From Clostridia bacterium (GTDB taxonomy: Bacteria; Bacillota; Clostridia; Christensenellales; Borkfalkiaceae), in assembly GCA_017505465.1 (NCBI GenBank), contig JAFVPE010000030.1, positions 124,001-188,000 on the forward strand: a stretch of 64,000 nucleotides of DNA, written 5' to 3'. Positions within the stretch are counted from its first letter, which is position 1. Every line of letters begins with the position of its first letter. The notes below the pieces were generated by a model. It saw only the letters and a program-made list of their open reading frames with translations. It was not told where the DNA came from and made no database searches. Positions 1 through 64,000 of this stretch are shown here, piece after piece. The position numbers and the translations under genes are program-made.

Positions 1-93
1 GCAGTCGGGGCATCTGCCAAGCCATTTCGGCGTGGCAAAGCCGCAGTTTGAACAAACGAATTGACTTGTCGGCGCTTTTTGTTTGGTAGCCAT
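1..93 (-). CDS. radA: DNA repair protein RadA, N-terminal fragment (runs off the window)
   Basis: Only the first 31 codons are present; the gene continues past the left edge. The peptide opens MATKQKAPTSQFVCSNCG and continues into a PKWLGRC segment, giving the four-cysteine zinc finger (CSNC...CPDC) and PKWLG signature that begin RadA/Sms. RadA is a RecA-related, DnaB-like ATPase that helps process recombination intermediates. The ATG lies 27 bases after the ispDF stop on the same strand, behind AGGTGA, so it is probably translated from the rqcP-ispDF-radA transcript. The neighbourhood of radA with ispD is common in Firmicutes. The ATPase and Lon-like domains are not visible, so whether the gene is intact cannot be judged here. 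Confidence 0.9.
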   Translation of the reverse strand, partial: MATKQKAPTSQFVCSNCGFATPKWLGRCPDC

Positions 94-120
94 AATGAAT
101 CACCTAATGAACGTAGTATT

Positions 121-1239
121 TTATAACGTGCGAAGCAGTACGTAAGCGTTTACGGTAATGCCCTTGCCTTCGCCGACGTAGCCCAAGCCTTCGTTCGTGC
201 CTGCGGAAATGCCGATTGCCGTCGGATCGACCTTCAATACGCCCGAAAGGGCGTTTTTCATATCGTCGATATATTTTGCAAGGCGGGGCTTTTCCGCTTG
301 GATTGCCACGGAAAGATTCTTCACCGCATAGCCTTGCTCGCCTATCATCGAAAGCACCTGCTCCAACATACTCATAGAGCTTGCGCCCTTCCATTTTTCG
401 TCCGTATCGGGGAAGTAATGCCCGATATCCTTCAAGCCTGCCGCCGAAAGGAGCGCGTCCATCACGGCGTGTACCAAAACGTCCCCGTCGCTATGGGCAA
501 TCAAGCCGCTTTCCGAAGGGATTTTCACGCCTGCGAGCAGGATATAGTCCTGCGCCTTGCCGAATGCGTGCGTATCTACCCCGAAGCCGCAACGCGCGGT
601 GTTATCGCGGAAGTCTTCCGCATAGGTGAGCTTGATATTTTCACGGCTACCTTCGCAAAGATAGGGCGCTCCGCAATAGCGAGCAAACACCGACGAATCG
701 TCCGTGTAGGAAGGGGATTCTTCTTCAAAAGCCCGTTCGTAGGCGCAAGTGATATTCTCACGGAAAAAGCCCTGCGGCGTTTGAATTTGACGAAGGGTAT
801 CGCGGTTGGGAACGTTGATGACCTTGCCGTTTTTGACGGTGGCAACCGTATCACGGCATTCCACGGCGCAAATACCGCTGCCGTTCCTCTTCACACTTTC
901 GATACAGCCTTCAATCACCGTGCGCGTAACGTACGGTCTTGCCCCGTCGTGGATAAGTACGATATCCGCCGTTGCCGACTTTAAGGCATTGTAGACGGAG
1001 TGAGAGCGGCTCTCGCCGCCCAAGACGACTTTCGCGCGAGGGAGCGTGGTAACGAGCGAAGATATTTCTTCAAAATCTGCTTCCGACGCCGTGACGATTA
1101 TCTCGTCGATAGCAGGGAAATCAAAGGCGGAAAGGGTTGTACGTAACGCCTTATCGCCCACCAAAAGCTTGTTCTTTTCAAAGCCTGCGCGCGCGCCTTT
1201 GCCTGCGGCGCAAATAATGGCACATACCGTTTGTTTCAT
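121..1239 (-). CDS. ispDF: Bifunctional IspD/IspF, MEP isoprenoid pathway
   Basis: A 372-residue two-domain enzyme. Residues 1 to about 210 are IspD (2-C-methyl-D-erythritol 4-phosphate cytidylyltransferase), with the nucleotide-binding loop AAGKGARAGFEKNK at 11-24 and the IHDGARP motif. From about residue 216 it is IspF (2-C-methyl-D-erythritol 2,4-cyclodiphosphate synthase), with metal-binding DTH near 221, the AHSDGDV segment and a C-terminal GYVGEGKGI segment. Together they catalyse the CTP-dependent and cyclising steps to isopentenyl diphosphate. In many bacteria these are two genes joined by IspE as a scaffold; here they are fused. The start overlaps the rqcP stop as ATGA, implying coupled translation, and radA follows after 27 bases. 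Confidence 0.95.
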   Translation of the reverse strand: MKQTVCAIICAAGKGARAGFEKNKLLVGDKALRTTLSAFDFPAIDEIIVTASEADFEEISSLVTTLPRAKVVLGGESRSHSVYNALKSATADIVLIHDGARPYVTRTVIEGCIESVKRNGSGICAVECRDTVATVKNGKVINVPNRDTLRQIQTPQGFFRENITCAYERAFEEESPSYTDDSSVFARYCGAPYLCEGSRENIKLTYAEDFRDNTARCGFGVDTHAFGKAQDYILLAGVKIPSESGLIAHSDGDVLVHAVMDALLSAAGLKDIGHYFPDTDEKWKGASSMSMLEQVLSMIGEQGYAVKNLSVAIQAEKPRLAKYIDDMKNALSGVLKVDPTAIGISAGTNEGLGYVGEGKGITVNAYVLLRTL

Positions 1240-1478
1240 ACGATCACCTCGTAAAGGGAAGCGGCCTCTTCCTTTTTTACCGTTTCCTTGATGTTTATTA
1301 TGCGGAATTTCAACACGCCCGAAGCGTACAACACTTCCACGACGTCGCCGATTTTAACGGCGGTGGAGGGTTTTGCCGGTTTGCCGTTGATAACGACCTT
1401 TTCTTCCGAGCAGGCCTCTTGCGCCACGGTGCGGCGCTTCAAAATACGTGAAACTTTGAGAAATTTGTCGATTCTCAT
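1236..1478 (-). CDS. rqcP: S4-domain RNA-binding protein, RqcP/YabO-like
   Basis: An 80-residue protein that is almost entirely one S4 RNA-binding domain (MRIDKFLKVSRILKRRTVA at the start, then VVINGKPAKPSTAVKIGD). Size and sequence fit RqcP (YabO), which in Firmicutes works with RqcH on obstructed large ribosomal subunits, where alanine tails are added to stalled nascent chains. I chose the ATG at 1478 because GGAGC sits just upstream and the conserved domain begins there; an upstream in-frame extension of 35 codons has no homology and runs through the rpoB promoter region. It is the first gene of the minus-strand operon with ispDF and radA. Confidence 0.85.
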   Translation of the reverse strand: MRIDKFLKVSRILKRRTVAQEACSEEKVVINGKPAKPSTAVKIGDVVEVLYASGVLKFRIINIKETVKKEEAASLYEVIV

Positions 1479-1539
1479 AAGAGAAAGCTCCTTTTTTGTG
1501 GATAACGCAAAAAAATTTTCAAAACTTTTCAAAAAATAC

Positions 1540-1568
1540 TTGACATCTTTTTTTGGGGGCGATATAAT
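1540..1568 (+). promoter_or_regulatory. Sigma-A promoter for rpoBC
   Basis: A perfect consensus promoter: TTGACA at 1540-1545, a 17-base spacer, and TATAAT at 1563-1568. Transcription should start near 1575, about 255 bases before the rpoB ATG. It lies just upstream of the divergent rqcP start. Confidence 0.85.
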
Positions 1569-1829
1569 TAGATAATGTATCATTATGCTTAAAATGGTGT
1601 AATATCGCGTAAAGTCGAATTTTTGGCAGGGAATTTACCCCAAAAATCGTCAAAAATAGAGGAAAAAGCGGTAAAAATTCTTTTCATTATATATATTATA
1701 ACCGAAAAGAGCACAAAAGTAAAGCGTAAGATATAAAAAAATCAAACCAAGACAAAAATTTCGATTTTTATCGATGAAAAGATATACTCGGTAGATCGCC
1801 TAAAAAAATTAAGGAGCAAAATTTAAGCG
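1569..1829 (+). other. Long 5' leader of rpoBC
   Basis: About 255 bases of A/T-rich untranslated sequence between the rpoB promoter and the rpoB ATG. I see no intrinsic terminator, riboswitch core or convincing leader ORF in it. A good SD (AAGGAG) sits at 1811-1816, about 13 bases before the ATG. rpoB here starts from its own promoter, with no rplJ-rplL immediately upstream. Confidence 0.5.
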
Positions 1830-9682
<7,853 letters not shown>

Positions 9683-9702
9683 TGCCTTAAAAGCTTAAAA
9701 AT

Positions 9703-9737
9703 AAACGCCTTTTGGCCGAGCCAAAAGGCGTTTTACT
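9703..9737 (+). terminator. rpoBC intrinsic terminator
   Basis: A 13-base-pair stem (9703-9715 with 9721-9733, closing AAACGCCTTTTGG) with a five-base loop and a T-rich 3' arm, 20 bases after the rpoC stop. Confidence 0.85.
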
Positions 9738-9849
9738 TTGCAGGAAATGAAGAAATGAGGCACCCATGTCCGCGTTGAAATGAGAAAGGGCGGTGATATT
9801 GAGGGGAATAAAAGAATGCTCTATCCCTTGAAAAATCAAGGGGAAGGTG

Positions 9850-9878
9850 TTGACTTTCCATGATGCTTATAGTATAAT
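9850..9878 (+). promoter_or_regulatory. Promoter of the GtrA-like gene
   Basis: TTGACT at 9850-9855, 17-base spacer, TATAAT at 9873-9878. The ATG of the next gene is only 10 bases past the -10 box, so the message should start within a few bases of the start codon. Confidence 0.8.
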
Positions 9879-9888
9879 GGTGATATCT

Positions 9889-10404
9889 ATGGAAGAAAAG
9901 AAAGATTTGACAACTAAAGAAGGACAAGCGACCGTAAAGCAGACGAAAAAGCAACTATTTTGGGAAATTTTTCGTTTCTTGCTCGTCGGCGGAACGGCAA
10001 CCGTTGTGGATTATGCCGTTTCCTATCTTTTTTATACTTGGCTTTTGACACCGAGTCTTATTGGGGAAACGTGGGCGTTGATTATTTCCACGGCGCTTGG
10101 TTTTAGCGCAGGGCTTGTCGTGAATTGGTTTTTGTCCTTTTTATTCGTGTTTAAGGCGGTTAGGGACAAAAAGGAAGCTCGTTCGGGCAAATCCTTTTTG
10201 AAATTTGTTCTCATTAGCGTGATTGGTTTGGGAATATCCTTGCTTGGTATGCAGCTTGTGCGGATAATCCCGTCCTTTTCCCTTTTTGGATCGAACACTT
10301 TTTTGCATGAAGAGTGGAAATGGTGGGCAATGAAAGTGGCGTTGACGCTCATCGTTTTGGTGTGGAATTATATCGGCAGAAAACTTTTCGTATTTAAGTC
10401 TTAA
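9889..10404 (+). CDS. GtrA-like family membrane protein
   Basis: A 171-residue protein with four predicted membrane spans and the GtrA-family pattern: RFLLVGGTATVVDYAVSYL in the first span, VNWFLSFLFVF closing the second, and WNYIGRKLFVF at the end. GtrA-like proteins are thought to help move undecaprenyl-linked sugars across the membrane for glycan decoration; the exact substrate is not readable here. The start at 9889 is supported by position: the -10 box ends at 9878, so any upstream start would lie inside the promoter. GGTGAT at 9879-9884 could act as a weak SD if transcription begins early. No sugar transferase gene adjoins it, so its partner must be elsewhere. Confidence 0.85.
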   Translation: MEEKKDLTTKEGQATVKQTKKQLFWEIFRFLLVGGTATVVDYAVSYLFYTWLLTPSLIGETWALIISTALGFSAGLVVNWFLSFLFVFKAVRDKKEARSGKSFLKFVLISVIGLGISLLGMQLVRIIPSFSLFGSNTFLHEEWKWWAMKVALTLIVLVWNYIGRKLFVFKS

Positions 10405-10434
10405 AAATTTTTACAACTTTTTTTTGAAAAGGTA

Positions 10435-10463
10435 TTGAAATTTGATGCAAGGTAGTGTATAAT
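10435..10463 (+). promoter_or_regulatory. Promoter of the 6S-like RNA
   Basis: TTGAAA at 10435-10440, 17-base spacer, TATAAT at 10458-10463. No start codon with SD follows within 290 bases, so it most likely drives a non-coding RNA. Confidence 0.7.
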
Positions 10464-10469
10464 GAATCT

Positions 10470-10612
10470 ACAAATTGCAAAGTGCCTTACAATAAAGCGG
10501 CTTTGGAATTATTGAATTTTGCTCACAAGATGTGTTAAACTCCTTTTTTGATGTTGGAAAGAACCGCGGCGCTTTGTCTCGGTTCTTTCTAATTTATAGG
10601 CACTTTTAAAAG
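10470..10612 (+). ncRNA. Candidate 6S RNA (ssrS-like)
   Basis: A non-coding stretch behind its own strong promoter. Its ends can pair: AAAGTGCCT at 10479-10487 with AGGCACTTT at 10598-10606. Inside lies a second strong hairpin, GAAAGAACCG with CGGTTCTTTC around 10558-10590. A long closing stem, a large A/U-rich central bubble and an apical hairpin in about 140 bases is the layout of 6S RNA, which mimics an open promoter and binds the housekeeping RNA polymerase. I cannot align it to the family without a covariance search. SRP RNA is unlikely because no GGAA/GNRA-type SRP tip is visible. The 3' boundary is a guess. Confidence 0.5.
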
Positions 10613-10682
10613 CCTTTCGACGCTGCCAAAATTCCCCTCTAGGGGAAAATGTTAAAAAGATTGAAAAAATAAACACAAAGAC

Positions 10683-10712
10683 TTGACAGCATAGGAAGAA
10701 ATTTGCTATAAT
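10683..10712 (+). promoter_or_regulatory. Promoter of pflA
   Basis: TTGACA at 10683-10688, 18-base spacer, TATAAT at 10707-10712, 47 bases before the pflA ATG. Confidence 0.75.
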
Positions 10713-10759
10713 GATTTGAGCGAGAGAAAAGCGGCGTATACGTACATAGGAGGAAAGGC

Positions 10760-11485
10760 ATGATTGGACGTATTCATTCATTTGAATCCTTCGGTACGGT
10801 AGACGGTCCCGGGATCCGTTTCGTGGTATTCTTGCAGGGGTGTCCCTTGCGTTGTCAATACTGTCACAATCCCGATACTTGGGAAGCAGGCGGCAAGGAA
10901 TACACGGTTGAAGAAGTGGTTGCGCAAGCTTTGCGCTATAAAAACTACTTTGGAGACAAGGGCGGCGTCACGGTTACGGGCGGCGAGCCACTTGTGCAAA
11001 TTGATTTCGTTACCGAGCTTTTCAAAGCACTTAAAGCGAAAGGCATTCACACTTGTGTAGACACGTCGGGGATTACCTTCAACCCCGAAAGTGAAACGAG
11101 TGTGGACAAACATAAAAAGCTTTTGGGAGTGACCGATCTCGTTCTTCTTGACATCAAGCACATCGACGATGAAGCTTGTAAAAATCTGACGGGGCAGGGG
11201 AATGCACATACGCTTGCGTTCGCGAAGTTTTTGAGCGACAACGGCACGCCGATTTGGATAAGACAGGTGCTCGTTCCGGGGATTACGGACGGCGAAGAGA
11301 GTCTTGCGCGCACTCGTGCGTTCATTGACGAGTTAAAGACGGTGCAAAAGGTGGAAGTTTTACCCTATCACACGATGGGGGCGGTCAAGTATGAAAAGCT
11401 TGGCTTGGAATATCCACTCCAAGGGGTGGACGCGCCTTCCAAGGAAAAGGTTGCGTACGCAAAACGCATTTTGACGGAGAAATAA
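10760..11485 (+). CDS. pflA: Pyruvate formate-lyase-activating enzyme (radical SAM)
   Basis: A 241-residue radical SAM enzyme. The cluster-binding CxxxCxxC is CPLRCQYC at residues 28-35 and is followed by HNPDTW; the TGGEPL motif lies near residue 73. It uses S-adenosylmethionine and a [4Fe-4S] cluster to place the glycyl radical on pyruvate formate-lyase in the absence of oxygen. The length is normal for PflA and no extra ferredoxin domain is present, which separates it from activases of other glycyl radical enzymes. AGGAGG lies just before the ATG. A thioredoxin-like gene follows after two bases, and the split pyruvate formate-lyase comes next, so its real target is probably Gly52 of the small product at 14023. 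Confidence 0.93.
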   Translation: MIGRIHSFESFGTVDGPGIRFVVFLQGCPLRCQYCHNPDTWEAGGKEYTVEEVVAQALRYKNYFGDKGGVTVTGGEPLVQIDFVTELFKALKAKGIHTCVDTSGITFNPESETSVDKHKKLLGVTDLVLLDIKHIDDEACKNLTGQGNAHTLAFAKFLSDNGTPIWIRQVLVPGITDGEESLARTRAFIDELKTVQKVEVLPYHTMGAVKYEKLGLEYPLQGVDAPSKEKVAYAKRILTEK

Positions 11486-11487
11486 GT

Positions 11488-11802
11488 ATGAACGAAAAAG
11501 ACTATAAAGAGCATTTAAAAGGACTTTGCTGTGTAGAAATTAGCGGCGAATCCTGCGCAAACTGCTTGACGCTCATGCCCATTTTGAAGGACATTTGCGA
11601 TGCACGTGGCGACTTGCGCTTGGTGCATATTGAGGCGGACTATTCAACGATGGCGCTTATGGAAGCGTTGGAAGTGGAAAAAGTGCCTACGATTTTGCTC
11701 GTGGAAGACGGTGAAATCTTCGCTCGCTGTGCAGGCTTTCAGCCCGAAGAGATCTTGGAGCTTTGGATCGACGCGAAGGTGGAAGAGCGCAAGGCGAAAT
11801 AA
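11488..11802 (+). CDS. Thioredoxin-like protein in the pfl cluster
   Basis: A 104-residue protein with a thioredoxin-type layout: a redox-type CxxC at residues 23-26 (SCANC), a KVPTILLVEDGE stretch matching the cis-proline loop and following strand of thioredoxins, and a closing helix. CANC differs from the canonical CGPC, so the redox potential and partner may differ from classical thioredoxin. It starts two bases after the pflA stop and is therefore translated with it. A role in protecting or reducing glycyl-radical-enzyme cysteines is possible from the position alone; nothing in the sequence proves it. Confidence 0.8.
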   Translation: MNEKDYKEHLKGLCCVEISGESCANCLTLMPILKDICDARGDLRLVHIEADYSTMALMEALEVEKVPTILLVEDGEIFARCAGFQPEEILELWIDAKVEERKAK

Positions 11803-11827
11803 ATTCGGAAAAACAAATCCTATATTT

Positions 11828-11845
11828 TTCAAACTAACGTTTGAA
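11828..11845 (+). promoter_or_regulatory. Inverted repeat upstream of pflB
   Basis: TTCAAAC-TAAC-GTTTGAA, seven perfect base pairs, between the thioredoxin-like gene and pflB. It could be an operator or a weak attenuating hairpin; no T-run follows directly. pflB has a good SD (ATAGGAG) but I see no clean separate promoter. Confidence 0.4.
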
Positions 11846-11905
11846 GGAAGGGGATTTTGTTGATAAATAATTGAACAAAAAATAATTTTTATAGGAGTTA
11901 TTGAC

Positions 11906-13939
11906 ATGATGCAATACAAAGGTTGGGAAGGATTTGTTCCCGGTAAATGGTGCAATGACGAAGTAGACGTGCGCGATTTCATTCAGCACAACTACACGCC
12001 TTATGAAGGTGACGCAGCATTCCTTGCTCCCGCAACGGAAGCTACGAAGAAACTTTGGGATATCATCTGTGATTTGACGAAGAAGGAAATCGCAGCAGGC
12101 GGCGTTCTCAACGCGGACACGAAAATCGTTTCCACGCTTACCTCGCACGGCGCAGGTTATCTTGATAAAGACCTCGAAAAAATCGTAGGTTTGCAAACGG
12201 ACGAACCCTTTAAACGTGCTTTGCAACCCTTCGGCGGTATCCGTATGTCCGAAGGCGCTTTGGAAATGTACGGTTACACGATTGATCCTCAAGTAAAGGA
12301 AATCTTCACGAAGTATCGTAAGACGCACAACGAAGGCGTTTTCGACGCATATACCCCGGAAATGAGAGCGGCTCGTTCCGCACACATTTTGACCGGTTTG
12401 CCCGACGCTTACGGTCGTGGCCGTATCATCGGTGACTATCGTCGTGTAGCGCTCTACGGTGTAGATTACCTTATCCGCAAGAAGGAAGAAGACAAGCTTG
12501 CGATCAACGGCGATATGCTTCCCGAAAAGGTAAGAGATCGTGAAGAACTCGCAGACCAAATCAAAGCGCTCAAAGCTTTGAAGGAAATGGCAGCTATTTA
12601 CGGTTGTGATATTTCCCGTCCCGCAGAAACGGCACAAGAAGCAATCCAAGCATTGTACTTTGGTTACCTTGCAGCTGTTAAAGATCAAAACGGCGCGGCT
12701 ATGTCCATCGGTAGAAACACGACCTTCCTTGATATCTATATCGAAAGAGACCTTCAAAAGGGCATTATCACGGAAGAACAAGCGCAAGAATTCATCGATC
12801 ATTTCATCATGAAGCTTCGTATCGTGAAGTTCATGAGAACGAAAGAATACAACGAACTCTTCTCGGGCGACCCCACGTGGGTTACCGAAGCAATCGGCGG
12901 TATGGGTGTAGACGGCAGAACGCTCGTTACGAAGACGGCTTACCGTGTACTCCACACGCTTGACAACCTCGGCCCTGCACCCGAACCTAACCTTACGGTT
13001 CTTTGGTCGAAGAGATTGCCCGTGAACTTCAAGAGATTCTGCGCAGACATCTCTATCCGTACCTCTTCCATTCAGTACGAAAGCGACGATTTGATGCGTC
13101 CTGAAATGGGTGACGATTATGCAATCGCTTGCTGCGTAAGCTGTATGAAAGTTGGTAAGGATATGCAGTTCTTCGGCGCGAGAGCAAACCTTGCGAAGTG
13201 CTTGCTTTACGCTATCAACGGCGGTAAAGACGAACTTATGAAGGACAAGAAGACGGGCAAGCCTATGCAGGTATCCCCCGAATTTATGCCTATCACGAGC
13301 AACGATGCGCTTGACTTCAACGAAGTAATTGCAAAGTTCGACAACATGATGACGTGGCTTGCAGACCTCTACGTAAATACGCTTAACCTTATCCACTATA
13401 TGCACGATAAGTACAGCTACGAAGCGTTGGAAATGTCTCTTCACGACACGAAGGTTCGCCGTTTCTTCGCAACGGGTATCGCAGGTCTTTCCTGTACGGC
13501 TGACGCACTTTCCGCAATCAAGTATGCGAAAGTATATCCCGTTCGTAACGAAGACGGTATCGTAGTGGACTACCGTATCGAAGGCGACTTCCCTAAATAC
13601 GGTAACAACGACGATAGAGCAGACGAACTTGCAGTTTGGGTACTCAAGACCTTCATGAAGAAGGTTAAGAGCCACTACACCTATCGTGATAGCGTTCCTA
13701 CGACGTCCATTCTTACCATCACGTCCAACGTTGTATACGGTAAGAAGACGGGTAACACGCCTGACGGTCGTCGCGGCGGTACGCCTCTTGCTCCCGGTGC
13801 TAACCCTATGCACGGCAGAGACTGCAACGGTGCTTTGGCATCCCTTGAATCGGTTGCAAAGCTTCCTTACGAATATTCGAGAGACGGTATTTCCAACACC
13901 TTCTCGATCACGCCCGGCTCGCTTGGCAAAGAAGACTAA
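11906..13939 (+). CDS. pflB: Pyruvate formate-lyase catalytic body, lacking the glycyl-radical domain
   Basis: A 677-residue protein that follows E. coli-type pyruvate formate-lyase closely from its N-terminus. The two active-site cysteines are present at 409-410 (IACCVSCM). It stops at [12 protein letters not shown], the point at which ordinary enzymes of about 750-760 residues continue into the C-terminal glycyl-radical domain. That missing domain is encoded separately 83 bases downstream (14023-14256), so the active enzyme must be a two-chain complex. The enzyme converts pyruvate and CoA to acetyl-CoA and formate. The split is clean, with a normal stop, a spacer and a fresh ribosome binding site, which argues against a sequencing error. 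A GGAG SD precedes the ATG pair; the second Met could also be the start. Confidence 0.92.
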
Positions 13940-14022
13940 TTCAGTCAGAATTTCGCTTCTGCGCGCTTGCAATAAAACAAGCGCGTAGAGCATAAAATAA
14001 AAATAAAAAAGGAGATAATATT

Positions 14023-14256
14023 ATGTCGGAAAGAGTAGATAACTTGGTGAACATGTTAGACGGTTACGTTGGCGACGGCGGTTACCACCTCAACGTTAAC
14101 GTTTTCAACCGCGAAACCCTTTTGGATGCGCAGGCGCATCCTGAAAAATATCCTCAGCTTACCATTCGTGTATCTGGTTACGCAGTTAACTTCATCAAAC
14201 TCACGAAGGAACAGCAGGATGACGTTATTTCCAGAACCATTCACGAATCCATGTAA
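14023..14256 (+). CDS. Stand-alone glycyl-radical domain of pyruvate formate-lyase (GrcA-like)
   Basis: A 77-residue protein equal to the last part of pyruvate formate-lyase. It has the [10 protein letters not shown] and [17 protein letters not shown] stretches, with the radical glycine at residue 52 in RVSGYAV, and ends in a conserved RTIHESM. E. coli YfiD/GrcA is a similar free-standing domain that replaces oxygen-damaged ends of a full-length enzyme; here no full-length copy is visible, so this is probably an obligatory subunit of the pflB product. AAGGAGA lies ahead of the ATG and the gene ends just before the operon terminator. A separate radical chain could be swapped out after oxygen damage at low cost; that is inference. 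Confidence 0.9.
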
Positions 14257-14289
14257 TTCGTTGGCATGTGAGAAATAATTTGTAAAACG

Positions 14290-14324
14290 AACTGCCGTCG
14301 ACCAAAGCTCGACGGCAGTTTTTT
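14290..14324 (+). terminator. pfl operon terminator
   Basis: Stem AACTGCCGTCGA (14290-14301) with TCGACGGCAGTT (14309-14320), seven-base loop, followed by TTTT. Confidence 0.9.
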
Positions 14325-14339
14325 CAAAGGGAGAATAAA

Positions 14340-15620
14340 ATGGCAAGAAGGAAAAAGAAAGCCCCGATATGGGTAACGGTCATCGCGCTTCTTCTCGTAG
14401 CGGCGATTGTCGTTTGCTTTGTCTTACATAAAAAAGGGGTTATCAATATTCCATTTTTAAATGATGAAAGCTCGTCGGAAAGCGTCTTGGGTAGCGACGA
14501 CGGCGCAAGCGATAGCTCGGGCGGCAATGCAAGCGATAGTTCAAACGGTGGTTCGAGCGACAGTGCAAACGGTGGTTCGAGCGATAGTTCAAACGGTGGT
14601 TCGAGCGATGGTTCGGGCGGCGGTGACGTTCCCCCTGTGGTAACGACGGACGCTTTGAGTATCCATTTCTTGGAACTTGGGAATAAATATGCGGGGGATT
14701 GCACGTTAATTGATATAGGAGAGACGGAAATTCTTATTGATGCAGGCTCTATCAAAGGCTCTGCTGCGACGATTGTTCCGTATATCAAACAATATTGCGC
14801 AGACGGCGTTTTGGAATACGTTATTGCTACGCATGCGCACGAGGATCATATTGCGGCTTTCGTTGGGACGTCGTCGGCAAAAGGGATTTTTGATAGTTTT
14901 GAGTGCGAAACAATTATCGATTATGCCTTGTCAAGCTCTACAACGCAGATTCGTAAAGATTATGAGACAAAACGAGATGCGGAAGTTGCAAGTGGCGCAA
15001 AGCACTATACCGTTTTGGAATGTTGGAATAATGCGAACGGCGCAAAGCGTAGCTATACGCTTGGCGAAGGCATCACGATGAATTTCCTCTATCAAAAATA
15101 TTACGAGGAAAAGACGAACGATGAGAACGACTACTCCGTATGTATGCTTTTGACACAGGGCGAAAACAATTATCTTTTCACAGGTGACCTTGAAGAGAAA
15201 GGGGAAGCTTCGCTCGTAGAGAAAAACACCCTGCCGAAATGTAAGCTTTACAAAGGCGGACATCACGGCAGTCCTACGTCCTCGACAGACGCACTTTTAA
15301 AAATGATTCAACCTGAAATCATTTGTGTATGTTGCTGCGCGGGTAGTAATGAATATACGAGCATAGAAGAGAATAAATTCCCTTCGCAGGAATTTGTAAA
15401 TCGTATTGCGTCGTATACCGATAAAGTATATGTGACTACTTTAGCAATCAATGATACGAATGGAAAAACAACGGGTTACAAGTCTATGAACGGAAATATT
15501 GTGGTATCTTGCACGGACGGAAAAAGGATGACGGTAAACTGTACGAATAATAATATTTTACTCAAAGATACCGATTGGTTTAAAGAGAATAGAACGATGC
15601 CTGATGCTTGGCAAAGCTGA
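14340..15620 (+). CDS. Membrane-anchored metallo-beta-lactamase-fold hydrolase, ComEC C-domain-like
   Basis: A 426-residue protein. A basic N-terminus and one membrane span (about 10-29) are followed by a Ser/Gly/Asp/Asn-rich linker (42-96) built from an eight-residue repeat, and then a metallo-beta-lactamase domain. The metal-binding HxHxDH is HAHEDH at 165-170; later come GDLEEKGE and GGHHGS, the other ligand regions. The layout matches the extracellular hydrolase domain of ComEC-type proteins, but the channel-forming spans are missing, so it is an anchored or shed surface enzyme. The substrate is unknown; nucleic acid or phosphodiester cleavage is plausible from the family. AGGGAG precedes the ATG. 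Confidence 0.8.
   Translation: MARRKKKAPIWVTVIALLLVAAIVVCFVLHKKGVINIPFLNDESSSESVLGSDDGASDSSGGNASDSSNGGSSDSANGGSSDSSNGGSSDGSGGGDVPPVVTTDALSIHFLELGNKYAGDCTLIDIGETEILIDAGSIKGSAATIVPYIKQYCADGVLEYVIATHAHEDHIAAFVGTSSAKGIFDSFECETIIDYALSSSTTQIRKDYETKRDAEVASGAKHYTVLECWNNANGAKRSYTLGEGITMNFLYQKYYEEKTNDENDYSVCMLLTQGENNYLFTGDLEEKGEASLVEKNTLPKCKLYKGGHHGSPTSSTDALLKMIQPEIICVCCCAGSNEYTSIEENKFPSQEFVNRIASYTDKVYVTTLAINDTNGKTTGYKSMNGNIVVSCTDGKRMTVNCTNNNILLKDTDWFKENRTMPDAWQS
14500..14620 (+). repeat. In-frame tandem repeat encoding a Ser/Gly-rich linker
   Basis: About four copies of a 24-base unit, each giving a variant of NGGSSDSS. It lies wholly within the linker of the metallo-beta-lactamase-fold gene, and copy number is likely to vary between strains by slippage. 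Confidence 0.8.
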
Positions 15621-15729
15621 GCTTTGAGGCGGCATTAGCGTGTTGACTTCATTTTTTTAATGAGGAACGCTTGTGTGAGAAATGCGATTTGGATAGAAAA
15701 CAGCGAATTGCGCATGGGGTAAGAAGAAT

Positions 15730-16425
15730 ATGCAATTTTCAAGAACGGCCTTGCTCATCGGCGACAAAGGCGTTGAAAAACTGAAAAAGGCGCGCGTGGC
15801 GGTGTTTGGAATCGGCGGCGTGGGCGGTTACGTCGTAGAAGCGTTGGCTCGCAGCGGCGTGGGAGCGCTCGATTTAATCGACAAAGACACAGTAAGTGAA
15901 AGCAATATCAATCGCCAAATTATCGCCTTGCATTCGACGGTGGGACGGTTGAAAACGGAAGTGGCGGCGGAGCGCGCAAGGGATATCAATCCCAACGTAA
16001 CCGTGCGTACGCACAACGTTTTTTACCTGCCCGAAACGGCGGACTCGTTTGATTTTTCGCAGTACGATTACGTGGTGGACGCTATCGATACCGTTAGCGG
16101 AAAGCTTGCGCTCATCGAGCAGGCGAAAAAGGCAAATATCCCCGTCATCTCGTCCATGGGTGCGGGGAATAAGCTCGACGCGACCGCTTTTGAGGTCGCA
16201 GACATAGCCAAAACGAGCGTTTGTCCGCTCGCTCGCGTTATGCGTCGAGAACTCAAAAAACGGGGCATAGAACACGTAAAAGTGGTCTATTCCAAGGAAG
16301 AGCCTCTCGCAAGCTCCGTTACGGACGAAGAGAGCGGAAAAGCTGTTCCTGGAAGCATCGCATTCGTGCCCTCGGTTGTGGGTTTGATACTCGCAGGCGA
16401 AGTCATCAAAGATTTGATAAAATAA
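15730..16425 (+). CDS. tcdA: tRNA threonylcarbamoyladenosine dehydratase (TcdA/ThiF family)
   Basis: A 231-residue E1-like enzyme. The nucleotide-binding loop GIGGVGGYVVEALARSG is at about 27-43, the DxDxVxxSNxNRQ segment (DKDTVSESNINRQ) follows, and VVDAIDTVSGK and ISSMGAGNKLD match the TcdA subgroup rather than ThiF or MoeB. TcdA activates and cyclises the carboxyl group of t6A37 in tRNA to the ct6A hydantoin form. No sulfur carrier gene is nearby, which favours TcdA. The gene stands alone, with a weak AAGAAG SD, and ends at a terminator shared with the convergent glycosidase. Confidence 0.85.
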   Translation: MQFSRTALLIGDKGVEKLKKARVAVFGIGGVGGYVVEALARSGVGALDLIDKDTVSESNINRQIIALHSTVGRLKTEVAAERARDINPNVTVRTHNVFYLPETADSFDFSQYDYVVDAIDTVSGKLALIEQAKKANIPVISSMGAGNKLDATAFEVADIAKTSVCPLARVMRRELKKRGIEHVKVVYSKEEPLASSVTDEESGKAVPGSIAFVPSVVGLILAGEVIKDLIK

Positions 16426-16426
16426 C

Positions 16427-16454
16427 AAAGAGCAGACGAAAACGTCTGCTCTTT
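16427..16454. terminator. Shared terminator between tcdA and the GH4 gene
   Basis: AAAGAGCAGACG-AAAA-CGTCTGCTCTTT, twelve perfect pairs, between the convergent stops at 16425 and 16471. T-rich on the plus side and A-rich upstream, so it can serve both strands. Confidence 0.85.
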
Positions 16455-16470
16455 CGTTTTTATAAGGGGA

Positions 16471-17781
16471 TTAGTGGAACTTGGGCAACCAATCGCCGTG
16501 CGCTTCGATGAGATCGTCGCAAAGGCTCTTGATTTCGTCTAGCGTCAACTGATCGCGCGTGTGCGGATCGAGGTACGCCGCCATATAAACGTATTTCTTT
16601 TCCAACGTAACCGCCGCTTGAATGGTCATGTTATGCACGGCGATATGCGTCATATTCAAGCCTGCAAGCTGATCGGGAATATCCCCGACAACGCAAGGAT
16701 TTAAGCCGTTTTCGTCAATCATGATAGGCACTTCGACGCAAGCGTTTGCAGGCAAATTGGTAATCAAACCATTGTTTTGTACGTTGCCGTAAATTTTGTA
16801 AGGCTTGCCCGTTTCGCATGCCTCAATAATCCGAGAACCGTACTCACGGGAGCGTTCGTGCTCGACGTTTTCTGGCAACATAATCTTTTCACGAAGCTCT
16901 TTCCAATCTCGAATTTGATTGATACAGCGTCTTGGATATTCGTCAAGAGGAATATTGAAACGCTCGATAAGCTCGGGATGATCTTTTTTGATGAAATAGG
17001 GGTGATATTCCGACGTATGCTCACTGCTTTCCGTGTTATAGTAGCCGAAGCGGTTCATAATTTCAAGGCGCACGAGGTCGTTTTGAGGTTGCACTTCGTT
17101 GAACTTTTCCTTGAAAAGGGGATAAAGGTCCTTTCCGTTCTTGTCTTCCAACGAAAGCAACCAACACATATGGTTGATCCCTGCAAGCGTATATCTCGCA
17201 TTTTCAAGCTCGGGCAGCTTCAAGGATTCGTTGATGTGGCTAACGACCACTTGACAAGAATGACAAAGCCCGACAGTTCTTATCTTCGTGTATCTTTGCA
17301 TATATCCCGAAAGAATACTCATCGGATTGGTATAGTTCAGCAGGAGCACGTTGGGACAAACCTTTTCCATAACGTCTGCATATTTTTTCATGACGGGAAT
17401 GGTGCGGAGTCCGCAGAAAATGCCGCCGATACCGAGTGTGTCGGCGATCGTTTGGCGAAGACCGTACTTTTTAGGGATTTCGAAATCGGTTACGGTACAA
17501 GGCTCGTAGCCGCCTACCTGAATGGCGTTGATTGCATACGCTGCGCCGCGGAACGCTTCTTCGAGCTGCGCTTCGTCCGTAGAGAGATATTTGCGCACGG
17601 TAACGGCAGGTTTGTATTTATCACGAAGTGCGCAAATGAGCGCATAAGATTCTTCCAAACGCTCTGCGTCAATGTCCAAAAGAGCAATTTCAAAGCAAGG
17701 CAAGTTTTCCGATAAAAGGCAGTCGCCAAGTACGTTTTTTGCAAAGATTGTGCTTCCTGCGCCAATAAAAGTAATTTTCAT
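16471..17781 (-). CDS. melA: Glycoside hydrolase family 4, alpha-galactosidase-like
   Basis: A 436-residue family 4 glycosidase. It opens with the NAD-binding MKITFIGAGSTIFAKN, and the metal ligands of the family are in place: Cys173 in GLCHSCQ and His204 in GINHMCW. LLNYTNPM around 147-154 is also typical. Family 4 enzymes use NAD and Mn2+ to open the glycosidic bond by redox-assisted elimination; closest in feel are MelA-type alpha-galactosidases, though alpha-glucosidase or galacturonidase activity cannot be ruled out. AGGAGA precedes the ATG. The gene is divergent from an AraC-type regulator, which probably controls it. No sugar transporter lies beside it. Confidence 0.85.
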   Translation of the reverse strand: MKITFIGAGSTIFAKNVLGDCLLSENLPCFEIALLDIDAERLEESYALICALRDKYKPAVTVRKYLSTDEAQLEEAFRGAAYAINAIQVGGYEPCTVTDFEIPKKYGLRQTIADTLGIGGIFCGLRTIPVMKKYADVMEKVCPNVLLLNYTNPMSILSGYMQRYTKIRTVGLCHSCQVVVSHINESLKLPELENARYTLAGINHMCWLLSLEDKNGKDLYPLFKEKFNEVQPQNDLVRLEIMNRFGYYNTESSEHTSEYHPYFIKKDHPELIERFNIPLDEYPRRCINQIRDWKELREKIMLPENVEHERSREYGSRIIEACETGKPYKIYGNVQNNGLITNLPANACVEVPIMIDENGLNPCVVGDIPDQLAGLNMTHIAVHNMTIQAAVTLEKKYVYMAAYLDPHTRDQLTLDEIKSLCDDLIEAHGDWLPKFH

Positions 17782-17800
17782 TTTTTGTTCGTTCTCCTAC

Positions 17801-17829
17801 TTGATTTTTTGTGTATTTTATGCTATACT
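17801..17829 (+). promoter_or_regulatory. Promoter of the AraC-family gene with candidate operator
   Basis: TTGATT at 17801-17806, 17-base spacer, TATACT at 17824-17829. The -10 box lies within TATGCTATACT, whose reverse complement AGTATAGCATA recurs at 18654-18664 just past the regulator gene. Confidence 0.6.
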
Positions 17830-17868
17830 GCATATAGTTTTTGAGGTAAGGGGGCAAGGCATACGAAT

Positions 17869-18660
17869 ATGCAAGTGCAACAACATTACGTTTCTCCGCT
17901 TTTTGGGACGGATGATCCCGTTCGTATTTTTGACGTTGGATATCACAAAACGCCGCCATTGCATTGCTTTGGCCCTGCCGTTCGCCCCTATTATCTTTTG
18001 CATTTGATTGAAAAAGGCAGAGGATACGTTTTGCGGAATGGCGAGCGCACGGAGCTTTCCGCAGGGGACGCTTTTTTAATCAAGCCCGAAGAGGTTACCC
18101 TCTATTGTTCTGACGAGAAAGAGCCATGGGAATATCGTTGGATTAGTTTTGAAGGGAGCTTGGCGAAAATGCTCCTTGAAAAGACAACGGATAAGCTCTT
18201 TATGAAATATCAAAAAAGCGGAATTATTGCCCTTAAAACAGCCTTTGAAAATCGAGTGAACGACTACATGGGGTGCTTGAATACCCTTTTTGAAGTGTTG
18301 AACTCAATCAAAGACGCTCGCAAGGGGGACGACGAAACGGACGTTATCACGGCGGCAATGCACTATATTGAAAATAACTATTTCCGTGCAATCGACGTGG
18401 GGACGCTTGCAATGCAAATGGGCTTTTCCCGCGCGTATTTCACCTCGATATTTTCCAAGCGAACGGGGGAAACGCCGTACGGCTATCTCACGAAAATTCG
18501 CATTAGGCGCGCAAAGGAATACCTTGAAACGCGCTCATATTCCGTAGAAGAGATTGCGTATTCAGTAGGCTTTTCTTCCGTGCAACGCTTTTCCGAGCTT
18601 TTCAAAAAGTATACGGGTGTTTCGCCGTTGCAATATCGAAAATCTATACTTAAAGTATAG
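17869..18660 (+). CDS. AraC-family transcriptional regulator
   Basis: A 263-residue regulator with the normal two-part AraC layout. Residues 1 to about 150 form a cupin-like sensor domain (YYLLHLIEKGRGYVLRNGE and LIKPEEVTLY are typical strands). Residues 160-263 hold two helix-turn-helix motifs, ending with VGFSSVQRFSELFKKYTGVSPLQYRK, the family signature. It is divergent from the GH4 glycosidase with 87 bases between starts, so it most likely senses a sugar and switches that gene. A GGGGG-containing SD lies about 15 bases before the ATG. Confidence 0.9.
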   Translation: MQVQQHYVSPLFGTDDPVRIFDVGYHKTPPLHCFGPAVRPYYLLHLIEKGRGYVLRNGERTELSAGDAFLIKPEEVTLYCSDEKEPWEYRWISFEGSLAKMLLEKTTDKLFMKYQKSGIIALKTAFENRVNDYMGCLNTLFEVLNSIKDARKGDDETDVITAAMHYIENNYFRAIDVGTLAMQMGFSRAYFTSIFSKRTGETPYGYLTKIRIRRAKEYLETRSYSVEEIAYSVGFSSVQRFSELFKKYTGVSPLQYRKSILKV

Positions 18661-18664
18661 CATA
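18644..18664. promoter_or_regulatory. Palindrome at the end of the AraC-family gene
   Basis: CTATACTT-A-AAGTATAG at 18644-18660 runs through the stop codon, and AGTATAGCATA at 18654-18664 repeats (inverted) the sequence at the regulator promoter. A second regulator site or a fortuitous palindrome. Confidence 0.35.
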
Positions 18665-18735
18665 CTGTAAGATTACATACAAGTTCTTTTTGTTTTGATT
18701 TTTTAATGATTTGTTTGATTTTTAGATATAAAAAT

Positions 18736-18772
18736 ATCCCCGCCGTTGCAAAAGCAACGGCGGGGATTTATT
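18736..18772. terminator. Terminator between the AraC gene and lgt
   Basis: ATCCCCGCCGTTGC-AAAA-GCAACGGCGGGGAT, fourteen perfect pairs, between convergent genes. A-rich on one flank and T-rich on the other, so probably bidirectional. Confidence 0.9.
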
Positions 18773-19770
18773 TACGTTTGATTGTCTAATACTTCGTTTT
18801 CTTGTGACGGTATTTCGGGCTTTTCTTTTAGCCTATTTTGCAAAAGAGTTTGCATTTCTTCGTATTCCGCTTCGGTGATAGCGCCGTCCTTTTGCAGGGA
18901 TTTTAAACGCTTCAACGTCGATTTTACGTCCGCTTTTAAGTGCGCGCCGTACAACGCCGATTCGTCGCGGTACGCTTGCATTTTGTCGTAAAGCTTCTTG
19001 AAAATAATACGGTGTTCGTACAAAATCAAAAGAACGCCAATGATGATGAGAAGGATACTCATCACCTGCGAGGGGGAAAGAACAAAACCCGTCGAACCGC
19101 GGTCGTCGCCGCGCAAAAATTCCACAAGGAAACGGAAGGTTCCATAGCTAAAGCAGTAGATTTTTAAGAAATGCTTGTGCAGTTTCTTGTAGAAAATCAA
19201 CATAACGGCAAACGTGCAAAGCTCGAAAATCGCTTCAAAAAGCTGCGTGGGATATACGGGCAAGCTGCCGCCGTTTTCGGCAGGATATTGATGCGCCGCC
19301 GCGCTGTGCGGCGGAAAGCTAACGCCCAAAAAGCTATCCGTTACGCCGCCGTAGCAGCAACCTGCGCAAAAGCATCCAATGCGCCCGAAGGCGTGCCCAA
19401 GCGCAATGGCAGGGATAAGCAGGTTGAAATAAAAAAGGGCGTTCCCTTTAATTCTCGGACAGAAGAAGTGAATGAGCAGAACCATAATGGGGAATGCCCC
19501 AAGCACGCCGCCAAGCCACGTAATGCCGCCGATAACGATTTTCTTTTCTTCAATCGAGTGGAAGAGGGAATTAAAGGCGAATGCAAAAGCATACAGCGCT
19601 GCCAAACCGACAGCGCCGATAATCAATATTCTGTTTGTAGTACGTTTTTCCGTTTTGGCGAATACTTCGAGAATAACGATGGTCATCACGACGAAAGCAA
19701 CGATGCCGAGCCAAATCATCACCCAAAACATGGGAATGCGGAAAAGACCAATTTGCAGGAAAGGAAACAT
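18772..19770 (-). CDS. lgt: Prolipoprotein diacylglyceryl transferase with C-terminal SHOCT-like segment
   Basis: A 332-residue multi-spanning enzyme with the Lgt signature around HAFGRIGCFCAGCCYGG (126-142), including the essential His and Arg region, and a later FRFLVEFLRGDDRG stretch. It transfers diacylglycerol from phosphatidylglycerol to the lipobox cysteine of preprolipoproteins. After the last membrane span there is a cytoplasmic tail of about 60 residues with a SHOCT-like pattern (LKRLKSLQKDGAITEAEYEEM), a short oligomerisation motif not normally part of Lgt. GGAGC precedes the ATG. A Cys-rich lipoprotein gene ends 16 bases upstream on the same strand, so enzyme and a likely substrate are co-transcribed. 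Confidence 0.93.
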   Translation of the reverse strand: MFPFLQIGLFRIPMFWVMIWLGIVAFVVMTIVILEVFAKTEKRTTNRILIIGAVGLAALYAFAFAFNSLFHSIEEKKIVIGGITWLGGVLGAFPIMVLLIHFFCPRIKGNALFYFNLLIPAIALGHAFGRIGCFCAGCCYGGVTDSFLGVSFPPHSAAAHQYPAENGGSLPVYPTQLFEAIFELCTFAVMLIFYKKLHKHFLKIYCFSYGTFRFLVEFLRGDDRGSTGFVLSPSQVMSILLIIIGVLLILYEHRIIFKKLYDKMQAYRDESALYGAHLKADVKSTLKRLKSLQKDGAITEAEYEEMQTLLQNRLKEKPEIPSQENEVLDNQT

Positions 19771-19786
19771 AATAAGCTCCGATAAA

Positions 19787-20518
19787 TTACCTCAAGATGT
19801 ACTGGTTTGCGACAACTTTTACGATGCGGAGTTCAAGATGCTCGTATAAACGCGTAGAATCCCCATGCTGTTCGTAAAGGGCATGCAACGATTCGCTATA
19901 AACGTCACGCATCGTATAATCGTAAACACTCGCATTCCAATAAGCAAGATTTATGGTAACGTCCGTTACAATGACTTCGCCGTCTACCAACAATTCTATC
20001 GTTGTATTAATTTCGTGGAATTTAGCGGACCAAGCAAAATTGTCGTATTGAAGGGTATATTCAATGGTATACTTGTCCTCATTATATTCTTTGTCTACGT
20101 TTGTAACTTTAAGAAGATATACTTTATAATCCTCGCCTTCTACAAGCTCACGTGTAATCCAATAACCTTCTTCGCACGCTTCGGGAAGCTCGCACCCGTT
20201 GCAACTTGCTGCGCCGCAATCCCCGCAGTTTTGCTCGATGCAGTTGCCTATGCAGGTGCTTGTGCAGGCGCCCATACAGCCCGCCTGTTGGTCGGGATCA
20301 GTACAATCGAAAACTTGGTCGCCAAAAGCGCATTGGTTGCAGGTGTAATCGCCCGTCGTCTCATCTGTATAGCAGGAAAAAGTCGAGCCGTTTTGGGAAT
20401 AGGAGCAACCCGACAAATCACAAGCGACCGAGCCGTCTGCATTCGTGGTACAGCCCGCGATTGCGATACCGCCGCCAAGAGCGGTAAGTACTGCGCCTAT
20501 AATAATCCATCTTTTCAT
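19787..20518 (-). CDS. Cysteine-rich lipoprotein of unknown function
   Basis: A 243-residue exported protein. The signal peptide MKRWIIIGAVLTALGGGIAI leads to a lipobox IAGC with Cys23 as the lipidation site. Residues 23 to about 115 hold some sixteen further cysteines at short, regular spacing (for example CMGACTSTCIGNC), followed by a Cys-free C-terminal domain rich in beta-type residues. I do not recognise the family. The cysteines may form disulfides or bind metal. I chose the ATG at 20518 because the signal peptide starts there; an upstream in-frame extension would overlap the promoter. It sits in an operon with lgt, the enzyme that would lipidate it. Confidence 0.8.
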   Translation of the reverse strand: MKRWIIIGAVLTALGGGIAIAGCTTNADGSVACDLSGCSYSQNGSTFSCYTDETTGDYTCNQCAFGDQVFDCTDPDQQAGCMGACTSTCIGNCIEQNCGDCGAASCNGCELPEACEEGYWITRELVEGEDYKVYLLKVTNVDKEYNEDKYTIEYTLQYDNFAWSAKFHEINTTIELLVDGEVIVTDVTINLAYWNASVYDYTMRDVYSESLHALYEQHGDSTRLYEHLELRIVKVVANQYILR

Positions 20519-20558
20519 AAAAAGCCTCGAAAATAAATTTTGTCGAACTATATATAAT

Positions 20559-20587
20559 ATTATAACACGCGCGCGCATGTTTGTCAA
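20559..20587 (-). promoter_or_regulatory. Promoter of the lipoprotein-lgt operon
   Basis: On the minus strand: TTGACA (20587-20582), 17-base spacer, TATAAT (20564-20559). The spacer is an alternating purine-pyrimidine run including GCGCGCGCG, a sequence prone to the Z-DNA form. The first gene starts about 40 bases past the -10 box. Confidence 0.75.
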
Positions 20588-20668
20588 TAGGTAACGCCAA
20601 TTTTATAAAGAAAGCCCCGTTGGCAGATAAAACCAAGGAGGCAGGTATGCGATGAACGCATTATTATT

Positions 20669-21589
20669 TTATTCGTTGACCTTTTTAATGTCGTAAGGCG
20701 TGCTTTGGTAAACGAAATAGTTTAACCAATTCGAGAAGAGTAAATGCGCATGTCCGCGCCACGAAACAAGGGGCGGCATAGACGGATCGTTGTCGGGGAA
20801 GTAATTTTCGGGAACAGCGATCGGCTTTCCTTGTGAAAGATCACGCAAATACTCGTTTTTCAACGTTTCGGGGTCGTATTCCGAATGTCCCGTAATGAAG
20901 ATTTGCCGATTTTCTTTGCTGTAAACGGCATACACGCCCGTCTTATCGGACGAAGCGAGAATCTGCAAGGCGGGAACGGCTTCGATGTCCTTTCTCAAAA
21001 CAGTGGTGTGGCGGGATTGCGGCACCATAAAAATGTCGTCAAAGCCACGGAAAAGCATAGAGTTTTTATACTCTACAATGTGCGGAAAAACGCCGAACAT
21101 TTTGGCGGGAACTTCCTGCTTATCGATGCCATAGTGGTAGTAAAGTCCTGCTTGTGCGCCCCAACAAACGTGCAGGGTGCTATGAACGTGCGTTTTGCTC
21201 CATTCCATAATTTGCGTGAGCTCTTGCCAATATTCTACTTCTTCAAAGGGCATATGCTCCACGGGCGCGCCCGTAATGATCATACCGTCGAATTTTTGCT
21301 CTTTGACGTCGTCAAAGGTCTTGTAAAAGGCGAGCAAATGCTCCTCTGCAACGTTCTTGGATTGGTGGGATTTGGTATGGATAAGCTCCATTTCCACCTG
21401 CAAGGGGGAGTTGCCGAGAAGGCGTGCAAACTGCGTTTCCGTCTCGATTTTTTTCGGCATCAAATTGAGAATAAGGATGCGCAAGGGACGGATATCTTGT
21501 GTGATTGCACGGTGCTCCGTCATCACGAAAATGTTTTCGCTTTCAAGCGTTTTTACCGCAGGTAAATTGTCGGGGATTTTTATAGGCAT
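20669..21589 (-). CDS. metA: Homoserine O-acetyltransferase, MetA family
   Basis: A 306-residue MetA-type acyltransferase with a complete active site: the nucleophile Cys142 in HVCWGAQAG, His235 and Glu237 in TGHSEYDPE. Position 111, which sets acyl-CoA choice in this family, is Glu (APVEHM), the form associated with acetyl-CoA rather than succinyl-CoA. The product should therefore be O-acetylhomoserine, despite the family name homoserine O-succinyltransferase. This fits the upstream gene, an O-acetylhomoserine sulfhydrylase, which shares the transcript with 43 bases between them. Together they make homocysteine for methionine. Confidence 0.93.
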
Positions 21590-21631
21590 AACTTTCTCCG
21601 AAAGTTTAAAATGATGTGTTTCTTACGTTTC

Positions 21632-22921
21632 TTATAACGTTTTCAAGGCTTGTTCGATGTCTGCAATCAAGTCTTCGTAGTTTTCGATGCCACAGGAAAG
21701 ACGAACGAGATCGCCGGGAACGCCTGCCGCAATCAGTTCTTCTTCGCTCATTTGGCGATGGGTTGCGCTTGCAGGGTGCAAGCAGCAGCTACGCGCGTCC
21801 GCAACGTGCGTTTCAATGGCGATGATATTGAGAGCCTTCATGAATTTTTCAGCAGCCGCTCTGCCGCCTTTTACGCCGAAGCTCACGACGCCGCAAGTAC
21901 CCTTCGGCATATACTTTTGCGCCAAATCGTAGTATTTATTCGAGGGCAAGCCGGGATAGTTTACCCAACTAATATTTTCGTTGCTTTCCAAGAATTCCGC
22001 TACCTTTTGCGCATTCAAGCAATGGCGTTCCATACGCACGTGTAAGCTTTCCAAACCAAGGTTGAGATAGAAAGCGCTTTGGGGGGATTGCGTGCAACCG
22101 AAATCACGCATGAGCTGTGCCGTCGCCTTCGTGATGAATGCGCCGCCTTGCCCGAACTTGATCGCATACGTGATGCCGTGATAGCTCATATCGGGGGTGC
22201 AAAGACCGGGGAACTTGTCCGCATGCGCCAACCAATCGAACTTGCCGCTGTCTACGATACAACCGCCCACTGCCACGCCGTGACCGTCCATATACTTCGT
22301 GGTGGAATGGGTTACGATGTCCGCGCCGAACTCGAAAGGACGGCAGTTTACGGGAGTTGCAAACGTGTTGTCGATGATAAGGGGAACGCCGTGTGCGTGC
22401 GCCGCTTTTGCAAACTTTTCAATGTCGAGGACGGTGAGTGCAGGGTTGGCAATCGTTTCTCCGAATACTGCTTTGGTGTTGGGCTTGAACGCCGCGTTCA
22501 ATTCTTCTTCCGTACAATCGGGGGAAAGGAAAGTGAATTCAATATCCATTTTCTTCATCGTAACGGCGAAAAGGTTGAACGTACCGCCGTAAATGGACGA
22601 AGAAGAAATGATATGGTCGCCGCAGGTTGCGATGTTGAACACGGCAAAGAAATTCGCCGCTTGTCCCGAAGAGAGAAGCATTGCAGCCGAGCCGCCCTCC
22701 AACGCGCAAATCTTCGCCGCGACGGTGTCGCAGGTGGGGTTTTGCAAACGGGAATAGAAATAACCGCTCGCTTCCAAATCGAACAGTTTGCCCATATCTT
22801 CGCTCGTGGCGTATTTAAAAGTCGTACTTTGAATGATGGGTACTTGACGGGGTTCGCCGTTGCCGGGGGTATAACCGCCCTGTACGCAAGTGGTTTCAAT
22901 GCGACGTTCTTTGTTGCTCAT
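21632..22921 (-). CDS. metY: O-acetylhomoserine sulfhydrylase (MetY), PLP enzyme
   Basis: A 429-residue Cys/Met-metabolism PLP enzyme. It has the ETTCVQGGYTPGNGEPRQ start typical of MetY, LSSGQAANFFA for the cofactor phosphate region, and the Schiff-base lysine in THSTTKYMDGHG (near residue 204). It replaces the acetyl group of O-acetylhomoserine with sulfide to give homocysteine. The ATG at 22921 follows GGAGAG; an ATG five codons upstream lacks an SD. First gene of the metY-metA operon. The leader is only about 50 bases, too short for a SAM riboswitch, so any control must be by protein. Confidence 0.93.
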   Translation of the reverse strand: MSNKERRIETTCVQGGYTPGNGEPRQVPIIQSTTFKYATSEDMGKLFDLEASGYFYSRLQNPTCDTVAAKICALEGGSAAMLLSSGQAANFFAVFNIATCGDHIISSSSIYGGTFNLFAVTMKKMDIEFTFLSPDCTEEELNAAFKPNTKAVFGETIANPALTVLDIEKFAKAAHAHGVPLIIDNTFATPVNCRPFEFGADIVTHSTTKYMDGHGVAVGGCIVDSGKFDWLAHADKFPGLCTPDMSYHGITYAIKFGQGGAFITKATAQLMRDFGCTQSPQSAFYLNLGLESLHVRMERHCLNAQKVAEFLESNENISWVNYPGLPSNKYYDLAQKYMPKGTCGVVSFGVKGGRAAAEKFMKALNIIAIETHVADARSCCLHPASATHRQMSEEELIAAGVPGDLVRLSCGIENYEDLIADIEQALKTL

Positions 22922-22975
22922 AATCTCTCCTTGCACGCGTGTGCGTGACTTGATAATGAATTTCGTATCCTCTTT

Positions 22976-23004
22976 AGTATACCACGCACGACCTTTTCCG
23001 TCAA
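22976..23004 (-). promoter_or_regulatory. Promoter of metY-metA
   Basis: On the minus strand: TTGACG (23004-22999), 17-base spacer, TATACT (22981-22976). It lies in the 145-base gap shared with the divergent oligopeptide transporter operon. Confidence 0.75.
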
Positions 23005-23066
23005 GTATTTTTTAAGTTTTGCGCTGTTTGGGGATAAAAAAATCCGCAAAGAGCAAAATAAATACT

Positions 23067-25226
23067 ATGGAAAGAAAAAGGAAAAGTATTTTTTATGCCC
23101 TTTTGTTTGGAACGAGCGCCTTTTTAACTGCTTGTTTTACCGCTTGCGGAAGGGGGGATAACGCAGATGCACTCAAAGACGCCGTGCAGCGAGAGAATTA
23201 CCAAAGCGTATACGACGCAATCGGGGAAAGGGTTACGCTTGATATGGTAACGGAAAAGGAAGACGGTAGGGCATACGTCACGTTGGATAACAAGGAGTAC
23301 GAGCTCGGTATGGATTTCTTATCTATGGCGATGGTTTATAACACTCGCCCTACGGGCGAATACCCAACCGCCACGGCGGTATATAACGAGTGGTGGCGGC
23401 TATTCATGCAACGGTGGAATTTGCTTGCGCCCGAAGTGCCGCTCTATTCTAATCAATACTACGACGTGTATAATGCGAAAATCAACGAGCTAAAAACGAG
23501 CCCTTATTGGAGCGTGAACGATGCCATTGTCGGTGCAAAAATTCTATCGGGGGACAATTCGGTGATATTGGGGAGCAATACCGAGCTTTCGGGGGCTTTT
23601 CGGGACGCTTCGTTTGGAAAATCCGCACCGGGGGCGGCGGATCTTGCCATACAAGATTTAACAAGCGGTTATTCCACTGTCGTTACGAATGAAAACGGCT
23701 TATATCAATGGGCTGGGAAGGAAATTTTGGCGTCCCACAGCGAAGTAGAAAACGTGGACGGAACAAAAACCTTTACGGTGGAAATTGCCAAAGATCTCGT
23801 CTTTTCGAACGGCTCGCCCATACGAGCAGAAAACTATCTCGTTTCCCTGCTCGTGGGGAGCAGTAAAGTGATGAAAGAAGCGGGCGGCGGCGAAGCCGCA
23901 GGGCTCACCCTCGTGGGATACGAAGCTTTCAATGCCTACGAAGGGGAAGGGGAACCCGTTCCCTTTTCGGGTGTTCGTTTGCTTGACGATTATACCTTTT
24001 CCGTTACGGTGAAAAAGGAGTATGCGGACTATTATTACGCCCTTCGTTACGGCGCATTTACACCCGCAAATATGCAATTATATGGGGGCAGGTATGCGTT
24101 GAAGGACGACGGTCAAGGCGCGTATATGGAAAAAAGCTTCTACGATAAAACGGAAAAGAACGGCATAAAATCGTACGTTATGGCGGACGTTATCACGAAA
24201 AATCTCGCCAACGTAAGCGCTTCGGCTTTTCCGTATTCGGGGCCGTACGCCGTGGAAAGCTACGATGCGGCAACGCGTGTTGCCACCTTAAAGCGCAACG
24301 CATATTATAAGGGCGACCATAGGGGGATTCCGTCCATCGAACGGATTTCATACGTAAAAATTATCCCCGAAACGCAACTTGATCAATTGAATAAGGGTAG
24401 GGTGGACGTGCTCGCTTCCGTGACGGGCGGCGAGGAAACGAAAGCGGCGCTTGCCATTGTGGACGGAAAGCGCTTCAAGGAAACGCACTACGATAGAGCA
24501 GGTTACGGTAAGCTTGCCTTCCGTTGCGATTTTGGGCCTACGCAATTTGCGGAAGTCCGCCGCGCCGTGATGCATACGATTGATAGAGAAGAGTTTGCGC
24601 AAGTCTTTACGGGCGGCTACGGAAGTGTTGTACACGCACCCTATCACGCAGGCTCGGACGCCTATTTGGCGGTCAAGGATAGGCTAAAACTCAACAAGTA
24701 TGCGTACAGTGTTTCGGCGGCGAAAGCGGAGCTTGAAAAGGGCGGTTGGGTGTACGATGCCAAGGGGAAAGCCTATGACGAGAGCAAGGGCGGTGTGCGC
24801 TATAAAAAGCTGTCGGGGTATGAAAAGAGCTATAACAATTTGACGTTTGCTTCTACGGATAATAAATACAAGACGGTCAAGGTGGACGGGGAGTATTATA
24901 TGCCGCTTGTCATCAATTGGATGGGTACGCAGCCAAACCCTGTTACCGATCAACTTATTACCGCTTGGCAAAACAATCCCAACGCAGGCAAAAATATCGG
25001 CGCATACTTGACTTACACGTCGGGGGATATGAATTCGGCGCTCTATGGGGAGTATTACCAAATGCCTGCCTACGGTTTCACGAGAGCCAAATACGGTGCG
25101 GTGAATTTCGCCACGGGCTTTACGGGAGCAGCGTACGACCAAGCGTTTATGTGGACGATTGATCCTGCAAAATATGCGAATTATAGCACGAACTTTTTAA
25201 TGGACGAAGCGGATTTCTTGGTATAA
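23067..25226 (+). CDS. oppA: Oligopeptide-binding lipoprotein (OppA-like)
   Basis: A 719-residue family 5 extracellular solute-binding protein. The signal peptide ends in the lipobox LTAC, which anchors it to the membrane outer face. Typical strands of the family include FTVEIAKDLVFSNGSPIRAENYL and the MHTIDREEFAQVF segment. It should capture peptides and hand them to the permeases that follow. The ATG at 23067 starts the signal peptide; a TTG 48 bases upstream is in frame but unlikely. No clear SD is visible, only AAAGAG. It heads an operon with two permeases and two ATPases and is longer than the usual 550 residues. Confidence 0.85.
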   Translation: MERKRKSIFYALLFGTSAFLTACFTACGRGDNADALKDAVQRENYQSVYDAIGERVTLDMVTEKEDGRAYVTLDNKEYELGMDFLSMAMVYNTRPTGEYPTATAVYNEWWRLFMQRWNLLAPEVPLYSNQYYDVYNAKINELKTSPYWSVNDAIVGAKILSGDNSVILGSNTELSGAFRDASFGKSAPGAADLAIQDLTSGYSTVVTNENGLYQWAGKEILASHSEVENVDGTKTFTVEIAKDLVFSNGSPIRAENYLVSLLVGSSKVMKEAGGGEAAGLTLVGYEAFNAYEGEGEPVPFSGVRLLDDYTFSVTVKKEYADYYYALRYGAFTPANMQLYGGRYALKDDGQGAYMEKSFYDKTEKNGIKSYVMADVITKNLANVSASAFPYSGPYAVESYDAATRVATLKRNAYYKGDHRGIPSIERISYVKIIPETQLDQLNKGRVDVLASVTGGEETKAALAIVDGKRFKETHYDRAGYGKLAFRCDFGPTQFAEVRRAVMHTIDREEFAQVFTGGYGSVVHAPYHAGSDAYLAVKDRLKLNKYAYSVSAAKAELEKGGWVYDAKGKAYDESKGGVRYKKLSGYEKSYNNLTFASTDNKYKTVKVDGEYYMPLVINWMGTQPNPVTDQLITAWQNNPNAGKNIGAYLTYTSGDMNSALYGEYYQMPAYGFTRAKYGAVNFATGFTGAAYDQAFMWTIDPAKYANYSTNFLMDEADFLV

Positions 25227-25263
25227 TAATTGGAAGTTTGTAAATTAAAAAAGGAGGAAAGAT

Positions 25264-26280
25264 ATGGCAAAATATATAGTAAAGCGTTTGGGTTATTTGC
25301 TCGTTGTGTTGCTGCTCCTTTCCTTTTTGGTTTTTGCAGTGTACAATATGTTGCCCGTAGACAAGGCGGCGGATATGGCGTTACAGGAAATTGCCGCCAA
25401 TAAAAATTTGATCTATGCGGAACGTTATCTCTATTGGCAACGACGGCTTGGGTTGGACGGGGGGCTTGTCTTGCGGTATTTCCGTTGGTTGGGGTTTGCC
25501 CCCTTTTACGACGGTTCGTTTCAAGGCTTATTGCAAGGAAATCTCGGCTCGTCCGTTGCCTACGGCAAACCCGTTTCGGCGGTTATTAAAGAGCCGCTTT
25601 TGAATACGATTTTCCTTAATTTATTCGCTACGACGGCGGCGCTGGGTATAACCATTCCGCTCGGCATTTTTTGTGCGGCAAAAAAGGGGAGTAAACGGGA
25701 TCTCGCCGTGCAAGTAGGTACGATTGTCGGATATAGCATGCCCGTGTTTATTACGGCAATTTTATTTATTTGGTTTTTTGCAGTCAAGCTCGGCATCTTC
25801 CCTGTGTCGGGTATGAGCTCGGTAGGGAAGGACTACGTGGGATTTCGTGCGTTTCTTGACAAACTATACCATTTTGCGCTACCGCTCATCATTATGACCT
25901 TTTGCTCGCTTGGCGGAATGACGAGATACGTCCGCGCGGCGATGATAGACGCACTCTCTCTCGATTGCATTCGTACGGCAAGGGCGAAGGGCTTGCGTGA
26001 ACGTCTTGTCGTGCGCTCGCACGCTTGGCGGAATGCGCTTATTCCCGTGATTGCACTTGTAATCGGTTGGTTGCTTGGAATTTTCTCCGGCTCGATCATG
26101 ATTGAAAATATTTTTGGTATCAACGGCATCGGTAAGGTGTATTTCGACGCGCTAACCGCAAACGATAATGAAATCGTGCTGGCGATGCAAATGTTCTACA
26201 TTTTGCTTGCTCTTTTGGGGAATTTGCTTGTGGATATTGCCTACGGCTTGGCGGATCCGCGCATTCGAGTCTATCGTTAA
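25264..26280 (+). CDS. oppB: Oligopeptide ABC transporter permease (OppB-like)
   Basis: A 338-residue membrane protein with six predicted spans and the binding-protein-dependent transport fold. The coupling-helix motif is seen around RAAMIDALSLDCIRTARAKGLRE. The first periplasmic-side loop (about 30-100) is normal in length for OppB/DppB, in contrast to the next gene. AGGAGG precedes the ATG. It should form the heterodimeric channel with the oppC product. Confidence 0.92.
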   Translation: MAKYIVKRLGYLLVVLLLLSFLVFAVYNMLPVDKAADMALQEIAANKNLIYAERYLYWQRRLGLDGGLVLRYFRWLGFAPFYDGSFQGLLQGNLGSSVAYGKPVSAVIKEPLLNTIFLNLFATTAALGITIPLGIFCAAKKGSKRDLAVQVGTIVGYSMPVFITAILFIWFFAVKLGIFPVSGMSSVGKDYVGFRAFLDKLYHFALPLIIMTFCSLGGMTRYVRAAMIDALSLDCIRTARAKGLRERLVVRSHAWRNALIPVIALVIGWLLGIFSGSIMIENIFGINGIGKVYFDALTANDNEIVLAMQMFYILLALLGNLLVDIAYGLADPRIRVYR

Positions 26281-26291
26281 AGGGGTGTTTT

Positions 26292-28205
26292 ATGTCGGAT
26301 AAAAAGAAAAACGGGGGTACCATGTCCGTGTTCAAACGATTTTGGCGGTGGATAAAGCGAGCTTTTTTCGGGGGCAAAAAAGAGCTTTTTGAAATGGGGG
26401 ATGCCGAAATAGAAAGCCCCTCGAAAATACTCAAAGAAACCTTTTTTCGCAAGAAAACGGCGGTTGCTGCGCTTATCCTTCTCGTGGGGCTTTTCCTTTT
26501 CGTGTTTATTGCGCCTATTTTCGTTTCTCTCGACGTCAACTATACCGATCCTTTGCAACAAAACGTTGCGCCGGGATACACGCTCCGCAGTATGCCCCGA
26601 CGTTTGCGAAAGGGGATAAAGAGTGTGGACGGTTTTGCGGATTTCACCGTCGGCGTGGGGAAGGACGGTAGGTTTTACATTTGGGGAAACACCCAAAACC
26701 GCCTGCAAAAAACCGACTTAAAGGACGTGCCAAAACGGGTAAAAACGGAAGGCGTTGCTTTTGCAGCGTCAGGGAAAGACCATATAATTGCCGTTACAAA
26801 ATCGGGCGAAATTATCGGTTGGGGGGATGATAGCTGCGGACAGTACGGCACGAAACCTACGCTTAATGCCCTTGCGATGCCGCAGGTACTTGCAAACGGC
26901 GTCAATCCAAGCGAAATTTGCTCGCTCACCTGCGGTTATCAAGTTACCGCGCTTGTAAAAACGGACGGACAAGCATTCGTTTGGGGGAATTTGAATGCCG
27001 TTTCCAACCTTGCAAGCTTTCAAGGAATGACGGACGTGGAAACGCTCGTTTTTACCAATTCTACCGCTATTGCGTTAAAGAAAGACGGTGGGATATTCAC
27101 GGGCGGTGCGGATAATTTTCATGCGGCAATTTCCCTAAAAAATGGGTGGCAAAATGAACTCAACGCATACCTGGTGGGTAGAAAAGTGCTCAAAATTGCC
27201 GCAAACAACAAGTGTATTGCTCTTTTGACGGAAGATAACGATCTTGTTCTTTCTGGGGCGTTTGAAAACGGCGAGGATGTCTTGCCTAAGCTAAAAGCAG
27301 GGGAATATTTCACGGAAATCGACGGTGGGACTCGGCATTTCGTCGGCGTAACCAACCTTGGCAATATCTACGCGTGGGGGGATAATTCTTACGGACAATG
27401 CGACGTTGACAAGGGGCAAGGGAAGATTGATAACGTATTTGCGGGCTCTTTGCAAACTTACGCCGTCAAAGAGGGAAAACTAGCGCAAGCGGCAGGGCTC
27501 AAAGGGTATCTTATGGGTACGGATGGGCGTGGACGGGACGTGTACGCGCGGATTGTGCACGGCGGTAAAATGACGTTGACCGTTGGTGGCGTCGCCGTTT
27601 TGATTTCATCGCTTATCGCCGTGCTCGTGGGGTGTGTTTCGGGATATTTCGGCGGTTGGGTGGACACCCTTTTGATGCGCGTGACGGAAATTTTTTCTTC
27701 CATTCCGTTTTTGCCGTTTGCGATGCTGCTTTCGCAAATTATCAAAAATTACAACGTTACGGAAACGGCTCGTATTTTTATCATTATGCTCATACTCGGC
27801 GCACTCTCTTGGACGGGGCTTGCGAGAATGATCCGCGGGCAAATTTTATCCGAACGGGAAAAGGAATTCGTCACCGCCGCAAGGGCGCTCGGCGTGCGTG
27901 AGAGTAAAATTGCCTTCCGCCACGTTTTGCCAAATGTCGTGTCCGTTATTCTCGTCAGTATGACGTTGGATTTTGCAAGCTGTCTTTTGACGGAATCGTC
28001 GCTGTCCTACTTGGGATTTGGAGTGCAACAACCACAACCGACGTGGGGAAATATGCTTTCGGGGAGCAATAATAGCACGGTCATTCAAAATTATTGGTGG
28101 CAATGGCTCTTTCCTGCGCTATTTCTATCCCTTGCCGTCATTTGCATCAACGTGATTGGGGATGCGCTACGTGACGCGCTCGATCCGAAATCGCAATCGA
28201 AATAG
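26292..28205 (+). CDS. oppC: OppC-like permease with an inserted extracellular RCC1-type beta-propeller
   Basis: A 637-residue permease about twice the usual OppC length. After a cytoplasmic start and the first membrane span (56-78) comes an insertion at about 108-400, made of seven units of the RCC1 kind; the clearest are GWGDDSCGQYGT (176-187) and AWGDNSYGQCDV (361-372). The protein then returns to the normal OppC sequence at GTDGRGRDVYARIVHGG (409 onward), with five more spans and the coupling motif TAARALGVRESKIAFRHVLPN. By topology the insert lies outside the cell, in the loop that faces the binding protein. Seven units would close a complete propeller. I know of no standard OppC with this domain. 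GGGGTG precedes the ATG. Confidence 0.9.
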   Translation: MSDKKKNGGTMSVFKRFWRWIKRAFFGGKKELFEMGDAEIESPSKILKETFFRKKTAVAALILLVGLFLFVFIAPIFVSLDVNYTDPLQQNVAPGYTLRSMPRRLRKGIKSVDGFADFTVGVGKDGRFYIWGNTQNRLQKTDLKDVPKRVKTEGVAFAASGKDHIIAVTKSGEIIGWGDDSCGQYGTKPTLNALAMPQVLANGVNPSEICSLTCGYQVTALVKTDGQAFVWGNLNAVSNLASFQGMTDVETLVFTNSTAIALKKDGGIFTGGADNFHAAISLKNGWQNELNAYLVGRKVLKIAANNKCIALLTEDNDLVLSGAFENGEDVLPKLKAGEYFTEIDGGTRHFVGVTNLGNIYAWGDNSYGQCDVDKGQGKIDNVFAGSLQTYAVKEGKLAQAAGLKGYLMGTDGRGRDVYARIVHGGKMTLTVGGVAVLISSLIAVLVGCVSGYFGGWVDTLLMRVTEIFSSIPFLPFAMLLSQIIKNYNVTETARIFIIMLILGALSWTGLARMIRGQILSEREKEFVTAARALGVRESKIAFRHVLPNVVSVILVSMTLDFASCLLTESSLSYLGFGVQQPQPTWGNMLSGSNNSTVIQNYWWQWLFPALFLSLAVICINVIGDALRDALDPKSQSK

Positions 28206-28222
28206 GAGTGAAAAGAAATATA

Positions 28223-29251
28223 ATGCCGTTACTTGAAGTGAAAAATTTGCGTGCCTGCTTCCGCACGAGAAAGGGGATTGTGCGGGCGGTAAACGACGTA
28301 TCCTTCACGCTTGAAGAAGGAAAGACGCTTGCGCTCGTGGGGGAAAGCGGTTCGGGAAAGAGCGTTTCCGCAATGAGTATTTTGCGCCTGCTCGACGAAA
28401 ACGGCTATATCGAAAGCGGGGAAATTCTCTTTGACGACGGCGAAAAAAAGGAGCTTGCTCGATTGCCGCTCGAAAAAATGTATTCCATTCGAGGGAATAG
28501 AATTTCCGTTATTTTTCAAGAGCCGATGACGGCGCTCAATCCCGTTTTTTCGGTGGAAAGACAACTGCGGGAGCCGTTTGTGATTCACAAAAGACTGTCG
28601 AAAAAGCAAGCGGCGGAAGAGGCGAGAAAAATGCTTGCGGCGGTGCGAATTCCAAATCCAAAGCAGGTGTTAAAGCAATATCCACACCAACTTTCAGGCG
28701 GTATGCGCCAAAGGGTGATGATTGCAATGGCGCTCGCTTGTGAACCCCGTATTTTGATCGCAGACGAGCCGACGACGGCGCTCGACGTTACCATTCAAGC
28801 GCAAATTTTGCAGCTCATGCGAGATTTGCAACGGGAAAAGGGAACGGCAATTTTGTTTATCACGCACGATCTTGGCGTGGTGGCGGAAATGGCGGATGAC
28901 GTGGCGGTTATGTATTGCGGACAAGTGGTTGAACGCGTACCTGCCCCCATCATTTTTCAAAATTCGGCCTTTTCACATCCCTACACGGAAGGGCTTTTAA
29001 GCTCCGTTCCAAGCGGAAAAACGGCAGGGGAACGCCTACCGACAATTCCCGGCAACGTACCGCATCCGTTGCGTTTGCCCAAGGGGTGTAAATTTGCGCC
29101 TAGATGCCCGTATTGCACGCAAAAATGTATCGAGGAAGAGCCGACGCTTTTTGAGAAAGGGGATGCTCATCTTATCCGTTGTTTTTACCCTAAAAAGGAG
29201 GAGCGAAAGAGTGAACAGCACGCAAGAATTACTGTCCGTTATCCGTCTTAA
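28223..29251 (+). CDS. oppD: Oligopeptide ABC transporter ATPase (OppD-like)
   Basis: A 342-residue ATPase. Walker A is GESGSGKS, the signature is LSGGMRQRVMIAMAL, Walker B is ILIADEPTTALD, and the switch His is in ITHDLGVV. The C-terminal part holds the four-cysteine region of Opp/Dpp ATPases (GCKFAPRCPYCTQKC), which in relatives binds an iron-sulfur cluster. The ATG at 28223 follows AGGAG with 14 bases between; GTG at 28208 is too close to that SD. Its end overlaps oppF by 41 bases. Confidence 0.92.
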   Translation: MPLLEVKNLRACFRTRKGIVRAVNDVSFTLEEGKTLALVGESGSGKSVSAMSILRLLDENGYIESGEILFDDGEKKELARLPLEKMYSIRGNRISVIFQEPMTALNPVFSVERQLREPFVIHKRLSKKQAAEEARKMLAAVRIPNPKQVLKQYPHQLSGGMRQRVMIAMALACEPRILIADEPTTALDVTIQAQILQLMRDLQREKGTAILFITHDLGVVAEMADDVAVMYCGQVVERVPAPIIFQNSAFSHPYTEGLLSSVPSGKTAGERLPTIPGNVPHPLRLPKGCKFAPRCPYCTQKCIEEEPTLFEKGDAHLIRCFYPKKEERKSEQHARITVRYPS

Positions 29252-30299
29252 AAAGTATTTTCCGCTTCCGAAAAAATCTTTTTTTCAAAAGGGTAGACCG
29301 CACCTTCGCGCCGTAGACGAAATCACTTTGGACGTTAAAAAGGGGGAAATTTTTGGGCTTGTTGGCGAAAGCGGCTGCGGAAAATCCACTTTTGGCAGAA
29401 CACTCTTACAGCTCTATTCGCCTACGTCGGGCGAAGTGAAGTATTTTGGACGCAGCTTGCAAGAATTTGCTCCCAAATATGCGAGAAAAACCACGGCGGA
29501 CGAGGGGATTGACTTGACCAAGCTCACGCCCAAAGAGTTGCGCTTGCTTCGCAAGGATTTACAGATTATCTTTCAAGATCCCTATTCGTCGTTGAATCCG
29601 CGTATGACGGTGGGACAAATTATTGCCGAAGGCGCAATCACGCATAAATACTATAAAAAAGGCTCGAAGGAGCTGCAAAATTACGTGGTGGAAACGATGA
29701 AAAAGTGCGGCTTGCAGCCGTATATGCTTCACCGTTACCCTCACCAATTTTCGGGCGGACAAAGACAAAGGGTGTGCATTGCGCGCGCCCTTGCCGTCAA
29801 GCCGAAATTTATTGTTTGCGACGAGTGTGTTTCTGCGCTCGACGTATCCGTGCAGTCGCAAATTCTCAACCTGCTTCTTGATTTGAAAGAGCAGGAAGGA
29901 TTGACTTATCTTTTCATCTCGCACGACTTGTCCGTCGTGCGCCACGTATCCAATCGCATTGCCGTGATGTATCTTGGGAAAATTGTGGAAAGCGGAAATG
30001 CGCAAGACGTGTTTGAAAATCCTCGTCATCCGTACACCGTTGCGCTTATTAGCGCTATTCCGACGACGGAAGGGAAAAAGGATAAAATTTTGCTTTCGGG
30101 AAATATGCCAAGTCCCGTTTCGCCCCCTTCGGGATGTCCCTTTCACATGCGTTGTTTTATGGCGCAGGAATGTTGTCGTCGCATACCTGCCCCTGTCGTA
30201 GAGATAGAAAAGGGGCATTTCGTTGCTTGTCATTTTGCCGAAAAAACGACGGAAGAGAAAAGGAAGATTGCTCTATCCAAGCAAAAGGTGAAAGGATGA
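29211..30299 (+). CDS. oppF: Oligopeptide ABC transporter ATPase (OppF-like)
   Basis: A 362-residue ATPase with Walker A GESGCGKST, signature FSGGQRQRVCIARAL, FIVCDECVSALD as Walker B and LFISHDLSVVRH. It carries the C-terminal Cys region as well (GCPFHMRCFMAQECC). I chose the GTG at 29211, directly behind AAGGAGGAG; a longer frame from an ATG at 29094 would begin deep within oppD. The long overlap implies translational coupling. OppD and OppF form the ATP-driven motor of the importer; the operon ends at a terminator within 40 bases. Confidence 0.9.
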   Translation: MNSTQELLSVIRLKKYFPLPKKSFFQKGRPHLRAVDEITLDVKKGEIFGLVGESGCGKSTFGRTLLQLYSPTSGEVKYFGRSLQEFAPKYARKTTADEGIDLTKLTPKELRLLRKDLQIIFQDPYSSLNPRMTVGQIIAEGAITHKYYKKGSKELQNYVVETMKKCGLQPYMLHRYPHQFSGGQRQRVCIARALAVKPKFIVCDECVSALDVSVQSQILNLLLDLKEQEGLTYLFISHDLSVVRHVSNRIAVMYLGKIVESGNAQDVFENPRHPYTVALISAIPTTEGKKDKILLSGNMPSPVSPPSGCPFHMRCFMAQECCRRIPAPVVEIEKGHFVACHFAEKTTEEKRKIALSKQKVKG

Positions 30300-30313
30300 A
30301 AGAGAAAACGTCA

Positions 30314-30336
30314 AGCCGCCCATTGGGCGGTTTTTT
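30314..30336 (+). terminator. opp operon terminator
   Basis: CCGCCC (30316-30321) pairs with GGGCGG (30325-30330) followed by TTTTTT. Confidence 0.85.
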
Positions 30337-30390
30337 GTGTGAAAGTATGTTGAAAATATGCAAAAACTTGCAAATAAGTACTCACTTGTG

Positions 30391-30420
30391 TTGACAAAGT
30401 GGGTGAAAAAATATTATAAT
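30391..30420 (+). promoter_or_regulatory. Promoter of the CNNM-type gene
   Basis: TTGACA at 30391-30396, 18-base spacer, TATAAT at 30415-30420. Confidence 0.8.
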
Positions 30421-30487
30421 AATATTTGAGCTGAAAAATCACAAGCTCGAGATTATTTATTTTTTTGGAGGATATTCAACAACAACT

Positions 30488-31807
30488 ATGGACCTAAGTC
30501 TAACCTTGGCGGCGCAAACGAACCCGAATCTTATTCCGATTTTTATCGTCGCCATCATCGTACTCGTGCTTCTTTCCGGATTCTTTTCCGGTACGGAAAC
30601 TGCCTTTTCTTGCGTAAATAAAATCAAGCTGAAAAGCTATATCACGCTTGGCAAGAAAAATGCAAAAGCGGTATATAAGTTTGCCGATGAAAAATACGAT
30701 AAACTCGTAACAGCCATTCTCGTTGGGAACAACATCGTAAATTTGACGGCTTCCGCAATCGGTACGATATTATTTGCAATGCTTTTGGCAAACACTTCCG
30801 CGGAAAACCTTTCAGAAACGATTTCTACCGCCGCATTGACGGTGTTAATCCTGCTTTTTGGTGAAATTACTCCCAAGTATTTGTCGAGTGTGTACCCCGA
30901 GAAGATGTGTTTCTTCTTCTATCCCTTGATGCAGCTTTTCTATTGGATTTTGTGGCCTATCTGCAAAATCTTCGACGGCTACAAGTGGCTCATATCCAAG
31001 ATTTTCAGATTGAAGAAAGACGAAACGATTACGGACGAAGAGCTTATGTCCCTTGTCGACGAAGCGGAAGAGAGCGGTACGCTCAAAGAGGACGAATCGG
31101 AGCTCGTGCGTTCTGCGCTGGAATTTGACGATTTGAAGGTGGAAGATATCCTTGTTCCCCGCGTCAACGTCTATGCGGTAGAAGAGGACACTCCGATGGA
31201 CGAAATCCGCAAGATTTTCGAAGAAACGGGATATTCCCGTTTGCCCGTGTATAAGGACACGATTGATAACGTAATCGGTCTAATCCACGAGCGCGATTTC
31301 TTTATGGGCTACGTCCGCGGTGAAAAAACGATTGCGCACATTGTGCAAGACATCGTGTTTACGACGGAATATACGAGAATTTCCACCCTTTTGAAACAAT
31401 TGCAAAAGCAGAAAATTCACATGGCGGCGGTTTCGGACGAATACGGCGGCTTGGTCGGTATCGTAACGCTTGAAGATATTTTGGAAGAGCTTGTCGGTGA
31501 AATTTGGGACGAACACGACGAAGAAGAAGTCCTTTACGGCAAGATTTCCGACGACGAATATTGGGTGGACGGTAAGTGTGAATTGGAAGAATTCTTCGGC
31601 CTTTATGAAATGGAAAAAGAGGACGAGGAGTTCGACGCAAACACCGTCGGCGGTTGGGTAACCGAGAAATACGGCGGCATTCCCCCGATTGGCGAAACGC
31701 TTGAATTCAAAGGCTTGGAAATCAAAATTGTCAAGGCTACCCGCCAAAAGGTGCTTAAAGTGCGCTCCTTAAAAACGGAAGCGTTTGAAGAGCCCGACGA
31801 AGACTAA
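30488..31807 (+). CDS. CNNM/CorC-type membrane protein with CBS pair
   Basis: A 439-residue protein of the HlyC/CorC (DUF21) family. Residues 15 to about 185 form the CNNM transmembrane domain (SGFFSGTETAFSCVN is its signature). Two CBS domains follow (about 205-330, with EILVPRVN-like and GLVGIVTLEDILEELVG segments), then a CorC/HlyC C-terminal domain (to about 430). Relatives export Mg2+ or Na+/Mg2+, with the CBS pair sensing nucleotide and Mg2+. The SD GGAGG is about 16 bases before the ATG, a long spacing. Together with mgtE at 58439 the window holds two Mg2+-type transporters, probably for efflux and uptake. Confidence 0.9.
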   Translation: MDLSLTLAAQTNPNLIPIFIVAIIVLVLLSGFFSGTETAFSCVNKIKLKSYITLGKKNAKAVYKFADEKYDKLVTAILVGNNIVNLTASAIGTILFAMLLANTSAENLSETISTAALTVLILLFGEITPKYLSSVYPEKMCFFFYPLMQLFYWILWPICKIFDGYKWLISKIFRLKKDETITDEELMSLVDEAEESGTLKEDESELVRSALEFDDLKVEDILVPRVNVYAVEEDTPMDEIRKIFEETGYSRLPVYKDTIDNVIGLIHERDFFMGYVRGEKTIAHIVQDIVFTTEYTRISTLLKQLQKQKIHMAAVSDEYGGLVGIVTLEDILEELVGEIWDEHDEEEVLYGKISDDEYWVDGKCELEEFFGLYEMEKEDEEFDANTVGGWVTEKYGGIPPIGETLEFKGLEIKIVKATRQKVLKVRSLKTEAFEEPDED

Positions 31808-31871
31808 TTCCGCAAATCTTTTGCCAAGAAAAACAGCGAAAGAATATCACAATTAAAAGAAATATTTGCTA

Positions 31872-31900
31872 TTGCCTTTTATAAAGGCAGCGTGTATAAT
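31872..31900 (+). promoter_or_regulatory. Promoter of galE with a palindrome in the spacer
   Basis: TTGCCT at 31872-31877, 17-base spacer, TATAAT at 31895-31900. The palindrome TGCCTTTTATAAAGGCA (31873-31889) overlaps the -35 box and most of the spacer, where a repressor would block polymerase. Confidence 0.65.
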
Positions 31901-31931
31901 GAACTCGAAAACTATTAAAGAGGTGAAAATT

Positions 31932-32945
31932 ATGGCAACGATTTTGGTTACGGGCGGCTGCGGTTACATCGGCTCACATACGGTATTGGAGCTTTTGAAC
32001 AAGAACTACGACGTAGTCGTGGTAGATAATTTTAGTAATTCGAGTTTTGAGAGTCTTCGCCGTGTGCAAAAGATTACGGGCAAGACGGTTACCTTTTACG
32101 AAGCGGACATTCGCGACAGCGAAGCGATGGAAAAGATATTTGCGGCGCATAAGTTTGACGCAGTCATTCACTTTGCGGCGTTCAAGGCGGTTGGCGAAAG
32201 CTGCAAATTGCCCTTGAAGTATTATGAAAACAACATTAGCGGTACGGTTTCCCTTTTAAAGGTGATGGAAAAGTACAACGTGAAGAAGGTTATCTTCTCG
32301 TCTTCCGCAACCGTTTACGGCGATCCCGAACGCTTGCCTTTGGATGAAAATTGCCGTCTTTCGACGACGAATCCTTACGGCAGCACGAAGCTTATGATGG
32401 AAATGATCATGCAAGATTTGCATAAGGCGGATAAGGAATGGAACATTATTTTGCTCCGTTATTTCAACCCCGTCGGCGCGCACGAAAGCGGCTTGATCGG
32501 CGAAGATCCCAAGGGGATTCCCAACAACCTTATGCCCTTCGTGGCGCAGGTTGCAAGCGGCAAATTGCAATGCATCAACGTTTTCGGAAACGACTACGAT
32601 ACCCCCGACGGAACGGGCGTGCGCGATTATATCCACGTAGTGGATCTTGCGCTTGGCCACATTGCGGCAATCGAGCATTGTAACGAAAGCGGTGTGCACA
32701 TTTATAACCTTGGCACCGGGCACGGTTACAGTGTTTTGGATATGATTCACGCCTTTGAAAAGGCTTGCGGTAAGGAATTGCCTTACAAGATTTGCGAACG
32801 CCGTCCCGGCGACATCGCCGCATGCTACGCAGCTCCCGATAAGGCAAAGAAAGAGCTTGAATGGGAAGCGAAATTCGGTATTGAAGAAATGTGCGCTTCG
32901 CAATGGAAATGGCAGAGCGGTAATCCTATGGGGTACGAATCGTAA
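31932..32945 (+). CDS. galE: UDP-glucose 4-epimerase
   Basis: A 337-residue short-chain epimerase. The NAD loop is [10 protein letters not shown] (8-17), and the catalytic Tyr149 and Lys153 lie in NPYGSTK, with SSSATVYG (123-130) supplying the Ser/Thr. It interconverts UDP-glucose and UDP-galactose for sugar use and surface glycans. The start at 31932 follows AGAGGTGA and begins the Rossmann strand; an upstream in-frame ATG would add 22 residues unlike the family and overlaps the promoter. The YgjP-like gene follows four bases after the stop. Confidence 0.95.
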
Positions 32946-32949
32946 TTCC

Positions 32950-33612
32950 ATGATACGTCCCGACGAAATCATCCGTTCTAACCGCAAAACGTTGGCAATC
33001 TCCGTCGATCCGTTCGGCAGGTTGATTGTCCGTGCGCCAAAGCGCTGCGGGGAAGAGCGGATTTTTGCGTTTATACGGGAAAAAGAAGGGTGGATTTTAC
33101 GTCAAAAAGCAAAAATGCAGGGGGCAGGTATCTATTTACCGCCCGAAAATTTGAACGGTTACGAATTGCTACTGCTTGGCAAAAAGTATAAAATTATACT
33201 CACTGACACAAAACGAATCGTCGTGGACGATGAAAATTTATATCTGTTTTTACCACAAGAGAAGCCGAAAGAAAAACTCGTCAAATGGATAAAGGAAAAC
33301 GCGAAACGCATCTTCACTGCGGTCACGAAAAGAATGGCGGAAAGAATGCAAACGACTTTCAAATCGGTGACGGTGACGTCGGCAAAAGGCAGGTGGGGCT
33401 CGTGCTCCTTCAATAATGCGATACACTATTCCTTCCGCTTGCTTTATGCGCCGAAAGAGGTTGTCGATTACGTCGTCGTACACGAATTGGCGCACACCAA
33501 GCATAAAAACCACTCTGCATTGTTTTGGAACGAAGTGTCAAAATTCATTCCCGATTGGAAGGAAAAGCGAGCTTGGTTGAAAAACCGCGGTGCGTTGATG
33601 GAAATCTTTTGA
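32950..33612 (+). CDS. YgjP/WLM-type zinc metallopeptidase-domain protein
   Basis: A 220-residue protein of the YgjP-like (DUF45) family. The zinc-binding HExxH is HELAH at 178-182, with a further His at 188 in HSALFWNEV, and the GRWGSCS motif is at 148-154. The family belongs to the SprT/minigluzincin-like peptidases; substrates are mostly unknown. It starts four bases after galE with no clear SD, so it is likely translated by reinitiation. Confidence 0.85.
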   Translation: MIRPDEIIRSNRKTLAISVDPFGRLIVRAPKRCGEERIFAFIREKEGWILRQKAKMQGAGIYLPPENLNGYELLLLGKKYKIILTDTKRIVVDDENLYLFLPQEKPKEKLVKWIKENAKRIFTAVTKRMAERMQTTFKSVTVTSAKGRWGSCSFNNAIHYSFRLLYAPKEVVDYVVVHELAHTKHKNHSALFWNEVSKFIPDWKEKRAWLKNRGALMEIF

Positions 33613-33616
33613 GAGT

Positions 33617-33635
33617 AAAAGTGTTTAACACTTTT
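33617..33635 (+). terminator. Terminator or operator after the YgjP-like gene
   Basis: AAAAGTGT-TTA-ACACTTTT, eight pairs, four bases past the stop. The stem is A/T-rich and could also be an operator for the following smsC gene, whose promoter must lie right here. Confidence 0.5.
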
Positions 33636-33684
33636 TAGATTGCGGTATAAATAAGAGAGAATAAAAATTCCGAAAGAGGAAAGT

Positions 33685-34405
33685 ATGTTAGAATTAAGAA
33701 ACGTCGGCTACCGCGTGTCGGACGAGCTCGGCGAAAAAGCAAATACTCAAAAATATCAACTTGAAGTTGGATGATCGCTTCGTTGCCTTTACCGGACCGA
33801 ACGGGGGTGGCAAATCCACACTCGCCAAGGTGATTGCCGGCATCTATAAGCCCACGGAAGGTAAAATTTATTTCGACGGCGAAGATATTACCGACTTGTC
33901 GGTAACCGAGCGCGCGAACAAGGGCATTTCGTATGCCTTCCAACAGCCCGTGCGCTTTAAGGGCTTGACCGTGCGCGATCTCATCAACATCGCAGCAGGG
34001 AAAACCTTGAAGGTTTCCGACGCTTGTGCTTACCTTTCCGAAGTGGGTATGTGCGCAAGAGATTATATCGATAGAGAAGTGAATGCGTCCCTTTCGGGCG
34101 GCGAGCTTAAACGCATCGAAATCGCCACCATTTTGGCGCGTGGCACGAAGCTTTCCTTGTTCGACGAACCCGAAGCAGGTATCGACCTTTGGAGCTTTGG
34201 TAATCTTATCAAGGTATTCGAGAAAATGCACGAAAAAACGCAGGGGAGTATTCTCATTATCTCCCACCAAGAGCGTATTTTGAATATTGCGGACAAGATT
34301 GTCGTAATTGCGGACGGACAGGTGCAAAACGTCGGCGCAAAGGACGATATTTTGCCCAAATTGCTCGGCACGGAAGCGTGCCGTGTGCTCACGGATAAGA
34401 TGTAA
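33685..34405 (+). CDS. SufC-like ATPase of a minimal SUF (SmsC) system, apparent frameshift
   Basis: An ABC-type ATPase of the SufC family: Walker A GPNGGGKST, signature LSGGELKRIEIATIL, Walker B LSLFDEPEAGID and ISHQERIL. The start (ATG 33685, behind AGAGGAAAG) and the body are in different frames. Reading from the ATG gives MLELRNVGYRVSDELGEK and then runs to a stop at 33771; the body continues from the +1 frame as QILKNINLKLDDRF. Removing one A from the AAAAA run at 33734-33738 joins them perfectly. This suggests an indel in a homopolymer, by sequence error or real mutation. Combined length would be about 240 residues. With the smsB gene it forms the two-gene core of iron-sulfur assembly. 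Confidence 0.85.
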
Positions 34406-34420
34406 AGGGAGGGGGCAGGT

Positions 34421-35347
34421 ATGGATGCAATCGAAAAAGACTTGTTATTGCAGATCGCAGATTTGCACGGCACTCCCGAGGGCGCGTATAACATTCGCGG
34501 CAACAGTCAACTCGTGGGTAGAAACGTAACGGCAAACATCGACATCGTCACAAAAACGGACGGCAAATCGGGGATAGATATCTTCATCAAACCGGGCACG
34601 AAAAACGAGAGCGTGCACATTCCCGTCATCATTAGCAAAGCAGGCTTGCAAGAAGTCGTTTATAACGATTTCTATATCGGCGAGGGGGCGGACGTCGTTA
34701 TCGTAGCCGGGTGCGGCATTCACAATTCGAGCAGTGAATGCGCTACGTCCCAACACGACGGCGAGCACACCTTCTACGTCGGCAAAAATGCCAAGGTGAA
34801 ATACGTGGAGAAACACTACGGCACGGGGGACGGCAACGGTAAGAACGTAATGAACCCCACGACGGTGGTGCATTTGGACGAAGGCGCTTACATGGAAATG
34901 CAAAGTACGCAAATCAAAGGCGTGGACTCGACCAAGCGTTTGACGAAAGTGGATATGAAAGCGGGCGCGAACTTCATCGTAAAGGAAAAGCTCTATACCC
35001 ACGGCGAGCAGGTAGCGGACACCGATTTCATTATCGATATGAACGGCGAAGGCTGTAGCGCAGACGTTATGTCAAGATCGGTGGCGGCGGACAATTCCCG
35101 TCAGCATTTCGTTTCGACGATGAACGGCAATGCGCCTTGTCACGGGCATACGGAATGCGACGCCATCATTATGGATAACGCGGCGGTAACGGCAGCGCCC
35201 TGTCTTGCGGCGAACAACGTCGACGCGGAGCTTATCCACGAAGCGGCAATCGGAAAAATCGCAGGCGAACAGCTCATCAAATTGATGACGCTCGGCTTGA
35301 CGGAAAAGGAAGCGGAAGAGCAAATTATCAAGGGCTTCCTGCATTAA
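34421..35347 (+). CDS. SufB/SufD-family scaffold of a minimal SUF (SmsB) system
   Basis: A 308-residue SufB/SufD-family protein, shorter than SufB (about 470) or SufD (about 420), mostly beta-helix core in the middle and ending in the helical NVDAELIHEAAIGKIAGEQLIKLMTLGLTEKEAEEQIIKGFL. The pairing with a single SufC-like ATPase and no sufD, sufS or sufU nearby matches the reduced SMS system described in anaerobes and archaea, in which SmsB dimers replace SufBD. Cysteines that could hold a cluster include those in VVIVAGCGIHNSSSECATS. GGAGGG lies ahead of the ATG, 15 bases after smsC. Confidence 0.88.
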   Translation: MDAIEKDLLLQIADLHGTPEGAYNIRGNSQLVGRNVTANIDIVTKTDGKSGIDIFIKPGTKNESVHIPVIISKAGLQEVVYNDFYIGEGADVVIVAGCGIHNSSSECATSQHDGEHTFYVGKNAKVKYVEKHYGTGDGNGKNVMNPTTVVHLDEGAYMEMQSTQIKGVDSTKRLTKVDMKAGANFIVKEKLYTHGEQVADTDFIIDMNGEGCSADVMSRSVAADNSRQHFVSTMNGNAPCHGHTECDAIIMDNAAVTAAPCLAANNVDAELIHEAAIGKIAGEQLIKLMTLGLTEKEAEEQIIKGFLH

Positions 35348-35377
35348 TTTAGGAGAAGAATAAAGGAGTATATAGAA

Positions 35378-36754
35378 ATGAGTGAACTTGCATACAAAAG
35401 AACCAACGTTTACGAAGTAGCGGACGAAAAGCTTATGAAAGCAATTTTCGATTACGCGGAAGGCTATAAGACGTTCATTGACGAAGGCAAGACGGAAAGA
35501 GAAGCTTGCGCTTACGTGGTGGAAGCGGCGAAAAAGGCGGGCTATAAGCCCTTCGAATTCGGTATGAAGCTCAAAGCGGGCGATAAGGTATATTACGACA
35601 ACCGCGGCAAGAACGTTTACTTGCTCAAAATCGGCACGGCGGACGTAGCGAAGGACGGCGTTCGTATTATTGCATCCCACATTGACAGCCCTAGAATCGA
35701 CTTGAAGCAAGTGCCCTTGTATGAAACGGACGGCATTGCGTTCGGTAAAACCCATTATTACGGCGGTATCCGTAAGTATCAATGGGCGGCGATTCCCCTT
35801 GCGTTGCACGGCACGGTAGTGCTCGCAAACGGTGAAGCGCTCAACGTGAAGATCGGTGAAGACGAAGCGGATCCCGTATTCTACATTAGCGATTTGCTTC
35901 CCCACCTTGCGGCAAAGCAAAATGCAAAGCCCCTTGGCGAAGCAATCGGCGGCGAAGATCTCAACATTTGGTTCGGTAACGTTCCCTATACGGCGGCGGA
36001 AAATGATAAAGATAAGACGGTAAAGGAAAACTTGCTGAAAATTCTCAATGAGAAGTACGGCATTACGGAAGCGGATTTCCTTTCTGCGGAGCTTTCTCTC
36101 GTGCCTTCTTTCAAGGCGAAGGATATCGGCTTTGACCGCGCTTTGATTGGCGCATATGGACACGACGACAGAGTATGCTCCTATCCTGCATACACGGCGC
36201 TTTTCGACGAAGAATCGAACGAGCATACCGTTATGGTTATTCTTGCAGATAAGGAAGAAATCGGCAGCGAAGGGACGACGGGTATGCAATGCGCGCTCTT
36301 CACCGACCTTATCGATGAAATTGCAGCTTCCTTCGGCGTTACGTCCGCGGCGATCCGCGCACACTCTATGTGCCTTTCCGCAGACGTAAACGCAGGGTAC
36401 GATCCCAACTATCCCGAAGTTTGCGAAAAATTGAACTCCGCATACCTTTCCCACGGCGCAGGTATCACCAAATTCACGGGGGCTAGAGGTAAGAGCGGCT
36501 CGAATGATGCCAATGCGGAATACGTCGGCTACCTTCGCAAGCTTTTTGACGAAAACGGTGTTATTTGGCAAACGGGAGAAATGGGCAGAGTGGACGTCGG
36601 CGGCGGCGGTACGGTTGCGAAATATATCGCAAACATGAACATCGACACGATTGATATCGGCGTTCCCGTTATCTCGATGCACTCCCCGTACGAAGTCATT
36701 TCCAAAGCGGACTTGTACGAAAACTACCTTGCTTTCCGTGCGTTCATTAAATAA
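35378..36754 (+). CDS. M18-family zinc aminopeptidase
   Basis: A 458-residue M18 (aminopeptidase I) enzyme. The metal ligands fall in ASHIDSPRIDLK, YGHDDRVCSY, DKEEIGSEG and the late VISMHSPYE, all of which are intact. It trims N-terminal residues from peptides in the cytoplasm. AGGAG precedes the ATG by a suitable distance. It follows smsB by 30 bases and may share its transcript. A second, shorter M18 enzyme is encoded convergently at 37610, and an oligopeptide importer upstream, so peptide catabolism is a theme here. Confidence 0.93.
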   Translation: MSELAYKRTNVYEVADEKLMKAIFDYAEGYKTFIDEGKTEREACAYVVEAAKKAGYKPFEFGMKLKAGDKVYYDNRGKNVYLLKIGTADVAKDGVRIIASHIDSPRIDLKQVPLYETDGIAFGKTHYYGGIRKYQWAAIPLALHGTVVLANGEALNVKIGEDEADPVFYISDLLPHLAAKQNAKPLGEAIGGEDLNIWFGNVPYTAAENDKDKTVKENLLKILNEKYGITEADFLSAELSLVPSFKAKDIGFDRALIGAYGHDDRVCSYPAYTALFDEESNEHTVMVILADKEEIGSEGTTGMQCALFTDLIDEIAASFGVTSAAIRAHSMCLSADVNAGYDPNYPEVCEKLNSAYLSHGAGITKFTGARGKSGSNDANAEYVGYLRKLFDENGVIWQTGEMGRVDVGGGGTVAKYIANMNIDTIDIGVPVISMHSPYEVISKADLYENYLAFRAFIK

Positions 36755-36813
36755 GGAAAAAATAGGGTTAAAAAACAAAACGGGCACACCGTGTCCGCGT
36801 TGAATTAAAAAAC

Positions 36814-36848
36814 AACCGCCTTGCAAGTATCTTGCAAGGCGGTTTTTC
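36814..36848. terminator. Terminator between the M18 gene and the zinc-ribbon gene
   Basis: AACCGCCTTGCAAG-TAT-CTTGCAAGGCGGTT, fourteen perfect pairs, with a T-run after it, between convergent genes. Confidence 0.9.
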
Positions 36849-36857
36849 TATGTAGTT

Positions 36858-37601
36858 TTATTCCCACCAACAGAACTTTTCCGATTTCTTTCTTCTAAAC
36901 TTTTTCGCAAATAGCACGAAGGTGCTAATACTGCCGTTGAGATTCAAAAGGAACGCCAAGGAAATGAGAATGATGGATATCGTAGGCGTATCGGTGATTC
37001 GGAACATCAACAAGAAAAACTGTACGAAACTTTGCCAAGTCAAAAGCAGCATGGAAATAAACACAGTTTTCGACGAAATTTCTTTACTGCACAGCAAAAG
37101 CATAAAGATGATGCCGGCGGTAATTAGGTTGCAGGGGATAAAGTAGTTGTTGGCAAGCTTTTCCTTGTCCTGCAAAATAAAGCACAGTATTCCGCAAACG
37201 ATATTTAGGATAAGCACGCCGTTGCGATATCTTGAAAAGAATTTTTTTGCGCTCCTGGACGAGAGTGCAAACACAACGAAATAGCCAAAGATTAAAGCGG
37301 GGACGACGAAGTAGCTCCAAGGGATTCCCTTGGTCAGCACGTCAATCACTACGAGCGTTGCCGAGAGATTGCATATAAACACAAAAATCACGTTCCACGG
37401 CGTCAATTGATACCGTTCTTCACGCTCTAACCGCTTGATTTCTTTTTCATCGCGCGTTTCTTTGTTTTCGCCTGGGCGTGAAACTTCCGTCAACTCCGCC
37501 ACGGACGCAACGGGGTACGCATCTTCAAATTGATGTGTTCCGCAAGCGCAACGCACGGCGTCGTCTTCCAAAAGTTTGCCACAGTTTGGACAGTTTTTCA
37601 T
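36858..37601 (-). CDS. Zinc-ribbon membrane protein of unknown function
   Basis: A 247-residue protein. It opens with a four-cysteine zinc ribbon (CPNCGKLL...CACG, residues 4-22), then a charged segment, then about six predicted membrane spans from residue 70 and a basic C-terminus. I do not recognise the family; the zinc-ribbon plus membrane-domain layout is common among small bacterial proteins without assigned roles. The ATG at 37601 begins the zinc ribbon and lies 8 bases after the second M18 gene on the same strand, so the two are in one transcript. Confidence 0.75.
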   Translation of the reverse strand: MKNCPNCGKLLEDDAVRCACGTHQFEDAYPVASVAELTEVSRPGENKETRDEKEIKRLEREERYQLTPWNVIFVFICNLSATLVVIDVLTKGIPWSYFVVPALIFGYFVVFALSSRSAKKFFSRYRNGVLILNIVCGILCFILQDKEKLANNYFIPCNLITAGIIFMLLLCSKEISSKTVFISMLLLTWQSFVQFFLLMFRITDTPTISIILISLAFLLNLNGSISTFVLFAKKFRRKKSEKFCWWE

Positions 37602-37609
37602 AGGATACC

Positions 37610-38890
37610 TTATTCTACGCAAATTCCGTTTTCCGTGAAACGGAGGGTGGTTGCAAAATATGCCGACAAGCCTGAAATAAGAGACTCGTAGTCCTTCCAT
37701 GCAATGCATTCGCTCGCAGAGTGCATCGCAAGCTGCGCAAGCCCGATATCTGCGCCGGGCATACTCGCATGGCGCAGGATTGCCGAGCCGAGCGTCGCGC
37801 CGCTTTTAGCGTCTGAATGATTAAAGAAGCTTTGATGGGCTACGCCGGCATTATCAAATATCGTTTTGGCGATAGCGGACGAAACGGCATCCGTGACGTA
37901 CGCTTTGCCTGCGTGATGTTTGATAACGATGCCGCCACCGAGAACGGTTTTGTTCGTCGGGTCGGATTTTTCGGGGTGATTTGGATGTATGGCGTGCGCA
38001 TTGTCAATCGAAAGAAGGAAGGACGAAGCGAGCGCTTTATAGTATTCGTTGTCGTCAAAGCGCAAAGCATACGCAATGCGGCGAAGTACGTTTTCAAGGA
38101 AATCCCCGTCTGCGCCTTGTGCAGAAAGACTGCCCACTTCTTCGTTATCCAAACACGCAGCCACACAAATGCCGCTGCTTTCCGCGGAAGATAAAAGGGC
38201 TTGCAAGGAAGCGAAAATGCTCGTCAAATTGTCAATGCGGGGGGAAGCTAAAAACTCGTTATCCACCCCAAAGGTATAGGGCATGTCCGCGTTGGCGAGA
38301 AAAAGATCGTATGAAACGGCATTTTCACCGACGATTTTTTTCAAGATGGAATCGGCGTTAAAGGATTCACCTGAAAGGGCGCAAAGGGGAGAAAGATCTA
38401 CCTGCACACTGATGGGGAAACCGTCGTTTACGTTGCGGTTTTGATGAATGGCAAGGGACGGAATCGTTACCAAGAAGGGGGAAACAACGTTTTCCGAGCG
38501 CAAGATACTTCCCGTCCTTCTCACGACGCGCCCTGCGATATGTAAGGGTCTATCGAAGTAGGAATACAAAATACCGCCGCCGTATTTTTCGACGTTAAGC
38601 GTCGCGCAAACGCCCGATTGCTTTACGGGATTCTCTTTGAGCTTCAACGCAGGGGAATCGGTGTGCGCCGCGGCGATTTTATACGAGAAATCGTCGAGAC
38701 TGCCGACGGTAAAAGCAACGAGCGAGCTGCCGCCGCGAACGACGTAATATTTTCCGCCTTCACAAATGCTCCAATCATCCGCTTCCGATAATTTGGTGAA
38801 GCCGTGCGCTTCCAAAAGCTCCGCCGCGTTTTCACAAGCTTGATAAGCGGTGGGGGAAGTTCTCAAAAAGTTCATCAAAGTTTCTTTCAT
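37610..38890 (-). CDS. apeB: M18-family aminopeptidase, second copy
   Basis: A 426-residue M18 enzyme similar in length to aspartyl-type aminopeptidases (ApeB). The ligand regions are AAHTDSPALKLK, LDNEEVGS, SIDNAHAIHPNHPE and the late AMHSASE. The sequence is only distantly like the 35378 gene, so this is not a recent duplicate. It likely releases acidic N-terminal residues. AAAGGAA precedes the ATG and a TTGTCA-N17-TATACT promoter lies just upstream. Confidence 0.92.
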   Translation of the reverse strand: MKETLMNFLRTSPTAYQACENAAELLEAHGFTKLSEADDWSICEGGKYYVVRGGSSLVAFTVGSLDDFSYKIAAAHTDSPALKLKENPVKQSGVCATLNVEKYGGGILYSYFDRPLHIAGRVVRRTGSILRSENVVSPFLVTIPSLAIHQNRNVNDGFPISVQVDLSPLCALSGESFNADSILKKIVGENAVSYDLFLANADMPYTFGVDNEFLASPRIDNLTSIFASLQALLSSAESSGICVAACLDNEEVGSLSAQGADGDFLENVLRRIAYALRFDDNEYYKALASSFLLSIDNAHAIHPNHPEKSDPTNKTVLGGGIVIKHHAGKAYVTDAVSSAIAKTIFDNAGVAHQSFFNHSDAKSGATLGSAILRHASMPGADIGLAQLAMHSASECIAWKDYESLISGLSAYFATTLRFTENGICVE

Positions 38891-38926
38891 ATCCGAAATT
38901 CCTTTCGTGATTTTTTATTCCTTTAT

Positions 38927-38955
38927 AGTATAGCACACCTTGCGCAATTTGACAA
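38927..38955 (-). promoter_or_regulatory. Promoter of the second M18 gene
   Basis: On the minus strand: TTGTCA (38955-38950), 17-base spacer, TATACT (38932-38927). The rest of the 324-base gap up to 39118 is A/T-rich with nothing else I can name. Confidence 0.7.
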
Positions 38956-39118
38956 GTCTTTCGAGAAAATTCTGCAAAAGAATTCAGGGACTTACGCCCG
39001 TTTGACTCATTTTTGCGATCCTTTAAAAGTTTTTCGTCAAAAAAAGCGAAAAAAAGGTATTTGTTGGGATACTTTTGTGAAAAAATGGGGAAAATTTCTA
39101 AAAAAATAGTTACAAATC

Positions 39119-39187
39119 TTGACAATTAAATAGAGAATAGGATATAATAAAAATAGTTAATAAAGTTGTAGAACTTTAAACTTTATT
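39119..39187 (+). promoter_or_regulatory. Promoter and candidate operator of the MarR gene
   Basis: TTGACA at 39119-39124, 18-base spacer, TATAAT at 39143-39148. Just past the start site is AAAGTT-GTAG-AACTTT (39162-39177), nested with AATAAAGTT/AACTTTATT at 39159-39167 and 39179-39187. Such palindromes at the start of a MarR gene usually serve autoregulation. Confidence 0.65.
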
Positions 39188-39214
39188 GAGAGAACACACA
39201 GAGGAGAATAAATT

Positions 39215-39715
39215 ATGGCTTGCGCTAAAAAGGGAGCAAAAAAAGCAAAGGAAACAGAAAAGAACATCAAACATTTGAATGACGCATTCACAATATTAAA
39301 AAAAGCAGAATGTCTTGTTTTTTCCGATCCGAAAGGGTATTTTAGCGATACCGAACTTCGTTTGATTTCGGAAATTCTTTCCGCACAATATGAAGGCAGA
39401 CGTCTTATTTCTACACAAATTGCAAGTATGCTTGGGGTTACCCGTTCGGCGATCTCACAAATTGTAAATCGTTTGGAAGCAGAAGGTTACGTAAAACGCG
39501 TTGCGGACGACGTGGATAGAAAAATCGCATACATCGTAGTGACGGAAAAAACGCTTGCGGCCTATGAAAAGGAAATCAACGGATGTATTGCACTTATGAG
39601 TAGGGTAATCGAGCGTTATGGCGACGAAAAATTCGAAAAGATGCGCGAGCTTTTCACGGAATTTACTTCTATTGTGGAAGAAGAAAAGAAGAAGTGTTGC
39701 TGCAAAGGAAAATAA
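39215..39715 (+). CDS. MarR-family regulator with Cys-rich tail
   Basis: A 166-residue regulator with a winged helix (ISTQIASMLGVTRSAISQIVNRLEAEGYVKRVADDVDRK, about 68-106) flanked by dimerisation helices, as in MarR. The ends are unusual: a Lys/Ala-rich start (MACAKKGAKKAK) and a final KKKCCCKGK with three consecutive cysteines, which could sense oxidants or thiophilic metals. A palindrome overlaps its own start site, and another lies between it and the downstream ABC exporter gene, so it probably controls both. AGAGGAG precedes the ATG. Confidence 0.85.
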   Translation: MACAKKGAKKAKETEKNIKHLNDAFTILKKAECLVFSDPKGYFSDTELRLISEILSAQYEGRRLISTQIASMLGVTRSAISQIVNRLEAEGYVKRVADDVDRKIAYIVVTEKTLAAYEKEINGCIALMSRVIERYGDEKFEKMRELFTEFTSIVEEEKKKCCCKGK

Positions 39716-39724
39716 GCCGAATTG

Positions 39725-39754
39725 GGCGGGATGAGAAATCCCGCCTTCCCTTTT
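39725..39754 (+). terminator. Terminator after the MarR gene
   Basis: GGCGGGAT (39725-39732) pairs with ATCCCGCC (39738-39745), followed by a T-rich run. Confidence 0.65.
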
Positions 39755-39774
39755 CGGAAAATATTATCAAGTGT

Positions 39775-39793
39775 TTCACAATTCAGTTGTGAA
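39775..39793 (+). promoter_or_regulatory. Perfect inverted repeat ahead of the ABC exporter gene
   Basis: TTCACAAttcagTTGTGAA, seven pairs with a five-base centre, 55 bases before the exporter start. A likely operator; I see no strong consensus promoter beside it. Confidence 0.5.
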
Positions 39794-39847
39794 CAAAGTC
39801 GTGAGAGAATAAAAAAGTTTTCCCCATAAGAGGGAAAGGAGCAAGAT

Positions 39848-42586
39848 ATGTTACAACTTATTGACGTTAAAAAGGATTATAAGACCGTTGGGCAAACGGT
39901 ACAGGCGCTCAAAGGCGTGAACGTGCGTTTCCGCAAAAACGAATTCGTATCCATTTTAGGCCCTTCGGGGTGCGGTAAAACGACGATGCTCAACATCATC
40001 GGCGGCTTGGATCAATACACTTCGGGCGACCTTGTCATTTGCGGAAAGTCGACGAAGGATTATAAGGATCACGATTGGGACGTGTATAGAAATCACCGCA
40101 TCGGGTTCGTATTCCAATCCTACAATCTCATTCCCCATCAAACGGTGCTCGGAAACGTTGAAATTGCGTTGACGATTGCAGGCATTTCCAAGGCGGAGCG
40201 TAAACAACGTGCGATCGACGCCTTGAAGAGAGTGGGGCTTGAAAAGGAAATCCATAAGAACCCCAACCAACTTTCGGGCGGTCAAATGCAACGTGTCGCT
40301 ATCGCGCGTGCGCTTGTAAACAATCCCGAAATTTTGCTCGCCGACGAGCCTACGGGTGCGCTTGATACGGTAACGAGCGTACAAATTATGGATCTCATTC
40401 GTGAAATCGCAGGTGAACGCCTCGTTATTATGGTTACGCACAATCCCGAGCTTGCGGAAGAATATTCTTCCCGTATCATTCGTTTGCAGGATGGCTTGGT
40501 GATTTCCGACAGCAACCCTTACACGGAAGCAGAAGCGGAAAAGGCGGTTGAGCCCGTGGAAGAAATCCTTGCGGAAGCCGAGCCTATCAAGACGAAAAAA
40601 GTGAAGAAAAAGAAGGAACGCTCTGCCATGTCCTTCTTTACGTCGCTTGGCTTGAGCGCAAGAAACCTTTGGACGAAAAAGGGGAGAACGGCGCTCACGT
40701 CCTTTGCAGGGAGTATCGGTATTATCAGCGTTTGTCTTGTGCTTGCGCTCTCGAACGGCTTTAACAATTACATTATGAAAACGGAAGAAGATATGCTTTC
40801 GTATTATCCTGTGGAAATCACGGAAACGACGGTGGACGTGGCGGCGATTATGTCGGGTATGAGCACCCTTGAAGACATTCCCGATGCGGACAAAATTGGG
40901 GATAAGGTGTACGTTAATTCCTTCTTGACGAACATCGCGCAGGGTATGCAGGTATCCAACGACTTGTCCGACGACTATATCAACTATTTGGAAAGTATGG
41001 ATAAGGATTGGTATTCCGCCATTAAGTACGAATACGGCGTGAACCTTCTTCCCAACCTTTACACCGAAGTGACCTTGGACACGACGGAAGGGGGTAAGGC
41101 AAGCGTGCTTTCCCTTTCCACGTTGAAATCTTATTACGTGCAACGCTTGACCGAGCAGGAAGAGAAATATGCGCAGCTCGTATATCTCGTGGATTATCTC
41201 GGCAGTATCTACGGCACGATGCCCGGTACGGACGATTTGTCCGATGATCGCTACGGCGATTACGTGCGCTCGCAATACGACGTTGTTGAAGGGGAATTCC
41301 CGAATGCGGTGAACGAAGCGGTGCTTGTTGTCGGCACAAAGAACGACGTAACCGATCTTAATCTTGCACAGCTCGGTTTCTTGAACGAAAAGGAATTTCT
41401 TGCGCTCTTCCCCACGGAAGGGAATACGGACGCTCCCGACAAACCCACCGAAATCAATTTCAGCGAAATTCTCTCGCAAAAGTTCACCCTTTTCTATAAC
41501 GATGCGATCTATTCCAAGAATACCGCTATCAACGATACGGGGGACTACCAATTCCATTACGAAGGGGATAGAACGGCGAAGGGCGGCTTAACCGTGAGCA
41601 ATGGCAACGGTATGGAAATCAAGGTAACGGGTATCCTTCGTTTGAAGGACGGACTCAACTACGGCTGTCTTTCGGAAGGCTTGAACTTTACCGAAATGCT
41701 CGTACACGAATATCTTGATAAGAATGCGGATTCCGAAATTGCAAATGCATTGCTTGCGCAGTCGGAAACGATTTCTAAAATCACGGCGATTATGGCGGAG
41801 CTTGCCAACGTGCCCCCGATGAATCCCGACATGACGCCCAACCCTGCGTACACGGAAAAATACACGGAATTGATGCAAATTCTTTCGACGAATCCCCGTG
41901 CCTACAACCGCGTAGCGGAATCGCTCAACGATTATTATATCGACTATAAAGACAATGCAGGTAATACGCAGGGCTATATGCTCTACGGAAATAATGCGCT
42001 TCGCGAAGTTGGCGGTATGGATCGTCCGAATCGCATTGCAGTCTATACGGATAATTTCGAATCCAAGGAAGAAATCCTTTCCTATCTTGACGATTGGAAC
42101 GACACCCACGAGAAGGAACAACAGGTCAAATACACCGATACGGTTGGTTTGATGATGACGATGATGCAGACGATGCTCGACGCAATCACTTACGTTCTCG
42201 TCGCCTTCACGTCCATTTCCCTTGTGGTATCTTCCGTCATGATCGGTATCATCACCTACGTTTCCGTTGTCGAGCGAGTCAAGGAAATCGGCGTATTGCG
42301 ATCCCTTGGCGCAAGAAAGCGGGACATCAAAAACTTGTTCAATGCGGAAACCTTCATCATCGGCTTGGCTTCGGGGGTGATTGGCGTTGTCGTGACGTAT
42401 ATCCTTTCGATTTTCATTAACATTATCTTCATGTCGTTGACGGGGATTGCCAACCTTGCGTCCTTGCCTATCACGTCGGCGCTCATTATGATTGCTATTA
42501 GCATTGGATTGACGCTCATCAGCGGGCTTATCCCTGCAAGCGCAGCAGCGAAGAAGGATCCCGTTATTGCACTCCGCACTGAATAA
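39848..42586 (+). CDS. MacB-like ABC transporter, ATPase fused to FtsX-type permease
   Basis: A 912-residue protein. Residues 1-225 are an ATPase of the LolD/MacB type (Walker A GPSGCGKT at 38-45, LSGGQMQRVAIARAL, LLADEPTGALD). A charged linker of about 40 residues leads to a first membrane span near 290, then an extracellular domain of some 480 residues, then three spans near the end with the FtsX-type LRSLGARKRDIKNLF. This is the layout of exporters that move lipids, peptides or antibiotics, or that signal mechanically across the membrane. The MarR gene 130 bases upstream suggests induction by a toxic compound. AAGGAG precedes the ATG. Confidence 0.9.
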   Translation: MLQLIDVKKDYKTVGQTVQALKGVNVRFRKNEFVSILGPSGCGKTTMLNIIGGLDQYTSGDLVICGKSTKDYKDHDWDVYRNHRIGFVFQSYNLIPHQTVLGNVEIALTIAGISKAERKQRAIDALKRVGLEKEIHKNPNQLSGGQMQRVAIARALVNNPEILLADEPTGALDTVTSVQIMDLIREIAGERLVIMVTHNPELAEEYSSRIIRLQDGLVISDSNPYTEAEAEKAVEPVEEILAEAEPIKTKKVKKKKERSAMSFFTSLGLSARNLWTKKGRTALTSFAGSIGIISVCLVLALSNGFNNYIMKTEEDMLSYYPVEITETTVDVAAIMSGMSTLEDIPDADKIGDKVYVNSFLTNIAQGMQVSNDLSDDYINYLESMDKDWYSAIKYEYGVNLLPNLYTEVTLDTTEGGKASVLSLSTLKSYYVQRLTEQEEKYAQLVYLVDYLGSIYGTMPGTDDLSDDRYGDYVRSQYDVVEGEFPNAVNEAVLVVGTKNDVTDLNLAQLGFLNEKEFLALFPTEGNTDAPDKPTEINFSEILSQKFTLFYNDAIYSKNTAINDTGDYQFHYEGDRTAKGGLTVSNGNGMEIKVTGILRLKDGLNYGCLSEGLNFTEMLVHEYLDKNADSEIANALLAQSETISKITAIMAELANVPPMNPDMTPNPAYTEKYTELMQILSTNPRAYNRVAESLNDYYIDYKDNAGNTQGYMLYGNNALREVGGMDRPNRIAVYTDNFESKEEILSYLDDWNDTHEKEQQVKYTDTVGLMMTMMQTMLDAITYVLVAFTSISLVVSSVMIGIITYVSVVERVKEIGVLRSLGARKRDIKNLFNAETFIIGLASGVIGVVVTYILSIFINIIFMSLTGIANLASLPITSALIMIAISIGLTLISGLIPASAAAKKDPVIALRTE

Positions 42587-42612
42587 TTGCTACGAAATTA
42601 TAGGAAAAAGTT

Positions 42613-43524
42613 ATGGTTAAAAAGGAATTTACTCTGCAATCAAACTATGATGAATTGCCTTTGAGCTGTATAATCTGCGAACCGCAAAATTCGCCCAAAG
42701 GCATCGTTCAACTCGTACATGGTATGTGCGAACACAAAGAACGCTACTTGGAATTTATGGAATTTCTTTGTGAAAACGGCTACGTTGCGGCGTGTCACGA
42801 TCACCGCGGCCACGGCGACAGCGTGAAGAGCGAAGCGGACTTCGGTTGGTTTGGCGATTACGACGGCAAAGCCGTCGTAGACGACGCCGTGCAGTTTAGC
42901 CGTTATTTGAAGGAAGAGTACGCAGGGCTTCCGTTGATTTTGTTCGGGCACAGTATGGGCTCGCTCGTCGTGCGTTGTTACGCAAGAGAACACGACGAAG
43001 AAATCGATAAGCTTATCGTTTGCGGCAGTCCGTCCAAGAATCCCTTGTCGGGCGTTGCCATTTTCTTGGAAAAGTGTATCCGCCTTTTCAAGGGCGCACG
43101 CCATAGAAGTAAAATGCTTGCTTTTCTTGCGACGGGTAAGGGGGATAAGCAATTCCCCGGTGAAGGCAAATGCGCTTGGCTTAGCAAGAACAAGGAAAGC
43201 GTTGCGGCGTATCTCGCAAGTCCGAAATGCAGCTATCGCTTTACCTGCAACGGCTTTGAAAACTTGTTCAAATTGCTCAAACGCACCTATACCAAGAAGG
43301 GCTACGAAGTGAAAAATCCCAACCTGCCCATTCATTTTGTGGCAGGGGGCGACGATCCCGTTATCGTGAATGAAAAGCAATGGTTCAACGCCGTGGAGTT
43401 TATGAAATCACTTGGCTACGAGCAGGTAACGGGCAAGCTTTACGACGGCTTGCGCCACGAGATTTTGCAAGAGCTTGAACGCAAGGAAGTCTATCAAGAT
43501 TTACTCGCTTTTATTGAACGATAA
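42613..43524 (+). CDS. Alpha/beta hydrolase, monoacylglycerol-lipase-like
   Basis: A 303-residue serine hydrolase. The oxyanion-side motif is VQLVHGMCEHKERY, the nucleophile Ser114 lies in FGHSMGS, and the acid and His are in GGDDPVI and LRHEIL near the end. It resembles monoacylglycerol lipases and lysophospholipases. It follows the ABC exporter by 26 bases with an AGGAAAAA SD and is probably co-transcribed with it, which hints at a lipid-related task for both. Confidence 0.88.
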   Translation: MVKKEFTLQSNYDELPLSCIICEPQNSPKGIVQLVHGMCEHKERYLEFMEFLCENGYVAACHDHRGHGDSVKSEADFGWFGDYDGKAVVDDAVQFSRYLKEEYAGLPLILFGHSMGSLVVRCYAREHDEEIDKLIVCGSPSKNPLSGVAIFLEKCIRLFKGARHRSKMLAFLATGKGDKQFPGEGKCAWLSKNKESVAAYLASPKCSYRFTCNGFENLFKLLKRTYTKKGYEVKNPNLPIHFVAGGDDPVIVNEKQWFNAVEFMKSLGYEQVTGKLYDGLRHEILQELERKEVYQDLLAFIER

Positions 43525-43576
43525 CGCCGTATAATTTCTTTTTCCCGACACATACTGTATGCAGGAGGGAAAAATA

Positions 43577-43807
43577 ATGAGAGTAGTCAATATTATTTCT
43601 TATATTCTCGTGATTATTGGCGCTGTGAATTGGGGCTTGTTTGGAATTTTCAATTTCAACCTCGTTTCCATGATTTTCGCAGGTGCGCGTACGGCAGGCT
43701 CGATTATCGTGTATTCGCTTATCGCACTCGCGGCGCTTTGGCTCATCATTTCGCCATTCATCACGAGCGGTGTGCTTTGGTTAAAGAATAAACACACGGT
43801 TAAATAA
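43577..43807 (+). CDS. DUF378 small membrane protein
   Basis: A 76-residue protein with two membrane spans and the DUF378 pattern (IGAVNWGLFGIFNFNLV). Function unknown; small, widespread in Firmicutes. The ATG at 43577 follows GGAGGG; a start six codons upstream would overlap that SD. Confidence 0.88.
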   Translation: MRVVNIISYILVIIGAVNWGLFGIFNFNLVSMIFAGARTAGSIIVYSLIALAALWLIISPFITSGVLWLKNKHTVK

Positions 43808-43826
43808 GCCTTTATGGCAAAGGGGA

Positions 43827-43868
43827 ACGGAGTTTTGCGGATTTTTCCACAAAACTCCGTTTTTTTTG
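43827..43868 (+). terminator. Terminator after DUF378
   Basis: ACGGAGTTTTG (43827-43837) with CAAAACTCCGT (43850-43860) and an eight-T run. Confidence 0.9.
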
Positions 43869-43876
43869 CGAAAATA

Positions 43877-43905
43877 TTGACAAGATAAGGAAATTATAGT
43901 ATAAT
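43877..43905 (+). promoter_or_regulatory. Promoter of the first lemA gene
   Basis: TTGACA at 43877-43882, 17-base spacer, TATAAT at 43900-43905. Confidence 0.8.
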
Positions 43906-43949
43906 AAAGAAGCAAAAAGGTCTAAAAAGCCCGAAAGAGGAGTAAAAAA

Positions 43950-44579
43950 GTGTTAAATTCTCTGTTGATGAGCAAATTGGATATTGCTTTGACCGTGCTC
44001 GTTATCGTGGTCGCGGTGCTTTGCGTCGTCGGCATTTCTTGCATCGTGGCGCTGATTTGTATCGGTTGGTGGGTGAACACCGAAAAGCAGTATAAAAACT
44101 TGCAGTATAGAGTGGAAGACGCGTGGGGGACGATTGAAAGACGTCTGCAAAAACGCGCGGAGCTTGTAAACGTTTACGTCGACTGTATTCGCAAGGTAAA
44201 GGGGGAGGACGACGAAGCGTTGCGAGAGCTTATGGCAGCAAGCAAGTTCGCCGTGGAAGAAGGCTCGCAAGCACACGTTATTACCAGCAACGCAAGACTT
44301 ACGTTACTCCTTCGCGAATTTATGGCAAGTGTTCCCGTAAGATACCCCGAAGCAACTGCAAACGAAACATATCTCGGCGCGTATTACCAACTCACGGGCG
44401 TGGAAGACGACTTGGATAAATCGAGAAGATATTACAACAGTACGGTGAGAGCTTTCAACAGCAAGCTCGTGAAATTCCCTTCCAAAATCGTTGCAAAACG
44501 TATGGAAGAGCATTACGAAAAAGAGCCTTATTTCTATCTCGACGAAGCGGAAGGCAAGCGCAGAGCGGAAAAACGTTAA
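43950..44579 (+). CDS. LemA-family protein (first copy)
   Basis: A 209-residue protein with one membrane span (about 10-38) and then the helical LemA domain: YKNLQYRVEDAWGTIERRLQ, then FPSKIVAKRM near the end. LemA proteins sit with a short outside N-terminus and a long helical bundle; their role is uncertain. It begins at GTG 43950, eight bases after AAAGAGGAG; ATG at 43968 is the alternative and would remove only six residues. It forms its own transcript and ends at a terminator. A second family member is at 51722. Confidence 0.85.
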   Translation: MLNSLLMSKLDIALTVLVIVVAVLCVVGISCIVALICIGWWVNTEKQYKNLQYRVEDAWGTIERRLQKRAELVNVYVDCIRKVKGEDDEALRELMAASKFAVEEGSQAHVITSNARLTLLLREFMASVPVRYPEATANETYLGAYYQLTGVEDDLDKSRRYYNSTVRAFNSKLVKFPSKIVAKRMEEHYEKEPYFYLDEAEGKRRAEKR

Positions 44580-44605
44580 CGGTAAGAATAAAAAAGACAA
44601 GAAAA

Positions 44606-44634
44606 AACGCACTCGGCAAGGAGTGCGTTTTTTG
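44606..44634. terminator. Terminator between lemA and the YegP-like gene
   Basis: AACGCACTC-GGCAAG-GAGTGCGTT with T-run, between convergent genes. Confidence 0.9.
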
Positions 44635-44653
44635 CTACGTTCATATGGATAAA

Positions 44654-45964
44654 TTACTTATTTGCCGCATCCGTCAACGTAGGGGAGTTCGCCGCAAATC
44701 TCTTTACGGAATCCACTGCGTTTTGGCAAAGACGTCTCGTCTTATAATGCTCGCCAAGGCAAAGGAGTTGACCGTTGCCGTTCAAAAGCTTGTAAATGTA
44801 GTCGCCGCGCTTGGTTAAAGTGATGCGGAAATTGCCGCTTTCAATATTCTTCTTGTGGGTAGCAACGCCGTTTACTGCGCCTTCGTAGGTGGTATATTCT
44901 TCGCTTGAAAGCAGTTTTTCGCCGTTGTTTGCATAGAGAGCGAAATAGTAAACGGGCTCGCCGTCGATGCCGTTTTGCTTTTCGATGATCCATTTTCCGG
45001 TGCAATTTTCAGGAAGGGGTGCGATTGCGCTGTCGTCTTCCGTAGGAACTTTTACGTGCAATTCTTGGACGTTTTCGTCAAGGACTGCCGATTGCGCAAA
45101 ACGCTTGGTCGATTCGATTGCGCTTTCGCAACGTGCTTTCGTGGGATAATTTTCACCCGTGCAAAGCAAGGTGTTTTTGCCGCTCAAAAGCTTGAAAATG
45201 TAGTCGCCCTTTTTGGAAAGGGTAATGCGGAAATTGCCTTTTTCGATGTTCGATTTGTGGGTGGCAATGCCTTTTACTGCGCCTGCATAGGAAGTGTATT
45301 CTTCACTCGAAAGCAGTTTTTCGCCGTTGGATGCGTGGAGCTCGAAGAAATAGGTCTCTTCTTCGCCTTCTTGGTCGGTTACCATGCGCAAAATTACCCA
45401 TTTACCAGTGTATTTTGTGCCTTTATCCGTAGCAGCTTTTGCTGCTTTGGGGGCGGTTTTTGCCGCCGTTTCCTTTTTCGCCGCAGGTTTCGTTTCTTTC
45501 TTTTCAGCAGGCTTCGTTTCCTTCTTTGCCGCAGGTTTCTTTGCAACGGGAGCAGGCTTTTCTTCCGCCTTTTCTTCCGCTTTTTCTTCAACGGGAGCAG
45601 GCGCTTCTTTTACTTCTTCAACGGGAGCTTCCGCAATGGGTTCTTGCGTTTCCTCTACTGGTTCTTCCTTAACCGCTTCTTGCGTTTCTTCTACCGTTTC
45701 TTCCACGGGTTTTTCCGTTTCTGCAGCATCCGCCGTAGCCGCCGCTTCAAGCGCTGCTTTTTCCGCTGCTCTGCGTTTTTTCTTCTTCGAATTAGCAACT
45801 GCGCCAACTACGATGAGTACGATAATGACGCAAACAAGAAGTGCCAAGCACGCAAAAAGAATTAACGTAAGCTTCGGATGCGCTTTCATATACTCGAGGC
45901 AAGTGTCCCAAAATTCAGGCGCTTTTTCTTTCACGTTATCGAAAAAATTTGTGATTGCTCCCAT
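44654..45964 (-). CDS. Membrane-anchored protein with two YegP-like (DUF1508) domains
   Basis: A 436-residue protein. A membrane span lies at about 31-56, followed by a low-complexity linker (to about 190) very rich in Glu/Pro/Val and then Lys/Ala/Pro, and two YegP-like (DUF1508) domains of about 110 residues each, with the repeated NGEKLLSSEEYT and NFRITL segments. The orientation is most likely cytoplasmic C-terminal, given the Lys/Arg cluster straight after the span. The KPAAKKE-type linker resembles those of histone H1-like or cell-envelope proteins. Function is unknown; DUF1508 domains are often found in tandem. No partner gene is obvious. Confidence 0.8.
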   Translation of the reverse strand: MGAITNFFDNVKEKAPEFWDTCLEYMKAHPKLTLILFACLALLVCVIIVLIVVGAVANSKKKKRRAAEKAALEAAATADAAETEKPVEETVEETQEAVKEEPVEETQEPIAEAPVEEVKEAPAPVEEKAEEKAEEKPAPVAKKPAAKKETKPAEKKETKPAAKKETAAKTAPKAAKAATDKGTKYTGKWVILRMVTDQEGEEETYFFELHASNGEKLLSSEEYTSYAGAVKGIATHKSNIEKGNFRITLSKKGDYIFKLLSGKNTLLCTGENYPTKARCESAIESTKRFAQSAVLDENVQELHVKVPTEDDSAIAPLPENCTGKWIIEKQNGIDGEPVYYFALYANNGEKLLSSEEYTTYEGAVNGVATHKKNIESGNFRITLTKRGDYIYKLLNGNGQLLCLGEHYKTRRLCQNAVDSVKRFAANSPTLTDAANK

Positions 45965-46065
45965 AAAAATTTCCTCTCTTTGTTGTTAGTATTTATATTT
46001 TAATATAAAAAATGCAAAAAGTCAATGAAAGGGGGCGAAAAATTTAACGGATTTTCTCAAAAAAA

Positions 46066-46094
46066 TTGACAATCCGCAGGAAATAGAGTACAAT
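46066..46094 (+). promoter_or_regulatory. Promoter of the HI0933-family flavoprotein gene
   Basis: TTGACA at 46066-46071, 17-base spacer, TACAAT at 46089-46094. The ATG is at 46101, so transcription should begin on or within a base of the start codon. Confidence 0.8.
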
Positions 46095-46100
46095 AAAGAT

Positions 46101-47348
46101 ATGGAAAGGATAGAAATTGCAATTATCGGTGGCGGTGCGTCGGGGTTGTTTCTCGCAAACGTGCTTGCCAATCGAAATAAAAAAGACGTAACCGCCGTGA
46201 AAACGGTGGTATTTGAGCGTGGGGAAAGAGTGGGGAAAAAACTCTCGTCCACGGGTAACGGGCAGGGGAATATCACCAATGCGCACCTGTTGACGGAAGA
46301 GCGCGGCTATTTTTCTTCGTGCGATAGTGCGCGCGTGTACGAATATTTGAAGACGTACGACACAACGTCTTTTGAGAAGTTTTGGGCAAGCCGAGGCGTT
46401 GCGCTTACCTACGACGAACGAGGCAGGGCATATCCTGCAAGTAGGCAGGCTTCTGCTTTGACGGACGCACTCCGTTTTTACGCAAGCGAAAAGGGGATAG
46501 AGCTTCGCACGGGCGCACGCGTAACCGCCTTAAAAAAAGAGGGCGCAGAGTTTGTTGTTGCCTATGAAAAGGACGGTTCAACGCATACCTGCTATGCCCA
46601 AACGGTGGTACTTTGCGCAGGTGGCAAGGCGGCGAAGAACTTTGGGACGGACGGCACGGCGTATGCTTTGGCGCAAGGCTTTGGACACACCGTTACGCCG
46701 TTGTATCCCTCTCTTGTGCAGCTTAAAACGGACACGGCGCACACCAAAACGCTCAAGGGGATTCGTGTGACGGACGGCGGTTTGACGGCGCATACCCCTA
46801 ACGGCGAATATTCGTTAAACGGCGATATTATCTTCACCGATTACGGCATTTCGGGGGATGCGGTATTCCGCATTTCGGCGTTTATCACTCCTGAAATCGC
46901 AAGCGGTGAGGTGTGCGTTTCTATTGACTTTTTACCGCAATTTGACGAACAAAACGTCTATGAAATGATGCAAAGAAAGCTTGCGGCGTATCCTACCTTG
47001 GATAAGACGGAGTTACTTTTCGGTATCGTCAACAATCAAATCGGCAGAGTCGTTCTTCGCAGAGCAAACGGCGATTTGAAGAGGGCGGCGAAGCTTGTAA
47101 AAACGTTCCCGTTACAGGTGACGGGCAACCTCGGTTTCGATTATGCCCAAGTAACGAAGGGGGGGATTCCCCTTTGCGAAACGGACGAAAATTTGCAAAG
47201 TAAGCTTGCGCCCAATTTGTATTTTGCAGGGGAAATTCTCGACGTGGACGGTCAATGCGGCGGCTTTAACTTGCATTTTGCGTATGCGTCCGCTTGCGTG
47301 GTCGCAAGGGCGATTGACAAGAAAACAAGGGGGCAGGTATGCAAATAA
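46101..47348 (+). CDS. HI0933/BaiN-like FAD-dependent oxidoreductase
   Basis: A 415-residue flavoprotein with an FAD loop at the N-terminus (IAIIGGGASGLFLANVLA) and the family's KLSSTGNGQGNITN segment; the C-terminal part closes the FAD site (GEILDVDGQCGGFNLHFAYAS). The HI0933 family includes BaiN, implicated in bile-acid reduction, but most members have no known substrate. The ATG has no SD and lies 7 bases past the -10 box, so it is probably translated from a leaderless message. It overlaps the next flavoprotein gene by 10 bases. Confidence 0.88.
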   Translation: MERIEIAIIGGGASGLFLANVLANRNKKDVTAVKTVVFERGERVGKKLSSTGNGQGNITNAHLLTEERGYFSSCDSARVYEYLKTYDTTSFEKFWASRGVALTYDERGRAYPASRQASALTDALRFYASEKGIELRTGARVTALKKEGAEFVVAYEKDGSTHTCYAQTVVLCAGGKAAKNFGTDGTAYALAQGFGHTVTPLYPSLVQLKTDTAHTKTLKGIRVTDGGLTAHTPNGEYSLNGDIIFTDYGISGDAVFRISAFITPEIASGEVCVSIDFLPQFDEQNVYEMMQRKLAAYPTLDKTELLFGIVNNQIGRVVLRRANGDLKRAAKLVKTFPLQVTGNLGFDYAQVTKGGIPLCETDENLQSKLAPNLYFAGEILDVDGQCGGFNLHFAYASACVVARAIDKKTRGQVCK

Positions 47349-48892
47349 TCACCCTTTCGGACATAAAATTGCCCGTTGGCGCGGATGAAAAGCAGCTCAT
47401 TTCGCTCGCTCGCAAGAAATTGGGCGGCGCAGAGCCGAAATATTTTTCCATTCGCAAAAAATCCCTTGACGCACGGGATAAAAGCAATATCCGTTGGGTG
47501 TATTCTATCGAATTTTCCAAGCAACCGCAAAGGTCGGAAACGCCCGTTTTCCCGCGGTTGCCCAAGGAAAAACAACCCAAACACAAGGTGCTTGTGGTCG
47601 GCAGCGGTCCTGCGGGGCTTTTTTGCGCCGTACGGCTTTTGGAGCACGGCGTCACGCCCATTCTTATCGAGCGCGGAGCGCCCGTGGAAGAGCGTGAGAA
47701 GAAAATAGAGAGCTTTTTTGAGAGTAAATTACTCGATACGCAAACGAACATTCAATTCGGTGAAGGGGGCGCAGGCACCTTTTCGGACGGCAAGCTCAAT
47801 ACGCAAACGCATAGCCCCTTAAACCGTGAGGTTTTGCAGACGTTCGTGCGCTTTGGCGCACCCGAAGAGATACTCTATCTCTCGAAACCGCACGTCGGCA
47901 GCGATAATCTTAAAAAAGTTGTTAAAAACATTCGCGAGTACCTTATTTCGCAAGGCGTCGAAGTGCTTTTCCACACCCAACTTACCGATTTTAAGGTGCA
48001 AGGCGGGAGTGTGTGCGAAGCGGTGTTGACGACCAACGGTACGGAACGAATTTTGCCCGTTTCGGCAATCGTTTTGGCGGTGGGGCATAGCGCAAGAGAT
48101 ACCTTTGCAATGCTTGCGAAACGCAGCGTACCTATGCATGCAAAGGATTTTGCCGTTGGAGTGCGCATCGAACATTTGCAAGAGAATATCGGTTTTTCGC
48201 AGTACGGCAAGGCGCATACCTTGCTTCCGGCGGCGGATTATAAACTCGTTTCTCACGCATCCGAACGCGCGGCGTTCACCTTTTGTATGTGTCCCGGCGG
48301 CTTCGTTATGCCTTCGGCGAGCGAAGAAGGGGGCGTTGTTACCAACGGCATGAGCAACTATGCGCGTGACGGCAAAAATGCCAATAGCGCTTTGATTGCG
48401 CAAGTCCGTAAGGAAGATTTCGGTTCGGACGATCCGCTTGCAGGTGTGGAATTTCAACGCAAGATGGAGAGAACTGCATATCGTGCAGGCGGCGAAAACT
48501 ACGCTGCGCCCGTACAGCTCGTCGGGGATTTTTTGCGGGATAGAGAAAGCTCCCGTTTTGGGGAAGTGCAACCCACCTATGCGGCAGGCACGAAATTTGC
48601 GGAGCTTCGCACCGTATTGCCGGAGCCTATCGTGCAAGCGTTAAAGGCGGCAATTCCCGATATGGATAGACGGCTCAAGGGCTTTGCTGCCCCCGACGCA
48701 ATATTGACGGCGGCGGAAACACGGACGAGCTCCCCCGTGCGCATCGAGCGGGACGAAAGCTTTCAATCGGTGGGTGTTGCTCGCTTGTATCCCTGTGGCG
48801 AAGGGGCAGGCTACGCAGGGGGAATCACTTCTTCCGCAGCAGACGGACTCCGCGTTGCCGAAGCAATTTTTATGCTATTTAATAACGCTTAA
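47339..48892 (+). CDS. NAD(P)/FAD-dependent dehydrogenase of the FAD-binding family
   Basis: A 517-residue flavoprotein. After about 80 residues of N-terminal domain comes the FAD loop VVGSGPAGLFCAVRLLEHG (about 82-100), a second conserved FGEGGAGTFSDGKL, and a late PCGEGAGYAGGITSSAADG. This matches the family usually annotated as uncharacterised NAD(FAD)-utilising dehydrogenases. GGGGGCAGGT is the likely SD, within the previous gene. Overlap with the preceding flavoprotein gene implies paired expression. Confidence 0.88.
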   Translation: MQIITLSDIKLPVGADEKQLISLARKKLGGAEPKYFSIRKKSLDARDKSNIRWVYSIEFSKQPQRSETPVFPRLPKEKQPKHKVLVVGSGPAGLFCAVRLLEHGVTPILIERGAPVEEREKKIESFFESKLLDTQTNIQFGEGGAGTFSDGKLNTQTHSPLNREVLQTFVRFGAPEEILYLSKPHVGSDNLKKVVKNIREYLISQGVEVLFHTQLTDFKVQGGSVCEAVLTTNGTERILPVSAIVLAVGHSARDTFAMLAKRSVPMHAKDFAVGVRIEHLQENIGFSQYGKAHTLLPAADYKLVSHASERAAFTFCMCPGGFVMPSASEEGGVVTNGMSNYARDGKNANSALIAQVRKEDFGSDDPLAGVEFQRKMERTAYRAGGENYAAPVQLVGDFLRDRESSRFGEVQPTYAAGTKFAELRTVLPEPIVQALKAAIPDMDRRLKGFAAPDAILTAAETRTSSPVRIERDESFQSVGVARLYPCGEGAGYAGGITSSAADGLRVAEAIFMLFNNA

Positions 48893-49129
48893 TGGAAAAG
48901 CCTTGTTAATATACAACATTTTTTGTTTGTTTGATACCATTTCACTTTATTATCACACAACTATCACAAAACATTCACAAATTAGGAGTAAGATAAAGAA
49001 TACGAATGGGAGATACCGTTCGTCACGTTTACTTTATATGGCAGGGGGGAATTGGAAAAGATAACCTGAACGTAAAGTAAAGTAGAGAATAGACTATACT
49101 AAACTTTTTTCATATTCTCTCACTAAAGG
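48893..49129. other. Intergenic region with paired segments, no gene
   Basis: No ORF with SD. It holds two possible stems: TTTACTTTA near 49028 with TAAAGTAAA near 49074, and AGAGAATA near 49084 with TATTCTCT near 49113. An AGGAG sits at 48983, but no ORF follows. Could be a small RNA or a long 3' untranslated region. Confidence 0.35.
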
Positions 49130-49169
49130 TATACGGCTTGTGCAATGCGCAAGCCGTATATCTTTTTTG
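49130..49169 (+). terminator. Terminator after the flavoprotein pair
   Basis: TATACGGCTTG (49130-49140) with CAAGCCGTATA (49150-49160) and a T-run, 240 bases past the last stop, so it would end a long 3' region or a separate small RNA. Confidence 0.8.
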
Positions 49170-49188
49170 TTTTTCGCTGCGGAAACGG

Positions 49189-49217
49189 TTGCAAATTCAG
49201 GAAAAATGTAGTATAAT
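49189..49217 (+). promoter_or_regulatory. Promoter of the TetR gene
   Basis: TTGCAA at 49189-49194, 17-base spacer, TATAAT at 49212-49217. Confidence 0.75.
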
Positions 49218-49274
49218 CTATTCGTGTGGAAAAAACCACAGAAAAAACATGAGAAGAGAAGAGGTAAAAAAACA

Positions 49275-49856
49275 ATGGAGGAGAAGCACAAAAAGATAGA
49301 CCGTCGTGTTATCAAGACGAAAAAAGCGATTCGCAACGCGTTCGTCAAACTGATGGTCGAGAAAGAAGTAGAAAAAATCACAATCAAAGAGATTGCGGAA
49401 ACGGCGGACGTCGATAGAAAGACGATTTATAACTACTACACAGGCGTGTATGATATTTGGGACGATTTGGAAAATGAATTGCTCTCGGATTTCGAGAAGG
49501 CCACGCACGATTTGAAGTTTGACGTCGAGCATCCGCTTGCGGTGTTTGAAGCGCTCACGCAGTTGATTAGTGACAATATGGAAGTATATACGTTGTTGAT
49601 GCGCATCAAGCCCGATCCCCGTATTAGCGGGAAACTCTATTCCTACCTTCGCGCGAAGGTATCGGAAACGATCAACACAAGTAAACGAATCAAGCTCGAA
49701 AGAGCGCATCTTGCAACGGAATTCGTTACGGGCGCATTGTTCTGTTCCTATCAATATTGGTTTCAAACGGGGCAGAAAGAGCCTTTGGAAGAATTCACCA
49801 AAAATCTTGGCGATATGATTGTCAACGGCGTATCTGCATATCTTATCAGGGAATAA
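49275..49856 (+). CDS. TetR-family transcriptional regulator
   Basis: A 193-residue regulator with the TetR helix-turn-helix (ITIKEIAETADVDRKTIYNYYTG, about 35-57) and an all-helical ligand-binding half. The C-terminal half resembles the group close to DhaS. The ATG at 49275 begins the DNA-binding helix and follows GAAGAGG at a long spacing. It stands directly before the LemA-type module at 49971, separated by a terminator, so it may or may not regulate that module. Confidence 0.87.
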   Translation: MEEKHKKIDRRVIKTKKAIRNAFVKLMVEKEVEKITIKEIAETADVDRKTIYNYYTGVYDIWDDLENELLSDFEKATHDLKFDVEHPLAVFEALTQLISDNMEVYTLLMRIKPDPRISGKLYSYLRAKVSETINTSKRIKLERAHLATEFVTGALFCSYQYWFQTGQKEPLEEFTKNLGDMIVNGVSAYLIRE

Positions 49857-49861
49857 TAGGC

Positions 49862-49905
49862 AAAAAAAAATCTTCGAAAGCGTTTTGTTTTCGGGGATTT
49901 TTTAT
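49862..49905 (+). terminator. Terminator after the TetR gene
   Basis: AATCTTCGAAA (49869-49879) pairs with TTTCGGGGATT (49889-49899), with two G-U pairs, then TTTTT. Confidence 0.65.
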
Positions 49906-49914
49906 TTCGTGCTA

Positions 49915-49944
49915 TTGACAGCAATCGGATTTTATGATAAAATA
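49915..49944 (+). promoter_or_regulatory. Promoter of the 577-residue membrane protein gene
   Basis: TTGACA at 49915-49920, 18-base spacer, TAAAAT at 49939-49944. Confidence 0.7.
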
Positions 49945-49970
49945 AGCTTGACAGAGGACCTTGATAAGCG

Positions 49971-51704
49971 ATGAACGAACTTTTATTAGAACCGTTAAAA
50001 TATTATGAAAAGACGGGCGCGCCCACGCATAAGCAAAACGTGACGGAGCATTTTGAGAAACTACTCAAAGAGTCGAACGTCAACGTGGAGCAAAACCGTG
50101 CGACCGTGAAAAAGTACAAGGCGGAGATGTTAACGGTCGAAAAGCTTCGCGCAAAGCGTGCACAAAAAATAGCCCTCCGCGCGCTGATGATCGTGATGAT
50201 CGTCCTTGGCGGCATTGCGCTTGTGGCGAGTATTTTCCTGTTTTCGGAAAAAGTACTGTACGGATGGATTGCGATTGCGGTGGGGGTGGTTTTGCTCGGT
50301 GTGAGTATTCCCCTTTTGGTAGCGAAAATAAATCCTGAAATTAAAAAGGTGACCGAGCTCGTCGAAAAGCACGAGAAAAAAGCGGCGGGGATTCGAATTG
50401 AGGCGGCAAAACAAACGGCGGCTTTGAATGCATTGTTCCAAGAAGAGGATACCGTTCGACTGATAGAAAAGACCTTGCCTACGCTCGATTTCGAGCCTTG
50501 CTTCACGCCTGAAACATGTGCCTTGCTCGTTCATCATTGTGATTGGGCGGAAGAGAACGATTTGCAAACGTCCGTCTTGGATACCCTCTCGGGACGTTTT
50601 GAGGGGAATCCCTTTTTATACCGTAGGACGCGAACCCATCGCATGGGAACGCACGTTTATCACGGCACGAAAGTAATTTCTTGGACGGAGCATTATATAG
50701 ACAAGGACGGGCGTAGCCGCACGCGGACGAGAACGCAGACCCTGCACGCATCGGTCGTGAAGCCCAAACCTGAATATAGTTATAAAAACGTTTTGTTTTA
50801 CGGCTGTCAAGCCGCCCCCAACCTTTCTTTCAGCCGAGATCCGCAACACGTAGAGCGTTTGACGGAAAAAACACGAGAGAAAAAGGTGCAAAAAGGGAAG
50901 AAACGGTTGGAAGAGAAATCGGAAGAGTCGGTTGGTAAGGGCGGTTCTTTCCAAAATATGGCGAACGATGAGTTTGAAGTGCTTTTTGGAGCGACCAATC
51001 GAAATCACGAAGTAGAATTTCGCGTGCTGTACACCCCGTTGGCACAATGCAACACGGTGGATTTGCTCACGTCCAAGGTGGGATATGGGGATGACTTCCA
51101 TTTTACCAAGCGCCGACGTTGTAATATCATCGTGAGCGAGCACGGACAGCATTGGACGATAGACAGTTCGCCGCAAAATTATTATTCCTTTGACGTGGAT
51201 GAAATCCGTCGAAAGTTTATCGACTTCAACGTTCGGTATTTCAAATCGGTATTTTTCGATTTTGCCCCCCTCTTTTCCGTGCCTGCTTATTTAGAAGAGG
51301 GCTCTTACGGCTTGGGAGACGTGGAATACCCCAGCCATTGTACCACGTATCATCACGAGGTGATGGCGAATGCGATTGGCGCGCGAACGCTCGCACATAG
51401 CGCAACGCGGACGGAAACGATTTTCAAAACGCAGTTTTTATCCAAGGGAAAGAACACGGACAGAGTGCAGGTGACGGCGTATTCGTACGCGACGCAAGAG
51501 CGGGTGGATTTTGTGCTTGTGTTTGGCGGCGACGGCAGGATGCATAGTGTTCCCGTTCCGTGGATTGAGTATATTCCCTTGACAAGGATAACGCAAATCC
51601 TCGTGGAACCGCCGAGAGGGGACGGCGAAAAGGCGAGCCGAGAAGAGCTTGCCAAAAGGGCTTTCGTGCATGGCGCATCCGCATGGTTATTACAAGAAAA
51701 ATAA
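49971..51704 (+). CDS. Unrecognised membrane protein partnered with LemA
   Basis: A 577-residue protein I do not recognise. Residues 1-66 are helical and charged. Two membrane spans follow (about 68-91 and 97-118), then a coiled-coil segment (about 120-155), then a soluble domain of some 420 residues. That domain holds basic RTRTHRMGTHVYHG and a DGRSRTRTRTQT stretch near residue 245-255, a Lys-rich linker at about 300-325, and a C-terminal beta-rich part. No catalytic signature is visible. Both termini should be cytoplasmic, because the span pair is a hairpin. The gene has its own promoter and a GAGG SD, and 17 bases later comes a LemA gene on the same transcript, so the two products probably act together. 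Confidence 0.8.
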   Translation: MNELLLEPLKYYEKTGAPTHKQNVTEHFEKLLKESNVNVEQNRATVKKYKAEMLTVEKLRAKRAQKIALRALMIVMIVLGGIALVASIFLFSEKVLYGWIAIAVGVVLLGVSIPLLVAKINPEIKKVTELVEKHEKKAAGIRIEAAKQTAALNALFQEEDTVRLIEKTLPTLDFEPCFTPETCALLVHHCDWAEENDLQTSVLDTLSGRFEGNPFLYRRTRTHRMGTHVYHGTKVISWTEHYIDKDGRSRTRTRTQTLHASVVKPKPEYSYKNVLFYGCQAAPNLSFSRDPQHVERLTEKTREKKVQKGKKRLEEKSEESVGKGGSFQNMANDEFEVLFGATNRNHEVEFRVLYTPLAQCNTVDLLTSKVGYGDDFHFTKRRRCNIIVSEHGQHWTIDSSPQNYYSFDVDEIRRKFIDFNVRYFKSVFFDFAPLFSVPAYLEEGSYGLGDVEYPSHCTTYHHEVMANAIGARTLAHSATRTETIFKTQFLSKGKNTDRVQVTAYSYATQERVDFVLVFGGDGRMHSVPVPWIEYIPLTRITQILVEPPRGDGEKASREELAKRAFVHGASAWLLQEK

Positions 51705-51721
51705 TAGAAAGGAGAAAATAT

Positions 51722-52381
51722 ATGGCAAACGAATTGGATGAATTGAGTACGGAAGTCCGTACCGAGGGATTGGATACGAGGGTTATTCCCAAAAAGATTC
51801 CTGTAAAAGTAGGGAAGGGTTCTACGGCGTTTGAGGTAATGCTTTGGTGCTTGGGGATTATTCCCGGCGTCGTATTTCTGTTTAAGAAGATTGAGGCGAA
51901 GGAGTATTTTCAGCAGTTGGAGCAGAAAATCCAACATAACGCTTCGCAGATTGATAACTACTTGGAACAGAGAGTTATGGTATTGCAAAATTGCGCGCGC
52001 CTTGTAGAAAAGGCGATTGATTTGGATAAGACGACGTTTGCGGAGATTGCGCAGTATAGAAGCGGCGCGGGCGACGAGGCGAGAAACGAAGCTGCGAGCA
52101 AATTGGATATGGTTTCCCGAGACTTGAATATGGCGTTCGAGAACTATCCCGAGTTGAAGGCGCACGAGGAAATTCAAGAGGCGATGAAACAAAATATGTA
52201 CCTGCAAAGGGAAATCACCGCCGCGCGCGAGCTGTATAACGACACCGTCAACACGTGGAACCGTGAAATTTTTAATTGGCCGACGAAGATGATTGTCGCC
52301 GCAAAGAACGGCTACACGACAAGGATTCCGTTTATCGCGTCGGAAGAAATTAAAGAGCAGGCAAAATCGGTATTTTTCTAA
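51722..52381 (+). CDS. LemA-family protein (second copy)
   Basis: A 219-residue LemA-family protein. A hydrophobic segment at about 38-54 is followed by the helical domain with FENYPELKAHEEIQEAM and FNWPTKMIVAAKNGY, the family signatures. In contrast to most LemA proteins its N-terminal segment before the span is about 36 residues rather than a few. The ATG at 51722 follows AAAGGAG. It shares a transcript with the unknown 577-residue membrane protein and ends at a very strong terminator. Confidence 0.88.
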   Translation: MANELDELSTEVRTEGLDTRVIPKKIPVKVGKGSTAFEVMLWCLGIIPGVVFLFKKIEAKEYFQQLEQKIQHNASQIDNYLEQRVMVLQNCARLVEKAIDLDKTTFAEIAQYRSGAGDEARNEAASKLDMVSRDLNMAFENYPELKAHEEIQEAMKQNMYLQREITAARELYNDTVNTWNREIFNWPTKMIVAAKNGYTTRIPFIASEEIKEQAKSVFF

Positions 52382-52387
52382 AAAAGG

Positions 52388-52429
52388 ACAAACAAAAAGA
52401 GCAAACTTGCGTTTGCTCTTTTTGTTTGT
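52388..52429. terminator. Bidirectional terminator between lemA and pepV
   Basis: A 19-base perfect stem (52388-52406 with 52411-52429) and a TTGC loop between convergent stops at 52381 and 52434. Confidence 0.92.
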
Positions 52430-52433
52430 AAGG

Positions 52434-53885
52434 TTAGTTCTTGTAGCCGAACGTCGCCGTCAAGATTCTCGTCTGCTTGGGCGGTTCTTTGGGCTGCGGG
52501 TCGACGTAACGCTTGGTTACGGTCGCGATGCGCACCTTTTTCACTTCCTTTTCGGTGATAACAGCCTTCAAAGCCTTGTAATAGACGTCGCTCATCAAAC
52601 GAATGGATTCGAAGGTTACGTATTCGTTCGGTTGGTGAATCGTGGATTCAAGATCGGGCATTTCCGGGCCGAAGGCGCAACCGCATTTCAATGCACGCGC
52701 ATACGTGCCGCCGCCGATAGCAATGGGCTTCTCATTCCGTCCCGTCACTTCGTGATAGACGTTGATAAGGGTGGAAATGAGCTTGCCGTTCGGATCGTTA
52801 TAAAGGGGAGCTTGATAGTTATTCAAAGAGTATTCAAGCCCATAAGCGTCCAACTTCTCGGTGATTTCACTTAAATCGTGGGTGGACGGGAAACGGATAT
52901 CCGTTGTAACCGTCAACACGCCGTCCTTATAGGACGCAACGTCGGGGGACATCGTGAGATACCCCGTTTCATCCTGCATTTGCTTTAAGCCGAGAACGTC
53001 GTTGAAAAACAGGTCGTACGCCTTTTTGCAATCTTCGTTGCATTCCGCAAGGAAGGCAAGGAGCGCTTCCAAGGCGTTCGCACCCTTGTGGGGGGTAGAG
53101 CCGTGCGCCGATTTGCCGTTCACACGCAAAATGTTCGTGGTGTTGTCGTAGGAAAGACTTGTTCCTGCAACGGGATTGATGTATCCAACGAGCTTTTCCG
53201 CCGCTTTTCTCGTGAGTACGGCGGTAGCAAGATCGCATACCATATTGACGCGTTCACCTGCGTTCAACGCGGACATGGGTGCGTCGTTTATAGGTACTTT
53301 TGCCGTGAATTGATAGATGCCCTTCTCGGCATAGATAATGGGGAAGTCGGAATCGGGCGTGAAACCTTCTTCGGGCATCACCGCTACCTTGTTATAGTGG
53401 TCGATGCACTTCCAACCGGCTTCTTCGTTGCAGCCGACGATGATTTTAATCGTGCGGTTGGGGACGATCCCTTCGTCCTTCAACGCTTTGAGCGCATACA
53501 AACAAACGATGGCAGGCGTTTTGTCGTCCATTGTGCCACGCCCCCAAATTTTCGTACCTTCCACGCCGCCGTCGGAAACGTCGTCGTTGATGACGCCGCC
53601 AAAGGGGGGATATTTCCAACCGCTGCCTGCGGGCACAACGTCAAGATGCGCCAAAACGGCAAAATCTTTCCCTTCGCCGTAAATTACTTCACCGACGTAG
53701 TTATCGTAGTTGCGCGTTTCAAAACCGAGTTTTTCTGCAAGAGAGAGAAAAAACTGTAAACAATCCGCCGTTTCCTTACCGAAGGGGTATTCGCCTTCCG
53801 CAGGCTTTAACGAAGAATCGTATTTAATAATATCGACAGTTGCATTGACAATGTCATTGAAATAGTTACGCATTACGTTGTCCAT
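52434..53885 (-). CDS. pepV: M20-family dipeptidase, PepV-like
   Basis: A 483-residue M20 metallopeptidase. AVLAHLDVVPAGSGW holds the first metal His and Asp, GRGTMDDKTP the bridging Asp, GCNEEAGW the catalytic Glu and metal Glu, and a late GGGTYARAL the lid region. Length and motifs fit the PepV/Xaa-His dipeptidase group. It would degrade dipeptides from the oligopeptide importer. AAAAGGAAG precedes the ATG. The last 30 residues are a basic tail ahead of TFGYKN. Confidence 0.9.
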   Translation of the reverse strand: MDNVMRNYFNDIVNATVDIIKYDSSLKPAEGEYPFGKETADCLQFFLSLAEKLGFETRNYDNYVGEVIYGEGKDFAVLAHLDVVPAGSGWKYPPFGGVINDDVSDGGVEGTKIWGRGTMDDKTPAIVCLYALKALKDEGIVPNRTIKIIVGCNEEAGWKCIDHYNKVAVMPEEGFTPDSDFPIIYAEKGIYQFTAKVPINDAPMSALNAGERVNMVCDLATAVLTRKAAEKLVGYINPVAGTSLSYDNTTNILRVNGKSAHGSTPHKGANALEALLAFLAECNEDCKKAYDLFFNDVLGLKQMQDETGYLTMSPDVASYKDGVLTVTTDIRFPSTHDLSEITEKLDAYGLEYSLNNYQAPLYNDPNGKLISTLINVYHEVTGRNEKPIAIGGGTYARALKCGCAFGPEMPDLESTIHQPNEYVTFESIRLMSDVYYKALKAVITEKEVKKVRIATVTKRYVDPQPKEPPKQTRILTATFGYKN

Positions 53886-53993
53886 ACGTGCACTTCCTTT
53901 TCATGATATATTACTATTATACACGATTTTTTTGCTTTCGTAAACAAAATGAATGGGAAAGTATAAAAAAATATAATTTTTTTAGTATCCGCT

Positions 53994-54022
53994 TTGACTT
54001 TTCGTGGAAAGTATGTTACAAT
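53994..54022 (+). promoter_or_regulatory. Promoter of radC
   Basis: TTGACT at 53994-53999, 17-base spacer, TACAAT at 54017-54022. The ATG is at 54029, the expected transcription start. Confidence 0.75.
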
Positions 54023-54028
54023 AAGCGT

Positions 54029-54778
54029 ATGAAAGAAATAAAGAAAGAAGGCGAATTGCATCAAGGACATAGAAAGCGCATGATCGAAAGACTCAAAAAG
54101 GGCGGTCTTGTCGATCATGAGTATCTTGAATGTCTATTGTTTTACGCAATTCCTAGAAGAAACACAAATGATATTGCCCACCGTTTGCTTGCGAAATTCG
54201 GCTCTTTGCCGAAGGTGCTTTCCGCAAGCTATGCGGAGCTTATAAGCGTGGACGGCATTGGCGAAAGCGCCGCTGCGTATCTCACTTATCTTGGCGCGGT
54301 ATTTCAAAAATATTACAGGGAAGATAAAAACCAATATACGGGCGAGTTTGACGCGCGTAAATTCGCGCTGTACGTCAACGAGCTGTACGCGGACGAGAAA
54401 TCGGAAGTGGCGGACGTCTATCTTTTGAACGAACATAACGAAATTTTACGGCGTAAGCGTTTCACCTTGGATCATATCGGGCACGTAACGTTCGAGCCGA
54501 TAAAGCTTGCTGAGCTTGTTATGGAATATTGTCCGTCGGGTATCGTACTTGTGCATAATCATTTGCTTGGCTCGGCGGCTCCGTCGGACACCGATGAAGA
54601 AATGACGAGAAAATGCCAAATTCTTTGCAGTATGCACAATATTATGTTCTGCGACCACGTCATTTATGCAAAAGACGGCGTGTACAGTTATTATCTTTCG
54701 GGCAGAATGCAGGAAATCGGGGCAGAATACTCCTTGGATAGCATAATGAAGGCGAGAGGGGGCGATTTAAATGAGTAA
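54029..54778 (+). CDS. radC: RadC-like JAB-domain protein
   Basis: A 249-residue RadC-family protein. A helix-hairpin-helix-type N-terminal part (ISVDGIGESAAAYL) precedes the JAB metal site, VHNHLLGSAAPSDTDEEMT, where the two His and Asp of the HxHx(n)D motif are present but the common HNHPSG is HNHLLG. The family is linked to recombination and to natural transformation, but its reaction is not settled. The ATG has no SD and falls on the predicted transcription start, so the message is likely leaderless. Its end overlaps the histidine kinase gene by 8 bases. Confidence 0.88.
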   Translation: MKEIKKEGELHQGHRKRMIERLKKGGLVDHEYLECLLFYAIPRRNTNDIAHRLLAKFGSLPKVLSASYAELISVDGIGESAAAYLTYLGAVFQKYYREDKNQYTGEFDARKFALYVNELYADEKSEVADVYLLNEHNEILRRKRFTLDHIGHVTFEPIKLAELVMEYCPSGIVLVHNHLLGSAAPSDTDEEMTRKCQILCSMHNIMFCDHVIYAKDGVYSYYLSGRMQEIGAEYSLDSIMKARGGDLNE

Positions 54779-56144
54779 AAAAGAACTTGAAAACGCCCAC
54801 GAAATAGAAACGAAACAAACGAAAGATGAAGCGCTTGAAAAGGGAGTCCGTGAAACGGGAAAACGCAAGCTTCCCAAGGATAGAAAGGATGATAACGCCT
54901 TTCGACATACTTTCGTATTACTCTTCGGTAAGATAAAATTCCGTAACGAAGAGAACTTTATGAACTTCCTTAATTGGCTTATCTTTATCGTACTGCTCGT
55001 TGTGGAATTTCTTATGCTTTTGCAACAGCTTGATCTTTTTGTTGCAGAGGGCGGAAGACTGCGCTTGCTCGTGATGATTGGGCTTATTACCTTGCTCGGC
55101 TCGTCGGAAGCGATTCAACGTTTCGCCGTCAAGAACGAGAAAATCCGCTATATTTTCTATGCGGTGGACGCACTCGTGGCGTGTGCGTTTATCTTCCTTG
55201 TCGGTGGTATTTATCCGCTCATCATCTATATGTTGGTTTTGACGGAATTCTATATTAGCTCGGAAAAGATGCGCTTTTCCTTCTCGGTGTTTGGAAGCTG
55301 TGTGCTTTCGTATGCTCTTTGCTACGGTGCGCAAATTGCGTGGAAGCGTTGGGATTTCGATTTCGTATATCTTCTTCGGGAATCGCTTGGCCCCGTAGTG
55401 GCGCTTGCTTCGCATTTTGTCATCGTGCATATTGCGCTTGCTTTTTATCGGCAGTATTTGCGCTTGGAAAAGGCAATTCGCGAGCTTGACGAAAGTAAGC
55501 AGGAATTGGAAAAGGCATACGCCGTTGTTGCGGAAGTAACGGCGCTTGAAGAACGTCAACGCATCGCGAAGGATATTCACGATACGGCAGGGCATTCTAT
55601 CACCACCGTTATTATGCAAACGGAAGCGGCGAAACGCATCATTGAAGACAATCCCATGGAAGCAAAATCGAAGATCGTTGCGGCGAATTTGCAGGCAAAG
55701 CACGCCTTGGAAGAATTGCGCAACAGCGTACATCTTCTCTCGGGTGTGAGCGAAAATAAGACGTTTAGGGACGCGCTTCTTGATATTATACACGAGTCGA
55801 CGGACGGGACGGGAATCAATATCCGCTCGGAAATCGAGGACGTTACCATTTCCGAAGCGAAATACCGTTTTCTTTGCAATACCTTAAAGGAAGGAATTTC
55901 CAACGGCTTGCGGCATGGGGGTGCGACGGCGTTTTGGTTTGAGCTCAAACAACGAGACGGAAAGCTTACTTTCTTGCTTTCAGACAACGGCAAGGGAGTT
56001 GACGGTGAGCTGCATGAAGGCTTTGGGCTCACGACCATGCGCGAGCGTGTAAAATCGCTCGGTGGGCAATTGACGATACATTCGGAAATTGATGAAGGCT
56101 TTGAAATTGAAATTACGTTACCGATGGATACGGAGGAAAAATAA
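54771..56144 (+). CDS. Membrane histidine kinase of the NarL/LiaS-type group
   Basis: A 457-residue kinase. After a charged start (1-60) come about six membrane spans (65-230), a short coiled coil, the HisKA_3 dimerisation domain with the phosphorylated His270 in AKDIHDTAGHS, and an ATPase domain with DNGKG and FGLTTMRERV. There is no periplasmic sensor domain, so the signal is probably in the membrane. It overlaps radC and the regulator gene, and all three are likely one operon. Confidence 0.9.
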   Translation: MSKKELENAHEIETKQTKDEALEKGVRETGKRKLPKDRKDDNAFRHTFVLLFGKIKFRNEENFMNFLNWLIFIVLLVVEFLMLLQQLDLFVAEGGRLRLLVMIGLITLLGSSEAIQRFAVKNEKIRYIFYAVDALVACAFIFLVGGIYPLIIYMLVLTEFYISSEKMRFSFSVFGSCVLSYALCYGAQIAWKRWDFDFVYLLRESLGPVVALASHFVIVHIALAFYRQYLRLEKAIRELDESKQELEKAYAVVAEVTALEERQRIAKDIHDTAGHSITTVIMQTEAAKRIIEDNPMEAKSKIVAANLQAKHALEELRNSVHLLSGVSENKTFRDALLDIIHESTDGTGINIRSEIEDVTISEAKYRFLCNTLKEGISNGLRHGGATAFWFELKQRDGKLTFLLSDNGKGVDGELHEGFGLTTMRERVKSLGGQLTIHSEIDEGFEIEITLPMDTEEK

Positions 56145-56791
56145 TGGAAAAGATTAAAGTGCTTGTAGTGGACGATCAAACGGAGCTTGCGGAAGAAATC
56201 GCAAGCGTTGTTAGAACGGACGAGGAATTGGAAGTGGTTGGGCTTGCAAACGACGGCTTTGAAGCCTTGGGAAAAATGGCGGATTGCAAGCCGGACGTCG
56301 TTTTGATGGACATTCGTATGCCGAATATGAACGGCGTAGTGGCAACGCAGCGCATTAGATCGGAGTTCCCCGACGCAAAGGTGATCATTTTGACGACCTT
56401 TGACGATAGCGACTATATTCTCAACGCAATCAACAACGGCGCAAGCGGTTATCTTTTAAAGGATATCGGCGGCAACGCGCTTCTCAATGCAATCAAAAAC
56501 GCGCACGCAGGGGATACCATTTTGCCTGCGAAAATTGCACGCCGCATTACCGATGCGGCAAGACACGTCGCGGCAGATAGAGAAATCCGTTTGCAACGCG
56601 CGTTTAATATGTCGGACCGTGAAGTGGAAATTGCGCTTATGATGTACGAAGGCTTTACCAACCGTCAAATTTCGGCGGCGTTGAAGCTTTCCGAAGGTAC
56701 GACGAGAAACTACGTTTCCACCATTTATATCAAAACAAACACGGAAAACCGCGTCGGTGCGGTAGATGCCATCAAAAAGGTGCTTTCGTAA
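56144..56791 (+). CDS. NarL/FixJ-type response regulator
   Basis: A 215-residue regulator. Receiver domain 1-120 has the acidic pocket (VVDDQ, 8-12) and phosphoacceptor Asp56 in LMDIRMPNMNG, with LLKDIGG after it. The LuxR-type helix-turn-helix is at about 150-210 (MSDREVEIALMMYEGFTNRQISAALKLSEGTTRNYVSTI). Its start overlaps the kinase stop as TAATG. It is the cognate partner of the kinase; target genes are not visible. Confidence 0.92.
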   Translation: MEKIKVLVVDDQTELAEEIASVVRTDEELEVVGLANDGFEALGKMADCKPDVVLMDIRMPNMNGVVATQRIRSEFPDAKVIILTTFDDSDYILNAINNGASGYLLKDIGGNALLNAIKNAHAGDTILPAKIARRITDAARHVAADREIRLQRAFNMSDREVEIALMMYEGFTNRQISAALKLSEGTTRNYVSTIYIKTNTENRVGAVDAIKKVLS

Positions 56792-56827
56792 ATTTGTAGA
56801 CGTGTAAAAACACGAAAAGGGCATACC

Positions 56828-58354
56828 ATGTACGAGACTATCATATTCGATTTAGACGGTACACTTTTGGATACTTTGGACGATTTACGGGCGGCGGTCA
56901 ACGCCGCTCTGTCCTTTTACGGCTTGAAGGAGCGGACGGGAGAGGAAGTGCGCTCTTTCGTCGGTAACGGTATTGCAAAATTGATGGAACGCTCGATTGG
57001 AGATAAAGATTTTCCGCATTTTGCTGATGCCTTGCAAAAATTCAAGGAATACTATGGAGAGCACTGCAAGGACGAAACGAAGCCGTACGAAGGGATTTTA
57101 CCCCTGCTTGCGCAGTTGAAAGCGCGCGGCATCCAAACGGCGGTGGTGTCGAATAAAGCGGATTTTGCCGTTAAGATTTTGGCAGAAGAATATTTCGACG
57201 GGTTATTGCTCGACGCCGTGGGGGAAAACGAGTGTATGGGAATACGCAAAAAACCTGCGCCTGATTCTCTGTTTGCCGTTATGAAAAAGCTTGGGGCGAA
57301 GAAAGAAACGACGGTGTACGTCGGGGACTCCGAAGTGGATATTCAAACAGCGAAAAATGCGGGCGTAGACTGCATTTCCGTCACTTGGGGGTTCAAGGAT
57401 AGGGGATTTTTGATTGATAACGGTGCAAGCCGTTTGGTGGATTCCCCTAATGAGATATTCAATTATTGTAGCTTAAAAATCGGGAATACGCCGCTTGTAC
57501 AAATAGAAAAACTTGGCGCAGGATTGCAAGTGTTTGCGAAAATAGAGAAGGAAAACGGCGGCGGCTCCATTAAGGATAGAGTGGCTTTGGCGATTATCGA
57601 AAACGCCGTGAAATCGGGCAAGCTGCAAAAGGGCGGCACGGTAGTGGAAGCGACGTCGGGAAATACGGGCATTGGGCTTGCGCTCGTGGCGAAAACGCTT
57701 GGGTACAAAGCGGTGATCGTGATGCCCGACACCATGACGGCTGAGCGCCGTGAGATGATTAAGGCATACGGCGGCGAAGTGGTTCTTACCGATGGGAAAT
57801 TGGGTATGCAAGGCGCAGTAGAAAGGGCGAAAATGCTTGTCGAAAGCACACAGAACGCCATTCTTGCCGATCAATTCAACAACCCCGTTTGCGCACAGGT
57901 GCATTACGAAAAGACGGGTGTGGAAATTTGGGAGCAAATGCAAGGCAAGGTGGATATTTTCGTGGCGTGCGTGGGCACGGGCGGTACGTTGACTGGGATT
58001 GGACGGTACTTAAAGGAACGCAATCCCAACGTGAAAATCGTGGCGGTTGAGCCTGCGAAATCCCCACTATTATCGCAAGGAAGGGCGGCTTCGCACGGTA
58101 TTCAGGGCATCGGTGCAAATTTCGTGCCGAGCGTGTTGGATAGAACGATTTATGACGAAATTGTGACGGTAACGGACGAAGATGCCTACGAAACGGCGCG
58201 TGCACTGCAACGGGAAGAAAGCTTATTCGTAGGGATTTCTTCGGGGGCGGCGGCTGCAGCGGCGATTGCGATTGCCAAACGAAAAGAAAACGTAGGCAAG
58301 CGCATCGTGACGGTGTTCCCTGACGACGGAAATCGTTATCTTTCGGTGCTGTAA
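56828..58354 (+). CDS. HAD phosphatase fused to cysteine synthase
   Basis: A 508-residue two-domain protein. Residues 1 to about 212 are a HAD hydrolase like phosphoglycolate phosphatase, with FDLDGTLLDT (nucleophile Asp8 and Asp10), SNK at 108-110 and GDSEVDI at 166-172. From about 215 it is CysK: SLKIGNTPLVQIEKL, the PLP lysine Lys249 in GGGSIKDR, TSGNTGIGLA at 276-285, GTGGTLTGIGRYLK and GISSGAAAAA. CysK makes cysteine from O-acetylserine and sulfide. All catalytic residues of both halves are present, and the join is in frame with no internal start. I do not know this pairing as an established fusion. A small indel joining two genes is the alternative: an out-of-frame ATG lies at 57450. 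AAGGG precedes the ATG. Confidence 0.9.
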   Translation: MYETIIFDLDGTLLDTLDDLRAAVNAALSFYGLKERTGEEVRSFVGNGIAKLMERSIGDKDFPHFADALQKFKEYYGEHCKDETKPYEGILPLLAQLKARGIQTAVVSNKADFAVKILAEEYFDGLLLDAVGENECMGIRKKPAPDSLFAVMKKLGAKKETTVYVGDSEVDIQTAKNAGVDCISVTWGFKDRGFLIDNGASRLVDSPNEIFNYCSLKIGNTPLVQIEKLGAGLQVFAKIEKENGGGSIKDRVALAIIENAVKSGKLQKGGTVVEATSGNTGIGLALVAKTLGYKAVIVMPDTMTAERREMIKAYGGEVVLTDGKLGMQGAVERAKMLVESTQNAILADQFNNPVCAQVHYEKTGVEIWEQMQGKVDIFVACVGTGGTLTGIGRYLKERNPNVKIVAVEPAKSPLLSQGRAASHGIQGIGANFVPSVLDRTIYDEIVTVTDEDAYETARALQREESLFVGISSGAAAAAAIAIAKRKENVGKRIVTVFPDDGNRYLSVL

Positions 58355-58391
58355 TAATATAGTTAGGAAATAATGCCGTTTTAGGCAAACA

Positions 58392-58424
58392 AAAAAGGAT
58401 TTGGAAAAACTCCAAATCCTTTTT
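58392..58424. terminator. Terminator between the fusion gene and mgtE
   Basis: AAAAAGGATTTGGA-AAAAC-TCCAAATCCTTTTT, fourteen pairs, between convergent genes. Confidence 0.9.
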
Positions 58425-58438
58425 TCATGCAAAAAATT

Positions 58439-60127
58439 TTAGCTGACCAAGGGCATTAAGAATGCCGAAGCAAGGGCGCAACAAATCGTCAAGGAAAGCA
58501 CGTCCACAATCGTGGTAATGAAGGGGGATGCGACTACCGCAGGATCGAGCTTGCATTTCTTTGCCAAAAGGGGCAACGCCGCACCGATGATTTTTGCGAT
58601 CAAAACGGTTATGAACAAGGACAAGCAAATCACAAGGGCTACCCACATACCGTTTTCGACTTTCCAAAGTCTATCGATGAGCATCAACTTACCAAAGCAA
58701 GCTACGCAAAGCATTGCGCCGAGCATGAGCGATACACGGATTTCCTTCCAAACGACCTTCAAAATGTCGGAAAACTCCATTTCCTTTAAGGCGATACCAC
58801 GAATGACCATGGCGCTCGCCTGCGAACCTGCGTTACCGCCCGTACCCATGAGCATGGGGGTGCAAGCCGTCAAAATAATGCCGAAAACGGGCATATTGAG
58901 CACGTTTTCATTCGCCGTAATGACAAGCCCCGAAAGGGTGGAGGAAACGAGCAATATCAAAAGCCAAGGCAAGCGGTTTAAGCAAATGCGCCAAGCGCTC
59001 GTTTTCAAGTAAGGGGTTTCGGTTGGCGTGATAGCCGCCATTTTCGAAATATCTTCCGTGTTCTCTTCTTGAATGACGTCCATTGCGTCGTCGACGGTAA
59101 CGATACCGACAAGGCGCATTTCTCTATCCACAATAGGGAGCGCCAAGAAACCGTAATCGGAAATCTTTCTCGCAACGTCTTCTTTATCGTCTTCGGTATA
59201 GGCGTAGATGACGTTTTCGTTCATGATTTCGGATACGAGATCGGTCTTTTGCGAGAGCATCAAATCCTTTGCCGTGACAAGGCCGAGAATCTTTTTCGTT
59301 TCGTCTACAACGTAGCAGGTGTAGATCGTTTCCTTGTCGATTGCCGTTCTGCGAATCCGCTCGAAGGCGTCGTCCACCGTCATGGTGGGGCGAAGGGAAA
59401 CGAACTCAATCGTCATAATACTCCCTGCACTATCCTTCGGATATTTTAAAATTTCATTGATGTATGCACGGGTTTCGCTGTCGCTTTGCGCCAAAACACG
59501 CTTGACGACGCTTGCAGGCATTTCTTCGATAAGGTCGACGGTATCGTCGAGGAAAAGCTCGTCCATGACGGCGCGCAATTCGCGGTCGCTCAATTTGTGA
59601 ATGAGCTTTTCTTTCGTCTTGCTATCCATTTCAATGAACGTTTCCGCCGCAAGGTCTTTGGGCAGGATACGGAAGAGGATCAAAAGGTCGGTATCCTTTT
59701 CCGATTCTTCGAATACTTCGGCAAGGTCGATGGCGTTCATTGATGCGAGCAGGGGCTTCAAGACGGCGTAATTGCGGTCTTCAAGCAACATCAAAATTTC
59801 ATCCAATTCCGCAATACGGCGGACGATTTCCTGCGGCATGTCCTCGATGATTTCCACCGTTTCGTCAACGGACATTTCGTCCATGACCTTTTCAAGCTCG
59901 TCGTCGCGCAAGCCGCTAATAATTTGCTCTTGCAGGGTGGGCTCTAAAAGCAAAAGGGTGTCTGCGAGCAGTTCGCTATCCAAAGCGCGCGTAAAGGGCG
60001 TGAGCTGCTCGGTATTTACGTTAGGAAGGATTTGTGCAAGATCTTCGGGCGAAAGCTTATCTACAAGCTTTGCCGCGCTTTCGTAGTCTTGCGCTTCCAA
60101 AAATTCAAAAAGTTCTTTCTGTTCCAT
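58439..60127 (-). CDS. mgtE: Magnesium transporter MgtE with enlarged N-domain
   Basis: A 562-residue MgtE, about 110 residues above the usual 450. The N-terminal superhelical domain is doubled: units around 25-110 and 130-215 share a VMDE-DD/ETV-IEDMP pattern. A CBS pair follows (about 240-370), then five membrane spans with the pore signature GTGGNAGSQAS. MgtE is a Mg2+ channel closed by its cytoplasmic domains at high Mg2+. GGAGGTAG precedes the ATG at 60127. A 25-codon leader ORF and mutually exclusive RNA stems lie just upstream, which suggests regulation by translation. A secreted propeller gene ends 188 bases upstream. Confidence 0.95.
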   Translation of the reverse strand: MEQKELFEFLEAQDYESAAKLVDKLSPEDLAQILPNVNTEQLTPFTRALDSELLADTLLLLEPTLQEQIISGLRDDELEKVMDEMSVDETVEIIEDMPQEIVRRIAELDEILMLLEDRNYAVLKPLLASMNAIDLAEVFEESEKDTDLLILFRILPKDLAAETFIEMDSKTKEKLIHKLSDRELRAVMDELFLDDTVDLIEEMPASVVKRVLAQSDSETRAYINEILKYPKDSAGSIMTIEFVSLRPTMTVDDAFERIRRTAIDKETIYTCYVVDETKKILGLVTAKDLMLSQKTDLVSEIMNENVIYAYTEDDKEDVARKISDYGFLALPIVDREMRLVGIVTVDDAMDVIQEENTEDISKMAAITPTETPYLKTSAWRICLNRLPWLLILLVSSTLSGLVITANENVLNMPVFGIILTACTPMLMGTGGNAGSQASAMVIRGIALKEMEFSDILKVVWKEIRVSLMLGAMLCVACFGKLMLIDRLWKVENGMWVALVICLSLFITVLIAKIIGAALPLLAKKCKLDPAVVASPFITTIVDVLSLTICCALASAFLMPLVS

Positions 60128-60130
60128 ACT

Positions 60131-60207
60131 CTACCTCCGTGATAATGCGTAAATCGTAGGTAGCGTACACTCGTCGTGATTTAAGGGCGCGAAAAAGAAC
60201 GCGCTAC
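60131..60207 (-). promoter_or_regulatory. Alternative stems gating the mgtE ribosome binding site
   Basis: In the mRNA sense, GTAGCG (60207-60202, inside the leader ORF) can pair with CGCTAC (60165-60160). The overlapping CTACCT (60163-60158) can instead pair with AGGTAG (60136-60131), which is the mgtE SD. The two stems share CTAC, so they cannot form together. An extra local stem GCGCG/CGCGC around 60204-60186 complicates the fold. Confidence 0.5.
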
Positions 60208-60258
60208 ACGTAAAATCTTACTTGGCGGGTCTACGCTTGGGTGACTGTCGTTTAGCAT
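60181..60258 (-). CDS. Leader peptide ORF upstream of mgtE (25 codons)
   Basis: A 25-residue ORF starting MLNDSHPSVDPPSK and ending in a basic stretch and a Pro, then TAA. It has a strong SD (AAAGGAG) 8 to 14 bases before its ATG, better than many genes in the window. The early Asp/Pro-rich part resembles leader peptides such as MgtL of enteric bacteria, where acidic and proline codons destabilise ribosomes at low Mg2+ and switch on a Mg2+ transporter. Its codons 18-19 form one arm of the alternative stem described above. No homology can be claimed at this length; the SD, position and composition are the evidence. Confidence 0.55.
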   Translation of the reverse strand: MLNDSHPSVDPPSKILRVARSFSRP

Positions 60259-60315
60259 AACGTTCTTCTCCTTTGTTATAAATTTGGCTGTTGGGGGAGC
60301 CGCCCGTTTGTTTCG

Positions 60316-62742
60316 TTAGTTTTCTTTCTTCTTTTTCAAGAGCAAAATGTCTACGAGAATACAAATTGCCGCCGAACCAAGCACGAGATAAGCGAGTCTC
60401 CAAACAGAGTCGTTATTGTTCGCCGTGCCGCCGTAGATCACCGTTTCCGTTTGGGGCGGAGCACCGTCGAAGGCGCAAACGAAGGACTGCGGAACGTAGC
60501 CGCGAAGGGTGGTTTCACCGTCCGTATATTCTACGTAGTAATAGGGGTAGTCGAGGTTTTCTACCTTGCCAAGCACCTTCACCGTATGCCCTTGTTGCAA
60601 TCTTGCAACGGTCAAAAGCTCGGTGAGATAGGGGAATTTATAAAGGGTAACGTCGCTAGTAAGATACCCTGTTTTTAACGTTTCTTCGCTGTCACGGAAA
60701 TCTACTTCCTTGCACGCGCTTGTGAGAACAAGACAGGTGCTGTACGAGTTGCTTACTTCGTCGTATACGACGAGCACGCTGTACGGAGCGGCTTCGCCGA
60801 TACGGAGCGCCGTGAAGGAAGCTCTGCGCTCATAGGAAAGGTAGGGGAAATATTCCGCACCTTGCAGCTTGTTGATGTCAAACTCTACGGCAAGCGCCCC
60901 CGACGTTGTTTCTATAACGGAAAATTCTGCGCTTTCGTTGGCAAAGATACTCTTGTCCACACCGTTTACCGCAATGCTGCGGACGGTGGGAAGTTGAAGC
61001 GCCGCCGTCTTTGCAAGATAATTTTCGCCGTACAAAAGATAGGTTACGTTTTCTTCAATGCTGAACGCAAACGAGCGAACGGTTGCGCTATCCGAATATA
61101 CGAGCGGCGTGTTCAAGTCAAACGGCTCGTTTTTGCCAAGCTTTTGCAGCTTTCCGTCAATCAACGCGTACATGCTCCCCTCATAATCGATAAGAAGGTT
61201 GCTTGCTTGTTCAAGTAAGGGATTTTCGTAGAAAGGGGCGGTCGTTTCGTACGTTGCGGAAAGGAACTCTTCTTCCGTGAATTTATATACCTGCGCGCCG
61301 CTTGTTACGTACAAGTTGCCGTAGACGTCGGAAGTGAGCAAATCGGCTTTGCGTTTTTGCAGGTGCTCGATTTTGGTAAGCGTCCAACCTTCCGCCGTTT
61401 GTTCCGCCACGTAGTGACAGTAGTTGTCCGTTGCGAAATAATATTTCCCGTAGACGTTGGTAACTCCTTCCACTCGCCCGTTGAAATCGTCGAAGGCAAA
61501 GACTGCCGTGCCGTAATCGTTCGTTTCAAGACTATACAAAACCGCTTCGCCTTCCGTTGCCGACATCACCGTTGTTCCGTCCGAGGACAGGTATGCGGCG
61601 GTCAAATCCGAAGGGATAGCAGGAAGGTAGGTTTCGTCTTGTACGTCGTACACCGAAATGCGGTGGTTGCCGTTTTCCGCAATGAGCAGTTTGCCGTTCG
61701 CAAGCGTCATTGCCGTACCGTCGTTTAAGCGGTGTGCGGAATCGGATTCGCTACAAATTTCATAGCTCGTGAATTGCGATTCTGCAATCGAGTAGCAACG
61801 AACGGAATTCTCTTTGACGGCATACACGCATTCGCCGTAGACGTTGAGAGCAGAATAGCCGCCGACGTCCATGGTGATCGGCGAAATTAAATCCGTCGCT
61901 TTGCTTGCCGTAAGCTCGGTTAAATCATAAGCAAAGAAAGTGGGGCGAGCCGTCGAATTTTCATCGCGGGGGGAGTTGTCCGTGCAAACGAGTACGTCCT
62001 TCTCAATCGCAATGGAAGAAATCCCCGAAAGGTTGGGAAACGCCGCAACGTAGCTGCTCTTGTTTGTATCAAGATTGATTTTATAGAGCATCAAATGGCT
62101 CGTATAATATAACTCGTTTTGATATACGGTAATCGTCGGATTGCCCGAAAGATTGCTTGCAAGCGTTATCGCTTGGTTGCCGTCAAGCAGGGGATTTTCA
62201 AGGTCAAGCTCGGAAATATCCAACTTGGAAAGCTGCGTCGTGCTCTTGACGTCCGTATAGTACAAGGTGTTTTCGTGTAAATAGAAGGTACTGCAATTGA
62301 AACGGGTTTCCAAAATCTTGACGGTATCTTCGTCGATTGTTTTTAAATCGAGCGCATACAAATAGGTTGCGTCAAGGAAATACAAATAGCGGTTGCCGTA
62401 AAATTGCAGCTTCGTCACGTTGTTTTTCAATGGATCTTGCGTGTTGAACTCGTGGGAATATTTGCGGTAAATCCCTGCTTCACGGTCAAAGATATAGATG
62501 ACGTTTCCATCGGCAATAGCGGTGTAATGTTCGCTAACCGCCACGTCGGAAGGAGCGGAAAGGGAAAGGTATTCTTCATACGTGGCAGGGGAAATGAGGG
62601 ACGTTTGCGCCGTCGCTCCGTTTTCGTTTGCCGTTTCCGCTTTTGCCTCGGCGAAATTTTGTGCGCCAAGCATCGCCGCGCCCGTAATTCCAAGCGCGGC
62701 GCAGGTAAGCGCCGATAAAATTATTGCCGTGATTTTCTTCAT
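60316..62742 (-). CDS. Secreted beta-propeller protein with SH3-like domain and C-terminal anchor
   Basis: An 808-residue exported protein. A signal peptide (about 1-33, ending AKA) is followed by a long series of four-stranded repeats such as VAVSEHYTAIADGNVIYIFD, which reads as one or two beta-propellers of the YVTN/NHL kind up to about residue 570. A later segment near 700-760 (GHTVKVLGKVENLDYPYYYVEY) looks like a bacterial SH3 domain. It ends with one membrane span (about 783-801) and KKKKEN, so it is anchored at the C-terminus with the bulk outside. No enzyme motif is seen. The ATG follows its -10 box by only 8 bases and lacks an SD. mgtE lies downstream. Confidence 0.8.
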   Translation of the reverse strand: MKKITAIILSALTCAALGITGAAMLGAQNFAEAKAETANENGATAQTSLISPATYEEYLSLSAPSDVAVSEHYTAIADGNVIYIFDREAGIYRKYSHEFNTQDPLKNNVTKLQFYGNRYLYFLDATYLYALDLKTIDEDTVKILETRFNCSTFYLHENTLYYTDVKSTTQLSKLDISELDLENPLLDGNQAITLASNLSGNPTITVYQNELYYTSHLMLYKINLDTNKSSYVAAFPNLSGISSIAIEKDVLVCTDNSPRDENSTARPTFFAYDLTELTASKATDLISPITMDVGGYSALNVYGECVYAVKENSVRCYSIAESQFTSYEICSESDSAHRLNDGTAMTLANGKLLIAENGNHRISVYDVQDETYLPAIPSDLTAAYLSSDGTTVMSATEGEAVLYSLETNDYGTAVFAFDDFNGRVEGVTNVYGKYYFATDNYCHYVAEQTAEGWTLTKIEHLQKRKADLLTSDVYGNLYVTSGAQVYKFTEEEFLSATYETTAPFYENPLLEQASNLLIDYEGSMYALIDGKLQKLGKNEPFDLNTPLVYSDSATVRSFAFSIEENVTYLLYGENYLAKTAALQLPTVRSIAVNGVDKSIFANESAEFSVIETTSGALAVEFDINKLQGAEYFPYLSYERRASFTALRIGEAAPYSVLVVYDEVSNSYSTCLVLTSACKEVDFRDSEETLKTGYLTSDVTLYKFPYLTELLTVARLQQGHTVKVLGKVENLDYPYYYVEYTDGETTLRGYVPQSFVCAFDGAPPQTETVIYGGTANNNDSVWRLAYLVLGSAAICILVDILLLKKKKEN

Positions 62743-62750
62743 ACGGAATT

Positions 62751-62779
62751 ATTATACCACGTTATATCAAAAAATGCAA
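62751..62779 (-). promoter_or_regulatory. Promoter of the propeller protein gene
   Basis: On the minus strand: TTGCAT (62779-62774), 17-base spacer, TATAAT (62756-62751). The ATG begins at 62742, eight bases on, so the leader should be 0-2 bases. Confidence 0.75.
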
Positions 62780-63113
62780 GGCATTGGCGCAAAAAAATAG
62801 GCGAGGTAGGGAAGTTTTTACTTTATAAAAGTAAAGCCTTGCCATTTTTAGGGAAAAACTTGTTTTTTAAGGGCAAAAGCAGGAATGCTTTAAAAATATG
62901 CTCCTTTAGAAAATAGATGTTTAGTAGGGTGTAAGGGGAGTTACTAGACGTTCGCCAAGGGAAAAAGAGCGGCAAAAGTTTGTTTGTATGCTGTTCGTGC
63001 AGTGTTCGTATTTGTTCAGGCAAAAATAGCTTGGTTTTTGCGAAAAATGCCCTTTTTTGTCTATAACAGGCATACATATGTCAAGTTTTAATGTGCTTAT
63101 TCATAGCAAAACA

Positions 63114-63127
63114 CGAACAAATGTTCG
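63114..63127. promoter_or_regulatory. LexA (SOS) box-like palindrome
   Basis: CGAACAAATGTTCG, an exact match to the Gram-positive LexA pattern CGAAC-N4-GTTCG. No SOS gene is next to it; the divergent propeller gene starts at 62742 and the next plus-strand gene at 63525. Confidence 0.5.
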
Positions 63128-63350
63128 CATTTTTCATAAAAAGTGGCAGTACCCACTTGCCAAAAATTGGGTTTAATGGCATAATAGGCGCAACCTTTCT
63201 CGCGGGGGTGCTCTCGAGAAAAAATAAAGGTAAAAATCGGGCGAGTTCAAGTGGGAAAACAAGATGTTATTTTGTTTGGACAAGCTTTAAAAAAAGGCTC
63301 TATCCCAACATACGGTTGATTTTTGACGGAAAAATACTGTGAAATACGGC

Positions 63351-63400
63351 GCGTCGCGCTCGGTTACAGACCACAGTGGGTATGCGCTCTCGCGCGACGC
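63351..63400. repeat. Large GC-rich hairpin
   Basis: GCGTCGCGC and GCGCGACGC pair over nine bases around a 32-base loop in an otherwise A/T-rich gap. The loop itself can pair weakly (ACC with GGT). Possibly the core of a structured RNA or the 5' leader of the next gene. Confidence 0.45.
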
Positions 63401-63524
63401 TTGTCTTTCTTGTATTTATTCTCGTGAAAACGTGAAACGCGAGCGTTTCACTAATCAACCGTTTATTGTGACATAGCCTAAAAAAATAAAGGTCAACGTG
63501 GGTTGACAGGAGGTGAATCGGATT

Positions 63525-64000
63525 TTGGAAAATTACGTAAAGGAAGTGCTATATGCGTATCCGCTATTAAAGAGTGTGCGAAAGGATTACGAAGATCATA
63601 TTCGCAACAGAGCGGTGTTATCGTATAACAGCAATATGACGGCGGAAAAAACTGCCGAATACATAGCGGGAGAAATCTTAGAAATGCGCGCTTTGGAGTG
63701 GTTGAAAGGGAAAGTGGAAGAGATTTTAGAAAGGTTGGATAAGACGGATCGCGATTTGATTGCCATTCGCTATTTCGGGAAGAGGAAGAAGCTGCGTGAT
63801 TTTCTAGAATCTAGTGAAAGCGCTTGGAGCGAGCGAAAATATTTCCGCCGTCAAGCGAAGGCGGCGGAAAAGGTATCGGCGATGTTTTACGGGGCAGGTC
63901 TCACGCAGGAGAGGTATCTTGCCGAATTTGTGGATATGGATATCTTTCGAAAAATCCATCGTTTTGTGGAAGAGGGGAAGGATAAAAAAATCTCCGCTGA
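63525..64000 (+). CDS. Uncharacterised helical protein (runs off the window)
   Basis: The first 158 codons of a gene that continues past the right edge. I start it at TTG 63525, which lies eight bases after an ideal AGGAGGTGA; an in-frame GTG at 63513 overlaps that SD. The product is strongly helical and charged, with motifs LDKTDRDLIAIRYFGKR and WSERKYFRRQAK in the middle and a late FVEEGKDKKI. The LDxxxRDLIAIRYF pattern is reminiscent of sigma-factor region 4-like and phage ArpU-like regulators, but I cannot assign a family. The palindrome GTCAAC-GTGG-GTTGAC stands directly before the SD. Confidence 0.7.
   Translation, partial: MENYVKEVLYAYPLLKSVRKDYEDHIRNRAVLSYNSNMTAEKTAEYIAGEILEMRALEWLKGKVEEILERLDKTDRDLIAIRYFGKRKKLRDFLESSESAWSERKYFRRQAKAAEKVSAMFYGAGLTQERYLAEFVDMDIFRKIHRFVEEGKDKKISA

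Follow-up and report, generated by a model that had tools for sequence, protein, structure and literature searches.

The window considered here, a stretch of 64,000 nucleotides from a Clostridia bacterium, contains on its minus strand a gap of 188 nt between an 808-codon open reading frame (ORF), which ends at 60316, and the mgtE gene, which starts at 60127. The encoded protein matches TIGR00400 with 473.8 bits (cut-off, 232.75), and its MgtE, MgtE_N, and CBS domains were also matched; the gene downstream of the gap is a true mgtE. A 25-codon frame with a strong Shine-Dalgarno (SD) sequence had been noticed upstream of mgtE in a preliminary description of this DNA, and it was confirmed as MLNDSHPSVDPPSKILRVARSFSRP, preceded by AAAGGAGAAG. 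The features of the region are collected in Table 1.

Table 1. Leader, pairing segments, and mgtE in the window (minus strand; H1, H2, and H3 are the helices described in the text)
Feature	Position	Strand	Remarks
mgtE, 562-aa magnesium transporter	58439..60127	-	TIGR00400; PF01769, PF03448, PF00571
H3 3' strand AGGUAGAGUA, mgtE SD to first base of mgtE start codon	60127..60136	-	
mgtE Shine-Dalgarno GGAGG	60134..60138	-	
H3 5' strand UACGCUACCU, anti-SD for mgtE	60158..60167	-	CUACC conserved in alignment A1
H2 3' strand UACGCU, starts 13 nt past leader stop, common to H3	60162..60167	-	
Leader ORF MLNDSHPSVDPPSKILRVARSFSRP, 25 codons + TAA	60181..60258	-	open frame kept in 35 leaders of the genus
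H1 3' strand GCGUUCUUUUUC, inside leader codons 19-23	60191..60202	-	pairs with 60260-60271
H2 5' strand AGCGUA, leader codons 8-9 (Ser-Val)	60232..60237	-	covaries with 60162-60167
H1 5' strand, leader Shine-Dalgarno region GGAGAAGAACGU	60260..60271	-	covaries with its partner in relatives

Some further properties of the neighbouring genes were observed. The 808-aa ORF just 5' of the leader (60316-62742, minus strand) has no Pfam or NCBIfam match, and ORF ends resembling its own (...ILVDxLILRKKKDD) are found 5' of the leader in many relatives of the same genus (g1). The N-terminus of the window MgtE is about 100 residues longer than in relatives from genera g5 and g6 and in three g1 members (L051, L053, L054), where the matches start near residue 106-110. 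On the plus strand, a single ORF at 56828-58354 appears to encode a fusion protein, in which residues 5-185 are a HAD-type phosphatase and residues 215-499 a PALP/cysteine-synthase-like enzyme.

Taken as a single sequence, the window leader is inconspicuous. No Rfam family was matched by it, either at the gathering cut-off or with E values up to 5, and the stability of its RNA is not unusual with respect to expectation (z of -0.99), so that the case for the leader depends on comparative evidence. A scan for intrinsic terminators (a hairpin followed by a U-run) found none 3' of the leader stop; the sole site, weak and of 5 bp, lies within the leader ORF (60211-60199), and the totals for the region are close to those of shuffled sequences. 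The window leader thus lacks the intrinsic terminator of a transcription attenuator.

The frame of the leader has been kept open in its relatives. Over codons 2-20, frame 0 has no stops in g1 (0 of 665 codons) or in g9, a second genus of the same family (0 of 665, counted with genome G067), as compared with 66 and 46 stops in the other two frames in g1 and 19 and 33 in g9; none of the 70 leaders counted has an interrupted ORF. Codon 2 in g1 encodes Ser by TCA, TCT, AGT, or AGC, whereas in g9 codon 2 (Lys) is AAA or AAG, codon 3 (Gly) is any GGN, and CGA AGT at codons 4-5 is near-fixed. This mixture of synonymous variation at some codons and near-fixed triplets at others shows that the leader is under both amino-acid and nucleotide constraint, acting on different codons. 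The comparisons show that the leader is a real coding frame and part of a conserved regulatory element, and they provide the conserved translated ORF expected of a ribosome-controlled translational attenuator.

The 5' half of the leader is rich in rare codons. Codons 2-13 have a mean codon score of 0.48, compared with 0.67 at the starts of the 43 window ORFs taken as genes, and the window's own leader (0.42) scores lower than all 43 of these starts; from codon 14 to the end the score is 0.74. The CTA codon makes up 1.9% of the Leu codons in the window, yet it occupies the same place in 34 of the 35 g1 leaders.

An MgtE relative, mostly orthologous, was found in 40 of the 57 g1 genomes covered. 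The leader was recognised 5' of 35 of the g1 mgtE genes examined, with a length of 22-35 codons and typical starts such as MSDYHPSVDPLS..., MSDYHSSSVYPLC..., and MDHLSKNGVEPLR...; beyond these 35, genomes G003 and G054 have a diverged leader, V/MDDRSRGDDKPGL, with candidate stems of its own. Two g1 genomes possess mgtE with no recognisable leader: in G043 the gene directly adjoins the upstream gene, and in G015 (locus L025) short GAATTGC-type repeats take the leader's place, with GGAGGTAGAG before mgtE retained. L025 is a natural leader-less allele.

Outside the genus of the window, the leader occurs at 36 of the 38 g9 loci examined, starting with VKGRSS or MKGRSS (one with VEGPSP), and most of the g9 leaders have a TTGACA/TATAAT promoter immediately 5' of them. 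The two g9 mgtE genes devoid of a leader (L171, L175) show a -10 box a few bases 5' of GAGGGACTATG. A third genus is represented by one genome, G067, with the leader MKGRSCSADPCRKERITCSFLL before mgtE. In genus g51, from another family, the leader VKGRSNEQDTGYRSKTAFFVF was read in G612 and model matches were obtained in G668 and G569, all 5' of mgtE. All strong leader-model matches sit 5' of mgtE, and the element was found 5' of this gene only. A second match of model R1, in G009 (L084), was attributed to chance, as the DNA matched is a promoter together with the beginning of an unrelated gene; matches of model R2 below about 25 bits were also taken as chance, and the one that was read, L193, has no MgtE open frame. 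The core DNA motif was matched in MAGs of Clostridia or Clostridiales, nearly all of which are labelled as gut samples of roe deer, water deer, or sheep. No earlier description of this leader was found in the open-licence papers that the literature search covered.

Three helices are predicted in the region. H1 joins the leader SD region to the 3' part of the leader ORF (codons 19-23 in the window); H2, in its general layout among relatives, joins leader codons ~7-9 to a post-stop strand, segment D; and H3 joins D to the mgtE SD. H2 and H3 are mutually exclusive, since both use D. In the g1 alignment, standard pairs fill 87.6% of the H1 and H2 cells, compared with 39-53% when the strands are slid, and 13 of the 17 pairs show two-sided changes. 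When strands were swapped among g1 loci, H1 was more stable with its own partner than with a foreign one (-17.0 versus -12.3 kcal/mol), as was H2 (-11.9 versus -10.1 kcal/mol), with 0 of 20000 permutations in both cases. Leader codons 4-14, which hold AGCGTA (60237-60232) with TACGCT as its partner, gave -15.08 for own and -12.67 for cross combinations (0/20000). The strand swap in g9 yielded 0/20000 for each of H1, H2, and H3, and the H2 alignment count in that genus agrees. H3 in the g1 alignment is conserved but not covarying, and its strand swap is not significant there.

Strand swapping leaves relatedness in, and the MgtE tree therefore served as a safeguard. On this tree, H2 compensations fall on separate branches (L007, L018, L019, L013, and L020), a G-C to A-U exchange in H1 separates L027 and L029, which are well-supported sisters, and H1 is also compensated in L028. 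On inspection by eye, compensation seems present in three aberrant loci, namely L012 (CUACUUCA/UGAGGUAG), L018 (UUACC/GGUAA), and L020 (CCUUC/GAAGG). The comparisons show that the three helices are maintained, H2 and H3 excluding each other through D, and that the covarying, exclusive stems of a ribosome-controlled translational attenuator, one of them masking the target SD, are present.

Mutually exclusive stems had been proposed in the preliminary description, and this idea was upheld in part. The complementarity of CTACCT (60163-60158) to the mgtE SD, AGGTAG (60136-60131), was borne out: the stem is conserved and belongs to the minimum-energy fold, in which additional UAC:GUA pairs carry it as far as the A in the start codon AUG of mgtE. 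The partner named for the competing stem was wrong, AGCGTA of codons 8-9 being the strand that should be placed there, and H1 was missing from the scheme altogether.

Several variants of the pairing pattern were noted separately. In a g9 subgroup (L095, L168, L174, L153), H2 is weak at the expected place; farther on in the ORF, a GACGG would be able to pair with a post-stop CCGUC, and the H2 partner may have moved. The diverged leader of L050 (G054) and L052 (G003) retains CGAAGTAG, as g9 does, and by eye offers an H2-like GGCGA:UCGCC and an H3-like CUUUCUU:AAGAAAG as candidates. A local hairpin, AGCG-UAGACC-CGCU, was considered in g1 and dropped, as L013 and L015 are unable to form it.

Folding calculations outline how these helices might bear on mgtE. 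With the region after the leader stop folded alone, the mean openness of the mgtE SD is 0.18 in g1, 0.15 in g9 and g12 together, and 0.30 in the window; it is predicted to rise to 0.57, 0.55, and 0.76, respectively, when D is held in H2. In the computed ribosome-free fold, the SDs of the leader and of mgtE are both mostly paired, and in the simulation H2 is lost when a ribosome is placed with codons 9-14 in its P site.

A conserved translated leader with competing stems, located where sister genera have a Mg2+ riboswitch, suggests that MgtE synthesis is probably set by the ribosomes' handling of the leader. A ribosome elongating through the rare-codon-rich codons ~5-15 would cover the 5' strand of H2, D would then pair with the mgtE SD, and mgtE would be off. 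Upon early failure of leader translation, H1 would close the leader SD and the 5' strand of H2 would stay free, allowing H2 to capture D and mgtE to be translated. The natural signal would be low intracellular Mg2+, acting via translation of the leader. That the 188-nt gap constitutes a ribosome-controlled translational attenuator is, in our judgment, highly probable; the whole statement, including the repressing sign and the low-Mg2+ signal, is evenly balanced between being right and wrong.

The sign of control is where the calculations are less favorable to this scheme. Pseudoknot-free equilibrium folding in g1, with a ribosome footprint placed at each codon, produced no flip, H3 remaining dominant throughout and the mgtE SD open at 0.15-0.21. 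The dominance of H3 at every ribosome position means that H2 would have to be assisted by folding kinetics, by pseudoknot formation with H1, or by some other factor, and it makes the opposite sign a real alternative, although we regard it as rather unlikely. Leader translation would then activate mgtE, as mgtQ does for Salmonella mgtB: the untranslated RNA, with H1 and H3 formed, would be off, and a ribosome translating the 3' half would break H1 and free the 5' strand of H2, and formation of H2 would open the mgtE SD. The default fold agrees with such a scheme, consisting of H1 and H3 with both SDs paired, and these two helices are compatible side by side, whereas H1 with H2 would be a pseudoknot. 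Simulated ribosomes at codons 16-26 lift H2 only slightly, however, and the mgtE SD stays closed at equilibrium. Precedents point both ways, as mgtQ operates in the activating sense (PMC8092293) but the other Mg2+ leaders, MgtL and CorL, repress (PMC11552253, PMC11282234). The order of folding during transcription, or a pseudoknot beyond the reach of the program, must decide the sign.

The link to Mg2+ comes from the gene and from what other genomes carry at the same place. The M-box (RF00380), given in the preliminary description as the known route in Gram-positive bacteria, indeed lies directly upstream of the same gene in sister genera: it was found 42-218 nt 5' of the matched part of the orthologous mgtE in 18 genomes of g5, g6, and g18. 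At the gathering score, the window has no M-box match, and neither has any of the leader genomes searched. An M-box is carried by four g1 and g9 genomes in which nothing matched this mgtE above the cut-off of the search (G001, G002, G056, G156), and the frame 3' of it resembles, by eye, a cation P-type ATPase in each, as Pfam confirmed in three of them. The G001 ATPase, the only one scored against NCBIfam, has the Mg2+-translocating type as its best match; being a fragment, it scores below the cut-off for full-length proteins. The simplest reading would be that one Mg2+ control has been replaced by another at mgtE, and the attenuator is probably responsive to Mg2+.

A signal other than Mg2+, such as general translation capacity, charged tRNA, or another stress altering leader translation, would be in keeping with the concentration of rare codons in the conserved half of the leader. 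This possibility appears improbable, given that the leader is associated with mgtE only, that it stands in for the M-box at the same gene, and that it has no single-amino-acid run, unlike the leaders of amino-acid attenuators. More improbable still is a ribosome-independent Mg2+ riboswitch built on an H1/H2 pseudoknot, the ORF being incidental; the pseudoknot topology of H1 with H2 and its covariation would fit, but the frame is open in every leader counted and varies synonymously at codons 2-3, the helices vary freely in sequence and have a conserved core nowhere outside coding codons, linkers of ~20-30 nt make a compact aptamer unlikely, and the Rfam search was empty even at its permissive limit.

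The exact switch of the preliminary description, in which ribosome drop-off at Asp/Pro codons would let GTAGCG (60207-60202, codons 18-19) pair with CGCTAC (60165-60160), can for practical purposes be discarded: the 6-bp complementarity is present in the window, but GTAGCG occurs in just 3 of the 35 leaders, the region from codon 15 to the end shows no excess of own over cross pairing (-11.59 versus -11.61 kcal/mol, 10403/20000), and Pro is missing from the first 13 residues of 24 of 37 g9 leaders. The supposed Asp/Pro sensor likewise fails in g1, where the "D" position is D, Y, V, E, P, or I, and [DE]P is found in 6 of the 37 g9 leaders; P-L is retained in g1 leaders, largely as the fixed string CCGCTA. 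Conservation in relatives was verified for the ORF and for the stem on the mgtE SD, and not for the codon 18-19 stem or, in g9, for the Asp/Pro codons. The general logic, with a leader ribosome covering one strand of the opening stem, would be possible with the corrected strand.

Enterobacteria are known to control Mg2+ uptake through leader peptides, and mgtE of Gram-positive bacteria is regarded as M-box territory. It may be that a Gram-positive Mg2+ sensor consists of a ribosome reading a short leader of the KGRSS/SDYH type, which would have replaced the M-box before mgtE in several genera of uncultured Clostridia belonging to at least two families, being convergent with, and different from, the enterobacterial MgtL and MgtQ; this broad proposal is a tentative one, whose chances we place somewhat below even. 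A translated leader where sister genera have a riboswitch represents a natural pair of solutions at one gene, which offers a means of testing if a ribosome could gauge Mg2+ in place of an aptamer. For such a test, some 70 natural leaders are ready to use, diverged from one another and with helices that drift freely but stay matched.

With regard to known systems, erm-type translational attenuators similarly combine a leader peptide with exclusive stems that mask a downstream SD, but they differ in having an antibiotic-stalled leader and a resistance gene. Judged from its conserved features, the leader element appears to belong, as a functional class, to the ribosome-controlled translational attenuators. 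It shares with the M-box (ykoK, RF00380) of g5, g6, and g18 its position 5' of orthologous mgtE, but it contains a translated ORF and does not match the M-box. The mgtE motif of Thioalkalivibrio is a structured RNA that includes the SD and AUG of an mgtE gene (PMC11109978); compared by description only, it differs in being a riboswitch candidate confined to Thioalkalivibrio (PMC11109978).

The MgtL and CorL leaders of enterobacterial mgtA and corA have Rho-dependent termination as their output, and the sensor of MgtL is an EPDP motif (PMC11282234, PMC11552253). The element described here would share with them the principle that leader translation reports Mg2+ and selects the RNA fold 5' of a Mg2+ importer; unlike in those systems, its stem masks an SD, and no acidic/Pro motif of the MgtL type is conserved. 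In its mode of action the element would most resemble Salmonella mgtQ, an 8-codon leader of mgtB in which Asp2 and Glu5 are required (PMC8092293). Both are short intergenic ORFs with a strong SD located 5' of a Mg2+ transporter gene, and both have alternative stems, one of which hides the transporter ribosome-binding site, with translational control (predicted in the present case). Unlike mgtQ, the leader described here has 20-35 codons, no conserved acidic pair, and an extra helix closing its own SD; the transporter is of the MgtE family and the host is a member of the Clostridia, which sets the element apart from the mgtQ family itself.
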